Assembly: GCA_030432565.1 (NCBI GenBank)
Contig: JAUIGV010000014.1
Coordinates: forward strand, 1 to 64,000
Source of the DNA: Verrucomicrobiia bacterium
GTDB lineage: Bacteria; Verrucomicrobiota; Verrucomicrobiia; Verrucomicrobiales; Akkermansiaceae
Reading direction: 5' to 3'
Length of the DNA stretch: 64,000 bases
Position 1 is the stretch's first letter; the number at the start of each line of letters is the position of its first letter. Positions 1 through 64,000 of the stretch are shown here, in pieces. A program made the translations under genes and the position numbers. The notes under the pieces are model-generated. The model did not search any database and was not told the DNA's origin. It saw nothing but the letters and a program-made list of their open reading frames with translations.

Positions 1-90
1 TTTTACGCTCGGGGCTGCAAGCACAATGCCTATTTGAAGCGCCAAGACAATCATGGTGGCTTTCAAGATGGATGGCTTTCTCGTTTTCAT
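1..90 (-). CDS. Partial secreted protein (N-terminal signal peptide only)
   Basis: The first 30 codons of a minus-strand gene are visible before the window edge. They read MKTRKPSILKATMIVLALQI and continue to a small-residue site (VLAA). This is a typical Sec signal peptide: basic n-region, hydrophobic core and an A-x-A-like cleavage site. A second in-frame ATG lies three codons upstream, at 99, so the start could be either. No Shine-Dalgarno sequence is evident. The mature protein lies outside the window, so no function can be given. Confidence 0.55.
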   Translation of the reverse strand, partial: MKTRKPSILKATMIVLALQIGIVLAAPSVK

Positions 91-228
91 GGAATGCATG
101 TATTGGGACAGTTTCTAAGCCGAACGTTAGAGTGGATGCGCGACTGAGCGAAGATTAAAACTCCGACTTCAAAAAAACTCCTAGAGCGAAAGGCGTCGTA
201 TCCCACGATTTGTTCGGTTTCTTTGAAC

Positions 229-639
229 TCATTGCGGGTATTCACTGTAGTTCGGTTCAGCACCTTCAATACCCATTGCTACTATGATCGGAAGTTCTGT
301 ATCCTCCCATCCAAACCTGAGATATAGCTTCGTGTCACCATGGCCCCAAACAACAAGCTCCACCGCATCAAGATCGTCAGCTAGAACTGAGTTCCATTCG
401 CAGCGGTTTGGATCATCCCAACGCCCCATGTAAATTGGATCTCCGAGAATCTCGGATATTTTGTTGGTAGCTGAGGTAAAGTAATCGCTGTATTTGTCAG
501 AAACATCCAAGTCGCCTTCGTAACCGAAAAAAAGTTTTGATACCGCCAAATTAGTCTCGACGGAATTATCTGCTATAACGGCCTGTATAGAGTCAGAGAC
601 CGAAAGAGGTGTAATATAACAATTGTGAGGCAGTGTCAT
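229..639 (-). CDS. Hypothetical protein, AT-rich gene
   Basis: This 136-residue protein has no signal peptide and no membrane segment. It is acidic and rich in aromatic residues, with a Trp-rich stretch (YMGRWDDPNRCEW, then VVWGHGDTKLYLRFGWED). I do not recognise the family. Size, acidity and Trp content are like many small cytoplasmic immunity or SMI1-like proteins, but that is only a resemblance. The gene is clearly AT-richer than its neighbours, with many AAT, ATA and TTT codons, which suggests recent acquisition. It sits 138 bases from a cut-off secreted gene on the same strand and may share its transcript. Confidence 0.55.
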   Translation of the reverse strand: MTLPHNCYITPLSVSDSIQAVIADNSVETNLAVSKLFFGYEGDLDVSDKYSDYFTSATNKISEILGDPIYMGRWDDPNRCEWNSVLADDLDAVELVVWGHGDTKLYLRFGWEDTELPIIVAMGIEGAEPNYSEYPQ

Positions 640-708
640 TTTTAGACCGAACAGTATTTGTTAGTATGCCACCCGAGTTGGATATCGCATTCCGTCATTT
701 GGAAGTAG

Positions 709-927
709 GATCCCGAAAAAGCCCGTTCTCACAAGAAAATTCGGGATCTGGAGTTTGATATCAAGATTCTTGAATTGAGGGATCGATCGCTCCATCCCGG
801 GCGTGATATCACCCGCATCAATCGAATCGAGACGAGCCTGCCCTTGGTGGACGGTTCCATAAGCAAAGCCGGAACCACCATCCCATCGACACCGGAAAAA
901 CGATGGTTTCTTTTCAGCCGATTATGA
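709..927 (+). pseudogene. Possible decayed coiled-coil protein remnant
   Basis: From 709 to the TGA at 925-927 one plus frame is open for about 72 codons without an ATG, directly after a stop codon. It reads as plausible protein, with a charged helical segment KKIRDLEFDIKILELRDRSL followed by TRINRIE. Charged heptad-like helices of this kind occur in short FtsL/ZapB-like coiled-coil proteins, but I cannot assign it. With no start codon it is best read as a gene fragment or chance ORF. It occupies most of the 300-base gap before the CotH gene. Confidence 0.25.
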
Positions 928-940
928 AGAAAATAGCGCC

Positions 941-3900
941 GTGTTCTCGCTCCCGAAAATCCTCGCCAGCCTCTCGTGCTTTTTGCTCGCAGGCGGGAGT
1001 GCGCTTGCCGATCTGCCCGGCGCGATTACTTCGCAGGGGTCGGCTTCGCAAACCCACAGCCATACCAGCGGGCTCTATTCGCCGGAGCAGGCCATCGATG
1101 GCGATCTCACCACCTTCAACCACACCGAATCCAGCTCGCCAGGTGCGGCCTGGGAATTGCACTTTCCCGACGAACGCGAGGTCAGCTCGGTCGAGATCGT
1201 CAGCCGCGATTGTTGCGCCGGGCGTTTGAATGGCGCAACCCTGAGACTCTTCGATGACGAAGCCGAAATGGTCTTCGAAATCGCGATCGTCGACGGAGGT
1301 CCCCTGACCACCTTTACTGCGACCATTCCAGAGAACACGATGGTTCGGAACCTGCGAATCGGGTTTGAGCCCGGGCAATCCGGTATCGTTCATCTCGCCG
1401 AGGTCCGGGTCTTCGCGCCCGCCGGCGATCCGCCTCAAGTCGATCACTTCGAGGCCAGTGGAAACGATCTCAGCTGGAGTGTCAGCAATGCCGACTCCTT
1501 GGAACTTTATGGCTTCGGAGCGGTGGCATCCACTGGTTCCATGACGGTGTCGCCAACCGAAAGCAAGGCTTACTTTCTCACCGCGACCAATGCCTGCGAC
1601 ACCATCACCGCAAGCGCCTCGGTCACGATCAATGGCATCCCCCTCTCTCCCCTGATCAATGAGTTCAATGCCACCGGCGAGGACTGGGTTGAGATTTGGA
1701 ATCGCGGAAACACACCGCTCTCGCTCGACGGTTGGCATCTGACCGACGAACCGGAGAATCTGCAACGTTGGCCCTTCCCGGCCGGACAAAGCATTGCTCC
1801 CGGCGGACTCCTCACCGTGATCGAACCTTTCGGGATCGCCCGTGAAGCGGGGTCCTTCCTCGCTCTCATCGATCCGGGCGGACAGATCGTGTCGCAGTTC
1901 ACCTATCCCCAACAATTTGAAGGGAGCAGTTACGGTTTCGATCTTGATGGAAATGAGACTTACTTCCTCGAACCCTCTCCGGGGGAGTTCAATCTGGGAC
2001 CAAGCGTGTCGGGCTTTCTTCAAGGCGTAAATTTTTCGAGCACGAGAGGAATTTACTCCGATTCCTTCTCGCTCACCCTTTCGCCGAAGACTCCCGGAGC
2101 GACCGTTCTCTATTCGCTCGATGCCTCGGATCCTTCCCTCGAATACACCGTTCCCCTCACCATCGACCGCACCACGGTTGTTCGGGCCATCGAGGTTCTC
2201 GACGGCTTCGATCCGCCGCGCCCGGAAGCGCACACCTTTCTCTTTCCCGCGGACATTGCCACTCAACCAGAATTCCCGACAGGCTTTCCCACCGGCTGGC
2301 TCCCCGACACCGCCAGCGGCGCGCTCGCTCCCATCCCGCGACGCACCGACTACGAGATGGATCCGGAAATCGTCAATGCCGCCCCCTTCGACGACCGACA
2401 GGGCGAGGAATTTGACATCCCAAAAGCCCTCACCTCCCTGCCCAGTTTGTGCCTGACGCTTCCGAACGAAGAAATGTGGGATCCCGCCGACGGACTGCAC
2501 GCCAATGCCCTCAAACGCGGACGCCCCTGGGAACGTGAAATTTCGATGGAGGTCATTGACCCGGAATCAGGCGAACATTTTCACACCGGTTGCGGCCTGC
2601 GCATTCACGGCGGACGCGGACGGGTGGCCGAGATGTTGAAGAAATCTTTCCGGCTCTACTTCCGCGGCGACTACGGCGCGACCAAGTTCGATTACCCTCT
2701 TTTTGACGGCATGCCCGAGGGAGGCGTCGACCACCTTGTCCTTCGCGGCGGCAATGGAAAAACCTGGGCCAGCCCGTGGCGCGATCTCACCGGAGGAGGA
2801 AATTCCCTTCCCCGAGTGACCTACCTGCGCGATCAATTTTTACGCGACACCAACCGGGCCATGGAGCAACCGAGCTTCGCCGGGACATTCGCCCACCTTT
2901 ACATCAACGGCATCTACTGGGGACTCTACAATCCCATCGAGCGCCCCGGTGGTCCCTATGCCGCCAACCACTTCGGCGGCGACTCTGACACCGATTGGGA
3001 TTTTTTAAAGTGGGCCAACGGACTCCCCACCCAGGTCGTAAGCGGCGACACCGATGCCTGGAATGAAGTCCTCGCGCTCTCGCGCAGCAACCCCGCCGCG
3101 AACTATGATGCGATCGAGGAACGGGTCGACATCGACAATCTGGCTGACTTCCTGATCTCAAATTTCTACGTTGGCAATATCGACTGGGTCGGGACCCGCA
3201 ACAACGGTTACGCCTTCCGCTCACGTACCGGACTTCCCGATCACAAATTTCGCTTCATGTGTTGGGACGGTGAAGAATCTCTCCTGAATACCGGGGCAAA
3301 TTCAACCGACACAGCACGGGAAACCACCACCATGGAACTTCACCTAGACCTGCGCACCGTTCCCGAATACCGCCTGCGCTTTGCCGACCGGGTCCACCGA
3401 CATCTCGTCGATGAAGATGGTGTTTTACAAACTCCCCTCGCCACCGCGCGACACGATGCTCTCGCCGATTTGGTCGATGAAGGCATCGCCGCTGAATCCG
3501 CCCGCTGGGGCGATCTCCTGCGACCTGACAATCCTTACACTTATGAAGGAGACTGGACGACGGAGATTGCCAACATCACCAACAACTATCTCACCACCCG
3601 GCCCGCCACCACCCTCTCCCAATTGCGCGCCGACAACCTCTACCCGGACACCGTCGCGCCCGTCGCCAATCTGACGGAAGCTGGCACCTTCACCCTCAAC
3701 GCACCGCAAGGCACCATCTGGTTTACGATTGATGGTAGCGACCCCATTGATTCTCCGACGGCAGCGACCTATGACGCCACTACAAGCAGCCAAACCCTCA
3801 TTGCACTGGATGACGATTGGACCTATCTGGATGACGGCAGTGACCTGTCCGGAACCGAGTGGACCTCGGTCGCTTACAACGCGCAAGACTGGTCGAATGG

Positions 3901-5221
3901 CTCCGCTCCGCTCGGTTACGGAGGCATCACCGGCACCACCATCGCGACTCAAATCGACTTCGGAGATGACTCAAACAACAAACATCTCACGAGCTATTTC
4001 CGTCGCGACTTCGTCACCATCGACCCATCCAATATCGGGACGCTCCTCATTCGCTACATGCGCGACGATGGCGCGGTAATCTATCTCAATGGCACCGAAA
4101 TCGAACGCTCCAATCTCCCCGCAGGCCCGATCAATGCCAGCGCCACCGCTCTTCAATCGGTGGGAGGAAACGACGAAGCAAGCCTTATTGAAGTGGCAGT
4201 TCCGGTCGGCTTGATCGTTAGCGGAACCAATACCATCGCGGTCGAAGTCCACCAAAACCGCGGCAACTCTTCCGACCTTGTTTTCGCCCTCGAATTGATT
4301 GAGATTAAAGACGGCATTCCCCTCACAGGTGACACCAGAGTCAAAGCCCGCACCCTTTCCGGCGGCGAATGGTCCGCTCTGGAAGATGAGACCTTCCGCC
4401 TCGGCGACTCTCCGCCCGAGTTGGTGGTGAGCGAATTAATGTATCATCCCGCCCCGCCATCGGTCTCTGAAATGGCGGCCGGATTCTCGAATGACGACGA
4501 ATTCGAATTCATCGAGATTGGCAACGTGAGTGGTAAGACGCTGCTCCTTGATGGAATCCGTTTCACCAAGGGAATCGACATGACTCTTGAGGGCAGCCTT
4601 CCACCGGGAGCCGCCGCACTTCTGGTGGCGAACCGCGAAGCTTTTGAATTTCGATACGGTGACGGATTCAACATCCTCGGCGAATGGCAAAATGGTGACC
4701 GCCTTGATAACGGCGGAGAATTGATCCGCCTCCGCGACGCCCGCAACCGCATCATTCAGGAGTTCACTTACGATGACCGCGGCCTCTGGCCACAGTCTCC
4801 CGATGGCAACGGGCCCAGCCTTGTCCTTATCGCACCCGCCAGTTTCCCCAACCACGACCTCGCGGGCAACTGGCGACCCAGCTCGACACCCGGCGGCAAT
4901 CCCGGCGGCAGCGACGCAACCACCTTCCCAGGTGGAACCTCGGCCGAACTCCTCGCCTACGCCACCCGGGGAGATCTCCAGGGAGAGATTCTTCCCGATG
5001 GTAACTATGCCTTCACTCTCGATCTCAACCTCCTCGCCGATGATGTGATCATCCACCTCGAAACCTCGACCGATCTTCAAGAGTGGCACAATGCCAGCGA
5101 CATCTTTTCAAGGTCCGCCCTCGGTCCGCTCGATGGTAGTTTTTCCAAGGTCACCTTCACCACGACCGAGGCACCAAACTCACCGCGCTTTTTCCTCCGC
5201 TACCGCATCGAACTCCGCTAA
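941..5221 (+). CDS. Giant secreted F5/8-LTD-CotH-LTD exoprotein
   Basis: This 1,426-residue exported protein starts at a GTG whose product begins with a clean signal peptide (MFSLPKILASLSCFLLAGGS, cut after ALA). Domains in order, with rough positions: F5/8 type C-like galactose-binding fold 24-163; lamin-tail domain 237-345; chitobiase C-terminal-like module 360-433; CotH kinase-like region 497-866 with INGIYWGLY and the acidic FMCWDGEES motif; a second chitobiase-like strand set near 905-946; a galactose-binding-like module 954-1123; a second lamin-tail domain 1160-1306 opening SELMYHP; and a C-terminal module 1354-1426 with STDLQEW and an FFLRYRIELR end. Such mosaics are common in Verrucomicrobiota and Planctomycetota, and their role is unproven; surface adhesion or carbohydrate binding is likely. 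It is the paralogue of the protein at 35864-41509. An ATG at 924 is in another frame. Confidence 0.85.
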   Translation: MFSLPKILASLSCFLLAGGSALADLPGAITSQGSASQTHSHTSGLYSPEQAIDGDLTTFNHTESSSPGAAWELHFPDEREVSSVEIVSRDCCAGRLNGATLRLFDDEAEMVFEIAIVDGGPLTTFTATIPENTMVRNLRIGFEPGQSGIVHLAEVRVFAPAGDPPQVDHFEASGNDLSWSVSNADSLELYGFGAVASTGSMTVSPTESKAYFLTATNACDTITASASVTINGIPLSPLINEFNATGEDWVEIWNRGNTPLSLDGWHLTDEPENLQRWPFPAGQSIAPGGLLTVIEPFGIAREAGSFLALIDPGGQIVSQFTYPQQFEGSSYGFDLDGNETYFLEPSPGEFNLGPSVSGFLQGVNFSSTRGIYSDSFSLTLSPKTPGATVLYSLDASDPSLEYTVPLTIDRTTVVRAIEVLDGFDPPRPEAHTFLFPADIATQPEFPTGFPTGWLPDTASGALAPIPRRTDYEMDPEIVNAAPFDDRQGEEFDIPKALTSLPSLCLTLPNEEMWDPADGLHANALKRGRPWEREISMEVIDPESGEHFHTGCGLRIHGGRGRVAEMLKKSFRLYFRGDYGATKFDYPLFDGMPEGGVDHLVLRGGNGKTWASPWRDLTGGGNSLPRVTYLRDQFLRDTNRAMEQPSFAGTFAHLYINGIYWGLYNPIERPGGPYAANHFGGDSDTDWDFLKWANGLPTQVVSGDTDAWNEVLALSRSNPAANYDAIEERVDIDNLADFLISNFYVGNIDWVGTRNNGYAFRSRTGLPDHKFRFMCWDGEESLLNTGANSTDTARETTTMELHLDLRTVPEYRLRFADRVHRHLVDEDGVLQTPLATARHDALADLVDEGIAAESARWGDLLRPDNPYTYEGDWTTEIANITNNYLTTRPATTLSQLRADNLYPDTVAPVANLTEAGTFTLNAPQGTIWFTIDGSDPIDSPTAATYDATTSSQTLIALDDDWTYLDDGSDLSGTEWTSVAYNAQDWSNGSAPLGYGGITGTTIATQIDFGDDSNNKHLTSYFRRDFVTIDPSNIGTLLIRYMRDDGAVIYLNGTEIERSNLPAGPINASATALQSVGGNDEASLIEVAVPVGLIVSGTNTIAVEVHQNRGNSSDLVFALELIEIKDGIPLTGDTRVKARTLSGGEWSALEDETFRLGDSPPELVVSELMYHPAPPSVSEMAAGFSNDDEFEFIEIGNVSGKTLLLDGIRFTKGIDMTLEGSLPPGAAALLVANREAFEFRYGDGFNILGEWQNGDRLDNGGELIRLRDARNRIIQEFTYDDRGLWPQSPDGNGPSLVLIAPASFPNHDLAGNWRPSSTPGGNPGGSDATTFPGGTSAELLAYATRGDLQGEILPDGNYAFTLDLNLLADDVIIHLETSTDLQEWHNASDIFSRSALGPLDGSFSKVTFTTTEAPNSPRFFLRYRIELR

Positions 5222-5243
5222 GGCCAACAAGCTGGTAAGTTGA

Positions 5244-5995
5244 TCAATTTCCACCTTCGTTTGCCGCCTCTTCAACGATCGGAGCAAATTCGTTCTGAAC
5301 AAAGCGATACAGTTCTGCCTTTCCAGAAGATTCAAATCCATCTGTATCCACGACACCCAAGAGATCATGGTAGCGCTCTGGCCAATTGGCCAAACGGTTG
5401 CTCCTCCCGGGAGCGGGAAAGAGGTAGTCGTCGCGATTGCCAATTTCTTCCGGACAGATCACGCGTCTACTCTGACCGCCCCCGGGAACAAACTCCTGCA
5501 ACCCTGCCAAAGCCGCCTCAGGGTCAACTCCGGCGGGCGCTCCTCACACGGGTTGAAGGTTCCCGGCGTGTCCCTGGAGCATACCCATTACCTCGTCGAG
5601 CGAAGTGGTGACTTCATAGTCATCGGGCTTGAACACCGATTCCAGAAGAGCAAGAAGCGCGTCCCAAAACCAACGCCATTTTCATCGGGTCGATTGAAGA
5701 TCACCACAATCTTGCACTTCATAAGGTCGCTGTCCTGATGCTTGAAAAGCATGAGCGCAAAAAGTTCCAGCACCATCCCCGCCCCTCCTCAAGATCTCGC
5801 CGACAAATAACACGATGCGTCACTCCTCCTCGCCCTGCCCAAAGGCCGGTGATCCAGAGGCCAAACAGAAACGCAGAGATCGACAATGCAACGACAGACA
5901 CCAACAAAAATCCCACAGTCGAAGACAAAGCCTCGCGAAATAAAAAAGCGGATTGCACGGAAACACACCACAGGGGGGGAACGTGACCCGGGCAA
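5244..5995 (-). pseudogene. Frameshifted remnant of a membrane protein gene
   Basis: The 883-base gap after the CotH gene holds protein-like sequence on the minus strand split over three frames. From the 5' side: a hydrophobic segment (FLLVSVVALSISAFLFGLWI, about 5840-5920); ALMLFKHQDSDLMKCKIVVI in a second frame (near 5700-5760); DALLALLESVFKPDDYEVTT in a third (near 5590-5650, ending in a stop); then GLQEFVPGGG through to a normal TGA at 5244. The pieces join in order into one plausible C-terminal half, so at least two frameshifts are needed. I do not recognise the family. No intact gene is present. Sequencing error could also cause this, but several independent breaks favour real decay. 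Confidence 0.5.
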
Positions 5996-6104
5996 TAATC
6001 AACGGCACTCCAATGCGGACCGGTCAACAGAGTCAAGAGAGACCCCAGTCCCGCGCATGATCCATGAGCGGTGCATTCACTGATATCCCGAACCTTCTTG
6101 GTCG

Positions 6105-8438
6105 CTATTTCAGAACCTCGACCATGATGGCATGTGGCGTCAGCTCCTTGTTGCCAGACTTGTCGACGGCGTGGGCGATGATCTTTAACTTGCCGGGTTT
6201 CACACCCTTCAAGATCGCCGTCCACTCGGTGAAATTGTAATCAACGCTTCGGGCGCCAGTCCCATTAACGAGGACTTTGGTAATTCTGTTGTCGTCAGTA
6301 CTCGTCCCACGGATTTCAAGAACACCTTCCTCGCTCAGCTTCACGGACAAGCCGCGTTTCGGCCAGGTGATGATTGTTGCCGGTGGTTGGTCATCAACCG
6401 CATCGAGTAGTTTTGGAAATTCGGCCTCCGGAGCCTCGGTGACGCGACTCTCTTCACCGGTGTAAGGTTTCTGTTCGCGATAACGCGCCTTGTTCCTGGT
6501 GAATCGAATATCGCGGCTGCTGACAAACCTGGCATGCTTGCCGGGGCCAAAAAGATCATGCACCACAACGGGGACTCCGGTCAGCACCGGCTTCTTGGTG
6601 CGGGCACCACCACCCATGTCCACCAACGCTCGTCGACGTTGATCATCTTCGCCATCACGCCGGTCCTCGATCTTGAGATTACGGATGTGCGTTTCGGCGT
6701 TGCCGCTCACGTTTTCATCGCTGAGCTGGATGAACGGTATGCCGCTTCGGCTGATACCGGAGAAGGTGAGGCCATCGACACTGACCGGTCCATGCTGCTG
6801 ACTGCGATCATCGAGTCCGCGGTTGAAAGGCTCGGTATTAGTCTGCGAAATTCGTAAATTCCGGTAGACCTGATGATCAAAGCGCGGTCGATAGATCCCG
6901 TAAACGGCCCGGTCGATATCGGTGTCTTCAACCAGCATCATTGGCAATTGCATGCGCATCGCATAGTGGGTCCGCCAAGCGGTATTTCCGCGCAGCCGAT
7001 GAGGGTGCCTGCGGTCGGGCCCCACCCCTTCCGTCCCGGCAAAAGCGAAGGAATAGAGACCTTCGGTGTGTGATTCGTTGTCATCAAATCGGTAAATGGG
7101 CAACGTGCGAATGTCAGCGGCAAGGTCTTTTCCATCCGGCTGGCGAATCTTGAGATTTGAGTCGAAATTGCTGCGTTTCTGGCTGTCGTAGCGAAAGCCG
7201 TAACGGTAGTTTTCACAGGCTGTATTCCGGGTGAAGGTATTCCGGCCATTGGCCCACCAAAAAGCCCCGCCATCGTTTGGATCGAATGGGAGAGCCTGTT
7301 TGGGCAAGGGTTTGCCATCGTATGCCTGCACGCCCAGATTGCGATCAAGCACATTGTAGACCTCGGTGCCATCCTCGAGAAAAAAACCATGTCCGACCGA
7401 TCCGTAACCGACGCATTCACGCACCACCATATACTGAGTATTATGAATGGTGACCCAGCGGTTTTGTGAATGAACAATGGCAGCGCCGACGACACTCTCA
7501 CCGCGAAGCGAATCACGACACAGGTGGAAATGAATGGGGTAGCGACCGAGGACATTTTCTTTCCCCAGATATGCGAAGCGCGCGTAGCTGATCGAGCCCG
7601 CGCTGTGGCGGTGGTGCATGGTGTGACCACGGACACCATCCGGATCAGCGCTCTCCACAATGACGTTGCGCGAAAGGTTGGCAACCTCGCATCGATATTT
7701 CGGACCGATTCCGGCATGGAAGTTTTCCAGCGCGCGGTCGAGCGTGACCAGCTTGCCCTCGATTTTTTTAATGCGCCGTTCCTCCGTCGTAAATTCCCCG
7801 TCGGTCACACCGTCCCGGGCATCCCCCGTAATGATGATTTCGTCGCCAGTTTTCCAACCGGTCACCTCTTCGGACAAGGTCAGTGTTTGATCGCCTGGCT
7901 TGGCATCCGCACCAAGATCCAGCCAGGTGCGGCTCATCGGCGAGCCGTGAAAATCCATACGCCCTCCGGGACGACATGTCAGCACCGGGGCCTCCTCCTT
8001 GTCGAGCCCGTCGATGTAGTTCAAGCGAATCCGCGCCGTCACGCCGGCGGGTATCGGCTCACCGGGAGTGCCGACCTCGAGTCTGGCGGTGATCGGCGCC
8101 ATCACGTGTCCGTGAACGTCTGCGACTCCCGAATGGGCTTCCTTTCCACCTCCCACTTTCAGGACGGCAACGTTTAACTCGGTATGCTGGTCACGAGAGA
8201 ATACGAGCGAGCCCTCGATGTGGAGCAGAGGAATCAAAGCGTCCGACTTAAGATCGTAAACGAGCCGGTGCCCGGACCGGATGCGAATCGAGTCGCCGGC
8301 TTTGGGAACACGCCGTGGCTGCCACGAGCTGGCGTCCGACCAGACTCCATTCCCCTTGGATTCGATATCGAACGTTTGAGCCGCCAGCCTGGCTGCCGGG
8401 ACCATAAGAAGAATGAGGAGGCTGAAAAGCAGTTTCAT
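6105..8438 (-). CDS. Secreted G8-domain / parallel beta-helix protein
   Basis: The protein is 777 residues from the ATG at 8438; an extension of 13 codons upstream lacks signal-peptide character. The signal peptide is MKLLFSLLILLMVPAARLAA. Residues about 22-150 match the G8 domain pattern, opening GVWSDASSWQPRRVPKAGD and with several conserved glycines. G8 domains also occur in the animal proteins CEMIP and PKHD1L1, where CEMIP acts on hyaluronan. Residues 200-620 are rich in short beta strands and Asn/His turns (HFHLCRDSLRG, TFTRNTACENYRYGF), as in a right-handed beta-helix, a fold typical of polysaccharide-acting proteins. The C-terminal 100 residues look like an Ig-like fold. An extracellular polysaccharide role is inferred. 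It is divergent from the NHL gene at 8625, with 186 bases between the starts for both promoters. Confidence 0.8.
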   Translation of the reverse strand: MKLLFSLLILLMVPAARLAAQTFDIESKGNGVWSDASSWQPRRVPKAGDSIRIRSGHRLVYDLKSDALIPLLHIEGSLVFSRDQHTELNVAVLKVGGGKEAHSGVADVHGHVMAPITARLEVGTPGEPIPAGVTARIRLNYIDGLDKEEAPVLTCRPGGRMDFHGSPMSRTWLDLGADAKPGDQTLTLSEEVTGWKTGDEIIITGDARDGVTDGEFTTEERRIKKIEGKLVTLDRALENFHAGIGPKYRCEVANLSRNVIVESADPDGVRGHTMHHRHSAGSISYARFAYLGKENVLGRYPIHFHLCRDSLRGESVVGAAIVHSQNRWVTIHNTQYMVVRECVGYGSVGHGFFLEDGTEVYNVLDRNLGVQAYDGKPLPKQALPFDPNDGGAFWWANGRNTFTRNTACENYRYGFRYDSQKRSNFDSNLKIRQPDGKDLAADIRTLPIYRFDDNESHTEGLYSFAFAGTEGVGPDRRHPHRLRGNTAWRTHYAMRMQLPMMLVEDTDIDRAVYGIYRPRFDHQVYRNLRISQTNTEPFNRGLDDRSQQHGPVSVDGLTFSGISRSGIPFIQLSDENVSGNAETHIRNLKIEDRRDGEDDQRRRALVDMGGGARTKKPVLTGVPVVVHDLFGPGKHARFVSSRDIRFTRNKARYREQKPYTGEESRVTEAPEAEFPKLLDAVDDQPPATIITWPKRGLSVKLSEEGVLEIRGTSTDDNRITKVLVNGTGARSVDYNFTEWTAILKGVKPGKLKIIAHAVDKSGNKELTPHAIMVEVLK

Positions 8439-8624
8439 TCCATAGCCTAGCGAACAGGTCCCCCAATCGACAACCACTCATTGTAAAATCATCCGGTGAT
8501 CATGCCCGTCTCTACAAAAGATTGTTTTCTCATCAGAGATTGCATAGAAGCCTCCACGAAAACTTGCAAAGGCTTCGAGTTGATCAAATCGATCACTCCC
8601 GCTTTCGCTCAGCAGATCCAACTT

Positions 8625-9632
8625 ATGAAAAATACGATAATTGTGACATTACTGGTAAGCGGCTCGGTGGCATTTGGCCACGAAGGCCATGCACATCCTC
8701 CTGCGGGAAAAGTGGTGAGCAGTGTCCAGAAGACCGGGAACGGACAGTTTGTTTTTGAGACGGTCCCCGGATTTGGGGCGATGCCGGAGGGCGTGAATAT
8801 CGGCCCGACACACGGTGGTGTGGCTGTCGATGGTGCGGGAGATATTTATGTGAGTACAGAAGCTGACCACGGAGTAGTGAAGTTTGCGGCTGATGGTTCG
8901 TTTAAAAAGAGCTTCGGTGCGGAAACCAAGGCGCTTCATTCGTTGGCTCTGATCAAAGAAGAAGAGAAGGAAGTGTTGATTGGTGCCGCGGTGTCAGCAC
9001 AAAAAGTACTAAAGCTGGACTTGGACGGTCAAATCCTGATGTCGATTCCCAACAAGGGCACGGGAGAGATCAAAGGTGGTTTCAGGGGGGTGACCGGAGT
9101 GACGGTTGGCCCTGAGGGCAACTTTTATGTGGTTTGTGGTTACGGGTCGAATTTGATTCATAAGTTTGATCCTGCGGGAAAACTCCTCAAAACAGCGGGT
9201 GGACGGGGAAAGGCCGACGGCCAGTTCATGACTTGTCACGGAGTGACGCTCGATACAAGAAGCGGGACCCCTCTCCTTTTGATTTGTGACCGTGAGAACC
9301 GCCGTCTGGTCCATTTCGATTTGGATCTGAATTTCAAGCAGGTTCACTCCCGGCATCTCCGGCGCCCTTGTGCCGTGTCAATTCGCGGGGACTATGCGGC
9401 TGTTGCGGAGCTTGAAGGTCGCGTGACGATTGTTGGCAAAAACGGTGCACATCTCGCTTTCCTGGGAGACCAGCCCGATCGCAGCCTTTGGGCAAAGAAG
9501 CCGGTTCCCGCAGAGAAGCTTTACGACGGGCTCTTTACCGCGCCCCACGGATTAAGTTGGGATAATGACGGGAATATTATCGTGCAAGATTGGAATGTCA
9601 CCGGGCGCGTGACCAAACTGCAACAGCAATAG
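8625..9632 (+). CDS. Secreted NHL-repeat beta-propeller protein
   Basis: I chose the ATG at 8625, which gives 335 residues and a signal peptide MKNTIIVTLLVSGSVAFG; the longer frame from 8496 adds 43 residues without export features. The mature N-terminus is histidine-rich (HEGHAHPP), which could bind metal. The rest shows repeated propeller blades: GVAVDGAGDIYVS, GVTVGPEGNFYVV and GLSWDNDGNIIVQ, each with the GDIYV-type turn of NHL/six-bladed propellers, and a KFD-G-K strand pattern. Similar proteins are often lyase-like or ligand-binding, but no catalytic residues can be named here. An intrinsic terminator follows at 9671, so it is probably monocistronic. Confidence 0.75.
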   Translation: MKNTIIVTLLVSGSVAFGHEGHAHPPAGKVVSSVQKTGNGQFVFETVPGFGAMPEGVNIGPTHGGVAVDGAGDIYVSTEADHGVVKFAADGSFKKSFGAETKALHSLALIKEEEKEVLIGAAVSAQKVLKLDLDGQILMSIPNKGTGEIKGGFRGVTGVTVGPEGNFYVVCGYGSNLIHKFDPAGKLLKTAGGRGKADGQFMTCHGVTLDTRSGTPLLLICDRENRRLVHFDLDLNFKQVHSRHLRRPCAVSIRGDYAAVAELEGRVTIVGKNGAHLAFLGDQPDRSLWAKKPVPAEKLYDGLFTAPHGLSWDNDGNIIVQDWNVTGRVTKLQQQ

Positions 9633-9670
9633 ATCGGATTGGCGGGGGGAATTTTCCCCGTTAAGATTCT

Positions 9671-9711
9671 AAAACCACGATTTCCTGAAAGAGGAGATCG
9701 TGGTTTTTTTA
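9671..9711 (+). terminator. Intrinsic terminator after the NHL gene
   Basis: A long perfect stem, AAAACCACGAT paired with ATCGTGGTTTT, encloses a smaller TCCT/AGGA stem with a GAAAG loop. A run of seven T residues closes it. It lies 38 bases past the stop codon at 9632. The A-run on the 5' side means it could also act on the minus strand. Confidence 0.85.
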
Positions 9712-9957
9712 TACAAATTTGGGCAGAGATTTTTAACCTGATCGTTGGAGAAAAGATTCGGATCATGAACCAGGTGTTTTCCGGGCGTCACTGATTTCTC
9801 ATCGAGCATCTGCAATGGTGTTGATGACTGATCCAACCGGGTGGTCTGAAGCACAGCTCATCACGCCACCCTGTTTTTGATTACCGGATACGGCGCGCTC
9901 CGAGTGGAGCCAGTTCTGGAGGAACTGAAGGCGTCAAACAATCCCGACTGTTAATTG
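9712..9957. other. Intergenic, no gene seen
   Basis: This is the space between the terminator and the convergent stop of the metallopeptidase-like gene at 9958. Short open frames exist on both strands but have no start context or coding character. I see no repeat or RNA gene. Confidence 0.5.
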
Positions 9958-11538
9958 TCAGCGGGACCATTTCAACCGACGAAAAGACGGGCCGCTTTTC
10001 CCTTCGGACCTCAGATACAAATCGCCGCCATCGAAGCCGAGGAGTTCCACACCAGCCAGCCGGACATTTGCGGCTCCCCGGCCATCCCTCAAGCCCCGAA
10101 TATCGCCGGCCAGGGTTTTAATCATCCCGTCATCAACCAGCCTGATTCGGTCTCCGGTTGAGAATAGAATGGCCTCGTCACGAATTGCCATCCGTCCGCG
10201 GAGACTCCCCATCTCCGTAAGTTTCCCGTCTTTGGGAAGCGCCTTGTAAAGAAGCCCGTCGATTCGTCCTGCCACGAGTTGCTTTTTCGAAGAATGCAAA
10301 TCCCACCAACGCCTCACAATCCCATTCTTCCCGTACTCTGCAAAGGAAAGCGCCACGGAATTTTCATCAGTATACAAATGAGGAAAATATGATGGCTTAA
10401 CAGCACTTATAGCCAAAACGCGTGCGGTGATCCTGCCTTGCTCATTCCGCCTAAACTCGATCAACCGCCCTGGAGCTTCGCTCAAAACGCCGTCCCGATA
10501 AATGTAAAGAAGGCTACGGCCCGGTCCTGCCATCGTCCACACCGTCGTCTTATCTGCTTTTAAGCTCCCCAAACCGGCCGGCTCTTCCAGACCCACCGAC
10601 TCCGCAACCATTGCCACCAAATCATCCTCGGAAACAACCCAAAACCCGCAGGGGTCCCCTTCCACCAACAACCAGGGAGGCACGTCCCCATCGGCGAGAG
10701 TTTCCAGGAGAATCTCATCGTTAACCCAGTGTCGAACCGGACGACGTGCCCGCTCGGCTTTCAGGAATCCGGAAAGGGGCTCCAACTCAGCGGCCTCAAA
10801 AAGGAAACGCTGTCGATCAAGCTGCAAGCTGACATAAGATGCTGTGGAAAGGTCTCTTGGAAAAACAGCTTTCGCGCAGTAATCCCGCAAGTCTTTCAAC
10901 GATGAAATTCCGCCATCGCCGCGGGGCAATTCAAGACGAATTTTCGCCGGCACCGCCATCCTTAGCCCCCCAAGAACATGGGCCTGATACCCTTCGAGAA
11001 GTTGTTCGAAGGCCGGGTGACCTGCCCAGAGCTTCATCATCCTTACGGCATACTCGTCAGCGAGCAATTCCCGGTAAGGGGAGTCATGAAGATTTAAATC
11101 ATGATTCTCGCAAATGGCATGGGCGACCTCATGGGCGAGGATGCCAAGGATGGCAAAGTTCCCCGCCAAACGAGCCTCTTCCTCCGAGACAAAAACCTTC
11201 TTATGATCCCAAGATCCTCCGGCGATACTCTGCGACCATGTCTCCCAATACCTTCGGCCTTCACCGGCTTTGAGTAATCGTGACTGGGTGATGGAATTCG
11301 ATGAAGAAGAAAACCTGGAAAGTAATTCGAAAGCCGGCTGCTCGTGGAACGCAATCAAACCGGGAAACTCGATTCCCTGATTCCCATACAACCCAACCAC
11401 GAGGTCGTATGCCTTTCGCGTATCCGCATCAACAAGTGCCTTGTGAAGGTCTGCAAGCCGGGAGTCCAATTCACCCGCGCTCACACCTCCCGATCCCGTA
11501 ACCCAAAACAAGAGCAAGACAACCAGTCGTCTGATCAT
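9958..11538 (-). CDS. Secreted HExxH metallopeptidase-like protein
   Basis: This 526-residue protein has a signal peptide (MIRRLVVLLLFWVTGSGGVS, then AGE). Residues 136-140 are HEVAH and residues 157-161 are ELLAD, so it has the HExxH plus downstream ExxxD arrangement of gluzincin (M48-type) zinc peptidases: His136 and His140 would bind zinc, Glu137 would be catalytic and Glu157 the third ligand. The 350-residue C-terminal part is beta-rich, with motifs such as RSLLYIYRDGVL and GDRIRLVDDG, and may be a propeller; I cannot name it. Known members act outside the cytoplasm or at membranes. The substrate is unknown. The gene stands alone, with 232 bases upstream before the sulfatase stop at 11771. 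Confidence 0.65.
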   Translation of the reverse strand: MIRRLVVLLLFWVTGSGGVSAGELDSRLADLHKALVDADTRKAYDLVVGLYGNQGIEFPGLIAFHEQPAFELLSRFSSSSNSITQSRLLKAGEGRRYWETWSQSIAGGSWDHKKVFVSEEEARLAGNFAILGILAHEVAHAICENHDLNLHDSPYRELLADEYAVRMMKLWAGHPAFEQLLEGYQAHVLGGLRMAVPAKIRLELPRGDGGISSLKDLRDYCAKAVFPRDLSTASYVSLQLDRQRFLFEAAELEPLSGFLKAERARRPVRHWVNDEILLETLADGDVPPWLLVEGDPCGFWVVSEDDLVAMVAESVGLEEPAGLGSLKADKTTVWTMAGPGRSLLYIYRDGVLSEAPGRLIEFRRNEQGRITARVLAISAVKPSYFPHLYTDENSVALSFAEYGKNGIVRRWWDLHSSKKQLVAGRIDGLLYKALPKDGKLTEMGSLRGRMAIRDEAILFSTGDRIRLVDDGMIKTLAGDIRGLRDGRGAANVRLAGVELLGFDGGDLYLRSEGKSGPSFRRLKWSR

Positions 11539-11770
11539 GGCGGTGACAATGCAAAAAAGGGCATGATATGAAAATAAAAATCCAAGGTAAGCGCCGCCTC
11601 GACACTGGCTTCACACGACCTTCCAACAGAAGGAAAGCGAAGGGGGAGTCCGACCAAACGAAGCTTTCCGCATTGGTTTACGCAATTTTTTCCAAGAATT
11701 TCCCTGGTCGGCGATGGCTCCATCTTGATCAGTCGGAAGGCCGAAAAATCATCTGGACTTAAGGTGAGTT

Positions 11771-13630
11771 TTACCAGCCCTGCAACTCTCCCACTCTGCC
11801 AAGAATGCTGATGCCGTATTTCCCCTTCTTCGTGCCACCTTTGGCGAGATACTCTTTCACCAGCGGAAAGGCCGGCTCGCCCATCCAGTCGAGGATATTA
11901 TGGAGCATCATTTCATTTTCAGTAGCCTTGAAAAGAAGGTCCTTCAGGCAGGCCAAAGCATCATCGGAGTCGCCCAACTTCACCAAACTCCAGGCCGCCA
12001 TCATACGCACTTCATGACACTCGTCCGTGAGAGCATTCTGCAAAGCTTCTTTGGCCGATGCCGCGTCTTTCTCGAGCAAATGAAGTCCTACAACCGCCCA
12101 CCAGCGAATGCCTTCGTCTTGATGGGACATCGCCTTCACAAAGCCATCGAGATTCTTCGAGTCACGAGCCAAGGCCTTGTCAGAAGCATCGAGATAAGTC
12201 TCAAGCGGGTAGAGCTTCTTGTTGCGCACCATCTCGTAGATCGTCATGGAATTCTCTTCAGCCCGACGCATCCGCATCCCCTCGGGAAGAAGTCCGGAAT
12301 CAAATAGCTCGAGTTGCTTCGTCCGAAGCGCTGCTTTCAACTCGGCAATTTTAGCCTGATGTTTCGGCTCATTGATGAGATTTTTGACGTTATCGAAATC
12401 ATTCTCGTTGTCATAAAATTCCTCGGACACGCGGGGACGAAAGAAACGACCGGTCACTTCATCGGTCTTGCCTTCGCGGTGATGCTGTTCCCACGCGGGC
12501 GTCGCGGGAGCTTTCCAAAGATACGCCAAATGCTGACCGGCAGGCGCGTAAGGCATGTAGTTTTTGTGATACGCAAATCGCTTGTCGCGCATCAAGCGGA
12601 CATGGTCGAGACGCTCGTCGGCCCGCTCGCGAAATCCCAGGTGATACTTCGGCTCGGCCTCGGTTCCTTCCCCTAAAAAGATCCGTCCCTGAAAGGTGTC
12701 GGGAATTTCCGCTCCGGCGAGGCCAAGCCATGTCTTGGGCATATCGACAAAACTCACCAGACGATCCACCGTTGATCCAGGTTTATCGGCGGGATAGAGA
12801 TGTTTGTATTTCCGGGGAATACGCACGATCAGCGGACAATGCACTCCACTGGAGTAGAGGAAGCGTTTGCTCCGCGCCATAACGCCACCGTGATCGGAAT
12901 TGTAAATGATGATGGTGTCCTCGTAGAGCCCGTCCTTTTTTAACTGCGCAATGCATCTGGCAACATCGCCATCCATACGCTCGACGGCATCGGCATACTT
13001 GGCGTAATTTTGGCGAATCACCGGGAGGTCGGGGTGATACGAGAAAAGGGTCATCTTATCCGGATTGTTCTTCAACTGACCCGCTACCCCGTGTGCCTTG
13101 CTCTCATGGCTGGTGGTCGTGTTATAAACACAGAAGAAAGGCTGACCTTCCTTGCGAGCCTGCCAGCCATAAGCGACGCGCTTTCCCTTGCTTCGCTGTT
13201 TTCCCAGGTCCCAGGCCGCGTAGTCATCGCGCCCCCCGATGTTATAGTCGGTTTTCCCGGGGTTCGAGGTGTGATATCCGGCTTTCTTCAAAAGATCCGG
13301 GTAGTAGGGAATTTTATCGTGCGGAATTTCATTTCGACTCCGCATCGGTTGCGTTCCGTTGGAGATGCCGTACATGCCCGTAATCCAACAAGAACGAGTC
13401 GGCGCGCACACCGCCGCATTGTCAAAGCAATACAGGTAGCGAAAGCCCTCCTTGGCAAGTTGGTCAATGGCAGGAGTTCTGGTATTTTTTCCGCCGTAGC
13501 AGCTGACCCAGGAAACTCCGTTATCTTCGCTGGTAATCCAGAGAATGTTGGGTTTCTCCGCCGCGTCAACCACACCCAGAGTCGAGGCCATAAAGAGGAG
13601 TCCGCTGATCACCTTGTTCCGAAATCTCAT
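11771..13630 (-). CDS. Secreted sulfatase with C-terminal HEAT-like repeats
   Basis: A 619-residue alkaline-phosphatase-fold sulfatase with signal peptide MRFRNKVISGLLFMASTLGV and cleavage near VDA-A. The formylglycine motif is CAPTR with Cys75 (C-x-P-x-R), so it needs maturation by a formylglycine-generating enzyme or anaerobic maturase, neither of which is in this window. The first metal-binding pair reads SEDNG instead of the usual DD, as in sulfatases resembling N-sulfoglucosamine sulfohydrolase; the exact substrate is not predictable. Further motifs are NPGKTDYN and NSDHGG. Residues about 500-610 form alpha-helical HEAT-like repeats (GFVKAMSHQDEGIRWWAVVG, MMAAWSLVKLGD), an extra module not needed for catalysis. 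It is transcribed away from the unknown gene at 13817. Confidence 0.9.
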   Translation of the reverse strand: MRFRNKVISGLLFMASTLGVVDAAEKPNILWITSEDNGVSWVSCYGGKNTRTPAIDQLAKEGFRYLYCFDNAAVCAPTRSCWITGMYGISNGTQPMRSRNEIPHDKIPYYPDLLKKAGYHTSNPGKTDYNIGGRDDYAAWDLGKQRSKGKRVAYGWQARKEGQPFFCVYNTTTSHESKAHGVAGQLKNNPDKMTLFSYHPDLPVIRQNYAKYADAVERMDGDVARCIAQLKKDGLYEDTIIIYNSDHGGVMARSKRFLYSSGVHCPLIVRIPRKYKHLYPADKPGSTVDRLVSFVDMPKTWLGLAGAEIPDTFQGRIFLGEGTEAEPKYHLGFRERADERLDHVRLMRDKRFAYHKNYMPYAPAGQHLAYLWKAPATPAWEQHHREGKTDEVTGRFFRPRVSEEFYDNENDFDNVKNLINEPKHQAKIAELKAALRTKQLELFDSGLLPEGMRMRRAEENSMTIYEMVRNKKLYPLETYLDASDKALARDSKNLDGFVKAMSHQDEGIRWWAVVGLHLLEKDAASAKEALQNALTDECHEVRMMAAWSLVKLGDSDDALACLKDLLFKATENEMMLHNILDWMGEPAFPLVKEYLAKGGTKKGKYGISILGRVGELQGW

Positions 13631-13816
13631 AAAGGTTTCATACGGTTACTGAAGCACAAGTCAATCAATGCAGTGGATCACGTCTTCCATGGTGAAAGGC
13701 ACCTTGGCCTTCACTTACAAATTTCCTGTATGGTCTCCGGAAAGAAGGCAGGGGGCTTTCAATTCCGATCCGCCCCTTCCGGGGGGCTCGGCGGATAAGT
13801 TCGCCTGCAACTCTGA

Positions 13817-14722
13817 CTACTCGGTATCGTGGACTTCCTTGAATTCCATCTTGCCGATGTCGATGACCGCGAATTCGGCCAAATCCGAGAGTTTGCGATT
13901 CGGGCCGACAAACTCGGGCAGGCCCTTGCGATCGTTGGCAGGCGAAAGCGTGTTCTCGGTCACACCGACACCTCTGAAGTGTGAATTCATGCTCATTTTA
14001 TTCTCCAAAAGCTGCCGGTAATTCCAGTCCGGTCCACCCACGACGCGCAGCAAGGTGTAGGGCAGGTTGCTTATGTGCTTCCTGCGCTCAGCCGGAAAAA
14101 ACAGCGCAATATCCCGGTCTGCTTCGCTGTTAAATTTCATGATCGACGGGTTCTTGGGGTCCGGTTTCTGCTCCTTTTCGGCAAGACGGGCAAACAACTT
14201 GAATCCGTTTCTCCACGTCGGAACGTAGACAAATCGGTTGTAGTCCTCACCTGCGAGTTCACCGAGCCCTCCGCGAGCCGGACTAAATCTGACATCTTCC
14301 GGGTCATAGCGAATGACCAAGGCGACCATGTGAACGTCGCGCTGCCTCAGGATCCCCTCCGCATCGTATCCCAAGTCAGAGTAAATACCGTAAAGCGAAC
14401 GACCGAAGCCTGCCTCAGGAACCGTCATGAACACATAGGAACCACCACCAAGAATGGCGTTCGGATTAAATTTTCCGTCCTTCAAGACATAGTCCCGATT
14501 GGTTAGGCGAAAGTAAATATTTGAGCGCTCCAGCCGGTCGTCCGGAATCATCTTCGAATCCGGATCACAGATCTTCTTCACAACTTCCTCAAACCCAGCC
14601 CCGGCTGACTTGATCCCGATAACTTTCCTTTGTGGGTAGCTTTCTTCGGCAAGTGCACTCCGGGCGCTGGCCCCAAAGATCACAAATACGACAACCAATC
14701 CACCCAACATATTTTTTATCAC
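13817..14722 (-). CDS. Secreted protein of unknown function
   Basis: A 301-residue exported protein with a signal peptide ending near SARSALA. It starts with GTG at 14722, or less likely ATG at 14710. I do not recognise it. Visible features are a YVFMTVPEAGFGRSLYGIYS segment, a VALVIRYDPEDVRF strand and a closing AEFAVIDIGKMEF segment, suggesting a mainly beta protein with no membrane anchor. The 60 bases upstream are strikingly AT-rich (around 14723-14783) and probably carry its promoter, separating it from the PQQ propeller gene. No catalytic motif can be named. Confidence 0.65.
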   Translation of the reverse strand: MIKNMLGGLVVVFVIFGASARSALAEESYPQRKVIGIKSAGAGFEEVVKKICDPDSKMIPDDRLERSNIYFRLTNRDYVLKDGKFNPNAILGGGSYVFMTVPEAGFGRSLYGIYSDLGYDAEGILRQRDVHMVALVIRYDPEDVRFSPARGGLGELAGEDYNRFVYVPTWRNGFKLFARLAEKEQKPDPKNPSIMKFNSEADRDIALFFPAERRKHISNLPYTLLRVVGGPDWNYRQLLENKMSMNSHFRGVGVTENTLSPANDRKGLPEFVGPNRKLSDLAEFAVIDIGKMEFKEVHDTE

Positions 14723-14783
14723 AGATATGTTTTAGATAAAATATCCAGGGATGGCAATTTTTATAATTGAAAACACATGCGCA

Positions 14784-16061
14784 CTACTTTTTAGCCTCGA
14801 TGCAAAATAGGTGGCTCTCGCCTCGAATGAATAGTTGGTTGTCGACAGGAGCCGGCGTGGCATCCACCCCTTCATCCACGGAATTGGTGGAAATGATTTC
14901 CAACTTTTTTCCGTCCTTAATGACCACAGTCGTACCACTTCGGCCGGTGATATAAACATGTCCGTTCGCCGAAACCGGAGAGGCGTAAAGAGTCGATAAC
15001 CCCGGGATTCTCGAAGCCGTGTAGTAGGCTTCGCCGGTCAGGGGATTCACACAAGAAAGTGAAGCCGACTTGTCCTTGTGCATGTAGAGAAGCTTGCCGG
15101 ATAAGAGCGGGGAAGCGAGATCGGGCGTATTTTTTTCCCAACTCCAGACGACGTTTTTTGTCCCTTTGAGATCACCCCGTCCTCCCAGATGAAACGCTCC
15201 TCCGTATGATCCCCGGAACCCGCTCGCAACAATGACAAGATCATCGATGGCAACCGCCGAGGTGACCGGACGTTGGGCTTCTCCGGCAATGCGCCACAGC
15301 TCCTTGCCTGTTTCGAGGTCATAACTCCGGATGCAAGTCTGCCCATTCATGACCACCTGCTTGGATCCATCATGCCCGACCACGAAAGGTGTGCACCAAT
15401 TGGTCGGTTCGTCACGCTCGGTCTTCCAAATCGTTTTGCCAGTTAACCGATTGAGAGCGTAAAGAGCGGAAGGACCTTCGTGATCCCATGGAACAAGTAT
15501 CTTGTTGCCTTCCAAGGTGGGCGAACTCCCTTCCCCGAACGCATTGCGGGTGTCCATTTTACCAAAGTCATCCCTCTTCCAAACCAACTCCCCATCCATG
15601 GTGTAGCAGTAGAGTCCACGGGACCCGAAGTGGGCATAGACATGCTCGCCATTCGTGCACGGAGAAGCCGAGGCAAAGCCATTCGTTGAGTGGGTTCCCT
15701 GGTGGGGAGTCGCAGTGATGGCCGTTTTTTCCCAGAGAATTTTTCCCGTCTCCCGATCAAAGCAAAAGAGCTTGAAAGCCAACTCAGAAAGGCGCTCTCC
15801 GTCAAATCCCCGCCCACCGCCGGCAGCGACTGCCGAAGTCACGAAGACCTTGTCTTCCCAAACCACCGGCGAACCCGAACCACGCCCCGGAACCGGGACT
15901 TTCCACTTTACGTTCTTGGTCGCGCTCCACTCGATCGGCGGCTTGGCATCAGGCGAAGAGCCATTCCCCGCAGGCCCTCTCCAGTGGGCCCAATTCCCCC
16001 CCGATGCGACCGAGGTGACTAAAAGAAAAAGACTAAAAGCGAATGAAGTTTGAGGTAACAT
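14784..16061 (-). CDS. Secreted PQQ-type (BamB-like) beta-propeller
   Basis: The ATG at 16061 gives 425 residues and a signal peptide (MLPQTSFAFSLFLLVTSVAS); a TTG seven codons upstream is less likely. The protein consists of repeated tryptophan-docking blades of the PQQ-like fold, with motifs WAHWRGPAGNG, VFVTSAVAAGGG, LFCFDRETGKILWEK, YALNRLTGKTIWK and SYDLETGKELWR. These seven- or eight-bladed propellers act as secreted binding scaffolds or, with bound cofactor, as dehydrogenases; no calcium- or PQQ-binding residues can be confirmed. It is paralogous to the protein at 25307-26647. It lies 61 bases upstream of the gene at 13817-14722 on the same strand. Confidence 0.8.
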   Translation of the reverse strand: MLPQTSFAFSLFLLVTSVASGGNWAHWRGPAGNGSSPDAKPPIEWSATKNVKWKVPVPGRGSGSPVVWEDKVFVTSAVAAGGGRGFDGERLSELAFKLFCFDRETGKILWEKTAITATPHQGTHSTNGFASASPCTNGEHVYAHFGSRGLYCYTMDGELVWKRDDFGKMDTRNAFGEGSSPTLEGNKILVPWDHEGPSALYALNRLTGKTIWKTERDEPTNWCTPFVVGHDGSKQVVMNGQTCIRSYDLETGKELWRIAGEAQRPVTSAVAIDDLVIVASGFRGSYGGAFHLGGRGDLKGTKNVVWSWEKNTPDLASPLLSGKLLYMHKDKSASLSCVNPLTGEAYYTASRIPGLSTLYASPVSANGHVYITGRSGTTVVIKDGKKLEIISTNSVDEGVDATPAPVDNQLFIRGESHLFCIEAKK

Positions 16062-16278
16062 GGTGGGTTTAAGAGTTTCCAAGATCTAAACCCCAGAGTC
16101 TACGATGTTTCGACCTTGTCAAGCAGAGTGATGACGCCGAACCCATACGCGCAGCCTTTCGACAGGCGGGTGCCGGACCCGGGAAAGGAAAGGGCCCAAC
16201 CCAGGTTCGGAGTATTCCTCAGCTCGTGAGACGAAAGCATAGATCAATCATCCATGCCCGAAGCCCGCCCCCCCTTTC

Positions 16279-17094
16279 CTACTTGTCTGTAAAGACCTCA
16301 AAGTAGAGCTGGCGGTATGCGAGGAAGCTGACCCAGTTTCGCAGGGCATACCCACTGTTTTTGAGATTGTCTTGATCATATAAATTGGTCTTTCCTCCCG
16401 AGGGGTGAACGCCGTCTTTGGAAATAATTGTGCCGTCCCAGGTTTTGCCCGGGCGCATGCGCAGACAGGCCGCGTGGAAGTCGACCAGTGGTAGCTTCTG
16501 GGCAGCCGCAATCTCGCGGACGATGACATTGACGGCGGCGACCGCTTCGTCGTGATCGCGGCGCGGCGGGATGGTATTCAAAATCGGAATACAGTGAGCA
16601 GCGAGACACTTGGCCACCACCTTCTCAAGGCCCTCCCGATACCCTTCCGGAACCTTTTTCCCGTTGATGTCATTGGTGCCGATCATGATGAGCGCGGCCT
16701 CCGGTTTGTCGCGCGCAATCACGGCCTCGATTGACTTGAGAATGTTTCCGACTTTCCAGCCGGAGTAGTTGGCAAACTTTGGTCCCTTGTCACGGGCACC
16801 TTTGATGACGTTCTTCCACTGCTTGTCGGGAGGCGTTTTCGGCAATCCATCGTCAGCGGTGAGAAACTTTCCGGGATCGGACCAGCTCATCGCCGACCAG
16901 AATGCCATTGAGTAAGTAATCGAATCGCCGAACTGAGCCACCCTTCCTCTCTCTCCCTCGAAACCCGCATGGATTTCGCGCGCACGTTTCACGACCTCCG
17001 GCGAAAGCTTATCGGGAGCAGCACTTGCAACATTTGCCAAAGACAAAAAAGACACCGCTAACAGCCCTCTGATCAAAAAACGAAACCCAATCAT
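16279..17094 (-). CDS. Secreted SGNH/GDSL-type hydrolase
   Basis: A 271-residue exported esterase-like protein with a signal peptide ending at ASA-A. Block I is FGDSITYS with nucleophile Ser58. The block II glycine is in NYSGWKVGN. Block III is MIGTNDING, with the catalytic-loop Asn. Block V is DGVHPSGG, with Asp227 and His230 completing the triad. SGNH enzymes of this type remove acyl groups, commonly acetyl, from carbohydrates, which fits the sulfatase-rich setting; the substrate is inferred. The start is divergent from the tail-sheath gene, with 144 bases between the start codons. Confidence 0.85.
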   Translation of the reverse strand: MIGFRFLIRGLLAVSFLSLANVASAAPDKLSPEVVKRAREIHAGFEGERGRVAQFGDSITYSMAFWSAMSWSDPGKFLTADDGLPKTPPDKQWKNVIKGARDKGPKFANYSGWKVGNILKSIEAVIARDKPEAALIMIGTNDINGKKVPEGYREGLEKVVAKCLAAHCIPILNTIPPRRDHDEAVAAVNVIVREIAAAQKLPLVDFHAACLRMRPGKTWDGTIISKDGVHPSGGKTNLYDQDNLKNSGYALRNWVSFLAYRQLYFEVFTDK

Positions 17095-17238
17095 CGTTCC
17101 TGTTTACGTGATCACCCGGCAGCCCCCAATAAGAAAGATTCCCAAAAAGATCTTGGCGCAACAGACCGGAGTCCTACTCTCCAGTGTCATTTGGGCTATG
17201 AGGGAAGATAGGTGACACAAACTAAAATCAGGATCCAG

Positions 17239-18798
17239 ATGTCACCACCAAATTTTAAAACACCCGGAGTCTATATCAATGAACTGAATGCATTTCCAAA
17301 TTCAGTCGTGCAGGTCCCGACGGCCGTCCCAGCCTTCATTGGCTACACCCCTCAGGCCGAATATGAAGGCCGGTCCTATTTCAACCTCGCGGAGAAGATC
17401 TCTTCATTTGCGGATTTCAAAGCGATCTACTGCAATCCAAATCCGGCTCCGCCTGCCGATCCCGCCAAGCAATACAGCCCCCAATATTATCTCGTCGAGA
17501 GTGAGAGCAAGCCGGAGAAGGGGGCAGCCGTCGAGATCAGCGGGAAACACTACGCCATCGTTCCCGACCCCAATACAATCTACCACCTCTATAACTGCAT
17601 TCGCATGTTCTACCAAAACGGCGGCGGGGATGCTTATATCGTAGCCGTCGGTCCGTATGGTTCCCCTTCCGGTTCACCTGCTCAATCCGGCGGGCCGATT
17701 GTAAACCCCAATGTCAAACTGGCGGACCTCCGGTCCGGACTGGAGTTATTGAAGAACAAAGTGGAGCCGACGATGTATCTCTGCCCGGAAGCAACGCTGC
17801 TCCCGGTTGCGGAGAATGGCACTCTCATGCAGGAAATGTTGGGTCAAAGCGAAGGCATGGGAACCGCACTCAGCATCTTTGATATCATCGGAGGAAAGCA
17901 TCCCGACCCGATCCTTTTTACGAGTGACATTGAGACCTTTCGTAACAATACCGGATCGGAGGGCCTCCGCTATGGAGCAAGCTACTATCCTTTTATCGAG
18001 ACCACCACGATGGCCCGCGAGGAGCTCAACTACACAAACTTGTTCGGTGGTGATCTGAAGCAACTCAAACCGCTGCTCAATCCGTCCGCCGGAAAAATCA
18101 TCGAAATGATCGAGAATCCACCGGCCAATCCGCTCACCGAAAGCCAGCATGATCGAGCCCTCCTCAATGCCAGCAAGACCTACGGCAAGATCATGGAACT
18201 CGTCTTGAAGGACGCCAACATTCTCCCTCCCAGCGGAGCGATAGCCGGAATTTATACCAGAAACGACAATGATCTCGGAGTTTGGCATGCGCCTGCAAAC
18301 GTCGGCATCGAAGGAGTCAGTGACGTCACAATACGGCTTACCGACTCGCAGCAGCAAAATCTGAATGTCGATGCGGCTTCCGGAAAGTCAGTCAATGCGA
18401 TCCGTTATTTTAGCGGGTTGGGGATCCTGATCTGGGGAGCACGAACCCTTGATGGCAATAGTGCGGATTGGCGATATATCCCCGTGCAACGTCTCATCAC
18501 CATGATCGAACAGTCCTGCAAGCTGGCGATCCGCGCCTATGTCTTCGAGGCAAACGACGCGAACACGTGGCTCGCAGTCAAATCCCTGATCGCAAGTTTT
18601 CTCACGAACATCTGGAAGGAAGGAGGATTGCAAGGCACCTCGCCGGACGACGCCTTTCAGGTCAATTGCGGCCTCGGAAACACCATGACGCCCGACGATC
18701 TTCTCAACGGAATCATGAATGTTACTATCCTCGTAGCTGCCATCCACCCGGCTGAATTTACCGTCATCACAATTTCGCAGGAAATGGAGACGGCCTAG
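17239..18798 (+). CDS. Orphan contractile-tail sheath protein
   Basis: The protein has the signature ends of tail sheath proteins of phages and extracellular contractile injection systems. The N-terminus is FKTPGVYINELNAFPNSV followed by PAFIGYT. The C-terminus includes NIWKEGGLQG and ends AAIHPAEFTVITISQE, the usual last strands used for sheath-sheath contacts. The ATG at 17239 has AGGA about seven bases upstream and gives 519 residues, a normal length; a GTG at 17212 is possible but less likely. Conserved families form a six-start helical sleeve around a tube. No tube, baseplate, AAA ATPase, spike or lysis gene is in the window: neighbours are an SGNH hydrolase and fhs. It has no signal peptide. 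Confidence 0.85.
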   Translation: MSPPNFKTPGVYINELNAFPNSVVQVPTAVPAFIGYTPQAEYEGRSYFNLAEKISSFADFKAIYCNPNPAPPADPAKQYSPQYYLVESESKPEKGAAVEISGKHYAIVPDPNTIYHLYNCIRMFYQNGGGDAYIVAVGPYGSPSGSPAQSGGPIVNPNVKLADLRSGLELLKNKVEPTMYLCPEATLLPVAENGTLMQEMLGQSEGMGTALSIFDIIGGKHPDPILFTSDIETFRNNTGSEGLRYGASYYPFIETTTMAREELNYTNLFGGDLKQLKPLLNPSAGKIIEMIENPPANPLTESQHDRALLNASKTYGKIMELVLKDANILPPSGAIAGIYTRNDNDLGVWHAPANVGIEGVSDVTIRLTDSQQQNLNVDAASGKSVNAIRYFSGLGILIWGARTLDGNSADWRYIPVQRLITMIEQSCKLAIRAYVFEANDANTWLAVKSLIASFLTNIWKEGGLQGTSPDDAFQVNCGLGNTMTPDDLLNGIMNVTILVAAIHPAEFTVITISQEMETA

Positions 18799-18918
18799 CG
18801 GTCCGCTTGAAACCTGATGCCCGCCTGCAGAGACCAGGGAGATCCCGCCCCTTCCCTAATGAACCAAATGATTTAACGTCGGCGCTTCAAGGCAGCCCAA
18901 AAGCAAACGGGCCCTCAC

Positions 18919-20577
18919 CTAGCTGAGTCCCACGATGTCGCCCGCTTCATTGACATCAATATGCTCCGCTGCCGGAATGCGGGGAAGACCCGGCATCGTC
19001 ATAATCTCCCCCGTCAAGGCTACAACAAAACCGGCACCGGCAGAGAGACGCACTGATGTCACCGGAAGTGTAAATCCGGTCGCGGCACCACGGCGATCGG
19101 GGTCGGCACTAAAACTGTATGGCGTCTTGGCGATACAAACGGGATACCGGCCCGCCGCGGTTTTATCCCAATTCTGCAATTGTTTTTCGACAGCCGGAGT
19201 CATCTCGATATCGTCCGCCCGGTAAACCTCGCGAGCGACCCTCTTGATCTTTTCGGCAAGCGGAAGATGATCGGGATAAAGCGGAGTAAAGGAGGACTCC
19301 TTCTGCTCATCCACCAGAGAGGCCACCGCCTTCGCGAGCTCCTCGGCACCTTTCCCGCCCTCGGCCCAATGGCGGGCCAAAACGCAAGGCACGCCAATGC
19401 CGTCACAAAGATCGCGGAGGGCCTGCGTCTCGGCTTCGGTATCGGCATCAAAGGCATTCACCGCCACGATGGCCGGAACCCCAAATTTGGAGATATTTTC
19501 CAAATGTCGTTGAAGGTTGGCGAAGCCTCTCGTGACCGCTTCGACATTCCCGGCTTCCAAATCCTTTCGGTCGACTCCTCCGTGATATTTGAGCGCTCGG
19601 ATTGTCGCGACAACCACGGCCGCCTGCGGGGTGAGCCCTGCCTTGCGACACTTGATATCGAAGAATTTCTCGGCTCCCAGATCTGCGCCGAATCCAGCCT
19701 CGGTCACGACATAATCAGCAAGTCCAAGCGCTGTTTTAGTCGCGATCACCGAGTTACAACCGTGGGCAATATTGGCAAAAGGACCACCGTGGACAAGGGC
19801 GGGGGTTTGCTCCAGCGTCTGGACCAAATTGGGAAGAAAAGCGTCCTTCAAAAGGGCCGTCATCGCGCCATGTGCCTTGAGATCCGAAGCGAGAACATCC
19901 TTTTTTTCAAGACTGCGACCAATCACGATTCGCCCCAAACGCTCTTTCAAATCACTCAGGCTTTCCGCAAGACAGAAGATCGCCATCACCTCCGATGCCA
20001 CCGTAATGTCCGCTCCGGTCTCGTTGGCAAATCCATTTCCCTTCCCGAGCCCGGTCATCAACTGCCGCAGGGACCGGTCATTGAGATCAACCGCCCGACG
20101 CCAGGTGATTTTACGCAGATCAATCTTTAGGGCGTTCCCCCAGTGGAGATGATTGTCGATCATGGCCGAGAGAAGATTGTTGGCCGCTCCAATTGCGTGA
20201 AAATCCCCTGTAAAGTGCAGATTGATTTCATCCATCGGAACAACCTGCGCATATCCTCCGCCAGCGGCCCCACCCTTCATGCCAAACGAAGGTCCGAGAC
20301 TGGGCTCGCGCAGACAGATCATCGATTTTTTCCCAATTCGGTTCAGCCCGTCTCCGAGTCCGACTGTCGTGGTGGTCTTGCCTTCACCAGCCGGTGTGGG
20401 GGAAATGGCGGTGACCAGAATGAGCTTTCCCGACCGGCCGCCTGACGCTGCCGGGATCACCTTCGCCTTATGTTTTCCATACGGAATCAGTCGCTCCTCA
20501 TCGAGAGCGAGCTGCTCCCTGGCAAGCTCGGCAATCGGTTGCAAGGTAGCGTTTCGAGCGATCTCAATATCCGTCAT
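18919..20577 (-). CDS. fhs: Formate-tetrahydrofolate ligase
   Basis: This enzyme makes 10-formyltetrahydrofolate from formate, tetrahydrofolate and ATP in the cytoplasm. The ATG at 20577 gives 552 residues, close to the family length of about 555-560; a seven-codon extension upstream is unlikely. The ATP-binding loop is [14 protein letters not shown] (61-74). Other hallmarks are [12 protein letters not shown] and [13 protein letters not shown], and the chain ends with the [11 protein letters not shown] region. It is one of the few housekeeping enzymes in the window. No other one-carbon gene (folD, formate dehydrogenase) is adjacent, so a full acetogenic pathway is not implied. Confidence 0.95.
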
Positions 20578-20652
20578 GCGGTCCAGTAGCAGGAGCAATC
20601 CAAACTGTCAAAATGATCCCGATGGTGAATTCCAACGACAAGAAAGAGGCCT

Positions 20653-20677
20653 GAAAAAATCCCCAATCACTTTGGGA
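20653..20677 (-). terminator. Intrinsic terminator of the truncated minus-strand ORF
   Basis: On the minus strand CCCAA pairs with TTGGG around a five-base loop and is followed by GATTTTTT. The TGA stop of the ORF at 20667 lies in this hairpin. Such tight placement suggests the ORF is the real 3' end of a gene. Confidence 0.55.
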
Positions 20678-20915
20678 AAGTCCCGATTTGAAGCCAAAGC
20701 GCCTGCACATCGACGGCAGTGGAACAAAAGACCGGGCTCCCATTGTCAGTCAGTGGGATTGCTGGATTCAGATTTTGATCCACCCGCACTCCATCAACGT
20801 AAAGACTCGTGCCGTATCCTTCCCCGGTCGTTGCGAATGGAATTTGAAGTTGTCTTTTGGGAAACTCCGCCCAACGCTTCTCCCTGGAATCGGAATATGA
20901 AAAAAAGTCGAACAT
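20667..20915 (-). pseudogene. 3' stub of a secreted or LamG-like gene
   Basis: The last 50-60 codons of this minus-strand frame look like real protein (GYGTSLYVDGVRVDQNLNPA, then PVFCSTAVDVQALW), resembling the closing strands of a LamG-like beta-sandwich. It ends exactly at an intrinsic terminator. Its 5' side runs into the start of the ThuA gene on the other strand, so no room remains for a complete gene. The likely explanation is a gene truncated by insertion or rearrangement of the ThuA segment. The family assignment is tentative. Confidence 0.4.
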
Positions 20916-21850
20916 GGTCTCTATCTGTCCTCCTCTCTCTCCTTGGGGCTTTACTCGCCGCTCCGCAAAGAAACGATTCCGCCCAAAAACCCAATAATCC
21001 CATGACCAAAGACGAAGTGATGGCGCTGACCGGAACGTTCGAAGGCGCCAAATTGAGTCGCGACGTTCGGATCCTCTGGCTCTCCGGCCCCGAAGATCAT
21101 CGCGGCGGCGAGCATGACTACATTCGCATTAAGGAACTGTTCGTTCCCATGCTGAAAAGCATTCCCCGCGTCACGGTTGACGAGGCATTTCAGTTTCCCA
21201 CCCGGGAGCAATTCGATCAGGCCGACCTTTTAATCCAGTATCTCCACCTGCCGGACCTCACCGACGAACAATTCACGATGTATCAGAAATTTGTCAACGA
21301 AGGCGGAAGGGTGGTTTCCATACACGAGTCATGCATCATGCGCCCCATTGAACGGGCCGAAAAGCTGGCCGAATGCATCGGCTGTTCGTGGAAGGGAAAT
21401 CAAACTTCGAAATGGAGTAAATTTGGGCACGATCACGCAGTTTATCTCAAGACCGATCATCCCGCGTTCGAGGGGCTGCCTGCCTCGGTCAAGCTCAATG
21501 ACGAATCCTACTGGAACCTGCTGAAGCGGAAGGACGTCGAAGTGATTGGAGTCATCGCCCCGGCCGGAGATGATCAATTCGAAAAGATCCTCAAGGCAGA
21601 CGATGTCCGCGGCGACGCCTTTTGGACTTACCGCACTGGCAAAGGCCGCGTCTTCGGGACTACGACCGGACACTACACCTACACTTTCCACGATCCGGTT
21701 TACCGGATCCTCCTCTTCCGCGGAATGGCATGGGCTCTGGAGGAAGATCCCGCACCCTTCATGCCCCTCGTGTTTCGTGGCATCACAAATGACAATGGCT
21801 CGGTAGGCACCACGAATGACATGATGGACTATCAAAACCGGAAACGTTAG
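20897..21850 (+). CDS. Secreted ThuA-domain protein
   Basis: Although the frame is open from 20222, only the part from the ATG at 20897 is protein-like: 317 residues with signal peptide MKKSRTWSLSVLLSLLGALL. The rest matches the ThuA (trehalose utilisation) fold, a glutamine-amidotransferase-like alpha/beta domain: ILWLSGPEDHRGGEHDY at the first strand, LLIQYLHLPDLTDEQFTMYQ, GGRVVSIHESC in place of the nucleophile loop, DHPAFEGLP and GKGRVFGTTTGHYTYTF near the end. ThuA proteins of Verrucomicrobiota and Planctomycetota often sit with secreted sugar enzymes; the biochemical role is not established. The gene overlaps the start of the minus-strand stub by 19 bases. Confidence 0.8.
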   Translation: MKKSRTWSLSVLLSLLGALLAAPQRNDSAQKPNNPMTKDEVMALTGTFEGAKLSRDVRILWLSGPEDHRGGEHDYIRIKELFVPMLKSIPRVTVDEAFQFPTREQFDQADLLIQYLHLPDLTDEQFTMYQKFVNEGGRVVSIHESCIMRPIERAEKLAECIGCSWKGNQTSKWSKFGHDHAVYLKTDHPAFEGLPASVKLNDESYWNLLKRKDVEVIGVIAPAGDDQFEKILKADDVRGDAFWTYRTGKGRVFGTTTGHYTYTFHDPVYRILLFRGMAWALEEDPAPFMPLVFRGITNDNGSVGTTNDMMDYQNRKR

Positions 21851-21870
21851 AGGACTTTCCAATTAAAAAG

Positions 21871-21897
21871 AAAGCGGCTACCTCTCGGGAGCCGCTC
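21871..21897 (-). terminator. Intrinsic terminator of the small secreted protein gene
   Basis: AGCGGCT (21873-21879) pairs with AGCCGCT (21890-21896). On the minus strand the stem is followed by TTCTTTTTAATT, so it serves the gene ending at 21928. It also lies 20 bases past the convergent ThuA stop, but lacks a T-run on that side. Confidence 0.75.
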
Positions 21898-21927
21898 TGT
21901 CGTGATTGGATTGGAGTTACCAAACCC

Positions 21928-22407
21928 CTATTTTCGTCGCTTGGGCCGGGAAATCGAACCATTGGTTGTATAACTGAAAGTGCCGTCAGCGTTAACTGCC
22001 CCCGTCAAAACACCTCCACCTCCGGCTCCGTCCCAGCGCCCTGTGCCACCGACCACAGTATAAGTTCCGGTGATCGTGTTTGTCGCCAGATCCAATTCCA
22101 CATCCAGAACGGATTGAACCTCATCCCCGTTGGCGCAAAAAATTGTGGTCGGCCCGACAAAGCGAATGCCGTTAGATCCAGCCGATACCAGCAAATCGAG
22201 AGTCGAATGATATTTTCCAAGATGGGTCGCATTCCCGAAGTCAATTCCGGAGACCACTGCATCCGGCACCGGCAAGGCAAACAGACTTGCAACACCACGA
22301 CTTTTGTAGGGCACCAATTCTTCGGCGTTGGCCGACCCCAAAACACTCAGCGTTAAGGCGAAAATTGCGATAAGCCCTGACTTCAAATAATTTTTGTAAT
22401 TTTTCAT
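21928..22407 (-). CDS. Small secreted beta-barrel-like protein, unknown
   Basis: The ATG at 22407 gives 159 residues, with a signal peptide MKNYKNYLKSGLIAIFALTL cut near ANA-E. The mature part is mostly beta. Its C-terminal half has the pattern GTYTVVGGTGRWDGAGGGG followed by VLTG, like small secreted proteins with an allene-oxide-cyclase or dirigent-type barrel (GGTGRF-type loops). No active-site residue is recognisable. The tail is basic (SRPKRRK). It is monocistronic, with an intrinsic terminator at 21871. The upstream region near 22420-22470 is AT-rich and may hold its promoter. Confidence 0.65.
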   Translation of the reverse strand: MKNYKNYLKSGLIAIFALTLSVLGSANAEELVPYKSRGVASLFALPVPDAVVSGIDFGNATHLGKYHSTLDLLVSAGSNGIRFVGPTTIFCANGDEVQSVLDVELDLATNTITGTYTVVGGTGRWDGAGGGGVLTGAVNADGTFSYTTNGSISRPKRRK

Positions 22408-22725
22408 GTGCGCCAAAATATTCCGAAAATTCCTATAGTTGAAAATGAAAAAACGCGATTAAAGTCGTTTCGTGGAAATGCTGTCGTATCGGCAGGACAC
22501 GCCCGGGTTGATCTTCCACTCCGTGAAAATCCCCCCTTTGCGAAATCATTGCACTGGAGCTTGAGATTGGATCATTCCTCTGGAGCCCTCCACCCCCAAA
22601 AACAAATCAAGTCGACCGCTGGGCACCTGGCTTTTTGACCGGACGGCCGGTTCGCCATTGATGGGCAGAATATTAGGAAGAAGATCTTGTCAGCTTTCCG
22701 GAGTCACAGATTTGTCCGAATCTAA
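22408..22725. other. Intergenic, no gene seen
   Basis: A short plus-strand frame here has no coding character. A small stem, ACCGG/CCGGT, near 22641-22654 has no T-run. The AT-rich part next to 22408 probably carries the promoter of the minus-strand gene. I see nothing else. Confidence 0.45.
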
Positions 22726-24771
22726 TCAATCGGAAGCTTCGGGATCATAGGCCACTTTGTCCGGATCAAAGTCCCCTGCCTCGCCATCGTCCTTCAGACG
22801 CAGGGGAAGCACTTCCTCATCCGGGTTGAACCACATCTTCCCGGAGTTGGGACCGCTTGGTGAACCAACCGGTTTTTTCTCCTCGGGTTTTTCCTCTTTT
22901 TGTTCCGCAGCTTTTTCTGTCTGGCCTTTCTTCCATCCATCAAGCCCGCCAACCACCGGTAGGGTAATTGACGTGGCCGCCAAATCGACCGTCAACTCGG
23001 TGCCCGGATCAGGCCATAAGGTAAACTCGCGATCACTCGAAAAAATCATCAACCCAATCTGCTGACCCGCCGGGATTACCTGATCATCCGGCTGCAGATC
23101 GAAGGTCAGATCGTAAAACTGGCCAGGTTTCAAAGGCTCGCCCTTTCGAATGGAGCGATAATTCTGCGGATCGGCCCAACCACGTGTGATGATGTTGTCG
23201 GTGATGAGCGCATTCTTCCCGTCCTTCCATGGCAGAGAAACCATCCACACCGAAAGGTTTGCCGCAGGTTTGCTACTGGCCAATCGGATCTTAATTGTCG
23301 ACGTCCCGGAGAGGTGAACCGGCTGTTTCAGGATGGGCGTGGTATACATCAAGCGATGTTTGGTCCACTCGGCTTTGGCCAGGGAAGTTCCATCAAAGGA
23401 AAAATTATCCACCAATTTTTCCCTCCCCGGCTTGTCTGCTTTTGTGATGTCCAGCCCTCCTTGCTCCGGAGCCCCCGGGCTCAGGAAAAACTCCACAGGT
23501 CGCGCCGCCGGATTTGGATAGTCGTGATACGGGGTCGGCTCCTCCCGCTTGTCCCCCTCACGCACAATCCATGACCTCGGATCGTTTTCGACATTATTCA
23601 CCACCCCGTGAAGGTAGCGCGTAAACCAACGGTTCATTTGCTTCAAGGGAGGCTCACCACCGTGACCTCCCTGGTGGAAGTAGGCCTGTACCGGAACGCC
23701 CTTTTTCTTCAAGGCCTCATAAATCCTGACACTATGCTCGGGCTGGACATTCCAATCGTTAAAGGCGTGGGCCATCAGGGTGGCGGCCTTCAACTGATCC
23801 AATTGATTGAGATAATCCCGGCCTGCCCAGAAGTCATTGTAGTCGCCATTTTTGCGATCAAAGCTCTTGATCATTTCCTCGTCACGAATGGCACAGTCGC
23901 AGAAATCACGCTTCTCCGGGTTTCCGCTATGAACCACATCGTAAAGACAATCGATATCCTCCCCAATGTAGCCACCGGGATGCCTGACAAGACCATTCGA
24001 GCGATAATAGTGGTAATAGGACGTGTTCGGCGCAATGGGAATAATGGCCTCAAGACCCTCGACTCCGGTTGTTGCTGCGGCGAGCGGAAGAGTCCCGTTA
24101 AATGAAGTCCCGGTCATCCCAACTTTACCGGTCGACCAATACGCCTCGACTTTCTCCTGTCCGTCCGGAGTGGTGAAGCCGGACGCCTTCCCGGTGAGCC
24201 ATTGAATCACCGCCTTTGGCGCAAGTGCTTCATTCATCCCCCCGATCGTAGGGCATCCCTGGGAAAGTCCCGTCCCGGGAGATGAGGAATGTACCACGAT
24301 GTAACCGCGGGGCACCCAGGTCTTGACATGACTTTTTGAAATTATGGGCCGCTCGCCTTTCCTCTTGATCGGTTTGCTCTCCGTCCGCTTTGGTGGCTCC
24401 TCGCCTAGTTCCTGACGGGGCGACCACATGGTGTCCTTTGCATCGGGAGCAGTGCCTGCAAAATACGGGCTCGTGACATAAATCACCGGGAGTTTCAGAT
24501 CCTCGGTCTCCGTCTGGCGGGGCCGGGTCACCGCGACGTGCACCCGGTCGGGCCGACCATCTTCATCAACATCACTCTCTGTTTCGACCCACAAATCATG
24601 TCGAATCCAAAAATCCGGATCTTCAAAACGTTTCACAATCTGCGCCTCACCATCTTTGAAGACGGGCACGGCCTTCTCCGGCCTCCCTGAATCCGCATGA
24701 ACCAGTGTTCCTGCCAAACTTGAGAAAAACGTGAATTTTAAAACACAAAGCCTCCTTCGAATTTCAATCAT
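22726..24771 (-). CDS. Secreted CocE/NonD (X-Pro dipeptidyl-peptidase-like) hydrolase
   Basis: The ATG at 24771 gives 681 residues with an N-terminal signal sequence (LKFTFFSSLAGTLVHA). The alpha/beta-hydrolase core carries the nucleophile elbow GTSFNG (Ser223), an Asp in AHAFNDWNVQ and a His in FHQGGHGGEPP, which would form the triad of the S15/CocE family. The C-terminal half (about 480-640) is the jelly-roll domain typical of X-Pro dipeptidyl peptidases, with LSGTSTIKIRLA and the VIPAGQQIGLMIFSSD strand. The tail contains an unusual Lys/Glu-rich linker (EKAAEQKEEKPEEKK) and an acidic end. Known members cleave X-Pro peptides or small esters; which applies here cannot be told. Confidence 0.85.
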   Translation of the reverse strand: MIEIRRRLCVLKFTFFSSLAGTLVHADSGRPEKAVPVFKDGEAQIVKRFEDPDFWIRHDLWVETESDVDEDGRPDRVHVAVTRPRQTETEDLKLPVIYVTSPYFAGTAPDAKDTMWSPRQELGEEPPKRTESKPIKRKGERPIISKSHVKTWVPRGYIVVHSSSPGTGLSQGCPTIGGMNEALAPKAVIQWLTGKASGFTTPDGQEKVEAYWSTGKVGMTGTSFNGTLPLAAATTGVEGLEAIIPIAPNTSYYHYYRSNGLVRHPGGYIGEDIDCLYDVVHSGNPEKRDFCDCAIRDEEMIKSFDRKNGDYNDFWAGRDYLNQLDQLKAATLMAHAFNDWNVQPEHSVRIYEALKKKGVPVQAYFHQGGHGGEPPLKQMNRWFTRYLHGVVNNVENDPRSWIVREGDKREEPTPYHDYPNPAARPVEFFLSPGAPEQGGLDITKADKPGREKLVDNFSFDGTSLAKAEWTKHRLMYTTPILKQPVHLSGTSTIKIRLASSKPAANLSVWMVSLPWKDGKNALITDNIITRGWADPQNYRSIRKGEPLKPGQFYDLTFDLQPDDQVIPAGQQIGLMIFSSDREFTLWPDPGTELTVDLAATSITLPVVGGLDGWKKGQTEKAAEQKEEKPEEKKPVGSPSGPNSGKMWFNPDEEVLPLRLKDDGEAGDFDPDKVAYDPEASD

Positions 24772-25306
24772 GCGACGACGTATCAGGTTTTGCCCCGCTG
24801 TCAAAGAACCAAGCGCCGACCCGGCCTACCCACGATCCCCACCGGGATTTCTTCTTCCGAAACGGTCAGACCAAAAGCAGGAAGACTCCCCGGATCACTT
24901 TTCATCTTCCGGAAAATCAAAGCAACCATCGGTAGAGCTCCCAAACAGAACGAGCGGAGCAAAGAAACCTAAGCATCTAGCTACAAGAATTTTAAAAAGA
25001 AAAGAGACCAAAACCGACGACTAATGGCATGAGGAAACAATCCGAGGTGGTGAATTAAACGACGCAAACAACCTGCAATCCCATCAATCAAACTCATGAT
25101 CGACCAAACAAATCTTCCGATCACTTCCCATTTCGTAAAAACTGCTGCATGGACGTAGGATACGGAGGCGGTCTGAAAAATACCAAATAAGTGCTGCGGA
25201 GGAAATTCACCCCAGTGAACAGCGAAACCAAGAACGACAGAGGCACGAAGGGTCTATCAATGATGCCGGCGTGACTGCAATGTCGCGGCGGCTCAGTTGC
25301 GTGAAA
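24772..25306. other. Intergenic, no gene seen
   Basis: This 535-base gap upstream of the CocE-type gene contains no frame with coding character on either strand. A purine-rich run lies near 24985-25020. No hairpin with a T-run, repeat or RNA gene was recognised. Confidence 0.45.
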
Positions 25307-26647
25307 TCACCGCGACTTCGCAAGCGAAACACAAATAACTTCAGTGTCATTTCGAATGAAAGCGCACTTCCTGGCATAGGCAGGATGCGACCAGACGATA
25401 TCGCGTTGTCTCAAATCCAGACCATTGGGCTCGATGACGTGGGCTCGATCAATTTCCTCGTAGCCTTGCACCGAGAGATTCGCGATCACGAGATCCCCCT
25501 TTTCGGTGAACATGAAATAGCGATCTTCATGAGGGGTGACGAAGACAGTCCCCCAGCGCACCGGCTCTTCAATCGCGATGGGCTTGAGAGATTCCCAAAC
25601 CCGCTTTCCCGTCAAAGCCTCCATGCACCTGAACTGACCATAACTGCATGCTGCGAAAAGATGACCATCACGCAAAACGGGAGTGTTCATGATCCCGTGC
25701 AGATGGGTCGTCTTTCTCTCACTGGCGCGCTCCGTGCGATAGACGATCTCAGGCGTCGATTCATCTTCCTTGAGCTTGAGCAGCATCGACCCGTTGTAAA
25801 AATTGGTGAAGAACAGGTGATCATCATCAACCATCAGAGGAGTCGGGATGGTGAGGCCGGCACGAATCTTCCACGGCACGCTCCAGTAGATTTTTCCGGT
25901 CAGGGGATCGAGCGCATTGGCCGCCTCCGGATGCCAAATGATCAGGAGATCGCGGCCGGCATGTTTGACGATTTGGGGCGGACAATATCCGGGTTGCTTG
26001 GCCGAAACCGCCCGCCAGACCTCTTTTCCAGTCATCTTGTGAAAGGCCACCGCGGTGGAGCCATCGCCACTTCCCAGACAGATTAAAAGGTCGTCATACA
26101 CGAGAGGTGAAGCAGCAAATCCCCAGGTTTGGGTGGCTACTCCGAAGAGTTTCTTAAAATCGTGAGACCACTTCTCCGCTCCATCCTTTACCGCCCGGCA
26201 AATAAGCTTTCCTTCTCCTCCGAACGTGTAAACACGATCACCATCGACCAGTGGAGTCACCCGGGGCCCGGCTGAATACGACATGGTGTAGGGACAATCA
26301 TAGGCTTCTTCCCAGATCACTTTTCCAGTGGTTGCGTCCAGGCAGAGGAGACGCTCATCCCCCTGTTTTTCGCCCGTGCGTGCTCCTTTTGCATTCGCTT
26401 CGGCAGTATCGAGCGCTTTGCGATCCATCACGAAAACCCGGTTACCCGCCACCGATGGCCCGGCATACCCCCGGTTCACCGGAGTGCGCCAAAGAACTTT
26501 GGGCCCGCCTTCCGGAAACTTATCAATAATGCCGTCCTCCCGCCAAACCCCGTCACGTTGGGGGCCGAACCACTGCGGCCAGTCCTCTGCAACAGCAGAG
26601 GACACGAGAGCGATTATTAACAAGAAGGCAGAAGGCAGTAATTTCAT
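25307..26647 (-). CDS. Secreted PQQ-type beta-propeller
   Basis: A 446-residue exported propeller with signal peptide MKLLPSAFLLIIALVSSAVA. The mature chain starts EDWPQWFGPQRDGVW, the usual opening blade of this family. Repeats follow: LLCLDATTGKVIWEE, VAFHKMTGKEVWR, ALDPLTGKIYWSVPWK and CMEALTGKRVWES. It is a paralogue of 14784-16061. The last blade ends GLDLRQRDIVWSHPAYARKC. Such proteins are frequent in polysaccharide regions of these bacteria; ligand or activity is unknown. Confidence 0.8.
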   Translation of the reverse strand: MKLLPSAFLLIIALVSSAVAEDWPQWFGPQRDGVWREDGIIDKFPEGGPKVLWRTPVNRGYAGPSVAGNRVFVMDRKALDTAEANAKGARTGEKQGDERLLCLDATTGKVIWEEAYDCPYTMSYSAGPRVTPLVDGDRVYTFGGEGKLICRAVKDGAEKWSHDFKKLFGVATQTWGFAASPLVYDDLLICLGSGDGSTAVAFHKMTGKEVWRAVSAKQPGYCPPQIVKHAGRDLLIIWHPEAANALDPLTGKIYWSVPWKIRAGLTIPTPLMVDDDHLFFTNFYNGSMLLKLKEDESTPEIVYRTERASERKTTHLHGIMNTPVLRDGHLFAACSYGQFRCMEALTGKRVWESLKPIAIEEPVRWGTVFVTPHEDRYFMFTEKGDLVIANLSVQGYEEIDRAHVIEPNGLDLRQRDIVWSHPAYARKCAFIRNDTEVICVSLAKSR

Positions 26648-26740
26648 GGGTCGTTGGAATTTACAGGGGAAGCTGAGTCAATCATACAATGTGACCGGTG
26701 ACAACTTTCCCCGGACACCCAAACGAAAAAGGAAGCCCGG

Positions 26741-28120
26741 ATGTTTCCACTCATTTACAGACGCAAAAGCTCAGTACAAGCTGGAAGGGTGAGTGAGCAC
26801 AAGACCACCGATTCTGAGACCCGCGAGGCTTTCATTCCTTATCAACGGGATGACTTGATCCAGATGTGCTTAAACGAGGGGCTCTTATCAAAAGCTCAAA
26901 GCAAGGACTTCAAAGACCTGAGTGAGATCTTAATGGCGCATCTCCACTTCGAGTTTCTTCAATACGGGGAAGCGGTAAAGAAGCACTATGGCCCGTTCGA
27001 TCCCGATCGGGACACGATTCTTTTGGAGCAAGACATCGATTTCGACCGGCGGGAGCACGATCTCATCGAGCTTTTTCGCTCCATCGCCAAACGCGCAAAT
27101 TACTTTGAAATCAGCAACGAGCAAATCGAGAAATGCTTTGAAGCGGTTACCCTCATCGATCTGCGGACAACCGTCGACCTAGACGACTTCGACCGCGTTC
27201 TATGCTTCGCGCGTGGCGACATCGACAAAAAAACAACTGTCAAAAAGTTGTTCAAGAAAAAGGAAATCGAAGTGGACATCCTCCAACGGGTCCTCCTCCT
27301 TTTCAAATTCAAGGGTGAGGAGTATTTTGAATCATCGAAGCAGAAACAGAAGGTCCGCAAAGAGAGCCTCTTTGAGCCGGGAAAAGTTTATGCCTACTTT
27401 TACAAGGACGTTCCCAAGTATGACCTGGAACTCCTCTTCCCCAACGTGCAGGTCGGCATGAACTTAAGGCAGAAGCTCCTCTTCGCAATTCCAGCGATTG
27501 GCGGTTCAATCGGGGTATTTCTCAAGATCATCCCGCAGATTCTTATCATTGTGGGCGTGGTCCTTTTTCTACTAGGAGGCAGAAGCTGGCTGGAAAAGAC
27601 CGGTCTGAGCGAGGAGGCTGTTTCGAACTTCATGCCGGTCATGGTTGCCTTGATGGGGGTCGTTCTTGCTCTTGGCGGACTCGCCATCAAACAGTGGGGC
27701 GGCTACCGCAAGAAACGCATTCAGTTGCTCAAGGATGTTTCAGAGCAGCTGTTTTTTAGGAATCTCGCCACCAATCGTTCGGTGTTTCATCGCATCATTG
27801 ATAGCGCTGAAGAGGAGGAATCGAAGGAGATCCTCCTCGTCTTCTACCACCTCGTCACAAGCAGAAGCGAGGGGTTAACCAAGGAAGCCCTCGACGCAAA
27901 AATCGAAAAATGGATGGAGCAGAAGTTGGGCGCTGTCATCGACTTCGATATCGACGGACCACTGAACTATCTCACCAAACTTCGCGGACCTGCCTGTGAT
28001 GGCACGGAGACTTCGCTGGTCAAGATCGATCAAGAAGGCCTGATCCGCGCCCTCTCGATTGGGGACGCAAAACACGTGATTGACCACCTCTGGGACCATG
28101 CGTTCCGTTTTGCAAACTAG
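26741..28120 (+). CDS. DUF3754 (TMEM143-like) membrane protein
   Basis: A 459-residue protein without a signal peptide. The first 230 residues are cytoplasmic and charged (FIPYQRDDLIQMCLNEGLLS, then an LLEQDIDFDRREHD segment). A KVYAYFYKDVPKYDLELLFP motif precedes two hydrophobic segments, about 245-285 and 290-325, and the C-terminal helical part includes LFFRNLATNRSVFHRI. This order matches the DUF3754 family, related to mitochondrial TMEM143; its function is unknown. A GTG at 26789 is an alternative start. Its stop codon overlaps the stop of the convergent ABC gene within a palindromic CTAG. Confidence 0.75.
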   Translation: MFPLIYRRKSSVQAGRVSEHKTTDSETREAFIPYQRDDLIQMCLNEGLLSKAQSKDFKDLSEILMAHLHFEFLQYGEAVKKHYGPFDPDRDTILLEQDIDFDRREHDLIELFRSIAKRANYFEISNEQIEKCFEAVTLIDLRTTVDLDDFDRVLCFARGDIDKKTTVKKLFKKKEIEVDILQRVLLLFKFKGEEYFESSKQKQKVRKESLFEPGKVYAYFYKDVPKYDLELLFPNVQVGMNLRQKLLFAIPAIGGSIGVFLKIIPQILIIVGVVLFLLGGRSWLEKTGLSEEAVSNFMPVMVALMGVVLALGGLAIKQWGGYRKKRIQLLKDVSEQLFFRNLATNRSVFHRIIDSAEEEESKEILLVFYHLVTSRSEGLTKEALDAKIEKWMEQKLGAVIDFDIDGPLNYLTKLRGPACDGTETSLVKIDQEGLIRALSIGDAKHVIDHLWDHAFRFAN

Positions 28121-29982
28121 GAATCTCCAGACGATTCGTGCCCCGGCATACTGCTGGCAAACTCCTGCTGCAACTGGCTCGTGTAGAGCGAGTGGTAGTG
28201 TCCTTTCTCCGCCAGCAACTCTTCGTGTTTTCCACTCTCGATGATCCGTCCTTTCTCAATCACCAGAATACGATCCGCCGTTCTGATTGTCGAAAGGCGG
28301 TGTGCGATCACGAAACTAATCCGTCCCTCGAAGATTTTCTGCAACCCCTGCTGAATCAGCTGCTCAGTCTCGGTATCGATCGACGAAGTCGCCTCATCCA
28401 TGATGAAGATTGCCGGGTTTGCCAGCACCGTCCGAGCAAAGGAGACCAACTGCTTTTGACCGGTCGAGAGACGGTTCCCTCCTTCGCCAACGTCAGTGTC
28501 ATAACCGTCTTCGAGGGCCTTGATAAAGCCCTCGGCATTCACTCGTCGCGCCGCCTCAGCCACCTCTTCATCGCTGGCGTCCAGCCGACCGTAGCGAATG
28601 TTCTCCCTTACGGATCCACTGAACAGATGCGGGCTCTGCAAGACAATCCCAAGGTTCGACTGATACCACTCCAGGCTCCGCTCCCGCAAGTCCTCTCCGT
28701 TTACCAAAATCGCCCCTCCGGTGGGCTCATAAAAGCGGGCCACGAGATTCACGATCGTACTCTTGCCTCCGCCGCTCGCACCCACCAGCGCGATCGTTTC
28801 ACCCGCCTTCACTTTTAGCTGAAAGTTCTTCAGAACTTCTTCACCGGTTTGATAGGAAAAATCCACCCCTCGAAACTCAAGGCCCTCGATCTTCCTCGCC
28901 CCGCCATCCGGCGCGATATCGTCCGGCCGATCCTCTCGATCCCACGCCTCAAGCTTCGCTTTCACCGCGTCGCTATCGCTGATCGCCGGCTCGGTCGCCA
29001 GTAATTCAAGCACCCGCTCACCCGCCGCTTGGGCGCCCTGCATTTGCACCAGCACCTGGGCGATCTGATTGATGGGATTGAAAAATTGCCCGGCATAAAA
29101 AATGAAGGCCACCAAAGTTCCCAGAGTCATGGTCCCACTGATCACATCTCCCCCGCCCCGCCAAAGGGCCACTCCGGCCGCGACACTCCCCAAAGTAAGC
29201 ACCATGGGAATGTAGACCGCGGACTGCAGCGCGTTCTTCATCGAGACTCCGTACATTTGGGTCGAGAGGGTTTGAAATTCATCAAGATTCTCCTCCTCCC
29301 GCACCAAGGCCTTACTCGTGCGCAATCCCTGCAGGGCTTCGGAAAATGACGCCGTAATCATCGAATTATACTTTCGCGTATCCCTTGAGCTCAGGAGCAA
29401 CTTCTTCTGAAAAATCCCGCTGATGACAATCAATGGAGGTACCACCGCCAGAACGAGCAAACCGAGAAGCGGATTCAGCACGATCAAAATTACCGCGATC
29501 ATTACCACCAAACAAAAGGCCCAAACAAGATCCAGGGTTCCCCACGCAATGATACGCGAAAGCTTGTCACAATCCGAAGTAAGCCGTGAAATCATCCATC
29601 CAATCGGGCGGTGATCGAAGTAGCTGAACTCCAGCTCCTGGAGGCGCTGGAAACAGTCACGCCGAATGTCGTGGCTCATGTGATTGGCCAAGCCACCTGC
29701 CGAGCGAATGAAAACCAAAACGCCTGCCGACAGCGCAACCGTCAAGCCCAGATAGACCGAGATGTGCGGAACGAGATCCATCATTGAATCCACCTGGTCC
29801 ACGTCATCGACCGTCCAGCGGGTTACCAAGGCAAAGCTGGCATCCACTCCCGCAATCGCGACCGCTGAAACCGCCAACGGAATCAAAAAACGTTTGTAGC
29901 GCAATGCAATCCGAAACACCTTCTTCCAAAGGTCCATATCGAACTTCTCGCTGAATTCATCTTCCGGGACTTCGTGACTCAT
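28117..29982 (-). CDS. ABC exporter half, catalytic-site subunit
   Basis: A 621-residue half-transporter with six membrane segments (about 30-320) and an ATPase domain (360-600). Walker A is GASGGGKS (401-408) and Walker B is IFIMDE with catalytic Glu530. The switch histidine is His561 in VIAHRLSTI. The signature motif is LSTGQ (505-509) instead of LSGGQ. Together with the partner at 29979 this gives the asymmetric pattern of heterodimeric exporters such as TM287/288 and BmrCD, where one ATP site is degenerate. The ATG overlaps the partner's stop by four bases (ATGA), so they are cotranslated. The substrate is unknown: drug, lipid or peptide export are all possible. Confidence 0.9.
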   Translation of the reverse strand: MSHEVPEDEFSEKFDMDLWKKVFRIALRYKRFLIPLAVSAVAIAGVDASFALVTRWTVDDVDQVDSMMDLVPHISVYLGLTVALSAGVLVFIRSAGGLANHMSHDIRRDCFQRLQELEFSYFDHRPIGWMISRLTSDCDKLSRIIAWGTLDLVWAFCLVVMIAVILIVLNPLLGLLVLAVVPPLIVISGIFQKKLLLSSRDTRKYNSMITASFSEALQGLRTSKALVREEENLDEFQTLSTQMYGVSMKNALQSAVYIPMVLTLGSVAAGVALWRGGGDVISGTMTLGTLVAFIFYAGQFFNPINQIAQVLVQMQGAQAAGERVLELLATEPAISDSDAVKAKLEAWDREDRPDDIAPDGGARKIEGLEFRGVDFSYQTGEEVLKNFQLKVKAGETIALVGASGGGKSTIVNLVARFYEPTGGAILVNGEDLRERSLEWYQSNLGIVLQSPHLFSGSVRENIRYGRLDASDEEVAEAARRVNAEGFIKALEDGYDTDVGEGGNRLSTGQKQLVSFARTVLANPAIFIMDEATSSIDTETEQLIQQGLQKIFEGRISFVIAHRLSTIRTADRILVIEKGRIIESGKHEELLAEKGHYHSLYTSQLQQEFASSMPGHESSGDS

Positions 29983-31817
29983 GATTCATCGGGCGGTGAG
30001 AGTTCATTTTCCAAGGCCGTCTGGATCGTCCACAGGCGGCGATAGAGTCCATCTGTCTCCACCAGTTCGGCATGGGTGCCTTGCTGGACGAGACATCCAT
30101 GATCCAGCACAATGACCTTGTCGGCATGCGCCAAAGTGGACAAACGATGCGCGATCACGAGCGTTGTCCGGCGCCCATGACGACCCCGCAGGGCCTCCAG
30201 AATCGTGGCCTCCGTCTCGGCATCGACCGCACTCAAGGCGTCATCGAGAAGCAATACCGGAGTGTCCTGCAAGAGCGCACGCGCCAAGGCCACCCGCTGG
30301 CGCTGACCACCGGAAAGAGTCACCCCGCGTTCCCCGATTTGCGTCCCGTATCCCTCCCCAAAGCCCGAGATGGTATCGTGAATATCAGCCAGTCTGGCCG
30401 CTTCGGTCACGTCATCGTCGACCGCTCCATGGCGGCTCAAGCGGATGTTCTCTCCAATCGTTTTCGAATAGAGAAAGGGTTCCTGCATCACCACGCTAAA
30501 CTGCGAACGCACCCACTGGCGGTCCAGATCCGTCAACTCGTAACCATCAAGACGTATCGACCCCGATTGATAATCGTAGAGACGCAAAAGCAGGCTCATG
30601 ATCGTCGTTTTCCCCGATCCCGACGGCCCCACAATTGCCAGGGTCTGCCCGGGCTCGACCGCAAAAGAGATTCCCTTGAGCTCCTTGTCCGCCCCGCCAT
30701 ATCCGAATACCAGGTCAGACACCTCGATCCTCCCCTCCGCCGGTGAAACAGGAGTCGCGGGAGACTCCGGCGCACCCTCCTCAGGCTCCGACAAAATTTC
30801 GCCCATTCGGGTCAACGCCACCACCGACTTCCCTAACTCCGTCAGGGTTCGCCCCATCTGGCGCACCGGCCATAGCAGCATGTTCAGGAACATTAAAAAG
30901 GCAAACAAGGTTCCCACCGTCAGCGAACCCGTCGCGATGAAATATGCCCCGCTAAACAACACCAAAGCCTGCTGGAACAGCACCACCAAATCCGAGACCG
31001 CCCAATACCACGCCATCAATCGCAAAAGCCGCAGGCTGCGGTCACGGTAGAGTTCGTTGGGCTCCGCAAATTTCGAAATCTCAAAATCCTGCTGCGCAAA
31101 AGCCCTCACCACCCGCAGCCCCGTCAGGTTTTCCTGAACCACGCGCGTCACCTGCCCCTCCGCCTCCGCAACCTCTTTGAAGAGATGTTTGACCCGGCCC
31201 ACGTAGATGTATCCGAAGAGAATAATGGGCACGATCAGGACGAAGGAAATTGCCGCCATCCGTCCATCCAGCATCACCATGATCGGCAGAGCCGTCAGCA
31301 GGAGCAGGAGCGAATTGCTCACCTCTACAACCTGACTCGACAAGGCCAACCGCAGCGTCTCCACGTCCGAGGTGCAACGTTGGATCAAGTCCCCCGTCTC
31401 AGCACGATCATGATATTTTGCCGGCAGTCGCTGAAGGTGGTCGTAGAGCCGGTCCTTCAATCGTCTCGCAATCCCGTCCGAGGCCTGTGCCGCAAAGCGC
31501 CCCTTGCAATAGGCAAAGACACCCGCCACTACCGTCAGCAAAACCATCAGCAAGGCCGGATACCAAAGCCTCTCCCGCACGAATTCCGCTCCTCCCATCG
31601 CCGCGATCACTCCCGAAGTCAACCGACCGTCATCCGGCTCCCCGGAGAGTGCAAAGTCAATCGTGGCACTTGCCACCAACGGGGTCACATAATTGATCGC
31701 GGTATAAAAGAAGAGCGCCACAATCGCCCAGGCATACTTCCCACGAAACCCGGACATCAACCCCCACAACAAACGCAATGGTGATGATTTTAGTGACGGT
31801 GACCGGTCGGAAATCAT
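29979..31817 (-). CDS. ABC exporter half, degenerate-site subunit
   Basis: The ATG at 31817 gives 612 residues; 15 further upstream codons are unlikely. Membrane segments span about 28-330 and the ATPase domain 365-600. Walker A is GPSGSGKT (397-404), the signature is canonical LSGGQ (501-505) and the switch is His557. Walker B ends LLLDD, so Asp526 stands where the catalytic Glu should be. This is the hallmark of the degenerate-site partner in heterodimeric exporters. Its intact LSGGQ would complete the good site of the other subunit. It is the first ABC gene of the pair and lies 51 bases behind the EamA gene, probably in one transcript. Confidence 0.9.
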   Translation of the reverse strand: MISDRSPSLKSSPLRLLWGLMSGFRGKYAWAIVALFFYTAINYVTPLVASATIDFALSGEPDDGRLTSGVIAAMGGAEFVRERLWYPALLMVLLTVVAGVFAYCKGRFAAQASDGIARRLKDRLYDHLQRLPAKYHDRAETGDLIQRCTSDVETLRLALSSQVVEVSNSLLLLLTALPIMVMLDGRMAAISFVLIVPIILFGYIYVGRVKHLFKEVAEAEGQVTRVVQENLTGLRVVRAFAQQDFEISKFAEPNELYRDRSLRLLRLMAWYWAVSDLVVLFQQALVLFSGAYFIATGSLTVGTLFAFLMFLNMLLWPVRQMGRTLTELGKSVVALTRMGEILSEPEEGAPESPATPVSPAEGRIEVSDLVFGYGGADKELKGISFAVEPGQTLAIVGPSGSGKTTIMSLLLRLYDYQSGSIRLDGYELTDLDRQWVRSQFSVVMQEPFLYSKTIGENIRLSRHGAVDDDVTEAARLADIHDTISGFGEGYGTQIGERGVTLSGGQRQRVALARALLQDTPVLLLDDALSAVDAETEATILEALRGRHGRRTTLVIAHRLSTLAHADKVIVLDHGCLVQQGTHAELVETDGLYRRLWTIQTALENELSPPDES

Positions 31818-31868
31818 GATGAAAATTCGAGTGAGTGATTGTGTGCCATCAAAGCAGGCCATGCACCA

Positions 31869-32753
31869 TCAATGAATCGCCACCACCAGAGATCCGGCCA
31901 CTGCCAACAAGATGCCCGCAATCTTCCGCATCGTGAACTTTTCTCTCAGGACGAGATACGCCAGAAGCACAATAAAGACCGTCGATAGTTGGTTGAAAAT
32001 GGCCGCCCGCCCCGCTGTGAGGTGCTTGAACCCGGCCACCCAAAACAAGGTCGCGAGAAAAGGCCCGAGGATTGACATGGGAATCATCGCCTTCCAGGTA
32101 TCCCTCCTTCGAAACCCCAGGAACAACTGTCCCAGCTTCTTTCTTCCCCTCGGAGCCACCCACAAAAACATCACAACTCCAGCGACCACAAATCTAAAAG
32201 CGGAAACCCAAATCAGAGAGTGTTCCCGGAAGAGATCCCGCACCATCAAAATGCCCACCGCCATGATGATGTGCGCAGCTGCTGCCAGAAGAATCCCCAC
32301 CCACAGGTCCGCCGGCTTCTTTATCTCCACTGTTCGTGCAGCCCCCACAAACACCCCCGATACCACCAGGGCTCCACCAATCATTTCCCAAACACTCAGG
32401 CGCTCACCAAACATCAGCAAACCAACAAGCGCAATCGCGGGCGAATACACACAATCCGCCAGGGCCTGCAAACTTGCCCCAAGACGATTTAAGGCTGCCG
32501 CAATCATGGTGTCCGCCAAAGTAATTCCCAGCACCGCACTGATGACCAGCCGAAGATAATCCTGACCTGTTAGATCCAGAACCCACGGGCTCCCTTCCCA
32601 TAAAAGAGTTCCCATCAGAAGGAAGACTGCCACCCAGATCTTAAAAAAAGTGAGCGGAAGAGGCGGCACCTGCAAGCCCGACACCCGCATCAGGATCACC
32701 GACACCGACCAAAACAGCGCCGAAGTCACTGCACAAATATCCCCAACCGACAT
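31869..32753 (-). CDS. EamA-family (drug/metabolite) transporter
   Basis: A 294-residue membrane protein with ten predicted segments in two repeats of five, as in the EamA/DMT superfamily. The first repeat starts ICAVTSALFWSVSVILMRVS and ends in a typical GERLSVWEMIGGALVVSGV loop-helix; the second ends LREKFTMRKIAGILLAVAGS. The residues GERL and REKF mark the conserved helix 4-5 turns. These proteins export metabolites or amino acids; the substrate is not predictable. Its position directly before the ABC exporter pair suggests a shared export-related operon. Confidence 0.85.
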   Translation of the reverse strand: MSVGDICAVTSALFWSVSVILMRVSGLQVPPLPLTFFKIWVAVFLLMGTLLWEGSPWVLDLTGQDYLRLVISAVLGITLADTMIAAALNRLGASLQALADCVYSPAIALVGLLMFGERLSVWEMIGGALVVSGVFVGAARTVEIKKPADLWVGILLAAAAHIIMAVGILMVRDLFREHSLIWVSAFRFVVAGVVMFLWVAPRGRKKLGQLFLGFRRRDTWKAMIPMSILGPFLATLFWVAGFKHLTAGRAAIFNQLSTVFIVLLAYLVLREKFTMRKIAGILLAVAGSLVVAIH

Positions 32754-32822
32754 GCCGGAATCATCTCCACATTACCCGGACAAGCAACTCCACATCGGAG
32801 TGCTGAAATGGTCAGACGCCCT

Positions 32823-33977
32823 CTAACGACGCCTTCTGGCCAAACCGAGCATTCCGAGAGCAAGCAAAGCGAGACCGGAGGGCTCGGGAATCTCCGCATT
32901 GGCGAAGGCGTAGGTGTGGAAAGTCTGCCCATCAAGAGAATCGAAAGTGATTTCCTGAGTGGTTCCATTTGCCATGAATTCGAAGTCGATCCGGGTTCCG
33001 TTGTTATTCCCAAGTCCGCTGACATCCACGGTCAGTCGCTCGCCACCGGCGCTAAACGTTGAGTTCCGGCCAGGATTATCGTCCCAGCCAACCGTGAAAA
33101 TCGAAGTGCGATAAAGTTGCCCGTCCGTCAGTCCCTCGATAATCAGGGAACCATTTTGGTTTCCCCACACAAAGCTATTGGCGAGGTTCAGGCTGTCACC
33201 TGTGACGTTGTTGGCATCCGCACCAAAGCCATTTGGAAGATTCAGGGAAAAACTCCCCGCAGCAGAGGGGCTCCCTCCCACGATTGCGGTGAAAGGAATA
33301 CCGTTGACCGTGGTGTTGGTGGCATTGTTTCCAAAGTTAAAGGCATGGGTGTAGTTCAAGGTGCTCACAAGCCCCGAGGTGGCATCACCGGTCCACGCCG
33401 AGGTGGTGAACTTTGGTGTCGCTGCGGCGATTTTAAAATCATCCAGAAGAAGAGTATTATCGGTCGCCGACGAATTACTGATGGCCAGTGAAGCAGTCGT
33501 GGAGGTCGCCGTAAAATTGACGCTGACATACTTATATGGGTTTGTACCACCCACTGAAGTGACGTTGTTGGTGACGAAAGGTTGTCCGTCGATCAAGAGC
33601 GTCATTCGTGGATTCTGGGCATTTCGGGAATTCACACGGAAGGTGAGATTGTAGGTTTCTCCCGGAGTCAGATCGGTGATCCCGGCATTGCTGCTCAAAG
33701 TCGTCGTGCTGTTATTAGCCTGAATAAACCCGACCTGGGTGCCTTCCGGAATGACGCCGTTATTGGCGAAAGGACTGCCACCTCCCGGATTGAGTCCCGC
33801 GTTGGCATCGACATCCGATGACCATCCCGTAATCGGACCATTGCCTGAGATGTAGCCGGGGAAAGTGTTAAAGGTATCCGTCTCGAAACCCGAATTGCTA
33901 ATCAGGGCGGCCCGGACCGGGGAGCTAATCACCAAGACACTCAACGACAAAAGAGAAAAGCAGGATTTGGAGGACAT
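32823..33977 (-). CDS. PEP-CTERM sorting-domain exoprotein
   Basis: A 384-residue exported protein: signal peptide MSSKSCFSLLSLSVLVISSP, then a first beta-sandwich starting ISNSGFETDTFNTFPGY (a DUF642/carbohydrate-binding-like opening, residues 26-180) and a second beta region to about 355. It is rich in Asn, Thr, Ser and Gly and poor in Cys. The C-terminus carries PEP followed by a hydrophobic helix and a RRRR end, the tripartite PEP-CTERM signal recognised by exosortase. No exosortase gene is in the window, so the sorting enzyme must be elsewhere. A surface or extracellular-polymer role is likely. Confidence 0.85.
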   Translation of the reverse strand: MSSKSCFSLLSLSVLVISSPVRAALISNSGFETDTFNTFPGYISGNGPITGWSSDVDANAGLNPGGGSPFANNGVIPEGTQVGFIQANNSTTTLSSNAGITDLTPGETYNLTFRVNSRNAQNPRMTLLIDGQPFVTNNVTSVGGTNPYKYVSVNFTATSTTASLAISNSSATDNTLLLDDFKIAAATPKFTTSAWTGDATSGLVSTLNYTHAFNFGNNATNTTVNGIPFTAIVGGSPSAAGSFSLNLPNGFGADANNVTGDSLNLANSFVWGNQNGSLIIEGLTDGQLYRTSIFTVGWDDNPGRNSTFSAGGERLTVDVSGLGNNNGTRIDFEFMANGTTQEITFDSLDGQTFHTYAFANAEIPEPSGLALLALGMLGLARRRR

Positions 33978-34180
33978 AACAGTAGGTTGCAGCTGGAGAA
34001 GATAAAAAGATAAGGCGGTTTTTCCAACGATTGTTAGATCCCCGTTTCGTATTGAATTGGATCAAGTTCTGCAAACAGATTTTGAAAAATATGGTCATTC
34101 CCAATCATTGTTCAGATTCTGCTCCCTTTTTAAGAAGTGCGGGATTCCATTTGGGGCGGATATGCTCATACTCATCGATG

Positions 34181-34639
34181 ATGAATTTCCGTTTCCTAAT
34201 CCTCGGCAGCTTCGCCGGTCTCACTCTTCTCCCCGGCTGCAGGCCGATCGAATCCGATAATCCCTCGGCCCGGCAGTCTGCAAACAAGGCCGAGCCTCAC
34301 TCGAAGCAGGTGCGGGTGAGCTTCACGGAGAGCATCCGTCCCATTCTCTCCAACCACTGCACGATCTGCCACAACAGCGAGGTCCTCCCGACCCGGCCCA
34401 ACTTTGAAACCCGGGAAGGCGCCATGAAGAGCGGCATGATTGTTCCGGGTAATCCGGATGCGAGCCGGATACTCTCGCTCATCAAGGAAGATCCCGCTGC
34501 CGAGAAGGCCATGCCTCCGGTCAGTCACCGCTTGACCAATGATCAAATCACCCTGCTCAAAACGTGGATCGAGGAAGGTGCCGACTGGCCCGGCGGCGAA
34601 GCGGGACGCGTCAAGCCAGCCTTCATTCCCAGGGAATAG
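34181..34639 (+). CDS. Lipoprotein with planctomycete-type cytochrome c domain
   Basis: The ATG at 34181 (a second ATG sits at 34178) gives 152 residues with a lipobox, TLLPGC (Cys20), so it is a lipoprotein. The haem motif is CTICH (Cys60, Cys63, His64). The surrounding pattern matches the PSCyt1-type cytochrome domain: RPILSNHC, a GAMKSGMIVPGNPDASRI strand, then MPPVSHRLTNDQITLLKTWI. In larger proteins this domain is followed by DUF1549/1553; here it stands alone. It probably carries electrons in the periplasm. The longer open frame starting at 34031 has no coding character in its first 49 codons. Confidence 0.8.
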   Translation: MNFRFLILGSFAGLTLLPGCRPIESDNPSARQSANKAEPHSKQVRVSFTESIRPILSNHCTICHNSEVLPTRPNFETREGAMKSGMIVPGNPDASRILSLIKEDPAAEKAMPPVSHRLTNDQITLLKTWIEEGADWPGGEAGRVKPAFIPRE

Positions 34640-34832
34640 GCTGGGTGGCGGCCGCACGCGATCACCAGGCAGGCCACGCCGAGGAACGGGGTCAACCAAC
34701 TTCCACTTTGAGGACGTCAAATCCGTGTTACTCTTCCCAATTACCGTTCGACAATTCCCCCATCCATCATAGGCGGAGTTGCTGCTCTCCTCGGTTTCAC
34801 GCGAAAAAATCCAAGAATACCCTTTAACAATC

Positions 34833-35594
34833 ATGAAAAAATCCAGCCTGAACATTCTACCTTCGCCCATTTCGGCAATGACCCTTTTCGCTGGAGTGAT
34901 GGCTTTCTCCGTGACGCTGGGGATGGCTCAGGAGCCTCCCCCGACCCCGGAAAAAACGGTGCCGAAGGCTACCCAAGAGTCACCCAAAAAACCAACAGTG
35001 AAGGACGAGCGGCCAAGAGGCGGAAACGGCTCCATGTTCTTCAAGGTTTTCGTCTCCCGAAACGACAAAAACGGGGATGGCGTGGTTGAAAAGAGCGAGT
35101 TTCGAGGTGGCGGAGATCGCTTCGACACGATGGACAAAAATAAAAACGGAAAACTCGATCGCGCCGAAATTGATGAACTGCATCGCAAGCGCATGGCCGA
35201 CCCCTTGAGCATGCGCCAGCGGATCGAACGCGGTGAAACCAGACGACCTCCCGTTGACCTTCCGGTCGAGCCAGGGCAGGGACCGAAAGCAGGCGGTGAT
35301 GCCGGTGAAAAAAAGGAACCCACCGCTCTCACCCCTCTGGGAACACGGATTACAGCCAGGCAGGCCTTCGCACGGCTCGATGTTGATAAGGACAAAAAAG
35401 TCACCGCACGCGAATTTCAAAGGAGCCCGGGAATGTCTGACGAGAAAAGGGCCAAACAAATTGTCAAAAGGGTCGACCGCAATGGCGACGGTTCTCTTTC
35501 CTTTGAGGAATTCAACGAGGTCTTTGCCAAGCGCCACGCCAAGCAACCGGACAAAAGACAACCGTCCAAGCCCGCGCAGCCATCCCAAAAGTGA
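34833..35594 (+). CDS. Secreted EF-hand calcium-binding protein
   Basis: The ATG at 34833 gives 253 residues with a signal peptide cut near GMAQ. A Pro/Lys-rich linker precedes four EF-hand loops in two pairs: NDKNGDGVVEKSEF (near 77-90), MDKNKNGKLDRAEI (100-113), LDVDKDKKVTAREF and VDRNGDGSLSFEEF. The first, second and fourth have the full Dx[DN]xDG-type calcium ligands; the third (DKDKK) lacks the glycine. The C-terminus is Lys/Gln-rich. Secreted EF-hand proteins of this kind are common in Verrucomicrobiota and Planctomycetota; the role is unknown. Confidence 0.8.
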   Translation: MKKSSLNILPSPISAMTLFAGVMAFSVTLGMAQEPPPTPEKTVPKATQESPKKPTVKDERPRGGNGSMFFKVFVSRNDKNGDGVVEKSEFRGGGDRFDTMDKNKNGKLDRAEIDELHRKRMADPLSMRQRIERGETRRPPVDLPVEPGQGPKAGGDAGEKKEPTALTPLGTRITARQAFARLDVDKDKKVTAREFQRSPGMSDEKRAKQIVKRVDRNGDGSLSFEEFNEVFAKRHAKQPDKRQPSKPAQPSQK

Positions 35595-35863
35595 TTGCAG
35601 TCACCGTCGAACTTTTTCGGGGGGACGGGTATGCTACGAAATCCCGGTGATGCGGAGTCGGATGAAGCTTCGTGAAGAAAGCAAGGCTCCGTTCTCTTCC
35701 ACCCACTCCGTTTCAGAGAAGCTCCAAGGCCCTCTCGTCCAAGGCAATTTCCTGGCAGAAAAAGATTGCCCAGACTTTCCGAAGAAACGAAGGGAGTCGT
35801 GGGATCAGGGAAAACCCCAAAGCTTCTCAATCGTATCCGGGGGGGCACCACCCGTCTTCGATT

Positions 35864-38800
35864 TTAGTTTTCGGTGATGACTTTGAGACGGGCAAACGTT
35901 CGGCCTCCTTCATTGTCGGCTGGACGAACGATCACTTGATCCCGTCCCCCGGCCACGGCAGTGCGATTGACCACGACTCCCGGATCCCAGGTTTGAAGGT
36001 CAGCGGAAAACTCGATCTCCACCAGCACGCCACAGGAATACCTGGCCTGCTCGAACCCAAAGACAAGTTGACCATCCAATGCCGTCACCGTGATGGGGTT
36101 CGGGTCGTTGGCACCGGGATTCGAGCCAGTGACATATTCGATGAGGGTCGGAATTCCATCGCGATCGGCATCCGAGAGCTCATCACCCGTTGAGAGTCCG
36201 TGCACGGAGAGCCAATCGTCCAGAGAAACGCTGTCGTCGGCACCCGGTGAACCATCGGGTGAGACACTGGCGCGCCAAGTCGCGGCGTCCGAGTGATCAA
36301 TGCCGCTGACCGGGCATCCCATCGTCAGGGAATAGCCGGCACCGTCAGCCGCAACCGGCCACGGCATTTCGTCGTCATAGATAAATTCATGAATCGCCGA
36401 TCCCAAGCCGAGGGAAAGTTTTAAATTCTCACCGCCATTGCTGAGTCGATCCCCTGTTTCCCACTGACCGGCAATAGGCAAACCCGGCCCGTATTTCGCT
36501 TGGAAGGCCGGAAGGTCCGCAACCACCAGAAGGTAGGCTCCCGCGGCAATGGTGGTCCCGTCGGGGAAGTCGAAGTCAATCCCCTTGGTGAAACGAACTC
36601 CGGTAAGATCAAGGGTGGTTGGGCCGACATTCCGAATCTCAATGAATTCAAAAAGCTCATCACCGGCGGGATGATACATGATCTCGCTAATCACCAATCC
36701 ATCGCGGAAGGGAGTGACGTCCGGATCACCTGCAACAAACTCAATCGCCTCGGACCAATGACTTCCCCGGCCCGTATCATCAAAATGCCTCACGCGAACG
36801 CGGTAGGTTTTTCCCGGTCGCAGCGCCGAAGTCGGGATGGCAAGGTTGGCACCGCCACTCGATGACCAAGCTTCTTCAATCTCATACTTCCACGGATCTC
36901 CCTTCACATAACCCGGAGTGCTGGGATTGTAGACTTCGCCAACGCGCCACTGCATCGAGGCAAAGGTCCCGCTACCCTGGGGATCGGAGAAAGCGCTGCT
37001 TTGGAAACTCAAGCCATCGACCGGGAAACCCGCGTCTCCGGTGTAGGTAAGTGTCGGTTGATCCGGGATGGCATTGTCAGCCGCTTCCTGCGCCAGGTAT
37101 CCCCAGCCGTAGCCATCCTCGTCCCGGTCGTTGACCGCAAAAGGAGTGGGGTCGACATCATACATGTAGTCGATGATGCTTTCCTGAAAACCCTCGTGGT
37201 CCGCCGTCGGAATGGTGCGGAAGTAATCGGTCTGCAAGCCGGTCTCGAATCTTGAAAGCTGATACCAGGGACCGCGGTGACCACCCCTCGTTCGCGGGTG
37301 ATAAGACCACATGTATTCGTCGGCATCAACCATGGTCAAAGGCACTCCGGTCGGATTGACGAATTGGGAAATCTCTTCCACCAACTGCGCGGCGTGACCG
37401 CCATCGCGATTGATATCCGAAAAAAGCAAGTCCCCCAATTCACGACAGCGGTTGCGGAACTCAAGACGAATTTCGGGATGATCGAGACAACGGTCCGCCC
37501 GGATGACACCGCTCCACACGTGCTTGACGGGAGCATACATCATATCGAGATCCCAAGGAATGACCCGCCATTGGTCGGCCGTGGGTTCGTGATAGAAATA
37601 GTAGTTGGTGGTATCCCGCAGATCGACGTTTCCTGTAGCCCGGTTGATCGCCCGGAATCCATAGTAGCTTTCCAGGTGGAATTGATCGCGCCACCATTCC
37701 ACCGTATTCAGGTTGGCACTCGCGGCATAAAAGGTGTTCCAGTCCGAGGAATCCTCCACCTGGGTTGGTCCCTGGTTTTTTTTATCTCCCCCGCCCCCCT
37801 GGATTTTGTAGACGTTGCCATCGGCCAGATCGAACTCATCGAGGAAGCGGCCGTCGGGATGTTGGATCGCTTGATAGAGGCCCCACAAATCTCCCTCATA
37901 CTGGTCGGCGGGAGCTTCCTCGGCACCATCAATCACCCGAAAATGAACGTGATGGGTATTGGATCCGGTGACACTGGCCAGCTGATAGAGCCGGTGGGGC
38001 ACGATTTCGTTCAACCCGGCGATCCCACGCTGGGAAGAAAGCCACGGCGAAGCACAGGAGTTAAAATTTAAAGTCTTCCAGGTCGTCTTGTAGCGTTTCC
38101 CGTAAGCATCCCGCGCTCTGAAATCATGAGTGCGATTGAACTTGAAACGCCATTTGTTTTTCCCGCTGACATAGGTTGAAGCTTCACCCCGGTTGTAAAA
38201 CTGAATGTGGTCATAAACGCGACCCTCATAAACCATCGTGCCCCACATGCGGACACCATCGGAACCACTGGAATACTGGCTGTTGGTGACATCGCTTGAA
38301 TTTGCCACGAGATGATACACCGGCTGGGCATTCCCCATCACCTCGGCCGGAATCGTTTGAGGAGCAGTTGAGCCCGGCTGCTTCGCTCCGGTCCACGCGG
38401 GAACTCCATCGTAGACAAAGTAGGCGAAGTTCGGCTGCTCATCATCGGCATAGGGAACCTGAATTCCGTTCCCGAGAGAATCCTCCAACTGGATCCGATA
38501 GCGGACGAGCCGACGGTGCACCTGCAAGGAGGCCGGTAGAGTGGCGGTGAAAATCGAATCGCCCGCCGAGGCATCACCGGCTGTCCCATCATCGACCATG
38601 GGGACATCGGTCCACGTCGTCTGGTAAGCGGCATCACTCTTGCGAATGTAGCTGCCGGGATCCACAAGTTGATAACCAAGAGTCACCGGACCAACACCAT
38701 CGGCATCAGTGATCAAGGCTGTGATCTTAACTTCGTCACCCCCAGCCGGTTGTTCGGGGGTATGATCGACCTGTCGGATGGCAGGCGGAGCGGCACTGAT

Positions 38801-41509
38801 GTTTGGAGCCGCCACACTATTGGCCCCACCAGGTGTCGGATTACCGGTGGCAGTGCCGGGGTCGGGAGTCTTGAGTTCAACGTCGATTGAAAAATCGCTA
38901 CTTCCCAAGGTGGCATTCAAGGCATGAACCGCGACAATATTGCTGCCTCCCACGAGGACGTTGCTGGCATTGTTGACAATGACTTCCTCCCAAGCCGCTT
39001 CGTGGTTGGTTCCGGTATCGTCGAAAGCTTTGGCCCCACCGGTCACCGAGACGCGGGCCACTTCCTGCCCGTTGATCCAAACGATCGCGCCATCATCGCA
39101 ATAGACCCGGACCAGAAGACGGGCGGGGATTTCATCAGCAGGCACGGTGAAGGTTTTCCTGAGATAAACGGTGGAGTAACTACCCTGCATGTCATTCAAA
39201 ACGGTGGCATCGTCACCATCTCCGTAGCCGATGGGAGCAACTCCCGAAAGCCAGCTGGCATCCTGGGAAAAACTCAACTCACGCCATGCCTCAACCGGGT
39301 TTGAAGCCTCACTGTTTCCCTTGCGATAACTCCAACCGGCCCCCCGTGGCAGGTAGGTCACAACCGGCCCCACCGGTCCGGTGCCGGCACTTCGCCACGA
39401 TCCACCGAGATCATTATCGAGTGCGGGATGAATGAGCTCCATCGAGCCCCCGTTTCCCCGGGCCGATGAAGGCCAGGGAAAGCCCGCCTTGTAGTCAACC
39501 CGGTCCACTTCTGCTCCACCGCCGTCCAGCAAACGCAAATCATCTCCATCCACACTGAGATTCCCCGAATACTGTAGACTCGTGGTCACCCCAAACTTCG
39601 ACTGCATCGTAGCGATGTCTTCGGCAATGACGAGATAGGCTCCCGGTGCGATCGAGGTGCCATTTGGAAAAACAAAGCCTCCCACCCCGGTGAGAGTCCA
39701 CCCCGTCAGGTCCACCGAAAGATCCCCGGCATTGTAGAGTTCCACAAATTCCGCCGCTTCGGTCTTCGGTTCGGCATCGTAGTGCACCTCGTTAATCACC
39801 ACCCCCAAAGTTGCCGCAGCGGTCGTGGTGAAAGTTCGTGATTCCGGAGCCCAGCTGATCCCGGCACCATTCTCGGCGCGCGCCCGAAAATAATAGGTGG
39901 TCTCTGGAACGAGCAGACTCACCGTTTTGGAGAAGTCTCCATTGTCGGACCCAGCGCCTGCGCTTCTTTCCCAGGCGGCAGGGTTCGTCCCACCGTCACT
40001 GGTGCCATAGTAGAAAACCAGGGCGGGAGTATCGCTCCCGGTATCGGTCACCGTTCCTTCCAATCGCGCGGACGACCCCGTCACGTTGGTGGCATCCCGA
40101 TTGACCAAGCTCGCTGGAACGGCAACCGGGGTGGTGAAACTTTCGCTCGAAGCAGCCCAGGCACTTCCACCCGAATTCCGGGCAAACGCACGAAAGAAAT
40201 AGGTCGTGCCATCACTCAGTCCGGCAACTCCGCCACTCTGGCTTTCACCCACAGTTCCCAGAGAGAGAGTGCTCTGCCAATTGCCCGCAGTGGTTCCCCC
40301 ATCGGAGGTTCCGTAATAAATCGTCACCACCGGATCTTCACCACCGGTCGAAGTCACCTGCGCTCCGAACGTCGCCGAATTTGCCTCGATATCCAGTGCG
40401 GCCATACTTGAAACCGACGGGGCAAGGGGCAGCGTCGTGAAGGACTCCGTCTCGGAAGTCCATCTTGTTCCTCCCGCGTTGGTGGCCTTGGCACCAAAGA
40501 AGTAAGTCGTGGCAGGCAACAACCCGGTCACGTTTAAAAAGAATTCCGCCGACTGCGTCCCCGCAAGAGTCACCGGGGAATCCCACGCACCTTCGATCTG
40601 ACCACCATCTTCATCACCGTAGTAAATCGTCACTGTCGGAGCGCCGATTCCCACGTCGGTGACATTGCCGCTTAAAGTGGCAGTCGATGCTGTGACCAAA
40701 GTGGCTGGCGTCACCCTGACATCGGCAAGGTCGGTATTGGCACCGCTCAGATCGGTGGCGGGAGCACCCCCAGCCAAGGTGGAAATTTCCGCAGGCGTTA
40801 GAAAACCAGCCCAAACCGCAAATTCATCCAGCCGACCTCCGAAGCCATTGTTGGTTCCGGCCGGTTCCGCTCCGATCATCAGCTGCCCGGTGAAGGATGG
40901 GATCGCAGCCGCTCCAGTTGCCTGTTCATCGAGCATCACGCCGTCAATCCAGATTTGTTTCTTTCCCCCGGCGACTTGAAGCACGACATGCTTCCACTCG
41001 TTCAGGGTCGAGGTCCCAATTGAAACGTTCCTGCGATTGGCTCCTCCGCAGCAGGCCCCGCCGTGGTCGAAGTAGGCATTGCCATCGCCCCAGGGAACGT
41101 GGGCTTGAAAGCCCCGATTCCCTCCGCCGCTGGAGGCGACAATTCCAAATGACGTGCTTGAGGCATTTCCTCCGCTCCCGTTGCCGATGTCATACTGCCA
41201 AAAGCTCACGGCCATCGCATCATTGGTCGTCGCCATGGACAAATCCACCGTCGCGTCGGCCCGGGCACCATTGCCACTCGCTCCCACGTCGAGCGCCCGA
41301 TCCCCCACCGCGCCGCTAAACCCCTCGGCGTCCCCACTAATAACACCTCCACCATTTAGAGTGGCATTGGCTCCATTTCCCGATTGGTCCGCAGTTTGAC
41401 CATTGAAGTTGTAGTAGGCGAGAAGCTCGGCAGCCTCCAGACAAACAGAAGAGGTCAGGAACAGAGCTGCGAAACCCGCCCAGAAAAAACTTTGATGGGA
41501 ATACTTCAT
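35864..41509 (-). CDS. Giant secreted LamG-LTD-CotH-LTD exoprotein
   Basis: The ATG at 41509 gives 1,881 residues and a signal peptide ending CLEAA. Order, with rough positions: LamG/concanavalin-like domain 30-243; three fibronectin-like repeats 260-570, each with a YYG-DGG motif and an ATTYFF-type strand; lamin-tail domain 573-706; galactose-binding-like module 720-883; CotH-like region 910-1386 with GDLWGLYQAI and VIPWDLDMM; an Fn3-like stretch 1476-1596; second lamin-tail domain 1603-1740 opening SEIMYHPA; a calcium-type DADRDGIPTLIEY repeat; and a C-terminal module with SADLQTW and a TFARL end. It is the last gene of the sulfatase operon (78 bases after the stop at 41588). Attachment to glycans is a reasonable guess. 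Confidence 0.85.
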   Translation of the reverse strand: MKYSHQSFFWAGFAALFLTSSVCLEAAELLAYYNFNGQTADQSGNGANATLNGGGVISGDAEGFSGAVGDRALDVGASGNGARADATVDLSMATTNDAMAVSFWQYDIGNGSGGNASSTSFGIVASSGGGNRGFQAHVPWGDGNAYFDHGGACCGGANRRNVSIGTSTLNEWKHVVLQVAGGKKQIWIDGVMLDEQATGAAAIPSFTGQLMIGAEPAGTNNGFGGRLDEFAVWAGFLTPAEISTLAGGAPATDLSGANTDLADVRVTPATLVTASTATLSGNVTDVGIGAPTVTIYYGDEDGGQIEGAWDSPVTLAGTQSAEFFLNVTGLLPATTYFFGAKATNAGGTRWTSETESFTTLPLAPSVSSMAALDIEANSATFGAQVTSTGGEDPVVTIYYGTSDGGTTAGNWQSTLSLGTVGESQSGGVAGLSDGTTYFFRAFARNSGGSAWAASSESFTTPVAVPASLVNRDATNVTGSSARLEGTVTDTGSDTPALVFYYGTSDGGTNPAAWERSAGAGSDNGDFSKTVSLLVPETTYYFRARAENGAGISWAPESRTFTTTAAATLGVVINEVHYDAEPKTEAAEFVELYNAGDLSVDLTGWTLTGVGGFVFPNGTSIAPGAYLVIAEDIATMQSKFGVTTSLQYSGNLSVDGDDLRLLDGGGAEVDRVDYKAGFPWPSSARGNGGSMELIHPALDNDLGGSWRSAGTGPVGPVVTYLPRGAGWSYRKGNSEASNPVEAWRELSFSQDASWLSGVAPIGYGDGDDATVLNDMQGSYSTVYLRKTFTVPADEIPARLLVRVYCDDGAIVWINGQEVARVSVTGGAKAFDDTGTNHEAAWEEVIVNNASNVLVGGSNIVAVHALNATLGSSDFSIDVELKTPDPGTATGNPTPGGANSVAAPNISAAPPAIRQVDHTPEQPAGGDEVKITALITDADGVGPVTLGYQLVDPGSYIRKSDAAYQTTWTDVPMVDDGTAGDASAGDSIFTATLPASLQVHRRLVRYRIQLEDSLGNGIQVPYADDEQPNFAYFVYDGVPAWTGAKQPGSTAPQTIPAEVMGNAQPVYHLVANSSDVTNSQYSSGSDGVRMWGTMVYEGRVYDHIQFYNRGEASTYVSGKNKWRFKFNRTHDFRARDAYGKRYKTTWKTLNFNSCASPWLSSQRGIAGLNEIVPHRLYQLASVTGSNTHHVHFRVIDGAEEAPADQYEGDLWGLYQAIQHPDGRFLDEFDLADGNVYKIQGGGGDKKNQGPTQVEDSSDWNTFYAASANLNTVEWWRDQFHLESYYGFRAINRATGNVDLRDTTNYYFYHEPTADQWRVIPWDLDMMYAPVKHVWSGVIRADRCLDHPEIRLEFRNRCRELGDLLFSDINRDGGHAAQLVEEISQFVNPTGVPLTMVDADEYMWSYHPRTRGGHRGPWYQLSRFETGLQTDYFRTIPTADHEGFQESIIDYMYDVDPTPFAVNDRDEDGYGWGYLAQEAADNAIPDQPTLTYTGDAGFPVDGLSFQSSAFSDPQGSGTFASMQWRVGEVYNPSTPGYVKGDPWKYEIEEAWSSSGGANLAIPTSALRPGKTYRVRVRHFDDTGRGSHWSEAIEFVAGDPDVTPFRDGLVISEIMYHPAGDELFEFIEIRNVGPTTLDLTGVRFTKGIDFDFPDGTTIAAGAYLLVVADLPAFQAKYGPGLPIAGQWETGDRLSNGGENLKLSLGLGSAIHEFIYDDEMPWPVAADGAGYSLTMGCPVSGIDHSDAATWRASVSPDGSPGADDSVSLDDWLSVHGLSTGDELSDADRDGIPTLIEYVTGSNPGANDPNPITVTALDGQLVFGFEQARYSCGVLVEIEFSADLQTWDPGVVVNRTAVAGGRDQVIVRPADNEGGRTFARLKVITEN

Positions 41510-41587
41510 GGTCAAATCAAGGTGTATTAAAACGAGCAGGTCCAAAAAGAATTTTCAGTTTCCTGCAATGGCTTCTTCTCGGGCTTG

Positions 41588-43075
41588 CTAATAGGCTCCA
41601 TTGGTTCCAAACATCTCCTTCTTGGAAGCGCGGGGACGTCGACGCACCGAGTGATCGGGATCGCCGGTCTCGCGGTCGAATTCATCAGGAGTTCGCTTTG
41701 AAGGAAGGTAGTCGTTTGTCCTCTTGAACTGGAGCTCAAGCATAGCCATCATGTCCTCCAGGACTGTCTCGTGATTCGGATTCTCGATAAAATGATTCGG
41801 ATTTTCGGCTAGATTGGTGAGCTCAAAGGGATCGTTCTTAAGATCGTAAAATTCAAGTTGAGCCCGCGGTTTCTTGAGGCAGCGAAACTGGGCGGGAGTC
41901 AGTCTATTTTCTTCTCTCAGCCTCTGAATGGCGGTCCAGGTTGGACTCCTCCCGGCATCTGCCGATGGTGTGTTCGGAAGATCGGGGTAGGTATTTCGAA
42001 TGAGCTTCCATCTTTGATTCACAACCGCGCGACCGTGATCCTCAAAGTCGTGCCAATGATCTTCGGCAAAAACAAATCTTCGTGTCTTGGCCGTGTTCTT
42101 TTTAAGAATGGGAAGAAAACTAACCCCTTCAAATGACTTCGGGGACTCCAATCCGGCTATTTCAAGAAAAGACGGTGCGATATCCACTGACGACACGAGA
42201 CTTGTTGTCGTCTGGCCTGCTTTGATTTCTGCGGGCCACTTCACGATCCATGGCGTGCGAATGCCACCGTCATAGAGAGTGGTCTTATCACCCGGAAAGG
42301 GTCGGCCGTTGTCACTGATGAAAAGAATGAGTGTATTGTCGCTCACTCCCTGCTTCTCCAGTTCGGCCACCACCTTCCCCACGTATTGATCGAGCCGTCC
42401 GATCTCGTCGTAGTAGAGGCGGAAATCCTCGCGGACTTCCGGAGTGTCCGGCATGTAGGGAGGAATTCGAATATCCGAATTCTTGTGAGGTTTTTCCAAA
42501 GCGCCATCTTCGTAGGCCCTATGAGGATCCAGGGCAGCCAACCAGAGGAAGAAGGGTTTGTCCTTGGGGCGGTTTTGCAGAGTGGACACCCAGGCTTCAC
42601 ATCCGCTTGGAGATTTTGCCACCATCTTGCCCGGCTTGGCATCGGGCCCGGTGGGGAGAATAAATCCGGCGGTGGAAGCTTCGAAGACATCGTCGAAGCG
42701 ATCCTTGACCGCATCACCAAGATGCCATTTCCCCGCTGCTGCGGTGTAGTATCCCGCATTCTTCAACAACTCGACAAAGGTGACGGATTCCTTGGGCAGC
42801 GGCCAGTGCAGTTGCTCGGCTCCGGTGTTGTGGGGGTAGCGCCCCGTAATGATACTTGCCCGGCTTGGACTGCACGAATTGGCAGTCAGGTAAGCATGCT
42901 GGAACTTCATTCCGCTCTTCGCCAGGGCATCGATGTTGGGCGTCTTGATCGAGGGGTGACCATAGACCCCGCAATCGTCCCAGTTCATGTCATCGGCAAT
43001 GATGAGAACGAGGTTTGGTTTCTCAGCGGAGAGTGAAGGGAGACACAGGGCGATGAATGGGAGCAGGAACTTCAT
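41588..43075 (-). CDS. Secreted sulfatase
   Basis: A 495-residue formylglycine sulfatase with signal peptide MKFLLPFIALCLPSLSA. Active-site motif CSPSR (Cys68), metal pair in IIADDMNWDD, GKWHLGD in the substrate region and ISDNGRPFPG as the second metal-binding strand. Substrate is not predictable from sequence alone. The ATG overlaps the upstream sulfatase's stop by four bases (ATGA at 43072-43075), so translation is coupled. Maturation enzyme is not in the window. Length fits the family. Confidence 0.9.
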   Translation of the reverse strand: MKFLLPFIALCLPSLSAEKPNLVLIIADDMNWDDCGVYGHPSIKTPNIDALAKSGMKFQHAYLTANSCSPSRASIITGRYPHNTGAEQLHWPLPKESVTFVELLKNAGYYTAAAGKWHLGDAVKDRFDDVFEASTAGFILPTGPDAKPGKMVAKSPSGCEAWVSTLQNRPKDKPFFLWLAALDPHRAYEDGALEKPHKNSDIRIPPYMPDTPEVREDFRLYYDEIGRLDQYVGKVVAELEKQGVSDNTLILFISDNGRPFPGDKTTLYDGGIRTPWIVKWPAEIKAGQTTTSLVSSVDIAPSFLEIAGLESPKSFEGVSFLPILKKNTAKTRRFVFAEDHWHDFEDHGRAVVNQRWKLIRNTYPDLPNTPSADAGRSPTWTAIQRLREENRLTPAQFRCLKKPRAQLEFYDLKNDPFELTNLAENPNHFIENPNHETVLEDMMAMLELQFKRTNDYLPSKRTPDEFDRETGDPDHSVRRRPRASKKEMFGTNGAY

Positions 43076-44460
43076 TTTTGAGAGATGGGATTTCCGAAGG
43101 CGTCGACCTCGATGCGGACCCCTTCCGAGATGGGAGGCTGCATCATTTTCGCGATGACTTTTTCGAGCTTGGCCCTGGCGGTTTTGGCCTCGGCCGAGAG
43201 GTTGGCGGGATCGAGAAGCTCTTCCTTGTAGTCCACGCCATCAATCGCGAAGAGACGACCGTCTGAGAAGAGTTTGTAATTGTGGTCGAGCGCGAAGATG
43301 GAGCGGGAGAAAGCCATCTTGTCCCAACCGGGTCGCGGATCATACCAGAAGAAGGCCCAGTCACGGGGCTTGGCTCCGGGATGTTTGTGGATGGAGGGAG
43401 CAAAGGACACGCCATCGTGTTGCCAGTCCGAAGGGATCTTTTTTCCGGCAAGTTCGGCGAGGGTCGGAAGGAAGTCCGATGGATCGATGAGTTGGGATGA
43501 AACCTCCGGCTTGATCTGACCGGGCCAACTGGCGATCAAGGGAACGCGTATTCCACTTTGGATGGGCTCGGCTTTGCCACCTTTGACCAGCTTTCCGTTG
43601 AGATGCGAAGTCACTGACTTGTTGGCTCCATTGTCCGAGTAGAACAGAATCAGAGTTTCCCTGGTGAGACCAAGCCCCTCAACCCCATCGACCACCTTCC
43701 CCACGATCGTGTCCATGTAAGCCACCATGTCAGGGAAGTATTTGTCATCTTCCTCCAACCGCCTGGAAGGATCCTCGTTCCAAATTTTGGAATGGGGAGT
43801 CGGATTGACCGGCCAGTGCGGAAGAGCCATCGGGTAATAGACAAAAGCCTTTTCGTCTTTGTTTTCCTTCAGGAAATCGAGGAGGAAATCGACCGCCAGA
43901 TCCTCCCCGTATTTCCCTTCGACATTCTTGTGAAGTTTTCCGTCTCTCAGAAAAGTGGGATTAGCATAACGCGACCCCTTGTCCTCGGTGTGCAGGGAGT
44001 GAAAGAGCGAGTATTCGTGAAAGCCCGCATCCTTCGGATGCATCCCGGTGCCGCGTCGTTTCTCCGCATTGGGAAAATCAGGCGGGTCGTATGACTGCAG
44101 CTGCCACTTTCCCGAGATGCAGGTGCGATAGCCGAACGACTGCATCAGGTGACCGAAAGTCTTTTCCTCAGGCGGTAGAATACCAAAGTACTTCCAGTTC
44201 CGGTGGTTCTCCCGACCCGTCATTATTTCCAGACGGGTGGGAGAGCAAAGAGGCTGCGAATAGGCGTGGGTGAAGCGGAGTCCCGTGGCCGCCATTTGAT
44301 CGAGGCGGGGAGTCTTATAATCTGATCCGCCGTAACACCCCAAGCCCTCGAGGCCGATGTCATCCGCCATGATCAAAATGATCTTTCTGGGCAACATGGG
44401 GTGCCCCGCCAACGAGATCAAAACAGAGCAGGAAAAAACAATGAGAGTGCGGCTGAGCAT
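43072..44460 (-). CDS. Secreted sulfatase
   Basis: A 462-residue sulfatase with hydrophobic N-terminus MLSRTLIVFSCSVLISLAG. Motifs: metal pair MADDIGLEGLGCYGG, active-site CSPTR (Cys72), ISGKWQL and FYSDNGANKS. It resembles 59409-60803 more than its direct neighbours, sharing DYKTPRLDQMA-like, MTGRENHRN and CISGKWQLQ-type segments, so the two are likely close paralogues in separate clusters. It starts 12 bases after the stop of the sulfatase at 44473, so they form an operon. Confidence 0.9.
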   Translation of the reverse strand: MLSRTLIVFSCSVLISLAGHPMLPRKIILIMADDIGLEGLGCYGGSDYKTPRLDQMAATGLRFTHAYSQPLCSPTRLEIMTGRENHRNWKYFGILPPEEKTFGHLMQSFGYRTCISGKWQLQSYDPPDFPNAEKRRGTGMHPKDAGFHEYSLFHSLHTEDKGSRYANPTFLRDGKLHKNVEGKYGEDLAVDFLLDFLKENKDEKAFVYYPMALPHWPVNPTPHSKIWNEDPSRRLEEDDKYFPDMVAYMDTIVGKVVDGVEGLGLTRETLILFYSDNGANKSVTSHLNGKLVKGGKAEPIQSGIRVPLIASWPGQIKPEVSSQLIDPSDFLPTLAELAGKKIPSDWQHDGVSFAPSIHKHPGAKPRDWAFFWYDPRPGWDKMAFSRSIFALDHNYKLFSDGRLFAIDGVDYKEELLDPANLSAEAKTARAKLEKVIAKMMQPPISEGVRIEVDAFGNPISQK

Positions 44461-44472
44461 GACAGACGATGA

Positions 44473-45858
44473 CTATCGTTCGCGCTTCAATTTGAAAGCC
44501 GGATGCTCGGAGGGAGTGCGAACCTGGTCCATGAGCGTGGTCAACTCAGCCACCTTGCCTGAGTTCTTTGTCGAAAGGTCGGTCTTCTCGGATGGATCAT
44601 TCTCAATATTAAAGAGTTCGGCCCGTGGATTGGCGTCTTTGTTGGTGTTGTAGAGAATCAACTTCCAGTTTCCCTTAAGAATGGCCCGCTTCCCTCCGCC
44701 CTCGAAGAATTCCCAGTAGAGATGCTCGTGCTTCTTCTGTTCACCTTTCCCGAGAAGCGTCGGAACCAACGAATACCCATCGGTATCGGCTTGCTCCTCG
44801 GCACCGGAGAGTTCGCGCACGGTTGGAGAAATATCCCAAAAGGCCGACGGATGGTCGCTGACCTGTCCCGCTGCAATTTTGCCGGGCCACCAGGCAATCA
44901 TGGGAACCCTGACGCCTCCTTCATAAAGATCGCGCTTGCCGCCGCGCAGTTGACCACTGGAGTTAAAGCTGTCACGCCGATGACCACCCTCCTGCATCGC
45001 CCCATTGTCGCTCGAAAAAATCACAAGGGTGTCTTCGGCGAGTCCCAGGTCTTCAAGCTTTTCCAGCAAAAGCCCGATGTTGTGGTCCATGTAGGAAATC
45101 ATGGCGGCGAAGGTCGTCTTCGGTTCGCGCTCGTAGGAATAGTGGGGATGCTTGTCACGGGCAGGTAAAAGTTTCTCCTTGAGAATGGGACGATACTTGG
45201 CCTTCCACTCTTCCTTGGCGCGGAGGCTGGCGTGCGGGACTTGCAGGGCGAGATGAAGGAAGAAGGGACCGTCCTTCTGCTTCTCGATGTAATCGAGGGC
45301 TTCCTTCGTCACCACGGTCGACGAGTAATTGTCACCATCATGAAGGGTATTGTTGGGATACTTCACTTTCCCGGTATTCCGCCAGAGGTAGTCCGGATAG
45401 TAAAAGTGGGCCGCAGTATGCGAGGTGTAACCGAAGAAGTAATCGAAGCCCTTGTCGATCACGAGGGCCGAGTCGTCGGTGTTGCATCCAAGTCCCGACT
45501 TCCCAATCAAAGCCGTATGATATCCCGCCCGTTGCAATGCAGCCGGGAAGATGGGGTCCAGCGGATCACGACGCATTTGCAGACTGCCATTCCCGCGAAC
45601 ATAAATATTACCCGTGTGCTTCCCCTGGAGAAGAGCACTCCGCGAAGGCGCGCAAACCGTGCTCCCGGAATAGTGGCGGGTAAACTTCATCCCCTCCTTC
45701 GCCATGCGGTCGAGGTTGGGAGTCTTGATGATTTTCTGTCCGTAGCAACCGAGATCCCCGTAGCCGAGATCGTCAGCGAGAATGTAAATGATGTTCGGCT
45801 TCCGCGCGGAGAGAGGCAGCGAAAGAACAAGGGCGAGAAGGGCAATGAGTCGTTTCAT
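44473..45858 (-). CDS. Secreted sulfatase, first gene of the operon
   Basis: The ATG at 45858 gives 461 residues and a clear signal peptide (MKRLIALLALVLSLPLSA); the frame extends 23 codons upstream without export character. Motifs: ILADDLGYGDLGCYG, CAPSR (Cys69), LIGKSGLG, and IFSSDNGAMQEGGH. The GGKRDLYEGGVRVPMIAWWP segment is typical of arylsulfatase A-like enzymes. It opens a run of three sulfatases followed by the LamG/CotH exoprotein, all on one strand with short gaps. The 269 bases upstream, divergent from the phosphoesterase gene, probably hold both promoters. Confidence 0.9.
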   Translation of the reverse strand: MKRLIALLALVLSLPLSARKPNIIYILADDLGYGDLGCYGQKIIKTPNLDRMAKEGMKFTRHYSGSTVCAPSRSALLQGKHTGNIYVRGNGSLQMRRDPLDPIFPAALQRAGYHTALIGKSGLGCNTDDSALVIDKGFDYFFGYTSHTAAHFYYPDYLWRNTGKVKYPNNTLHDGDNYSSTVVTKEALDYIEKQKDGPFFLHLALQVPHASLRAKEEWKAKYRPILKEKLLPARDKHPHYSYEREPKTTFAAMISYMDHNIGLLLEKLEDLGLAEDTLVIFSSDNGAMQEGGHRRDSFNSSGQLRGGKRDLYEGGVRVPMIAWWPGKIAAGQVSDHPSAFWDISPTVRELSGAEEQADTDGYSLVPTLLGKGEQKKHEHLYWEFFEGGGKRAILKGNWKLILYNTNKDANPRAELFNIENDPSEKTDLSTKNSGKVAELTTLMDQVRTPSEHPAFKLKRER

Positions 45859-46127
45859 GAAATCTTTTGATGATCCTAGGTGGTTTGGAAGGTGATGGGA
45901 AACCATGAAAACAGGAAAAGCCCTCACCCTCCGGGCAAGCCAGGATCCTCTTCGCTACTTCCAAAACCCACCGGATCGAAACCGGGCTTGGCGAAGCAGC
46001 TCCAGAGGCAATCTTTTTAAATGACGTTCAAGATGACCGAACCGAAAATTGAAGCGTATTGACATGTGGGCAGGCGGTCCTTCAAGTTAACATCCTGGCT
46101 CCCGTGAAACGCATCTAACAAAGGACG

Positions 46128-47237
46128 ATGAAAACAATCCCGACAATGGGAAGACACGTCAGCGCAAAAGGTATCGCCTTCTGTTCGCTCTTACTCGGCG
46201 CACTCGCGTATTCCCAGGCGACACCCAATGACTTTGGGCACTCCGGCAGGGTCGGGAGCCACAAACCTCGACCGGGCTCTGAATTCTTCACCTTGGTTGT
46301 TCTGCCTGACACCCAGGGCTACGCTGATACCCGGCTCCGGGAAACCCAACATCATTGGCCCGGGCTTGGTGATCAACGCACCTGCTTTTTCAAACAAACC
46401 GAGTGGATCAAGAAGAATCAGACGAAGAGAAATATTGTTATGGTTGCCCATGTCGGAGATATCACCCAGACAGACTACGACGAAGAATGGAAAATCGCAG
46501 ACGCAGCCTTTCGAACGATCGACAATCAGGTTCCATACCTTCTGGTTTCCGGAAATCATGACATGGGGTATTCACCCCGACATCGTAAAACGGGCTACTC
46601 GCGCAAGAGCCAATTCAGCACCTACTTCAAACCTGAGCGTTTTACCGGGAATCCCCTCTACAACCCACATTTTGGAAGGCAAAAGGACCTCCATTTTTTT
46701 GAAGATGGGAAAATTGAAAACTATTTCCTGTACTTCGAATCGGCGGGGATTAAATTTCTCATTCTTGCCCTGGAGTTCAAGCCCCGGGACGAAGCTCTCG
46801 ACTGGGCAAACAATGTGGTTGCCCGGCATCCCGACCACCGCGCCATCGTGGTGACTCATGGTTATCTCACGAGACAACCGGGGCAACTTTCGGAGGGCGA
46901 CAGTTACGCCATCAAGGGAAACCCGGGGAAATTCATCTGGGAGAAGTTCGTAAGCCGCCACAAGAACATCTTTCTTGTTCTCTCGGGACACGCCATGGAA
47001 AACCGGCTGACCAGCAAAGGAATGCATGGAAATACCGTGCATCAGGTCCAAGCGGATTATTGGTATTGGGATCTTCCCGAAATCAAAGCCGGGAGCGGTT
47101 ACCTCCGCATCATGACGTTTCATCCTGGAAAAAACAAACTTGAGGTTCAGACTTATTCCCCGGTGCTGGACAAGTATCTAAACCGCCCAAGCAGCAGGTT
47201 CTCGCTCCCTTTCGCGATGAAGAAAGAGAAGGACTGA
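46128..47237 (+). CDS. Secreted metallophosphoesterase
   Basis: A 369-residue calcineurin-like phosphoesterase with a signal peptide. Motifs for two metals in order: VVLPDTQ (Asp61), AHVGDITQ, SGNHDM, VVTHGYL and SGHAMEN, which covers the D-x-H/Q, GDxxQ, GNHD, H and GHxx series. The DTQ form, with Gln in place of the usual His, is common in secreted members. Possible substrates include phosphodiesters and phosphomonoesters, perhaps as a phosphate-scavenging enzyme. AAAGGA lies two bases before the ATG. It is divergent from the sulfatase operon at 45858. Confidence 0.85.
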   Translation: MKTIPTMGRHVSAKGIAFCSLLLGALAYSQATPNDFGHSGRVGSHKPRPGSEFFTLVVLPDTQGYADTRLRETQHHWPGLGDQRTCFFKQTEWIKKNQTKRNIVMVAHVGDITQTDYDEEWKIADAAFRTIDNQVPYLLVSGNHDMGYSPRHRKTGYSRKSQFSTYFKPERFTGNPLYNPHFGRQKDLHFFEDGKIENYFLYFESAGIKFLILALEFKPRDEALDWANNVVARHPDHRAIVVTHGYLTRQPGQLSEGDSYAIKGNPGKFIWEKFVSRHKNIFLVLSGHAMENRLTSKGMHGNTVHQVQADYWYWDLPEIKAGSGYLRIMTFHPGKNKLEVQTYSPVLDKYLNRPSSRFSLPFAMKKEKD

Positions 47238-47322
47238 GGGTGAATCCGGCCGCATGGTCGCAACAAGAACAAACCGGTTGGTTTGTTTCGTCCTGACGTT
47301 CGCCTTGTCCGGAGGGGCCTGA

Positions 47323-48552
47323 TCAACTCAAGAGGCCCAAAGATTCCTCACTGCTCCCAAAGGACTCCTGGTCCATGTCATGTGCGTGGAGGAGATCAAG
47401 GAAGAGGTTGCAGAGCGGAGTTGGCTTCTCAAGGACAGAGTGCCCCCGATGACGATAGCCACCGCCCGCGACGATGGTTGGAAGATTCTTGCAGATATGA
47501 TTTGAGGAGTCACCGAAATTGCTCCCAATCATCACGGTGGTATGATCGAGCAGGGTTCCCTTCCCTTCTTTGATTCCATCCAGATCGCTTAGGAAACGGT
47601 TCAGATTTCTCACGATATCCAGTTCGATACGGCTGAGCTTGGCGAGAGCATCAGCCTTGCCTCCATGATGGGAAAGAGTGTGCCATCCGCCGGTGGCGCC
47701 AGGCACGGTGATCGCACCGTAGATCCAATCCAAGGAAAGGGTAATGACCCGGGTCGAGTCGGTTTGGAAGGCCAGCTTTGATAACTCGAGGAGGTTTCGC
47801 ACCTTCGCGGAAAAAGCAAACTCCTGGTCATTGCTCAAGGTGTCGGGAACCTCAGGCTTCTTGGTTTTGAGCCAGAATTCTTGATGCTTGAGCTGTGCCT
47901 CGAGCTCCCCGATGACCGCTCGATAAGATTCAATTTTGGTAAGATCACCGCCCTGCTTCTGAATCCTCTCCATGTCCCGGTAGAGGGACTTGACCACCTG
48001 CCGGTCGTTCTCAATCTGCCTGCGCCTGGCAGTGAGGTCTTCCTCCCCGAAGAGTCGGTCGAAAATCTTGCGTTCGTCGGACATGGGAGGGATGGCCACT
48101 CCCCGGCTGTTCCAGGAACACCCCCATCCCCGGTCATAGATACTAAAAGAGAGCGAGGGAAAGCGGGTTCCCCTTCCAATTTTTTCAGCAAGGACTTGAT
48201 CAAGCGAAATGGAATTAACGAACTGGCTGGCTTCGGGCCTCGGCACCCCGGTTAGAAACGACTTCTCCGAATCATGGTTGCTGGTTTCCATTCCCGGGTG
48301 GAAGAGATTTTGAAAAACCGTCATCTTCTCACGAACTGCAATCTCCTTGAGATAGGTCGAGCTTTCGAAATCATCGCGCTTGGACGGGAAAAAATTAGGC
48401 GCGTAAAAACCCAGGGAATTACAGATGAAAATGACCCGTTTGGGCGGATTCTTTTCCTTGGCGCCAGTCTCTCCCCGGAGACTTAACGACTGCATGGCTA
48501 AAGGGAGCGCGGCTCCAAACTTTAAGAATTCTCTTCTGCGGTAATGGCTCAT
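47323..48552 (-). CDS. DUF1552 family exported protein
   Basis: A 409-residue protein with a twin-arginine-like signal (YRRREFLKFGAALPLAMQSL), so it may be exported folded. The body matches DUF1552, a family related to alkaline phosphatase/sulfatase-fold DUF1501 proteins: SLGFYAPNFFP near the start, SFSIYDRGWGCSW, a central GGDLTKIESYRAVIGELEAQ helix and VTLSLDWIYG, then TVMIGSNFGDSSNH and GGYRHRGHSV. It has no CxPxR motif. These genes almost always pair with a DUF1592/DUF1588 cytochrome gene, as here: its ATG overlaps that gene's stop by four bases. Function is unknown. Confidence 0.85.
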   Translation of the reverse strand: MSHYRRREFLKFGAALPLAMQSLSLRGETGAKEKNPPKRVIFICNSLGFYAPNFFPSKRDDFESSTYLKEIAVREKMTVFQNLFHPGMETSNHDSEKSFLTGVPRPEASQFVNSISLDQVLAEKIGRGTRFPSLSFSIYDRGWGCSWNSRGVAIPPMSDERKIFDRLFGEEDLTARRRQIENDRQVVKSLYRDMERIQKQGGDLTKIESYRAVIGELEAQLKHQEFWLKTKKPEVPDTLSNDQEFAFSAKVRNLLELSKLAFQTDSTRVITLSLDWIYGAITVPGATGGWHTLSHHGGKADALAKLSRIELDIVRNLNRFLSDLDGIKEGKGTLLDHTTVMIGSNFGDSSNHICKNLPTIVAGGGYRHRGHSVLEKPTPLCNLFLDLLHAHDMDQESFGSSEESLGLLS

Positions 48553-51356
48553 TTTTTCGCTTCGTTCAGGGATTCAACCAACACTTCGGTGATCAGATTC
48601 TTCAAACGCAGGTTTGCAGGATCTTCGCCGAGAAAATTCCAAAGATGAAGACGACGGGTGAGCGTTGGCTCACACCCATTGGCGTATTCAAAAAAGGTCT
48701 TTGCAAAGTGATAGGCAATCTGTCGCTCTTCCGCGAGAAGGACTTTCTTCAGCCCAAAAATATCCGTGAATTTCTCGCTGCCAATCTCGCCGGAAGCATC
48801 GACACGGCCTCCCGTCTTAAAATATCCCTGCGGGCGATAGGTGAAAGTGCTGCGGTGGGCCTGCTTGATCTTGTATTGCTCACGCCACTCACCAATGGCG
48901 TCGAAATTTTCCAGTGCGAAACCATAAGGATCGATGGCTTTGTGGCAGGCAAAGCAGGTCTTGTTGTTCTTGTGTTGCTCGATCTGCTCTTTGAGCGTCT
49001 TCGCATTTCCGTGCTCCGGCTCTATTGCTGAAACACTTTCGGGGGGCGGTGACAAAGGAGTGCCCACGATATTTTTGGAAATCCAGGCACCTCGTAGAAT
49101 GGGCGAGGTATTAAAACCATCGGTGGTCACTTTCAAAACACTCCCCATGGTCAGCAGGCCGCCCCGGGGGGATCCTTCGGGAAAAACCACCTTCTTCAAC
49201 TCCTGACCAATCACGTCCTCGACGCCGTAATGCCGGGCGAGACGTTGATTCAGAAAAGAGAAATCGGAATCAATGAGAGTCCGGGCAGAAAGATTCCCGC
49301 GAACCAGATGTTGCAAATAAGCCCGGGTTTCGAGCGGCAGATAGTGATCCAGAAGATCGTCGTAAAGGGGATACAATTTGAGCGAAGGAGTCACTTTGTT
49401 CAGCCCCCGCAAATTCAGCCATTGGTCGCTGAACGAGCGGATCATCCGGCCACTGCGCTTGTCATCCAGCATGCGGTGAATCTGGTGGCGCAGGGTGTCG
49501 CCATGGAGTCCGTCCGAGGACGCGACTGCGAGAAGTTCGCTGTCCGGAACAGACAACCAAAGGGCGCGGGCGAGATCAGCGGCCTTCGCAAAGGAATCAT
49601 TGGCATGCTCACCGGGAGCCATCAGAAAACGTGGGGAACAAACCATCGCCTTCAGCCCCACCTTGGCCGCCATCACAAAGTCACCGTGCTTTGCAAGTTC
49701 CTGCAAGCCGACATCAAAGTAGGGCTTGAGATCTTCCTCGCCAAGTTTTGAGGAAAAGGCCCTCTCGGCAAAATCTCGCAGGACACTTTTCAGGACTTCG
49801 GGCGAATTGGCTTCGACCCTAACAACAGAGGTCCCGGCTTCATCGACCAGCGAGGCCACCACATCCAGTCGACCGATGGAGGCAATCGACTTTCCATCGA
49901 GAGAAACGGCATCGGTGACGAGAAACTTAATGAAGCGACTGGTCGTTTCCTGCGGAAAGACAATCGGCTGCTCGTTGGCAAGCCTGACATCCAGCCCACC
50001 GTCCATCACCTTGTCCCCCCACGTTTTTCCATCGTTGGAAAAGTAGATCTCATAGGCTTTCACCAATCCATTGCCGTTGCCGCCTTGCCAGGTTGCAAAA
50101 GAAAGTCCTTCGATCACCGCACCGTTCGGATTTTCAAAAATGACATAGTGTGGTGGTTTCGCCACCTCCGGAGAAAAGCGGGTGTGCCAGAAGGTCAAAC
50201 TCGAGCCATCCTGCAGCTTCTCCTTCTCCATCCCCTCCTGAGAACTACTGACCATCACAGACCCTCCAATCTTCTGCAGGTTGGTTTGAAACCTTTCCGT
50301 CTTCCCGTTCACCCTGGAGTCGGCCTTGAGCGGAAGCCCGGCGAAGACTTGCGAGTAGGAAGCCGGAGGCCAGGAATCGACCAGCGGTCCCCGCACTTTC
50401 AGTTGCTTGATGTAGATTCCCCGATTCGGATTCCTCTCTCGAAAATTGTGGCGGGAATAGCAATGCACCGAAATATTCTCCCCGGGCTTGAGGAAGACGC
50501 GAATGGTCCGCGATTCCAGATCCCGGTTACCGAGGGAAATCACCCCCACCAACCGCTGTGGCTGCGGACGGTCGTCGGCGTAGTAATACTTACCCGCATG
50601 AACCTGCAGGCTCATGCCATCTTGAAATTCGGCCACCTTCGCCGCGTCAAAAGTAAGCTCATACCACCCGGCCACCGGAGGATCGAAGCCATCGTAGAAG
50701 AAGGAATAGCTGTTGCCATTGTTGGCCCGCGTCCACGAGAATAAGGTGCCACCCTCATAGGGCCGATGGTAAATCCGATAGCTCTCGTGGCTGTCCCGAA
50801 CCTTGTTCGTGATCCACTGCCTCTCAATCGGAAAGCCCCCGGCCGGAAAAGCATGATTCAACATTCGGTCCGCCACCGAAAAATACGCCCCCAACATCTC
50901 GCGGGTCAGCTTGATCTTGCGGCTTGAATCAAAGTTGTTCGTTCCACGATCCTCGGGAATCTCATCTCCAAGATCGAGATCAATGCCAAGAAGATCATTC
51001 AGAGACGAAACAAACTCATGCCGGCTGATCCGACGGAAGGAATCAGGCTCCTTTCCTTCCTGTCGATTCGCCAGCCACTCGAGAACGATTACTCTCTCTT
51101 CCTGAGTGGGCTGCTTCTTGTCGGCCGGAGGCATTTTCCCCGTCACAAGATTCTCAAAAATCAACGAACCCTCCCGATGTCCCTTTTCAACAAAGGCCAT
51201 CAAGTCGAGGCCGCCTTTTTTGGAGGCTTCATCGTGACAATCAAAACAGTAGTTCTCGAGAATATCGTAAACTTTCTCATCGGATCCACGGGCAGGCTGA
51301 ACCGCGCCAATGAGAAGCATAGCGCAAGAGAAGAACGAAATGGAGACTCTCTTCAT
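48549..51356 (-). CDS. DUF1592/DUF1588 multi-domain cytochrome-like protein
   Basis: A 935-residue exported protein. The signal peptide is followed at once by a haem c motif, CFDCH (Cys37, Cys40, His41). Then come a DUF1587-like segment (RISRHEFVSSLNDLLGIDLD), a carbohydrate-binding-like insertion with F5/8-like character (about 130-500), DUF1592/DUF1595 (LARALWLSVPDSELLA, SFSDQWLNLRGL), DUF1588 with a second haem motif (KTCFACHKAIDPYGFALENF) and DUF1585 at the C-terminus. This order is known from Planctomycetota and Verrucomicrobiota. It probably acts as a periplasmic redox or sugar-oxidising component together with DUF1552; no substrate is known. Confidence 0.85.
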   Translation of the reverse strand: MKRVSISFFSCAMLLIGAVQPARGSDEKVYDILENYCFDCHDEASKKGGLDLMAFVEKGHREGSLIFENLVTGKMPPADKKQPTQEERVIVLEWLANRQEGKEPDSFRRISRHEFVSSLNDLLGIDLDLGDEIPEDRGTNNFDSSRKIKLTREMLGAYFSVADRMLNHAFPAGGFPIERQWITNKVRDSHESYRIYHRPYEGGTLFSWTRANNGNSYSFFYDGFDPPVAGWYELTFDAAKVAEFQDGMSLQVHAGKYYYADDRPQPQRLVGVISLGNRDLESRTIRVFLKPGENISVHCYSRHNFRERNPNRGIYIKQLKVRGPLVDSWPPASYSQVFAGLPLKADSRVNGKTERFQTNLQKIGGSVMVSSSQEGMEKEKLQDGSSLTFWHTRFSPEVAKPPHYVIFENPNGAVIEGLSFATWQGGNGNGLVKAYEIYFSNDGKTWGDKVMDGGLDVRLANEQPIVFPQETTSRFIKFLVTDAVSLDGKSIASIGRLDVVASLVDEAGTSVVRVEANSPEVLKSVLRDFAERAFSSKLGEEDLKPYFDVGLQELAKHGDFVMAAKVGLKAMVCSPRFLMAPGEHANDSFAKAADLARALWLSVPDSELLAVASSDGLHGDTLRHQIHRMLDDKRSGRMIRSFSDQWLNLRGLNKVTPSLKLYPLYDDLLDHYLPLETRAYLQHLVRGNLSARTLIDSDFSFLNQRLARHYGVEDVIGQELKKVVFPEGSPRGGLLTMGSVLKVTTDGFNTSPILRGAWISKNIVGTPLSPPPESVSAIEPEHGNAKTLKEQIEQHKNNKTCFACHKAIDPYGFALENFDAIGEWREQYKIKQAHRSTFTYRPQGYFKTGGRVDASGEIGSEKFTDIFGLKKVLLAEERQIAYHFAKTFFEYANGCEPTLTRRLHLWNFLGEDPANLRLKNLITEVLVESLNEAKK

Positions 51357-52021
51357 GGCCCGGCGAATCAGGTTTGCTTCGGAGCTCCTTCAAAGAACTC
51401 CGCTGGTAGGTCCCTCGCAAGCGACTTAGCTCTTTTTTTGAACAATGCGATCATCAAGAAAATTCTTCGGAACGATATCCCCCGGAGTCAGTCCAGCCGA
51501 CCTCACGACAAAGAGGAATCGTTGCAGAAACTAGTTTTTACCAGCCAGCTGAATGACGAGCGGTAACAAAACCAGCCCACCGCTTCCGGAGGTGCCCCCT
51601 TGAGAATCTGTCGTTGTGTCATGGCGCTGGCTTTCATTGAAGTTCCTCACTTTTGCGTCTGATCAAAATCTTTGCGATACAAAAATGAAACACGGGAAAG
51701 GACGAGAGCTCCACCAAGGATGGCACTGCAAAAGCGGTAACCTTTAAAAGCTCTGCTATCGTAACAGCATCTCTATCGATCGGCAGACAAATCAGCTCTT
51801 CAAGGTTCGTATCTGGTTTCATAGGATTTCGATCCCAAGCCAAACCCTCGAGAACCAGATGAGTTCACGGAGTCGTCACGCATCCTTTTCACGGAATCTC
51901 ATTACTGGAACGATTCAAGGCGAGTCTCTTAAACCTTGGTGAATATGACGATGCCCGGGCCACGACGTCATCATGTTTGGAATCGTATCCCGACCACCAA
52001 AATGCTACCCCACAGGAGTTG
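51357..52021. other. Intergenic, one doubtful small ORF
   Basis: This 665-base gap separates the divergent DUF1592 and sugar dehydrogenase genes and should contain both promoters. A 69-codon minus-strand frame at 51634-51843 contains an LLKVTAFAVPSLVELSSF segment but shows no ribosome-binding site or family resemblance; I treat it as doubtful. I see no repeat, RNA or T-run hairpin. Confidence 0.45.
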
Positions 52022-54211
52022 ATGAATGCTTCCCCTCTACCTTTCTTATCCCTTTTTATCTCCCTCATTGCACTGGCCGATTCAGCCCCTTTCCCTCCCG
52101 CCAAGGACTTTGCAATCGAAACGGTTGCAACTGATCTTTCCAACCCGATGGAGATGTCGATTGCCGGGGACCTCGTTTTCATCGCCGAGCTTCATGGAAA
52201 TATCAAAGTGCTTGATCTCGCAACAGGTATCACGAGGGTGGCGGTCCACCTTGAAGTCGACTATCGCAAACCCGGCCCGAAGTGGAATTGGGATGTGGAA
52301 TCCGGTGTTCTTGGAATCGCGGTTGATCCCAACTTTGAAAAGAACAATTGGGTCTATATCTGCTACACCCGCCCCGGCGGCGAATCAGTGAAGCATAACC
52401 ATACGGTATCACGATTCCGCTACGAAGATGGCCTTTTGAACAAAGCCACCGAGGAAGTCGTCATCCAAATTCCCGCCCTACGCGACAAGGATCGTATTCA
52501 CGAAGCCGGCTCCCTCGCCTTTGGTCCAAAAGGAAATCTTTTCATCAGTATTGGTGACAACCAAGACCACACTCAGTTTCACTATGCCGCGCGCACCTCG
52601 ACCAACAGCGCGGTCTTGAATGGCAAGATCATGCGCATTCGTCCGGGAAAAGAAGGTGGCTACTCGATTCCAGACGGCAACCTCTTTCCGCCCGGCACTC
52701 CAAAAACCCGACCTGAAATCTACGTCATGGGTTGTCGCAATCCTTTTCGCATCTCAATCGATCAACGAACCGGCCACCTCTACTGGGGCGAAAACGGACC
52801 AGCCGACCACTACTGCGGCAGCCTCAAAAACGTCGACAAAAAACTCCTCCCGCCGGGCTACGACGAATTCAACCAAGCCCGCAAGCCGGGCTTTTTCGGG
52901 TGGCCCTTTTTCATCGGACCCAACGAATCTTATCCCGATTACTCCTTTGAAGAAAACAAGGTCAAGGGTGTGTTTGACCCGGAGAAGCCGATTAATTCCT
53001 ACAAAAAAAATACCGGAATCAAGGAACTGCCGCCGACGCAAAAGCCCATGATTTGGTACAGCCATCCTCCCTCGAAAAAATTCCCCTCCCTCGGAAGCGG
53101 CGGAGCTTCGGCCATCGGGGGGCCGATCTATTATCACGATGACTCCCGCGGTGACGAAGGACTTCCCGAGTCCTTCAATCACCATTGGTTCATTGCCGAC
53201 TACGCCCGCGGCTGGGTCAAGATGGTCAAGCTCGACGACAAGGAAAACATGGTCGCGATCAAACCCTTCCCTGCCAACCACCGCTTTCAAACACCCACAA
53301 ACATCAAGTTCAATCGCGCCGGCCAGATGTTTGTCCTGCAGTATGGCAAAGGCGGTTGGGATCCCAACAATGGCGGCAGCCTCGTGCGAGTCAGTCACCG
53401 TATCGACGGCGGCCTCTCCGGAAACCAGGTGGTTGCCGTTCGGCCTCTCAGAGGACTCCCGCCCAAACATCCGGGCACCGCTTTGATGCGACAGTTCAAC
53501 TGTGCGGCCTGCCACCAACCGGGAAGCACCGCCATCGGGCCGTCCTTCGAAATGATCGTCAATCGCTATGCCGATCTCCCCGCGAAGAAGTCCTACCTGA
53601 AGGAGCAGATCAAAACAGGAAGCAAGGGCATCTGGGGCGAAGTCCACGCCATGCCGCCTCATTCCTACTTGAATGACGAACAGCTGACCCAAATCGTCGA
53701 GGCTCTCCTGGGACTAGAGCTGGCCAGGCATGACGCCCGCGGCATCTCCGTCACCCTCGCCAAACCACCCAGCCCAAACTATCCCGGAACCGGATCCGCC
53801 GAACTCGTCGATGGCGTGAGCGGTGATCCTGAGAACCTTAAAAACGACTGGCTTGGTTTCGAAGGCGAAGATCTCATCGCCACCATCGATCTTGGACAAA
53901 CAACCTCGATTCACGAGCTGGGACTTTCATCCTGTCAGGTGACCTCCGCCGGGGTCTTCCTCCCCTCGACGATTGAGTTTCAAGTGTCACTTGACGGAAT
54001 AATTTTTAAACCGGTCGCCACGATCACCAACAAAGTGCCTGGGAAAAAGCCCATCGAAGATCTCATCTTATCGACCGCAATCAAAGAGGTGAAAGCCCGC
54101 CATGTTCGCGTGCACGCGAAGAGCCTCGGAATCATCCCCGATTGGCACAACGCCAGGGGCCGCAAAGCCTGGTTATTTGTGGATGAAATTCTCGTGAATC
54201 CCAAGCCTTAG
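52022..54211 (+). CDS. PQQ-dependent sugar dehydrogenase fused to cytochrome c and F5/8 domain
   Basis: The ATG at 52022 is preceded by AGGAG at good spacing, one of the clearest ribosome sites in the window, and gives 729 residues with a signal peptide (LPFLSLFISLIALADSA). Residues about 25-480 are a glucose/sorbosone dehydrogenase six-bladed propeller (EAGSLAFGPKGNLFISIGDN, YVMGCRNPFRIS, YYHDDSRGDEGLPE). A cytochrome c domain follows (CAACH, near 500-575), then an F5/8 type C-like fold with a DLGQTTSIHELGLSSC strand (600-725). The fusion would pass electrons from sugar oxidation straight to haem, with the last domain docking on glycan. The next gene starts 17 bases after its stop. Confidence 0.85.
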   Translation: MNASPLPFLSLFISLIALADSAPFPPAKDFAIETVATDLSNPMEMSIAGDLVFIAELHGNIKVLDLATGITRVAVHLEVDYRKPGPKWNWDVESGVLGIAVDPNFEKNNWVYICYTRPGGESVKHNHTVSRFRYEDGLLNKATEEVVIQIPALRDKDRIHEAGSLAFGPKGNLFISIGDNQDHTQFHYAARTSTNSAVLNGKIMRIRPGKEGGYSIPDGNLFPPGTPKTRPEIYVMGCRNPFRISIDQRTGHLYWGENGPADHYCGSLKNVDKKLLPPGYDEFNQARKPGFFGWPFFIGPNESYPDYSFEENKVKGVFDPEKPINSYKKNTGIKELPPTQKPMIWYSHPPSKKFPSLGSGGASAIGGPIYYHDDSRGDEGLPESFNHHWFIADYARGWVKMVKLDDKENMVAIKPFPANHRFQTPTNIKFNRAGQMFVLQYGKGGWDPNNGGSLVRVSHRIDGGLSGNQVVAVRPLRGLPPKHPGTALMRQFNCAACHQPGSTAIGPSFEMIVNRYADLPAKKSYLKEQIKTGSKGIWGEVHAMPPHSYLNDEQLTQIVEALLGLELARHDARGISVTLAKPPSPNYPGTGSAELVDGVSGDPENLKNDWLGFEGEDLIATIDLGQTTSIHELGLSSCQVTSAGVFLPSTIEFQVSLDGIIFKPVATITNKVPGKKPIEDLILSTAIKEVKARHVRVHAKSLGIIPDWHNARGRKAWLFVDEILVNPKP

Positions 54212-54227
54212 CCAAAATCCTACAACC

Positions 54228-55148
54228 ATGAAATCGAGGTTCTCCATTCTTCTTATCCTCCAACTTCTCGTTCTGCCCGCCTTGGGTGATAACTACGCCC
54301 CTTCCGTTCCCAAGCCAACCCTGAGCGAAATTACGTACGGACCACACGCCCGACAAACCCTCGATTTCTGGAAGGCCCGATCAACCAAACCGACTCCACT
54401 TGTATTCGTCATTCACGGAGGCGGCTGGCAGGGTGGATCCAAGGAGCGGATTGATCGTTTTGCTGATCCCAGCGCTCTTCTTAAGGCTGGCATTTCAGTC
54501 GTTGCCATCAATTACCGCTTTATTTCACAAGCCGTCAAGGCAGGCATCAAGCCTCCGGTCCGCGCCCCCCTTCACGATGCCGCCCGCGCCCTGCAATTCG
54601 TGCGCAGCAAATCCACCGAATGGAACATCGATAAAAAACGGATCGGAGCCGCAGGTGGATCAGCGGGTGCCTGTTCGTCGCTCTGGCTGGCCTTCCACGA
54701 CGACCTTGCCGATCCAAAAAGTGAGGATCCTGTTGCCCGGGAATCGACACGACTTTGGTGCGCGGCAGTCAAGGGAGCCCAAACCACCCTCGATCCAAAA
54801 CAGATGAAGGAATGGACACCAAACAGCAAATACGGAGGACACGCCTTCGGCCTGAAACCCTTTGAAAAGTTTCTCGCGGAGCGCGACTCCATTCTTAATT
54901 GGATCGCCGAATATTCTCCCTACGCTCTTGTCTCGAAAGACGACCCTCCGGTCTATCTCATTTACAGTGCTCCACCCGCTCTCGGCAAAGCACAGAAGGA
55001 CCCCACTCACACCTCTAATTTCGGCTTAAAACTTCAGGAACATTGCCGCGCCGCAGGCATCGACTGCGATCTCGTCTACCCCAAGGCCAAGGGAGTTTTC
55101 CACGCCAGCCCCACCGACTACCTGATCGCCAGGCTCAAGGAAGAGTAA
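54228..55148 (+). CDS. Secreted alpha/beta-hydrolase (carboxylesterase type)
   Basis: A 306-residue exported esterase with signal peptide MKSRFSILLILQLLVLPALG. The oxyanion-hole motif is HGGGW (63-67), the nucleophile elbow GGSAGA has Ser145, and the C-terminal FHASPTDYL provides His292; an acid residue in VYLIYSAPP is not as clear. This matches the BD-FAE/HSL-like esterases that remove acetyl or feruloyl groups from polysaccharides. It follows the sugar dehydrogenase by 17 bases and is likely cotranscribed. Its stop is 6 bases from the convergent serine hydrolase-NamZ gene's stop. Confidence 0.85.
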   Translation: MKSRFSILLILQLLVLPALGDNYAPSVPKPTLSEITYGPHARQTLDFWKARSTKPTPLVFVIHGGGWQGGSKERIDRFADPSALLKAGISVVAINYRFISQAVKAGIKPPVRAPLHDAARALQFVRSKSTEWNIDKKRIGAAGGSAGACSSLWLAFHDDLADPKSEDPVARESTRLWCAAVKGAQTTLDPKQMKEWTPNSKYGGHAFGLKPFEKFLAERDSILNWIAEYSPYALVSKDDPPVYLIYSAPPALGKAQKDPTHTSNFGLKLQEHCRAAGIDCDLVYPKAKGVFHASPTDYLIARLKEE

Positions 55149-55154
55149 GTCGCC

Positions 55155-57500
55155 TCACCGATAGAGAAGTGCCCCCGCCCTTCTGCGCGCAAACTTCTCA
55201 AGCCCGCCCTCCCAGGATTTTATGATCTCTTTTCCGGGCTTCAAACTCTTGATCGCAGACTCCGTTTGGGGATGTCGTAAAAGAGTGTTCAGCTTTTGGG
55301 TTTCCCACTCTCGTGGATAAAGCTCCCGTAAGGTCTGCGCCAACAAAACACCAAACTCCACCGAAGGACATTTCGCGGGGTCTGTTAAAATGATGCGCAC
55401 TCCGCCACATTCTTCATTGGCAAACTTGCTCGCGGTGGGCGTGAAACGAACCGGCACAAATTCCAGCCCGGGAAGCCTGGCTGCGGAAAGCTTTCGAGCA
55501 AATGCCTCTTCGTCGATATAGCTCGCACCAAAAACCTCGAAAGGAAAGTTCGTCCCCCGCCCCACTGAGACATTGGTGAACTCTAGCAAACCCAACCCGG
55601 GATAAAGAGTGGCCGCTGCAAGATTCGGCATGTTCGGAGAGGGCTTGATCCACGGCAATCCGGTTTCATCAAAGCGCATTTCACGGGTCCAATTTTCAAC
55701 CGGAATCACGGTGAGCTTCAACTTGGGACAATGTTCCTTTTGATACAGTCTGGCAATTTCCCCAATTGTCATTCCGTGCTGCACCGGCACCTGGTGAAAG
55801 GAGGTGAAGGTTGGATCGCCATCACGCATGGGACCCGCCACCTTTGTCGCTCCGATGGGATTCACTCGATCAAGAACGACAAACTTCAAGCCTGCATCCT
55901 CCGCGGCTTCCATCGCCAGACCCATCGTCGAAATGAAGGTATAAAATCGCGTCCCGATATCCTGCATGTCAAAAACAAGGGCATCGACCTTCGCGAGATG
56001 TTCGGCCCTGGGTTTGCGACGATCTTCTCCGCCATAAAGACTCAGGACCGGCAGCTTCGTTTTGTCATCCACGCCATCCTCCACCTTGTCATCGAGAGTT
56101 CCCCGGATTCCGTGTTCAGGTCCAAAGAGCAATTTGAGGTCCACCTTGTCTGAACGGTGCAAGAGATCAATCGTGCTCACACGATCACGGTTGATTCCGG
56201 TTTGGTTTGTGATCAAACCCACACGCATTCCCTGGAGTGCTGCGAATTGATCCCGCTCCAGCACATCGATCCCATTCAGCACATTGGGAGAGCTGATCGG
56301 CTTTGGCACCACTTTCGGGAGAGTCTCTTTCACGGCCGAAAAATCAAAACCCGTCGCCTTTGCCGCGAACGTTCCCAGCCTCCTTCGCAAGGCGAGCACG
56401 TTGCCGCCGGAAGGATGGTTCCGATTACTTAGAAAAATAACAAAGCTCTCGCTCGCCCGATCGATCCACATCGAGGTCCCGGTCCACCCGGTGTGGCCAA
56501 ACGATCCTTTCGGGAACAACTCTCCCCGCAGCGAGGAATAGGGAGAATCAATATCAAACCCCAACCCCCGACGGGACTTGATACTCGATGGCGACTGCAC
56601 CGTGGTCATGAGACGGATCGTCTCAGGTTTCAAAACGCCCCCGCCTTCGTTCAACAACATCCGCGCAAACCGGGCCAAATCATCGGCCGTGCTGAAAAGC
56701 CCCGCATGCCCTGCGACACCACCCATGCGACGCGCCGTCGGGTCGTGCACGACTCCTCTCAAAAGACTCCCGTCGGCGAGAAGCGAGGTGGGAGCTATCC
56801 TGCCCTTCCACCTGGGATCCGGCAGAAAGAACGTCTCCTTCATTCCCAACGGGAGAAAGATCTCTCTGCGACAATACTCTTGAAGCGGTATTCCGGAAAC
56901 CCGTGCCACGATTTCGCCCAGCAGAATGAAGTTGAGATCACTATATCGATAAGTGAATCCCGCCCTACCACGGGACGACTCACCCGCAGCCAAGGCGACG
57001 CCGTTTTTGTAGCCACTCCACTCATAGCCACCACGCAATCCCGCCGCCAAACCCGAGGTGTGCGTCAGAAGATGGCGAATGGTAATCTTGGCCTTGTTGG
57101 CATCTCCACTTAACCGGGGAAGGTATCGTTGCGCCGGCGCATCCAATTCAACCTTTCCTTCCTCAATCAACTTCATCATCGAGAGAGTCGTTGCCACCAC
57201 TTTGGTCAAGGAGGCCAAATCGTATATGGTCTCCTTTGTCGCTTCTTCGACCTCCGGCACAAGCTGCCGTTTCCCATAGCTCTTCTGATAGGCCTCCTCC
57301 CTGTGTTCCAGATGAAGAACCCCGCCCGGCATCCGTCGATCAGAGATTGCCTTCTCAATGAGGTCATCGATCTCTCGCAACACCCCGGGGTTTAAACCCT
57401 GGGCAAAAGCCCCCGGGCATGTGGCGAGAAGAACAAGAAATCGAAGAATCACAAGGGCTGGCTTCCAATTGATAAGCTTCGATCTACTTGGACGGAGCAT
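55155..57500 (-). CDS. Serine hydrolase fused to NamZ (DUF1343)
   Basis: I chose the ATG at 57500: the next 781 residues start with a signal peptide (ALVILRFLVLLATCPGAFAQ), while the 107-codon extension upstream lacks protein character and would run deep into the next gene. The first half (about 40-390) is a class-C-like beta-lactamase fold with SLTK (Ser97-Lys100), YSD (Tyr186) and HTG (336-338). The second half (405-781) is DUF1343, the exo-beta-N-acetylmuramidase NamZ family, with LITNQTGINRDR, FGPEHGIRG, VFDMQDIGTRFYTF and LDRVNPIGA. NamZ releases N-acetylmuramic acid from peptidoglycan chains, so the fusion probably processes muropeptides in the periplasm. The start overlaps the end of the sulfatase gene by 17 bases. 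Confidence 0.85.
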   Translation of the reverse strand: MLRPSRSKLINWKPALVILRFLVLLATCPGAFAQGLNPGVLREIDDLIEKAISDRRMPGGVLHLEHREEAYQKSYGKRQLVPEVEEATKETIYDLASLTKVVATTLSMMKLIEEGKVELDAPAQRYLPRLSGDANKAKITIRHLLTHTSGLAAGLRGGYEWSGYKNGVALAAGESSRGRAGFTYRYSDLNFILLGEIVARVSGIPLQEYCRREIFLPLGMKETFFLPDPRWKGRIAPTSLLADGSLLRGVVHDPTARRMGGVAGHAGLFSTADDLARFARMLLNEGGGVLKPETIRLMTTVQSPSSIKSRRGLGFDIDSPYSSLRGELFPKGSFGHTGWTGTSMWIDRASESFVIFLSNRNHPSGGNVLALRRRLGTFAAKATGFDFSAVKETLPKVVPKPISSPNVLNGIDVLERDQFAALQGMRVGLITNQTGINRDRVSTIDLLHRSDKVDLKLLFGPEHGIRGTLDDKVEDGVDDKTKLPVLSLYGGEDRRKPRAEHLAKVDALVFDMQDIGTRFYTFISTMGLAMEAAEDAGLKFVVLDRVNPIGATKVAGPMRDGDPTFTSFHQVPVQHGMTIGEIARLYQKEHCPKLKLTVIPVENWTREMRFDETGLPWIKPSPNMPNLAAATLYPGLGLLEFTNVSVGRGTNFPFEVFGASYIDEEAFARKLSAARLPGLEFVPVRFTPTASKFANEECGGVRIILTDPAKCPSVEFGVLLAQTLRELYPREWETQKLNTLLRHPQTESAIKSLKPGKEIIKSWEGGLEKFARRRAGALLYR

Positions 57501-59373
57501 TGACTCTGATTTCCAACAACTTCCCACTGAACGTGGCCTTGGGAGCTTGTGGATCGACGGCATGAGCGTCATCAAAGCCCATACTAAAGTCTTCGGCGGG
57601 AACTCTGGTGATCCAATGATTTCCCCTGTCCGACTGAATGGGCTGACGCTTGCCAACCTTAAGAAAAAGGCGACCGGAAACATCCAGTCCTGCCGAAAAC
57701 TCCACCTTACCCGGATCAACCGGTGCTTGAACCCGCTCAAGATGACCCTTCCCGGTCGAAACCGCAAAGACGAGATTTTCTTCCTTGAGGTATAGTCCGT
57801 AACCGACCTGCGTTCCACCATGAGCCATGACCACTTCGTTCACTTTTCCTTTGGTCTCAATCCCTCCGAAAATAGTAAATGGTTTCTTCACCAAATCAGG
57901 AACTTGCCCTGAAGAGAAGACGTCCCCAAGTTTCACTTTGGACCAATTGACCGGCTTACCACGGCGAACCGAGGCCCTGCGTTTTTGACTGGAGGGGTAC
58001 AACATCACCGGATTTTTCACCACGCCAACCGGGCGCTTGTTCTCTTTTATCTCAAGCTCCATCGCCGCAGCCAGCGCGGTCAGGCGCGCCACGACTTCCG
58101 GATGTTTCGCCGCAACATCGGTCGTCTCTCCGATTTCCTCATCAAGATTGTAGAGGCGACCCTTCTTCTTCAAATCCTCCGGTTTGTCCTTGAACCCCAT
58201 CCCGATACTCTGGGCCGTCACCGCCAGTTTCCACGGCCCCGATCGCACCGCCTGCAGGTTGTTTCCCCCGAAATAATACCACGCTTCACGTTTCGTTTGA
58301 TCGGCTTTTCCATCGAGAACCTGAGTCAGGTCATAGCCATCAATTTTAATTGAAGGGTCCGGTTTACCGCCTGCCAAAGTGACGAAAGTCGGGAGTAGAT
58401 CCGGCGTTCCCGAAATGGCATCGCTGGAAGCTCCGGCCTTCACCCGACCCGGCCACCAGGCGATGGTTGGAACCCGGACCCCACCCTCCAAGGTGCACCC
58501 TTTGGCACCGCGCAAGGGGCCGGAAACGCCTCCGGCCTTTCCTTTGGAAGCCCAGGGACCGTTATCCGAAGTAAAGATAACCAAAGTCTCTCTCTCGACA
58601 CCCGAGGTTTTGAGAGCTCCAAGAATTTCCCCGACACTCCAGTCTACTTCCCTGACCCAATCTCCATAAACACCATTGCTCGACGAACCAACGAAGTCTT
58701 TGTGCGGAAAGAGCGGCACGTGCATCGCGGTGTGCGGAAGGTACAGGAAAAAGGGTTTCTCCGCCCTGGCTTCGCGCTCGATGAAGGAAACCGCTTCCTC
58801 GGTGTACTCTCGCGTGACCCGACGCTGCCCTTCGTCCTCTAAAAGCTCCGCCACCTTTTCATCCCGCAACAGGGGCGTAACCCGCTTGCCGGACTCGGAC
58901 GAGGTCCGCTGCATGTCATTGGAATAGGGAATCCCAAAATACGAATCGAAACCCTGTCGTGTCGGGAGAAAATCCACTTGATCACCAACGTGCCACTTGC
59001 CCACACAGGCTGTGGCATACCCCAACTCTTTGAGGTAATCGGCAATCGTCTTTTCTTCCGGATTCAACCCATTCTTCCCGGCCGGAAAAAAGACTCCGGG
59101 CACCGACACGCGGGGAGCGTAGCACCCCGTCAGCAACTGGGCCCGCGACGCCGAACAAACCGGCGCCGCATAAAAGCTGGTGAGCTTCATTCCCTCTTCG
59201 GCCATGCGATTGAGATGCGGAGTCCGGTTCACTTTGGAACCGAAAGGTTCAATGTCCCCATAACCCATGTCATCGATGAAAATCACGACAAAGTTGGGCT
59301 TGGCATCCGCCGCCTGAACGAATGGAAGGAATCCCGGAAACGCGAAGAGTAAAAGGTGGAGTCGTAAAAACAT
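57484..59373 (-). CDS. Secreted sulfatase with extra C-terminal beta domain
   Basis: The ATG at 59373 gives 629 residues with a signal peptide ending near FVQAADA; the 26-codon extension would overlap the upstream sulfatase. Motifs: FIDDMGYGDIEPFG (metal), CSASR with Cys73 (the C-x-A-x-R variant, still matured to formylglycine), CVGKWHVGD and FTSDNGPWASKG. After the catalytic core (to about 500) an extra beta domain follows, with GYGLYLKEENLVFAVSTG and GRLFLKVG, perhaps carbohydrate-binding. It is 35 bases behind the sulfatase at 59409 and overlaps the NamZ fusion, so this is a three-gene operon. Confidence 0.9.
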   Translation of the reverse strand: MFLRLHLLLFAFPGFLPFVQAADAKPNFVVIFIDDMGYGDIEPFGSKVNRTPHLNRMAEEGMKLTSFYAAPVCSASRAQLLTGCYAPRVSVPGVFFPAGKNGLNPEEKTIADYLKELGYATACVGKWHVGDQVDFLPTRQGFDSYFGIPYSNDMQRTSSESGKRVTPLLRDEKVAELLEDEGQRRVTREYTEEAVSFIEREARAEKPFFLYLPHTAMHVPLFPHKDFVGSSSNGVYGDWVREVDWSVGEILGALKTSGVERETLVIFTSDNGPWASKGKAGGVSGPLRGAKGCTLEGGVRVPTIAWWPGRVKAGASSDAISGTPDLLPTFVTLAGGKPDPSIKIDGYDLTQVLDGKADQTKREAWYYFGGNNLQAVRSGPWKLAVTAQSIGMGFKDKPEDLKKKGRLYNLDEEIGETTDVAAKHPEVVARLTALAAAMELEIKENKRPVGVVKNPVMLYPSSQKRRASVRRGKPVNWSKVKLGDVFSSGQVPDLVKKPFTIFGGIETKGKVNEVVMAHGGTQVGYGLYLKEENLVFAVSTGKGHLERVQAPVDPGKVEFSAGLDVSGRLFLKVGKRQPIQSDRGNHWITRVPAEDFSMGFDDAHAVDPQAPKATFSGKLLEIRVNAPSK

Positions 59374-59408
59374 GGCGATCAAGAATAACGATGAATATTT
59401 GAGAACTT

Positions 59409-60803
59409 TCACTTCTTCTTTTTCTTTCCGCCCCTGGTCTTCTTCCGCCAATCCGCCACGGCAGTCTCGCTCAGATCACTCTGATAATTGGCATCAAACT
59501 TTTTCATCACCCCGGCCAGTTCAGCATAGACTTTCCGGTCAGCTTCACTCCGACCGGATTCTGCAATGAGCTTGCGGGCATAGGGAACCGAACAATCAAA
59601 GAACTGCACCTTCTTCTCCGGCCCGCCCTTTCGATAGACCAAACGAGTGGCATTGCGCACCACGACCGAGGATGCGGCCTCCGTGGCATCGTTCCGACTG
59701 TAAAACAGATAAGACCAGGGCTTCTTACGTTCCCCCTTTCCGGTCAGCGTCGGCATCAAACTGACTCCATCAACATTCTTGTCCGCCGAGGTGTCAATCT
59801 TGGCAAGTTCACAGAAAGTAGGCAGAAGATCGGAAAAATCGACCAACTCATTCGAAACTTCTCCGGCCTGCACCGTCCCCGGCATGGTGACAAAAAATGG
59901 CGTGCGCACTCCGCTGTCATGATTGGCTTTCCCCTTCCCTCCGGCAACCGGCTTTCCATTCAAGGAGGTCACAACCGGGGAATCAGTGCCATTGTCTCCG
60001 GTAAAGACAATCAGAGTGTTCTCGCCGAGTCCCAGTTCTTCAACCTTCGCGACGATCCGCCCCACCAGTTTGTCGACATGCTCGACCATATTCTTGAAAT
60101 ACCTGGCATCACCTTTGTAAGTCGGGCTTCCGGGAGACTTTGGATCGTAATCAGGAGTGCCCGGAGTCGGAACGAAGGGGCAATGGGGAAGGATCATGGG
60201 ATAATAAACAAAGAATGGATCCTCCTTATTGGCTTCCAAAAATTTCTCAATGAAATCAACGCAGATATCGGGACCAAACTCACCATTACGGAACTCCCTG
60301 GGCACGCCATTGATACTCAGGTCCGGACTGGTATGACGACTATCGTACTTTTTGCCATCGATGGTGTGACTGTTTCCCCGCTTCAGCTGCCAAAGGCATG
60401 ATTGATCGAAGCCAAAATGCATGGGGGAATCGGCCTTCTCACCCAACTGCCACTTCCCGGATATACACGTCTTGTAGCCGGAATCGCGAAAGTAATTCCC
60501 AAAGGTTTTTTGTCCGCGATCGAGCTTGCCGAAGAAGGTGTAGTTCCGGACGTTGGCTTTACCCGTCATCAACTTCACCCGCGATGGAGTACAGATCGGA
60601 TTGGCGAAGGCGTTGGTAAACCGCATTCCCGTCCTCGCCATGGCATCAATGTTGGGCGTCTTGTAATCATCGCCACCGTTGGCTCCCACCGTCTCATAAC
60701 CCATGTCATCGGCCATGATCATAATAATGTTTGGCCTCTCAGCCCTTGCGTTCGTGATAAGGAGCAGGACTGGCAGAGTGCGGGCAAATCGGAAAATCCT
60801 CAT
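59409..60803 (-). CDS. Secreted sulfatase, first gene of the cluster
   Basis: A 464-residue sulfatase. The signal peptide is MRIFRFARTLPVLLLITNAR (cut near ARA-E). Motifs: IMADDMGYETVGANGG, CTPSR (Cys71), CISGKWQLG and FTGDNGTDSP. The C-terminal end is lysine-rich (RGGKKKKK). It resembles the sulfatase at 43072-44460 (shared DYKTPN-DAMA, MTGKANVRN and CISGKWQL segments), so the two arose by duplication. It heads the operon that continues with the second sulfatase and the serine hydrolase-NamZ fusion. Substrate is unknown. Confidence 0.9.
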   Translation of the reverse strand: MRIFRFARTLPVLLLITNARAERPNIIMIMADDMGYETVGANGGDDYKTPNIDAMARTGMRFTNAFANPICTPSRVKLMTGKANVRNYTFFGKLDRGQKTFGNYFRDSGYKTCISGKWQLGEKADSPMHFGFDQSCLWQLKRGNSHTIDGKKYDSRHTSPDLSINGVPREFRNGEFGPDICVDFIEKFLEANKEDPFFVYYPMILPHCPFVPTPGTPDYDPKSPGSPTYKGDARYFKNMVEHVDKLVGRIVAKVEELGLGENTLIVFTGDNGTDSPVVTSLNGKPVAGGKGKANHDSGVRTPFFVTMPGTVQAGEVSNELVDFSDLLPTFCELAKIDTSADKNVDGVSLMPTLTGKGERKKPWSYLFYSRNDATEAASSVVVRNATRLVYRKGGPEKKVQFFDCSVPYARKLIAESGRSEADRKVYAELAGVMKKFDANYQSDLSETAVADWRKKTRGGKKKKK

Positions 60804-60918
60804 AGGCCGACCATCATAGAATCCAGGCCGCCGGCAACAAGGACCATTCCAGCAGGATTCACTCCAAGATCCCTGAAAGCGACCTCAGGTCATCATCCCC
60901 GGCCCTAACCCGCTTGGA

Positions 60919-62265
60919 CTACAGGGTCCCCTTCACTGAAAGCCTCATGTAGTAATTGGTATCATCCTCCGCACCATCGGCCTGCGGAGAATCGTCGATA
61001 AAAACTCGGGCTTCCATGGGAGCATATCCGTTGTTGGGTTCTCCAATTCGGGTAATCTCAATTGCCGGACCACCTTTCTCACCAAACTTCTCCCATTTCT
61101 TCAAATCACGGGAACCCTCAAAGGTCTCACGCAAACTCACTTCGTCCACCGTCCGAAAGTATCTTATCAGGATTTCGGTTCCGTGCTTTTTCTTTTTCTG
61201 CGTCATGGTGAGCGCTTCATCCCTCAACGTGAATGCGGAAGGATCGGTCCCAAGAAAAAACTCCATGACATTCGTCATTTGGTCTCCGTCTGGATCACGG
61301 AGAGGTCGAATCACATCCGGGTCATCTTCCATCTCTTCAGCGAGAAAAGCTGCCAGATAATTCTCATAGGGTGTTTTTTCACCTGCGATGACGATGGGCA
61401 CTTCACGCGTCGAACTCCGGACGCCGTCCGAAAGGCTCAGCTTCATTCTATCCGTCCCGTTCTGGAGATTGCCGACTTGGAGGGATACCACCCTCGCCAA
61501 GCCATCGCCCTCCACACCAAGGACCTTCACCAGGCCCTCTTCCGGCGTGAGGACGGTGAATACCAGATTTTCCGGAATTTTTGCAGGATCGATAAGGCCA
61601 ACCCTAAACTCAAAAATTTCACCGGGAATCACCTTGAGGGGAGAAACCGGGGAAATGGTGGGCGGACTAACATCCGGCTGATTCAAAACCCCGCCCTCAT
61701 TGGTCGCCAGATTCCACGTCGACCCCACATGCTCAATGCCTTCATTGGCATCTGTCTTGGTGTTGTGCCACTCGATGACGTCAAATTGGAAACCCACCTC
61801 TTCAAACAAATCCGAACTCCCCTGCCCCTTGTAGATCTTCTGCTGTGTCAGGCGAACACCTCGCATTCGGTAGCTTGTCTCGACTCCCGGACCACGCTCA
61901 ATGTCAATTCGCAAACCCTCAAAGACCTTGCCCTGAAGCATGCCGCGCAAAAGATAGGGTGATGATTTATCAATACGCTTCCTAAGAATAAACGGGCCGG
62001 CCTCCGGCGCCCCCAAGGTCCTCGCCGTACCTGATTCGGGATCACTCGAAACCCCGGAGCCCAACCCGGTCACATCAATCCAATCCGCGCGACCAGCTCG
62101 ATTTGATTCGCCAGCGACTCCCGCTAATCTCGCGTAGATTCTCTCCTGGGAAAAGGTGACACTACAAAGCGACATTGAAATGATCGCAAGTGGAATGAGG
62201 ACGTCCGTTGGGAAAGACCTTCCCAATGGCTCACTCTTATTTCCGACCGAAATCACTGCATTCAT
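60919..62265 (-). CDS. Secreted Hcp-fold protein with C-terminal calcium and sorting-like module
   Basis: A 448-residue protein with a signal sequence (LIPLAIISMSLCSVTFS). Residues about 42-200 follow the Hcp (type VI secretion tube) pattern: RIYARLAGVAGESNRAGRA, a WIDVTG turn, ILRKRIDKSSPYL in the centre, and EEVGFQFDVIEWH at the closing strand. The second half is unrelated to Hcp: an Ig-like region (about 210-300), a calcium-type repeat DPDGDQMTNVMEFFLGTDP and a last beta module with SRDLKKW and a YYMRLSVKGTL end. T6SS Hcp is normally cytoplasmic and lacks a signal peptide, so this is a domesticated, exported variant. It follows the other Hcp-fold gene by 8 bases. Confidence 0.75.
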   Translation of the reverse strand: MNAVISVGNKSEPLGRSFPTDVLIPLAIISMSLCSVTFSQERIYARLAGVAGESNRAGRADWIDVTGLGSGVSSDPESGTARTLGAPEAGPFILRKRIDKSSPYLLRGMLQGKVFEGLRIDIERGPGVETSYRMRGVRLTQQKIYKGQGSSDLFEEVGFQFDVIEWHNTKTDANEGIEHVGSTWNLATNEGGVLNQPDVSPPTISPVSPLKVIPGEIFEFRVGLIDPAKIPENLVFTVLTPEEGLVKVLGVEGDGLARVVSLQVGNLQNGTDRMKLSLSDGVRSSTREVPIVIAGEKTPYENYLAAFLAEEMEDDPDVIRPLRDPDGDQMTNVMEFFLGTDPSAFTLRDEALTMTQKKKKHGTEILIRYFRTVDEVSLRETFEGSRDLKKWEKFGEKGGPAIEITRIGEPNNGYAPMEARVFIDDSPQADGAEDDTNYYMRLSVKGTL

Positions 62266-62273
62266 CTTAAATT

Positions 62274-62831
62274 CTAAACTCCGGCCGTGAGATCGAACTC
62301 GATCTCGTGCTCATCTCCCGCCGAGTGATCGTCTGCCTGCTCCACGTACTTATAGTTGATGGTTTCGAAGGTAAAACCAACTTCCTCAACGGGGGTGTCC
62401 AAAGCATCCTTTGACTGCACTTCGTAGGATGTGACCCTCACGTTGCTCATGGTGATGACAAGATAGTCAAGGTGTGCTTCCCCGGAGTCTTTTCGAACAG
62501 CGAGAGTCGCCTCGGGGAGAACCCGGCTATTCATTGCTGCCAAGGCCAAATAGGGCGAGGACTTATCAATAAACTTTCTGACCTTAAGTGGTCCGACCTT
62601 CGCACGTGCACGCGTCCTTCCTCCATCCACTGATGAACTGTCGCTCTCGATCTTCCATTCAATACCGTGGACATCGATCTCCTCCTCGTGATCTGCTCTT
62701 TGTGACTCTCCGGGGATATCTCCGATCTTCAGATAGCCAGTCAGCGCCGCGTTCCCTCCCAACGGACAAAGGAGGGCTAGAAGGGCCAAATGGAAGAACC
62801 GACCTGGCTTGCGTAATAATCTTCTATTCAT
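62274..62831 (-). CDS. Secreted Hcp-fold protein
   Basis: The ATG at 62831 gives 185 residues and a signal peptide (FFHLALLALLCPLGGNAA). The mature part covers a whole Hcp-like domain: LTGYLKIGDIPGESQRADHE, EEIDVHGIEW, KVGPLKVRKFIDKSSPYLAL (the typical D-K-SSP-L centre), VLPEATLAVRKDSGEAHLDY, VRVTSYEVQS and EEVGFTFETINYKY. Hcp forms hexameric rings that stack into the T6SS tube; no T6SS gene is in the window and export by Sec would place it outside the cytoplasm. An inverted repeat covers its start codon. It shares an operon with the longer homologue downstream. Confidence 0.8.
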   Translation of the reverse strand: MNRRLLRKPGRFFHLALLALLCPLGGNAALTGYLKIGDIPGESQRADHEEEIDVHGIEWKIESDSSSVDGGRTRARAKVGPLKVRKFIDKSSPYLALAAMNSRVLPEATLAVRKDSGEAHLDYLVITMSNVRVTSYEVQSKDALDTPVEEVGFTFETINYKYVEQADDHSAGDEHEIEFDLTAGV

Positions 62832-62850
62832 AGTAAATGATATACTATGA
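62828..62850. repeat. Inverted repeat over the Hcp start codon
   Basis: TCATAGTA and TACTATGA form a perfect eight-base inverted repeat with a seven-base AT-rich loop. One arm contains the ATG of the Hcp-fold gene at 62831. It may be an operator or an RNA hairpin that hides the start codon; only the repeat itself is seen. Confidence 0.6.
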
Positions 62851-62883
62851 GATGCTGAAGATTGAGTCAAGCTCGCAGAGTCT

Positions 62884-64000
62884 TCATTGCCGCATCAACC
62901 TCAGCCGGACGAAACCACCCGACCCCTCTGCCAAAAGATTGATCGAAATTTGATCAAAACCTAGCCCGCCGGGGATCCGCGTGACGGCCAACCCGTCACC
63001 CGTCCAATCGACCAAATTTTGGCTGACCTCTGGAATCAGAACAAAGCCATTCAGATTGCTACGAACACGATAACTGAACACCCCTTCCTGGGGGGCCGGG
63101 AGTGAACCAAAGTCCTGATCGGACGAACCCAGAGCCCACTCCAACACTGCATTCATTCCATCTCCATCCAGATCCTCGCGACTGTCTCCATTAAACCCTG
63201 GAACCGCCCCACTGTAAGTGTGACTGTCACGCAAAACACCTTTGGAATCATAAAGCTCAAGTGTTTCCCCCTCAGCCGCCAGATTCCCGGAATAAGGCCC
63301 GATCACAAAACGCTGCTCGCCTCCTGTGGGGCTCAAATCCCGTGTCGCGAACGCCACCACATCCGGACTCAAAAACAGGCTATCGCCCGATGGGATCACC
63401 GTTCCCGGTGGCAGAATCAACCTCACTGCGCCATCCATGCGCCACCCCGAAACATCAACGGCAGTCGGCGACTGGTTAATTAACTCCACATACTCCTGGT
63501 CTTGATTGTCGGAAATCGGGTCAAAATCAAGCGACCCTATTTTAACCGCCGGAGTCTCAAGAGGGGCCGGCAAATCAGGGGTGTTACTGTAGATTTCAAT
63601 TCGCCTCATCGGCAGCCACTCCAGATTAATCCGATTAGTGGCGCGCGCCATCGTCTCGGCATCAGGGTGGGATATATTCCAGGGCTTGGGAACCGGATCG
63701 GCATCATACCAGGTCCCCCATGTCTCAAAATCCAGAAAAGCGTCACCCGGAAAAATCGAAGCAGGTGACAAGCGATCGAGTTGAGCCCGCGTGCGCTCCG
63801 GAATATACTCCGAGGCTATAAACCGGTCGCTCAAAGTACGAAGGCGTCTGAAAAACATTTCCCGGGTCCTCGGATTCCCCCTCAGCAACGCCTCCACAAG
63901 AACGCTGGTGTTCGCAGATTCACCAAACTCGGTGAATCCCCCTGTGAAAAGGTTTCGATCAAAGTAACCCGCACGGCTCGTGAAATTCCGGCCAAAGGTC
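62884..64000 (-). CDS. CotH/LTD exoprotein, C-terminal part (runs off the window)
   Basis: The frame stays open to the window end, so the apparent GTG start at 63897 is not the true one: upstream codons continue as RAGYFDRNLFTGGFTEFGES. The visible 371 residues begin with a CotH C-terminal helical region (FFRRLRTLSDRFI, PASIFPGDAFLDFETWGTW), then a lamin-tail domain (about 190-270, YVELINQSPTAVDVSGWRMD), a calcium-type DLDGDGMNAVLEWALGS repeat and a C-terminal module with SQNLVDW and a FVRLRLMRQ end. It is a third relative of the proteins at 941 and 35864. It ends 53 bases before the Hcp-fold gene start on the same strand. Confidence 0.8.
   Translation of the reverse strand, partial: TFGRNFTSRAGYFDRNLFTGGFTEFGESANTSVLVEALLRGNPRTREMFFRRLRTLSDRFIASEYIPERTRAQLDRLSPASIFPGDAFLDFETWGTWYDADPVPKPWNISHPDAETMARATNRINLEWLPMRRIEIYSNTPDLPAPLETPAVKIGSLDFDPISDNQDQEYVELINQSPTAVDVSGWRMDGAVRLILPPGTVIPSGDSLFLSPDVVAFATRDLSPTGGEQRFVIGPYSGNLAAEGETLELYDSKGVLRDSHTYSGAVPGFNGDSREDLDGDGMNAVLEWALGSSDQDFGSLPAPQEGVFSYRVRSNLNGFVLIPEVSQNLVDWTGDGLAVTRIPGGLGFDQISINLLAEGSGGFVRLRLMRQ

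Follow-up and report, generated by a model that had tools for sequence, protein, structure and literature searches.

The window, i.e. the whole 64 kb stretch of DNA analyzed in this study, contains a gene for an eCIS-type contractile sheath between an SGNH hydrolase gene and fhs (Table 1). An earlier note on this DNA had described an intact, full-length sheath gene between these two neighbours, with which both the frame (519 codons, no internal stop codon, stop ending at 18798) and Pfam agree. The first possible start of the frame is an in-frame GTG at 17212; the extension that it would add is probably untranslated, because AGGA, in line with the ribosome site recognized previously, precedes the ATG at 17239 by five bases and because aligned homologues start near this ATG. 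No consensus promoter was matched on the + strand of the upstream intergenic region.

Table 1. Features at and around the sheath gene, with positions in the window.
Feature	Positions	Strand	Remarks
GDSL/SGNH hydrolase gene	16279..17094	-	Divergent upstream neighbour; Pfam
Intergenic region, divergent from SGNH hydrolase gene	17095..17211	.	Expected site of the sheath promoter, provided that the gene is transcribed on its own
In-frame upstream extension from GTG	17212..17238	+	Probably untranslated
eCIS-type contractile sheath gene	17239..18798	+	519 aa, ATG start; subtilisin-like sheath domain and sheath C-terminal domain
fhs (formate-tetrahydrofolate ligase)	18919..20598	-	Convergent downstream neighbour; Pfam

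The product is a true eCIS sheath. It matched Phage_sheath_1C with 40 bits (cut-off 26.9) and Phage_sheath_1 with 32.5 bits (cut-off 31.4), so that PF04984 and PF17482, by which the superfamily was recognized, both lie above their curated cut-offs. The sheath fold was likewise found in an AlphaFold model (31 homologues used; pLDDT 87.8, pTM 0.87, residues 1-20 below 50), for which the top Foldseek match was the AlgoCIS sheath (7ae0; E 1.4e-38, TM 0.66) and which also matched the Anabaena CIS sheath All3325 (7b5h; E 1.6e-34, TM 0.65). Both are also strong matches in sequence (7adz, E 4e-85; 7b5h, E 9e-76); the best sequence match among solved structures was 9r9h_T, a 'Phage tail sheath family protein' (E 5e-108) of 519 aa, the same length as the window sheath. 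By Pfam, the protein is of the single-protein Phage_sheath_1 type, as compared with the TssB/TssC-type sheath of type VI secretion, and no hydrophobic export-like leader was seen by eye. However, AlgoCIS has a tube, spike, baseplate and cap, as described in PMC8894135, whereas the window gene stands alone.

Surroundings of the gene and search for partners

Six-frame translations of the whole window (stretches of 40 aa or more) were searched with ten home-made profiles of other eCIS components, and none was found at E 0.01; there is thus no operon of many core genes, and the sheath is the only eCIS component in 64 kb. In addition, 37 non-overlapping frames of at least 150 aa were scanned with Pfam at thresholds of 1, 0.01 and 1e-5 (frame 20222-21847 from 20957 onwards only). 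Among these frames, neither an AAA ATPase family nor LysM was seen, no phage gene was found besides the sheath, and no tail part was found beyond the sheath and two Hcp-fold proteins. The families present include many sulfatases, CotH/LTD proteins, ABC transporters, planctomycete-type cytochrome domains and DUF1552; the sulfatases, these cytochrome domains and DUF1552 would fit an origin in Verrucomicrobiota or in a phylum close to it. The expectation that no tube, baseplate or AAA ATPase would lie near the sheath therefore held throughout the 64 kb. The window has no tRNA, no mobile-element gene adjoins the sheath by Pfam, and the search for flanking repeats gave nothing usable.

The Hcp-fold (PF05638) proteins previously noticed about 42 kb from the sheath were confirmed by Pfam as a tandem pair at 60919-62265 (E 2e-14) and 62274-62870 (E 4e-32), which adjoins an LTD-domain protein; signal peptides are apparent by eye. 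They were rejected as a tube partner, since Pfam assigns them to Hcp, they gave no match to the eCIS tube profiles and they appear to be exported.

The search was extended to the host assembly (5,927,505 bases in 82 contigs; estimated 97.32% complete and 0.19% contaminated), in which the only Phage_sheath_1 match is the window gene itself. No GPW_gp25 was detected by Pfam, which did detect it in two control genomes. Home-made eCIS alignments gave no tail tube (tubes were found in 11 of the 17 genomes searched), no spike (found in nine of 15) and no gp6/J baseplate wedge (found in six of 15, one of which, G140, rests on a 36-residue match at E 1e-3 only). The Pfam search for Phage_T4_gp19 also gave no match and is uninformative, because no control genome responded either. 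The genome-wide check for tube and gp25 partners that had been recommended thus found neither, and the split injection system proposed earlier is disfavoured, with tube, spike, gp25 and wedge all not found.

Relatives and other lone sheaths

A pattern scan of 84,980 species, each represented by one genome, gave 77 loci with relatives. The nearest are 56-69% identical, are hosted by Vibrio, Pseudoalteromonas, Bermanella, Undibacterium and Bacteroidota, and mostly lie within eCIS operons. Both flanks reach 5 kb or more at 61 loci, of which 50 carry five or more eCIS components besides the sheath, three carry one to three and eight carry none (L019, L025, L041, L042, L045, L047, L054 and L055). 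The 16 loci outside this count have a flank below 5 kb; one of them, L043, is also lone, with only 3 kb of upstream sequence. Within the group L018-L053 (36 loci, approximately 55-68% identical in the scan, 30 with such flanks), 21 are operon, three partial and six lone. The sheaths nearest on the tree, from Vibrio sp. MEBiC08052 (L018), Pseudoalteromonas (L020, L022, L023) and Bermanella (L050), are 66-69% identical to the window sheath and, unlike it, are flanked by tube, LysM, spike, PAAR, gp25 and wedge genes. Intact lone frames like that of the window occur in Undibacterium flavidum (L043), Mucilaginibacter sp. L3T2-6 (L041) and Algoriphagus pacificus (L045), as well as in an Owenweeksia MAG (L042) and the genome G330 (L129), all five with no eCIS gene nearby; they form no single clade with the window gene.

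The lone sheaths are of two kinds: some coexist with an eCIS at another place in the genome, and for others no eCIS is detectable. In the genomes of L025, L041, L043 and L047, tubes occur elsewhere than beside the lone sheath. The first three hold an eCIS gene cluster elsewhere, so that the Undibacterium (L043) and Mucilaginibacter (L041) genomes differ from that of the window, and in L047 (an Aequorivita MAG) the sheath lies far from two tubes and a spike, apparently on the same contig, with a weak PAAR match and no wedge. The eCIS alignment found no tube genome-wide in the genomes of L019, L042, L054 and L055, which are MAGs of untold completeness. The window sheath belongs to the kind without a detectable eCIS in the genome. 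Dispersed or reduced sets were also found. In Pedobacter ghigonis (L036), sheath, tube, spike and PAAR are interspersed with other genes, with no wedge; Mucilaginibacter conchicola (L044) has a sheath and a tube, with a spike fragment and PAAR on another contig, two weaker spike matches besides and no wedge; and in G140 (stretches L095 and L096), from the window's order, one contig carries a sheath and a tube and a second one a spike and PAAR, without a credible wedge.

When 199 neighbours of the lone sheaths at 20 loci were compared all against all, no neighbour proved common to most loci. The only matches were scattered pairs from apparently widespread families, which we take to be sulfatases, PQQ propellers, GTPases, efflux and cytochrome-type proteins. 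The SGNH hydrolase next to the window sheath matched no neighbour of the 19 other lone loci at E 1e-6. Two individual loci are of separate interest. In L019 (8523-19343), a lone sheath 67% identical to that of the window begins 13 bases downstream of a tyrosine integrase stop codon, with HTH, HipA-like, ParB-like and DUF5681 genes behind it; no tube, spike or wedge was found in this MAG. In L054 (9902-11590), from a Parvularculaceae MAG, the lone sheath has by eye a twin-arginine-like hydrophobic leader ending in AVA.

Comparison with phages argues against a prophage origin. The top match in the phage collection covers 35% of the query at 38.5% identity, the best 20 of 171 records cover at most 40% and no record covers 80%, whereas eCIS sheaths match over the full length at up to 69% identity. 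A pattern scan of IMG/VR contigs, which detects close relatives only, gave no match. The sheath is thus of eCIS type, with neither a phage-type sheath nor phage genes nearby, and the prophage relic considered in the earlier note was rejected. Among plasmids, the best 20 of 122 matches reach 37.8% identity at full length and 44.6% over part of the query.

A maximum-likelihood tree was calculated from 44 sheaths (11 lone, four partial, 29 operon; L052, L053 and L073, which are cut by contig ends, were left out), the bootstrap of which is not fully settled. The lone label changes ten times on this tree, with at least eight changes forced by strongly supported branches, and shuffled labels change 9.9 times on average; the label is therefore scattered much as at random, and its number of changes does not distinguish gain from loss. 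The lone copies come from Bacteroidota, Pseudomonadota and the window's phylum. The window sheath pairs weakly (83/90) with the Bermanella operon sheath, the start of which is cut. We infer a transfer of the window sheath, and its direction, from the hosts of its 56-69% identical relatives and from the other genomes of its genus.

Among 27 genomes of the genus, including that of the window, a sheath match was found only in the latter and in G026, which carries a different type; the window type is thus absent from the other genomes, and 25 of these 26 have no sheath match at all. In the genus, fhs was also detected in 12 further genomes; its surroundings differ in the eight that were read, and an empty site could not be shown in these. 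In the phylum, 387 genomes at least 85% complete were selected. A sheath match was found in 14 (E 1e-10) and an eCIS-type tube in four (E 1e-5), all of which also have a sheath; therefore no tube occurs without a sheath in this sample, in which tubes are harder to detect. No credible eCIS gene lies beside the sheath in G000, G032, G035, G330, G425 and one of the two G269 copies, and the other eight of the 14 have a tube, spike, gp25 or more in the stretch examined. An earlier search adds lone sheaths in G026, G086, G104, G110, G122, G125 and G135.

In 12 of the 13 lone-sheath genomes of the phylum, no tube was found at E 0.01; the exception, G035, has one on another contig. No spike was found in 12 of the 13, and G330 has fragments only (a spike-like match at E 2.8e-9, in a stretch that gave no clear gene). 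The genome-wide tube search (E 1e-5) missed G513, G277 and G387, the phage-like tubes of which are visible locally at approximately 1e-7, and the absence of a tube is therefore a weaker result for G026, G032, G104, G110, G122, G125, G135, G269 and G425, all nine of which carry sheaths of other types than the window's (completeness 68% for G135, 75% for G125 and 86% for G110). The tube of G035 (L145:10165-10680) is itself a lone gene of gp19 type (PF06841, E 5e-40).

Three sheath-like proteins from phylum genomes (L101:9367-10785, L103:3553-5334 and L104:5212-6460) have by eye a signal-peptide-like N-terminus and an extra C-terminal segment, and the L104 copy is split over two frames. Their kinship to sheaths rests on the home-made sheath profile (E 3e-39 for L101 in G032, E 5e-30 for L103 in G135 and E 4e-11 for L104); Pfam gave no family for L101 and L104 and a sheath match below the cut-off for L103. 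These features suggest export of the sheath fold. In two other stretches, L102:7119-10410 and L142:10386-13959, a lone sheath lies near a SUFU-domain protein; the sheath and the SUFU gene are 90-92% identical between the two, and no other predicted gene of the stretches matched.

Codon usage and constraint

The GC3 of the window sheath is 0.63, within the range of the 37 window frames (0.50-0.69), and the sheaths of the 56-69% group have values of 0.19-0.54. Such host-like codon usage indicates long residence unless the donor resembled the host, an argument which assumes a donor like the known relatives.

Constraint was assessed against 17 operon sheaths, leaving out L050, L046 and L033 and the near-duplicates L020, L028, L035 and L048. 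The window sheath differs from the operon consensus at 167 positions. It keeps 208 of 227 operon-invariant columns, with 19 changed (8.4%; 18 substitutions and one gap), and approximately 51% of the remaining columns are changed, as calculated from the 167 differences. When each of the 17 operon sheaths was left out in turn, 0.4-5.4% of the invariant columns were missed; seven other lone copies missed 1.8-13.7%. Of the excluded rows, L050 and L046, the frames of which are cut or shortened, missed 25% and 14%, L033 missed 2.6% and the near-duplicates missed 0-0.9%. The median distance from the clade ancestor is 0.72 for lone copies (n = 8) versus 0.525 for operon copies (n = 24). In a neutral simulation, the frame stayed free of stops in 6% of runs after 100 substitutions and in 0.5% after 300. 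Because the changes avoid invariant columns, selection on the protein over its history is clear at the sequence level, and some relaxation of constraint in the window copy is likely.

Of 104 columns invariant in 26 operon sheaths, six are changed in the window sheath (positions 136, 417, 419, 508, 512 and 519). Such columns are missed 0-7 times in the other ten lone copies and 0-8 times in the four partial copies; five distant operon sheaths, left out in turn, miss 2-7 of 106-111, at much lower identity. Positions 417 and 419 are at the start of the model helix 414-436, and 508, 512 and 519 are in or after the last strand. In AlgoCIS, subunits interlock by a 'handshake' and an attachment helix contacts the tube, as PMC8894135 describes; in the window sheath, residues 508-519 would be the counterpart of the handshake, and 417-419 that of the attachment helix. 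Since the changes at 508, 512 and 519 would fall in the interlocking terminal region, assembly itself may be impaired.

Three lone orthologues from one other genus of the phylum gave pairwise dN/dS values of 0.24, 0.32 and 0.36, compared with 0.07-0.19 for neighbouring genes (three genes in one pair) and 0.25 for the SUFU-domain neighbour in another pair; by these estimates, selection on the lone orthologues is purifying but moderate. In the same pair, the dS of the sheath (0.25) exceeds that of the three neighbours (0.08-0.16), and the history of the sheath may therefore differ from theirs.

Explanations of a lone sheath

A sheath is not known to work apart from a tube and a baseplate, and without these it cannot inject. 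The window sheath, for which no tube was found, would therefore not inject anything. Of the three readings offered in the earlier note, a domesticated sheath is the best supported, as far as constraint and recurrence carry it; the genome gave neither another sheath nor an operon, in favour of a sheath that truly stands alone, although the gene is not conserved in the genus (n = 27). We give roughly even chances to the explanation that the eCIS sheath of the window was horizontally transferred and is now maintained alone. It would have arrived either with an operon that was later lost or as single-gene cargo, and purifying selection would since have retained it, probably in a role that involves self-assembly but no injection. 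According to PMC6357053, an isolated phage sheath protein self-assembles into polysheath without other viral proteins; by analogy, the lone protein would still fold and self-assemble via its terminal strands into short tubes or rings, and either the polymer or the subunit may be what is kept. The retained use might be structural or binding: the protein might form a scaffold in the cytoplasm, or enter a foreign sheath as a subunit and poison it. Against this explanation, the window copy is more relaxed than the operon copies and its assembly may be impaired, no promoter was matched on the + strand, and no shared neighbour hints at a function.

Relaxation would be expected of a slowly decaying relic, in which an eCIS was gained and then lost, leaving the sheath as the last intact piece under relaxed selection or none. 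The excess of changes at invariant columns over the operon copies, the greater distance of lone copies from the clade ancestor and the absence of the gene from other genomes of the genus fit such decay, as do the partial sets (sheath with tube; sheath, tube and spike) that an erosion series predicts. However, changes are about six-fold rarer at invariant columns than elsewhere, stops would probably have arisen during a long neutral period according to the simulation, the codon usage is that of the host, and no tube without a sheath was found among the 387 phylum genomes, in which tubes are harder to detect; a relic is considered less likely. Still less probable is a split or scattered injection system with partners located elsewhere, too diverged to be recognized or in the missing part of the assembly. 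Scattered parts do occur in G140, Pedobacter ghigonis and the Aequorivita MAG, the only tube of G035 lies on another contig, and the completeness estimate leaves approximately 2.7% of the window genome unaccounted for. However, tube, spike, wedge and gp25 would all have to be missed together in an assembly judged to be 97% complete, with a tube alignment that succeeded in 11 of 17 genomes.

There is only a slim chance that the gene is single-gene cargo of mobile elements, perhaps a decoy that would jam, by co-assembly, the contractile machines that phages or competitors use. This would agree with the L019 sheath lying directly after an integrase gene in a MAG with no detected tube, spike or wedge, and with the spread of lone copies over three phyla. 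However, no other integrase was noticed beside lone sheaths (the systematic Pfam scan covered the L019 neighbours), the window has no tRNA and no mobile-element gene adjoining its sheath, and the decoy role is a conjecture.

Beyond the window, it is tentatively proposed, as a possibility rather than an expectation, that bacteria repeatedly keep or transfer the sheath alone, as a protein that self-assembles and serves a purpose different from injection, possibly with exported versions in this phylum. If this is true, a recurrent, constrained lone sheath would be either a polymer with its own use or a mobile single gene acting as a decoy, both of which are directly testable in culturable hosts. 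Surveys based on operons would then miss part of the biology of contractile machines. The eCIS census in PMC8213781 required at least ten core genes per operon and would therefore not list lone sheaths; stand-alone sheaths would be a widespread class invisible to it. No paper on a stand-alone, orphan, remnant or domesticated sheath was found among the titles and abstract beginnings listed from open-licence papers, and no mention of a stand-alone sheath was found in excerpts of PMC9230969 and PMC10598620.

Elsewhere in the window, the frame 55158-57821 combines, by Pfam, a Beta-lactamase-family domain and an exo-N-acetylmuramidase NamZ domain, and is a candidate for a bifunctional wall-recycling protein.
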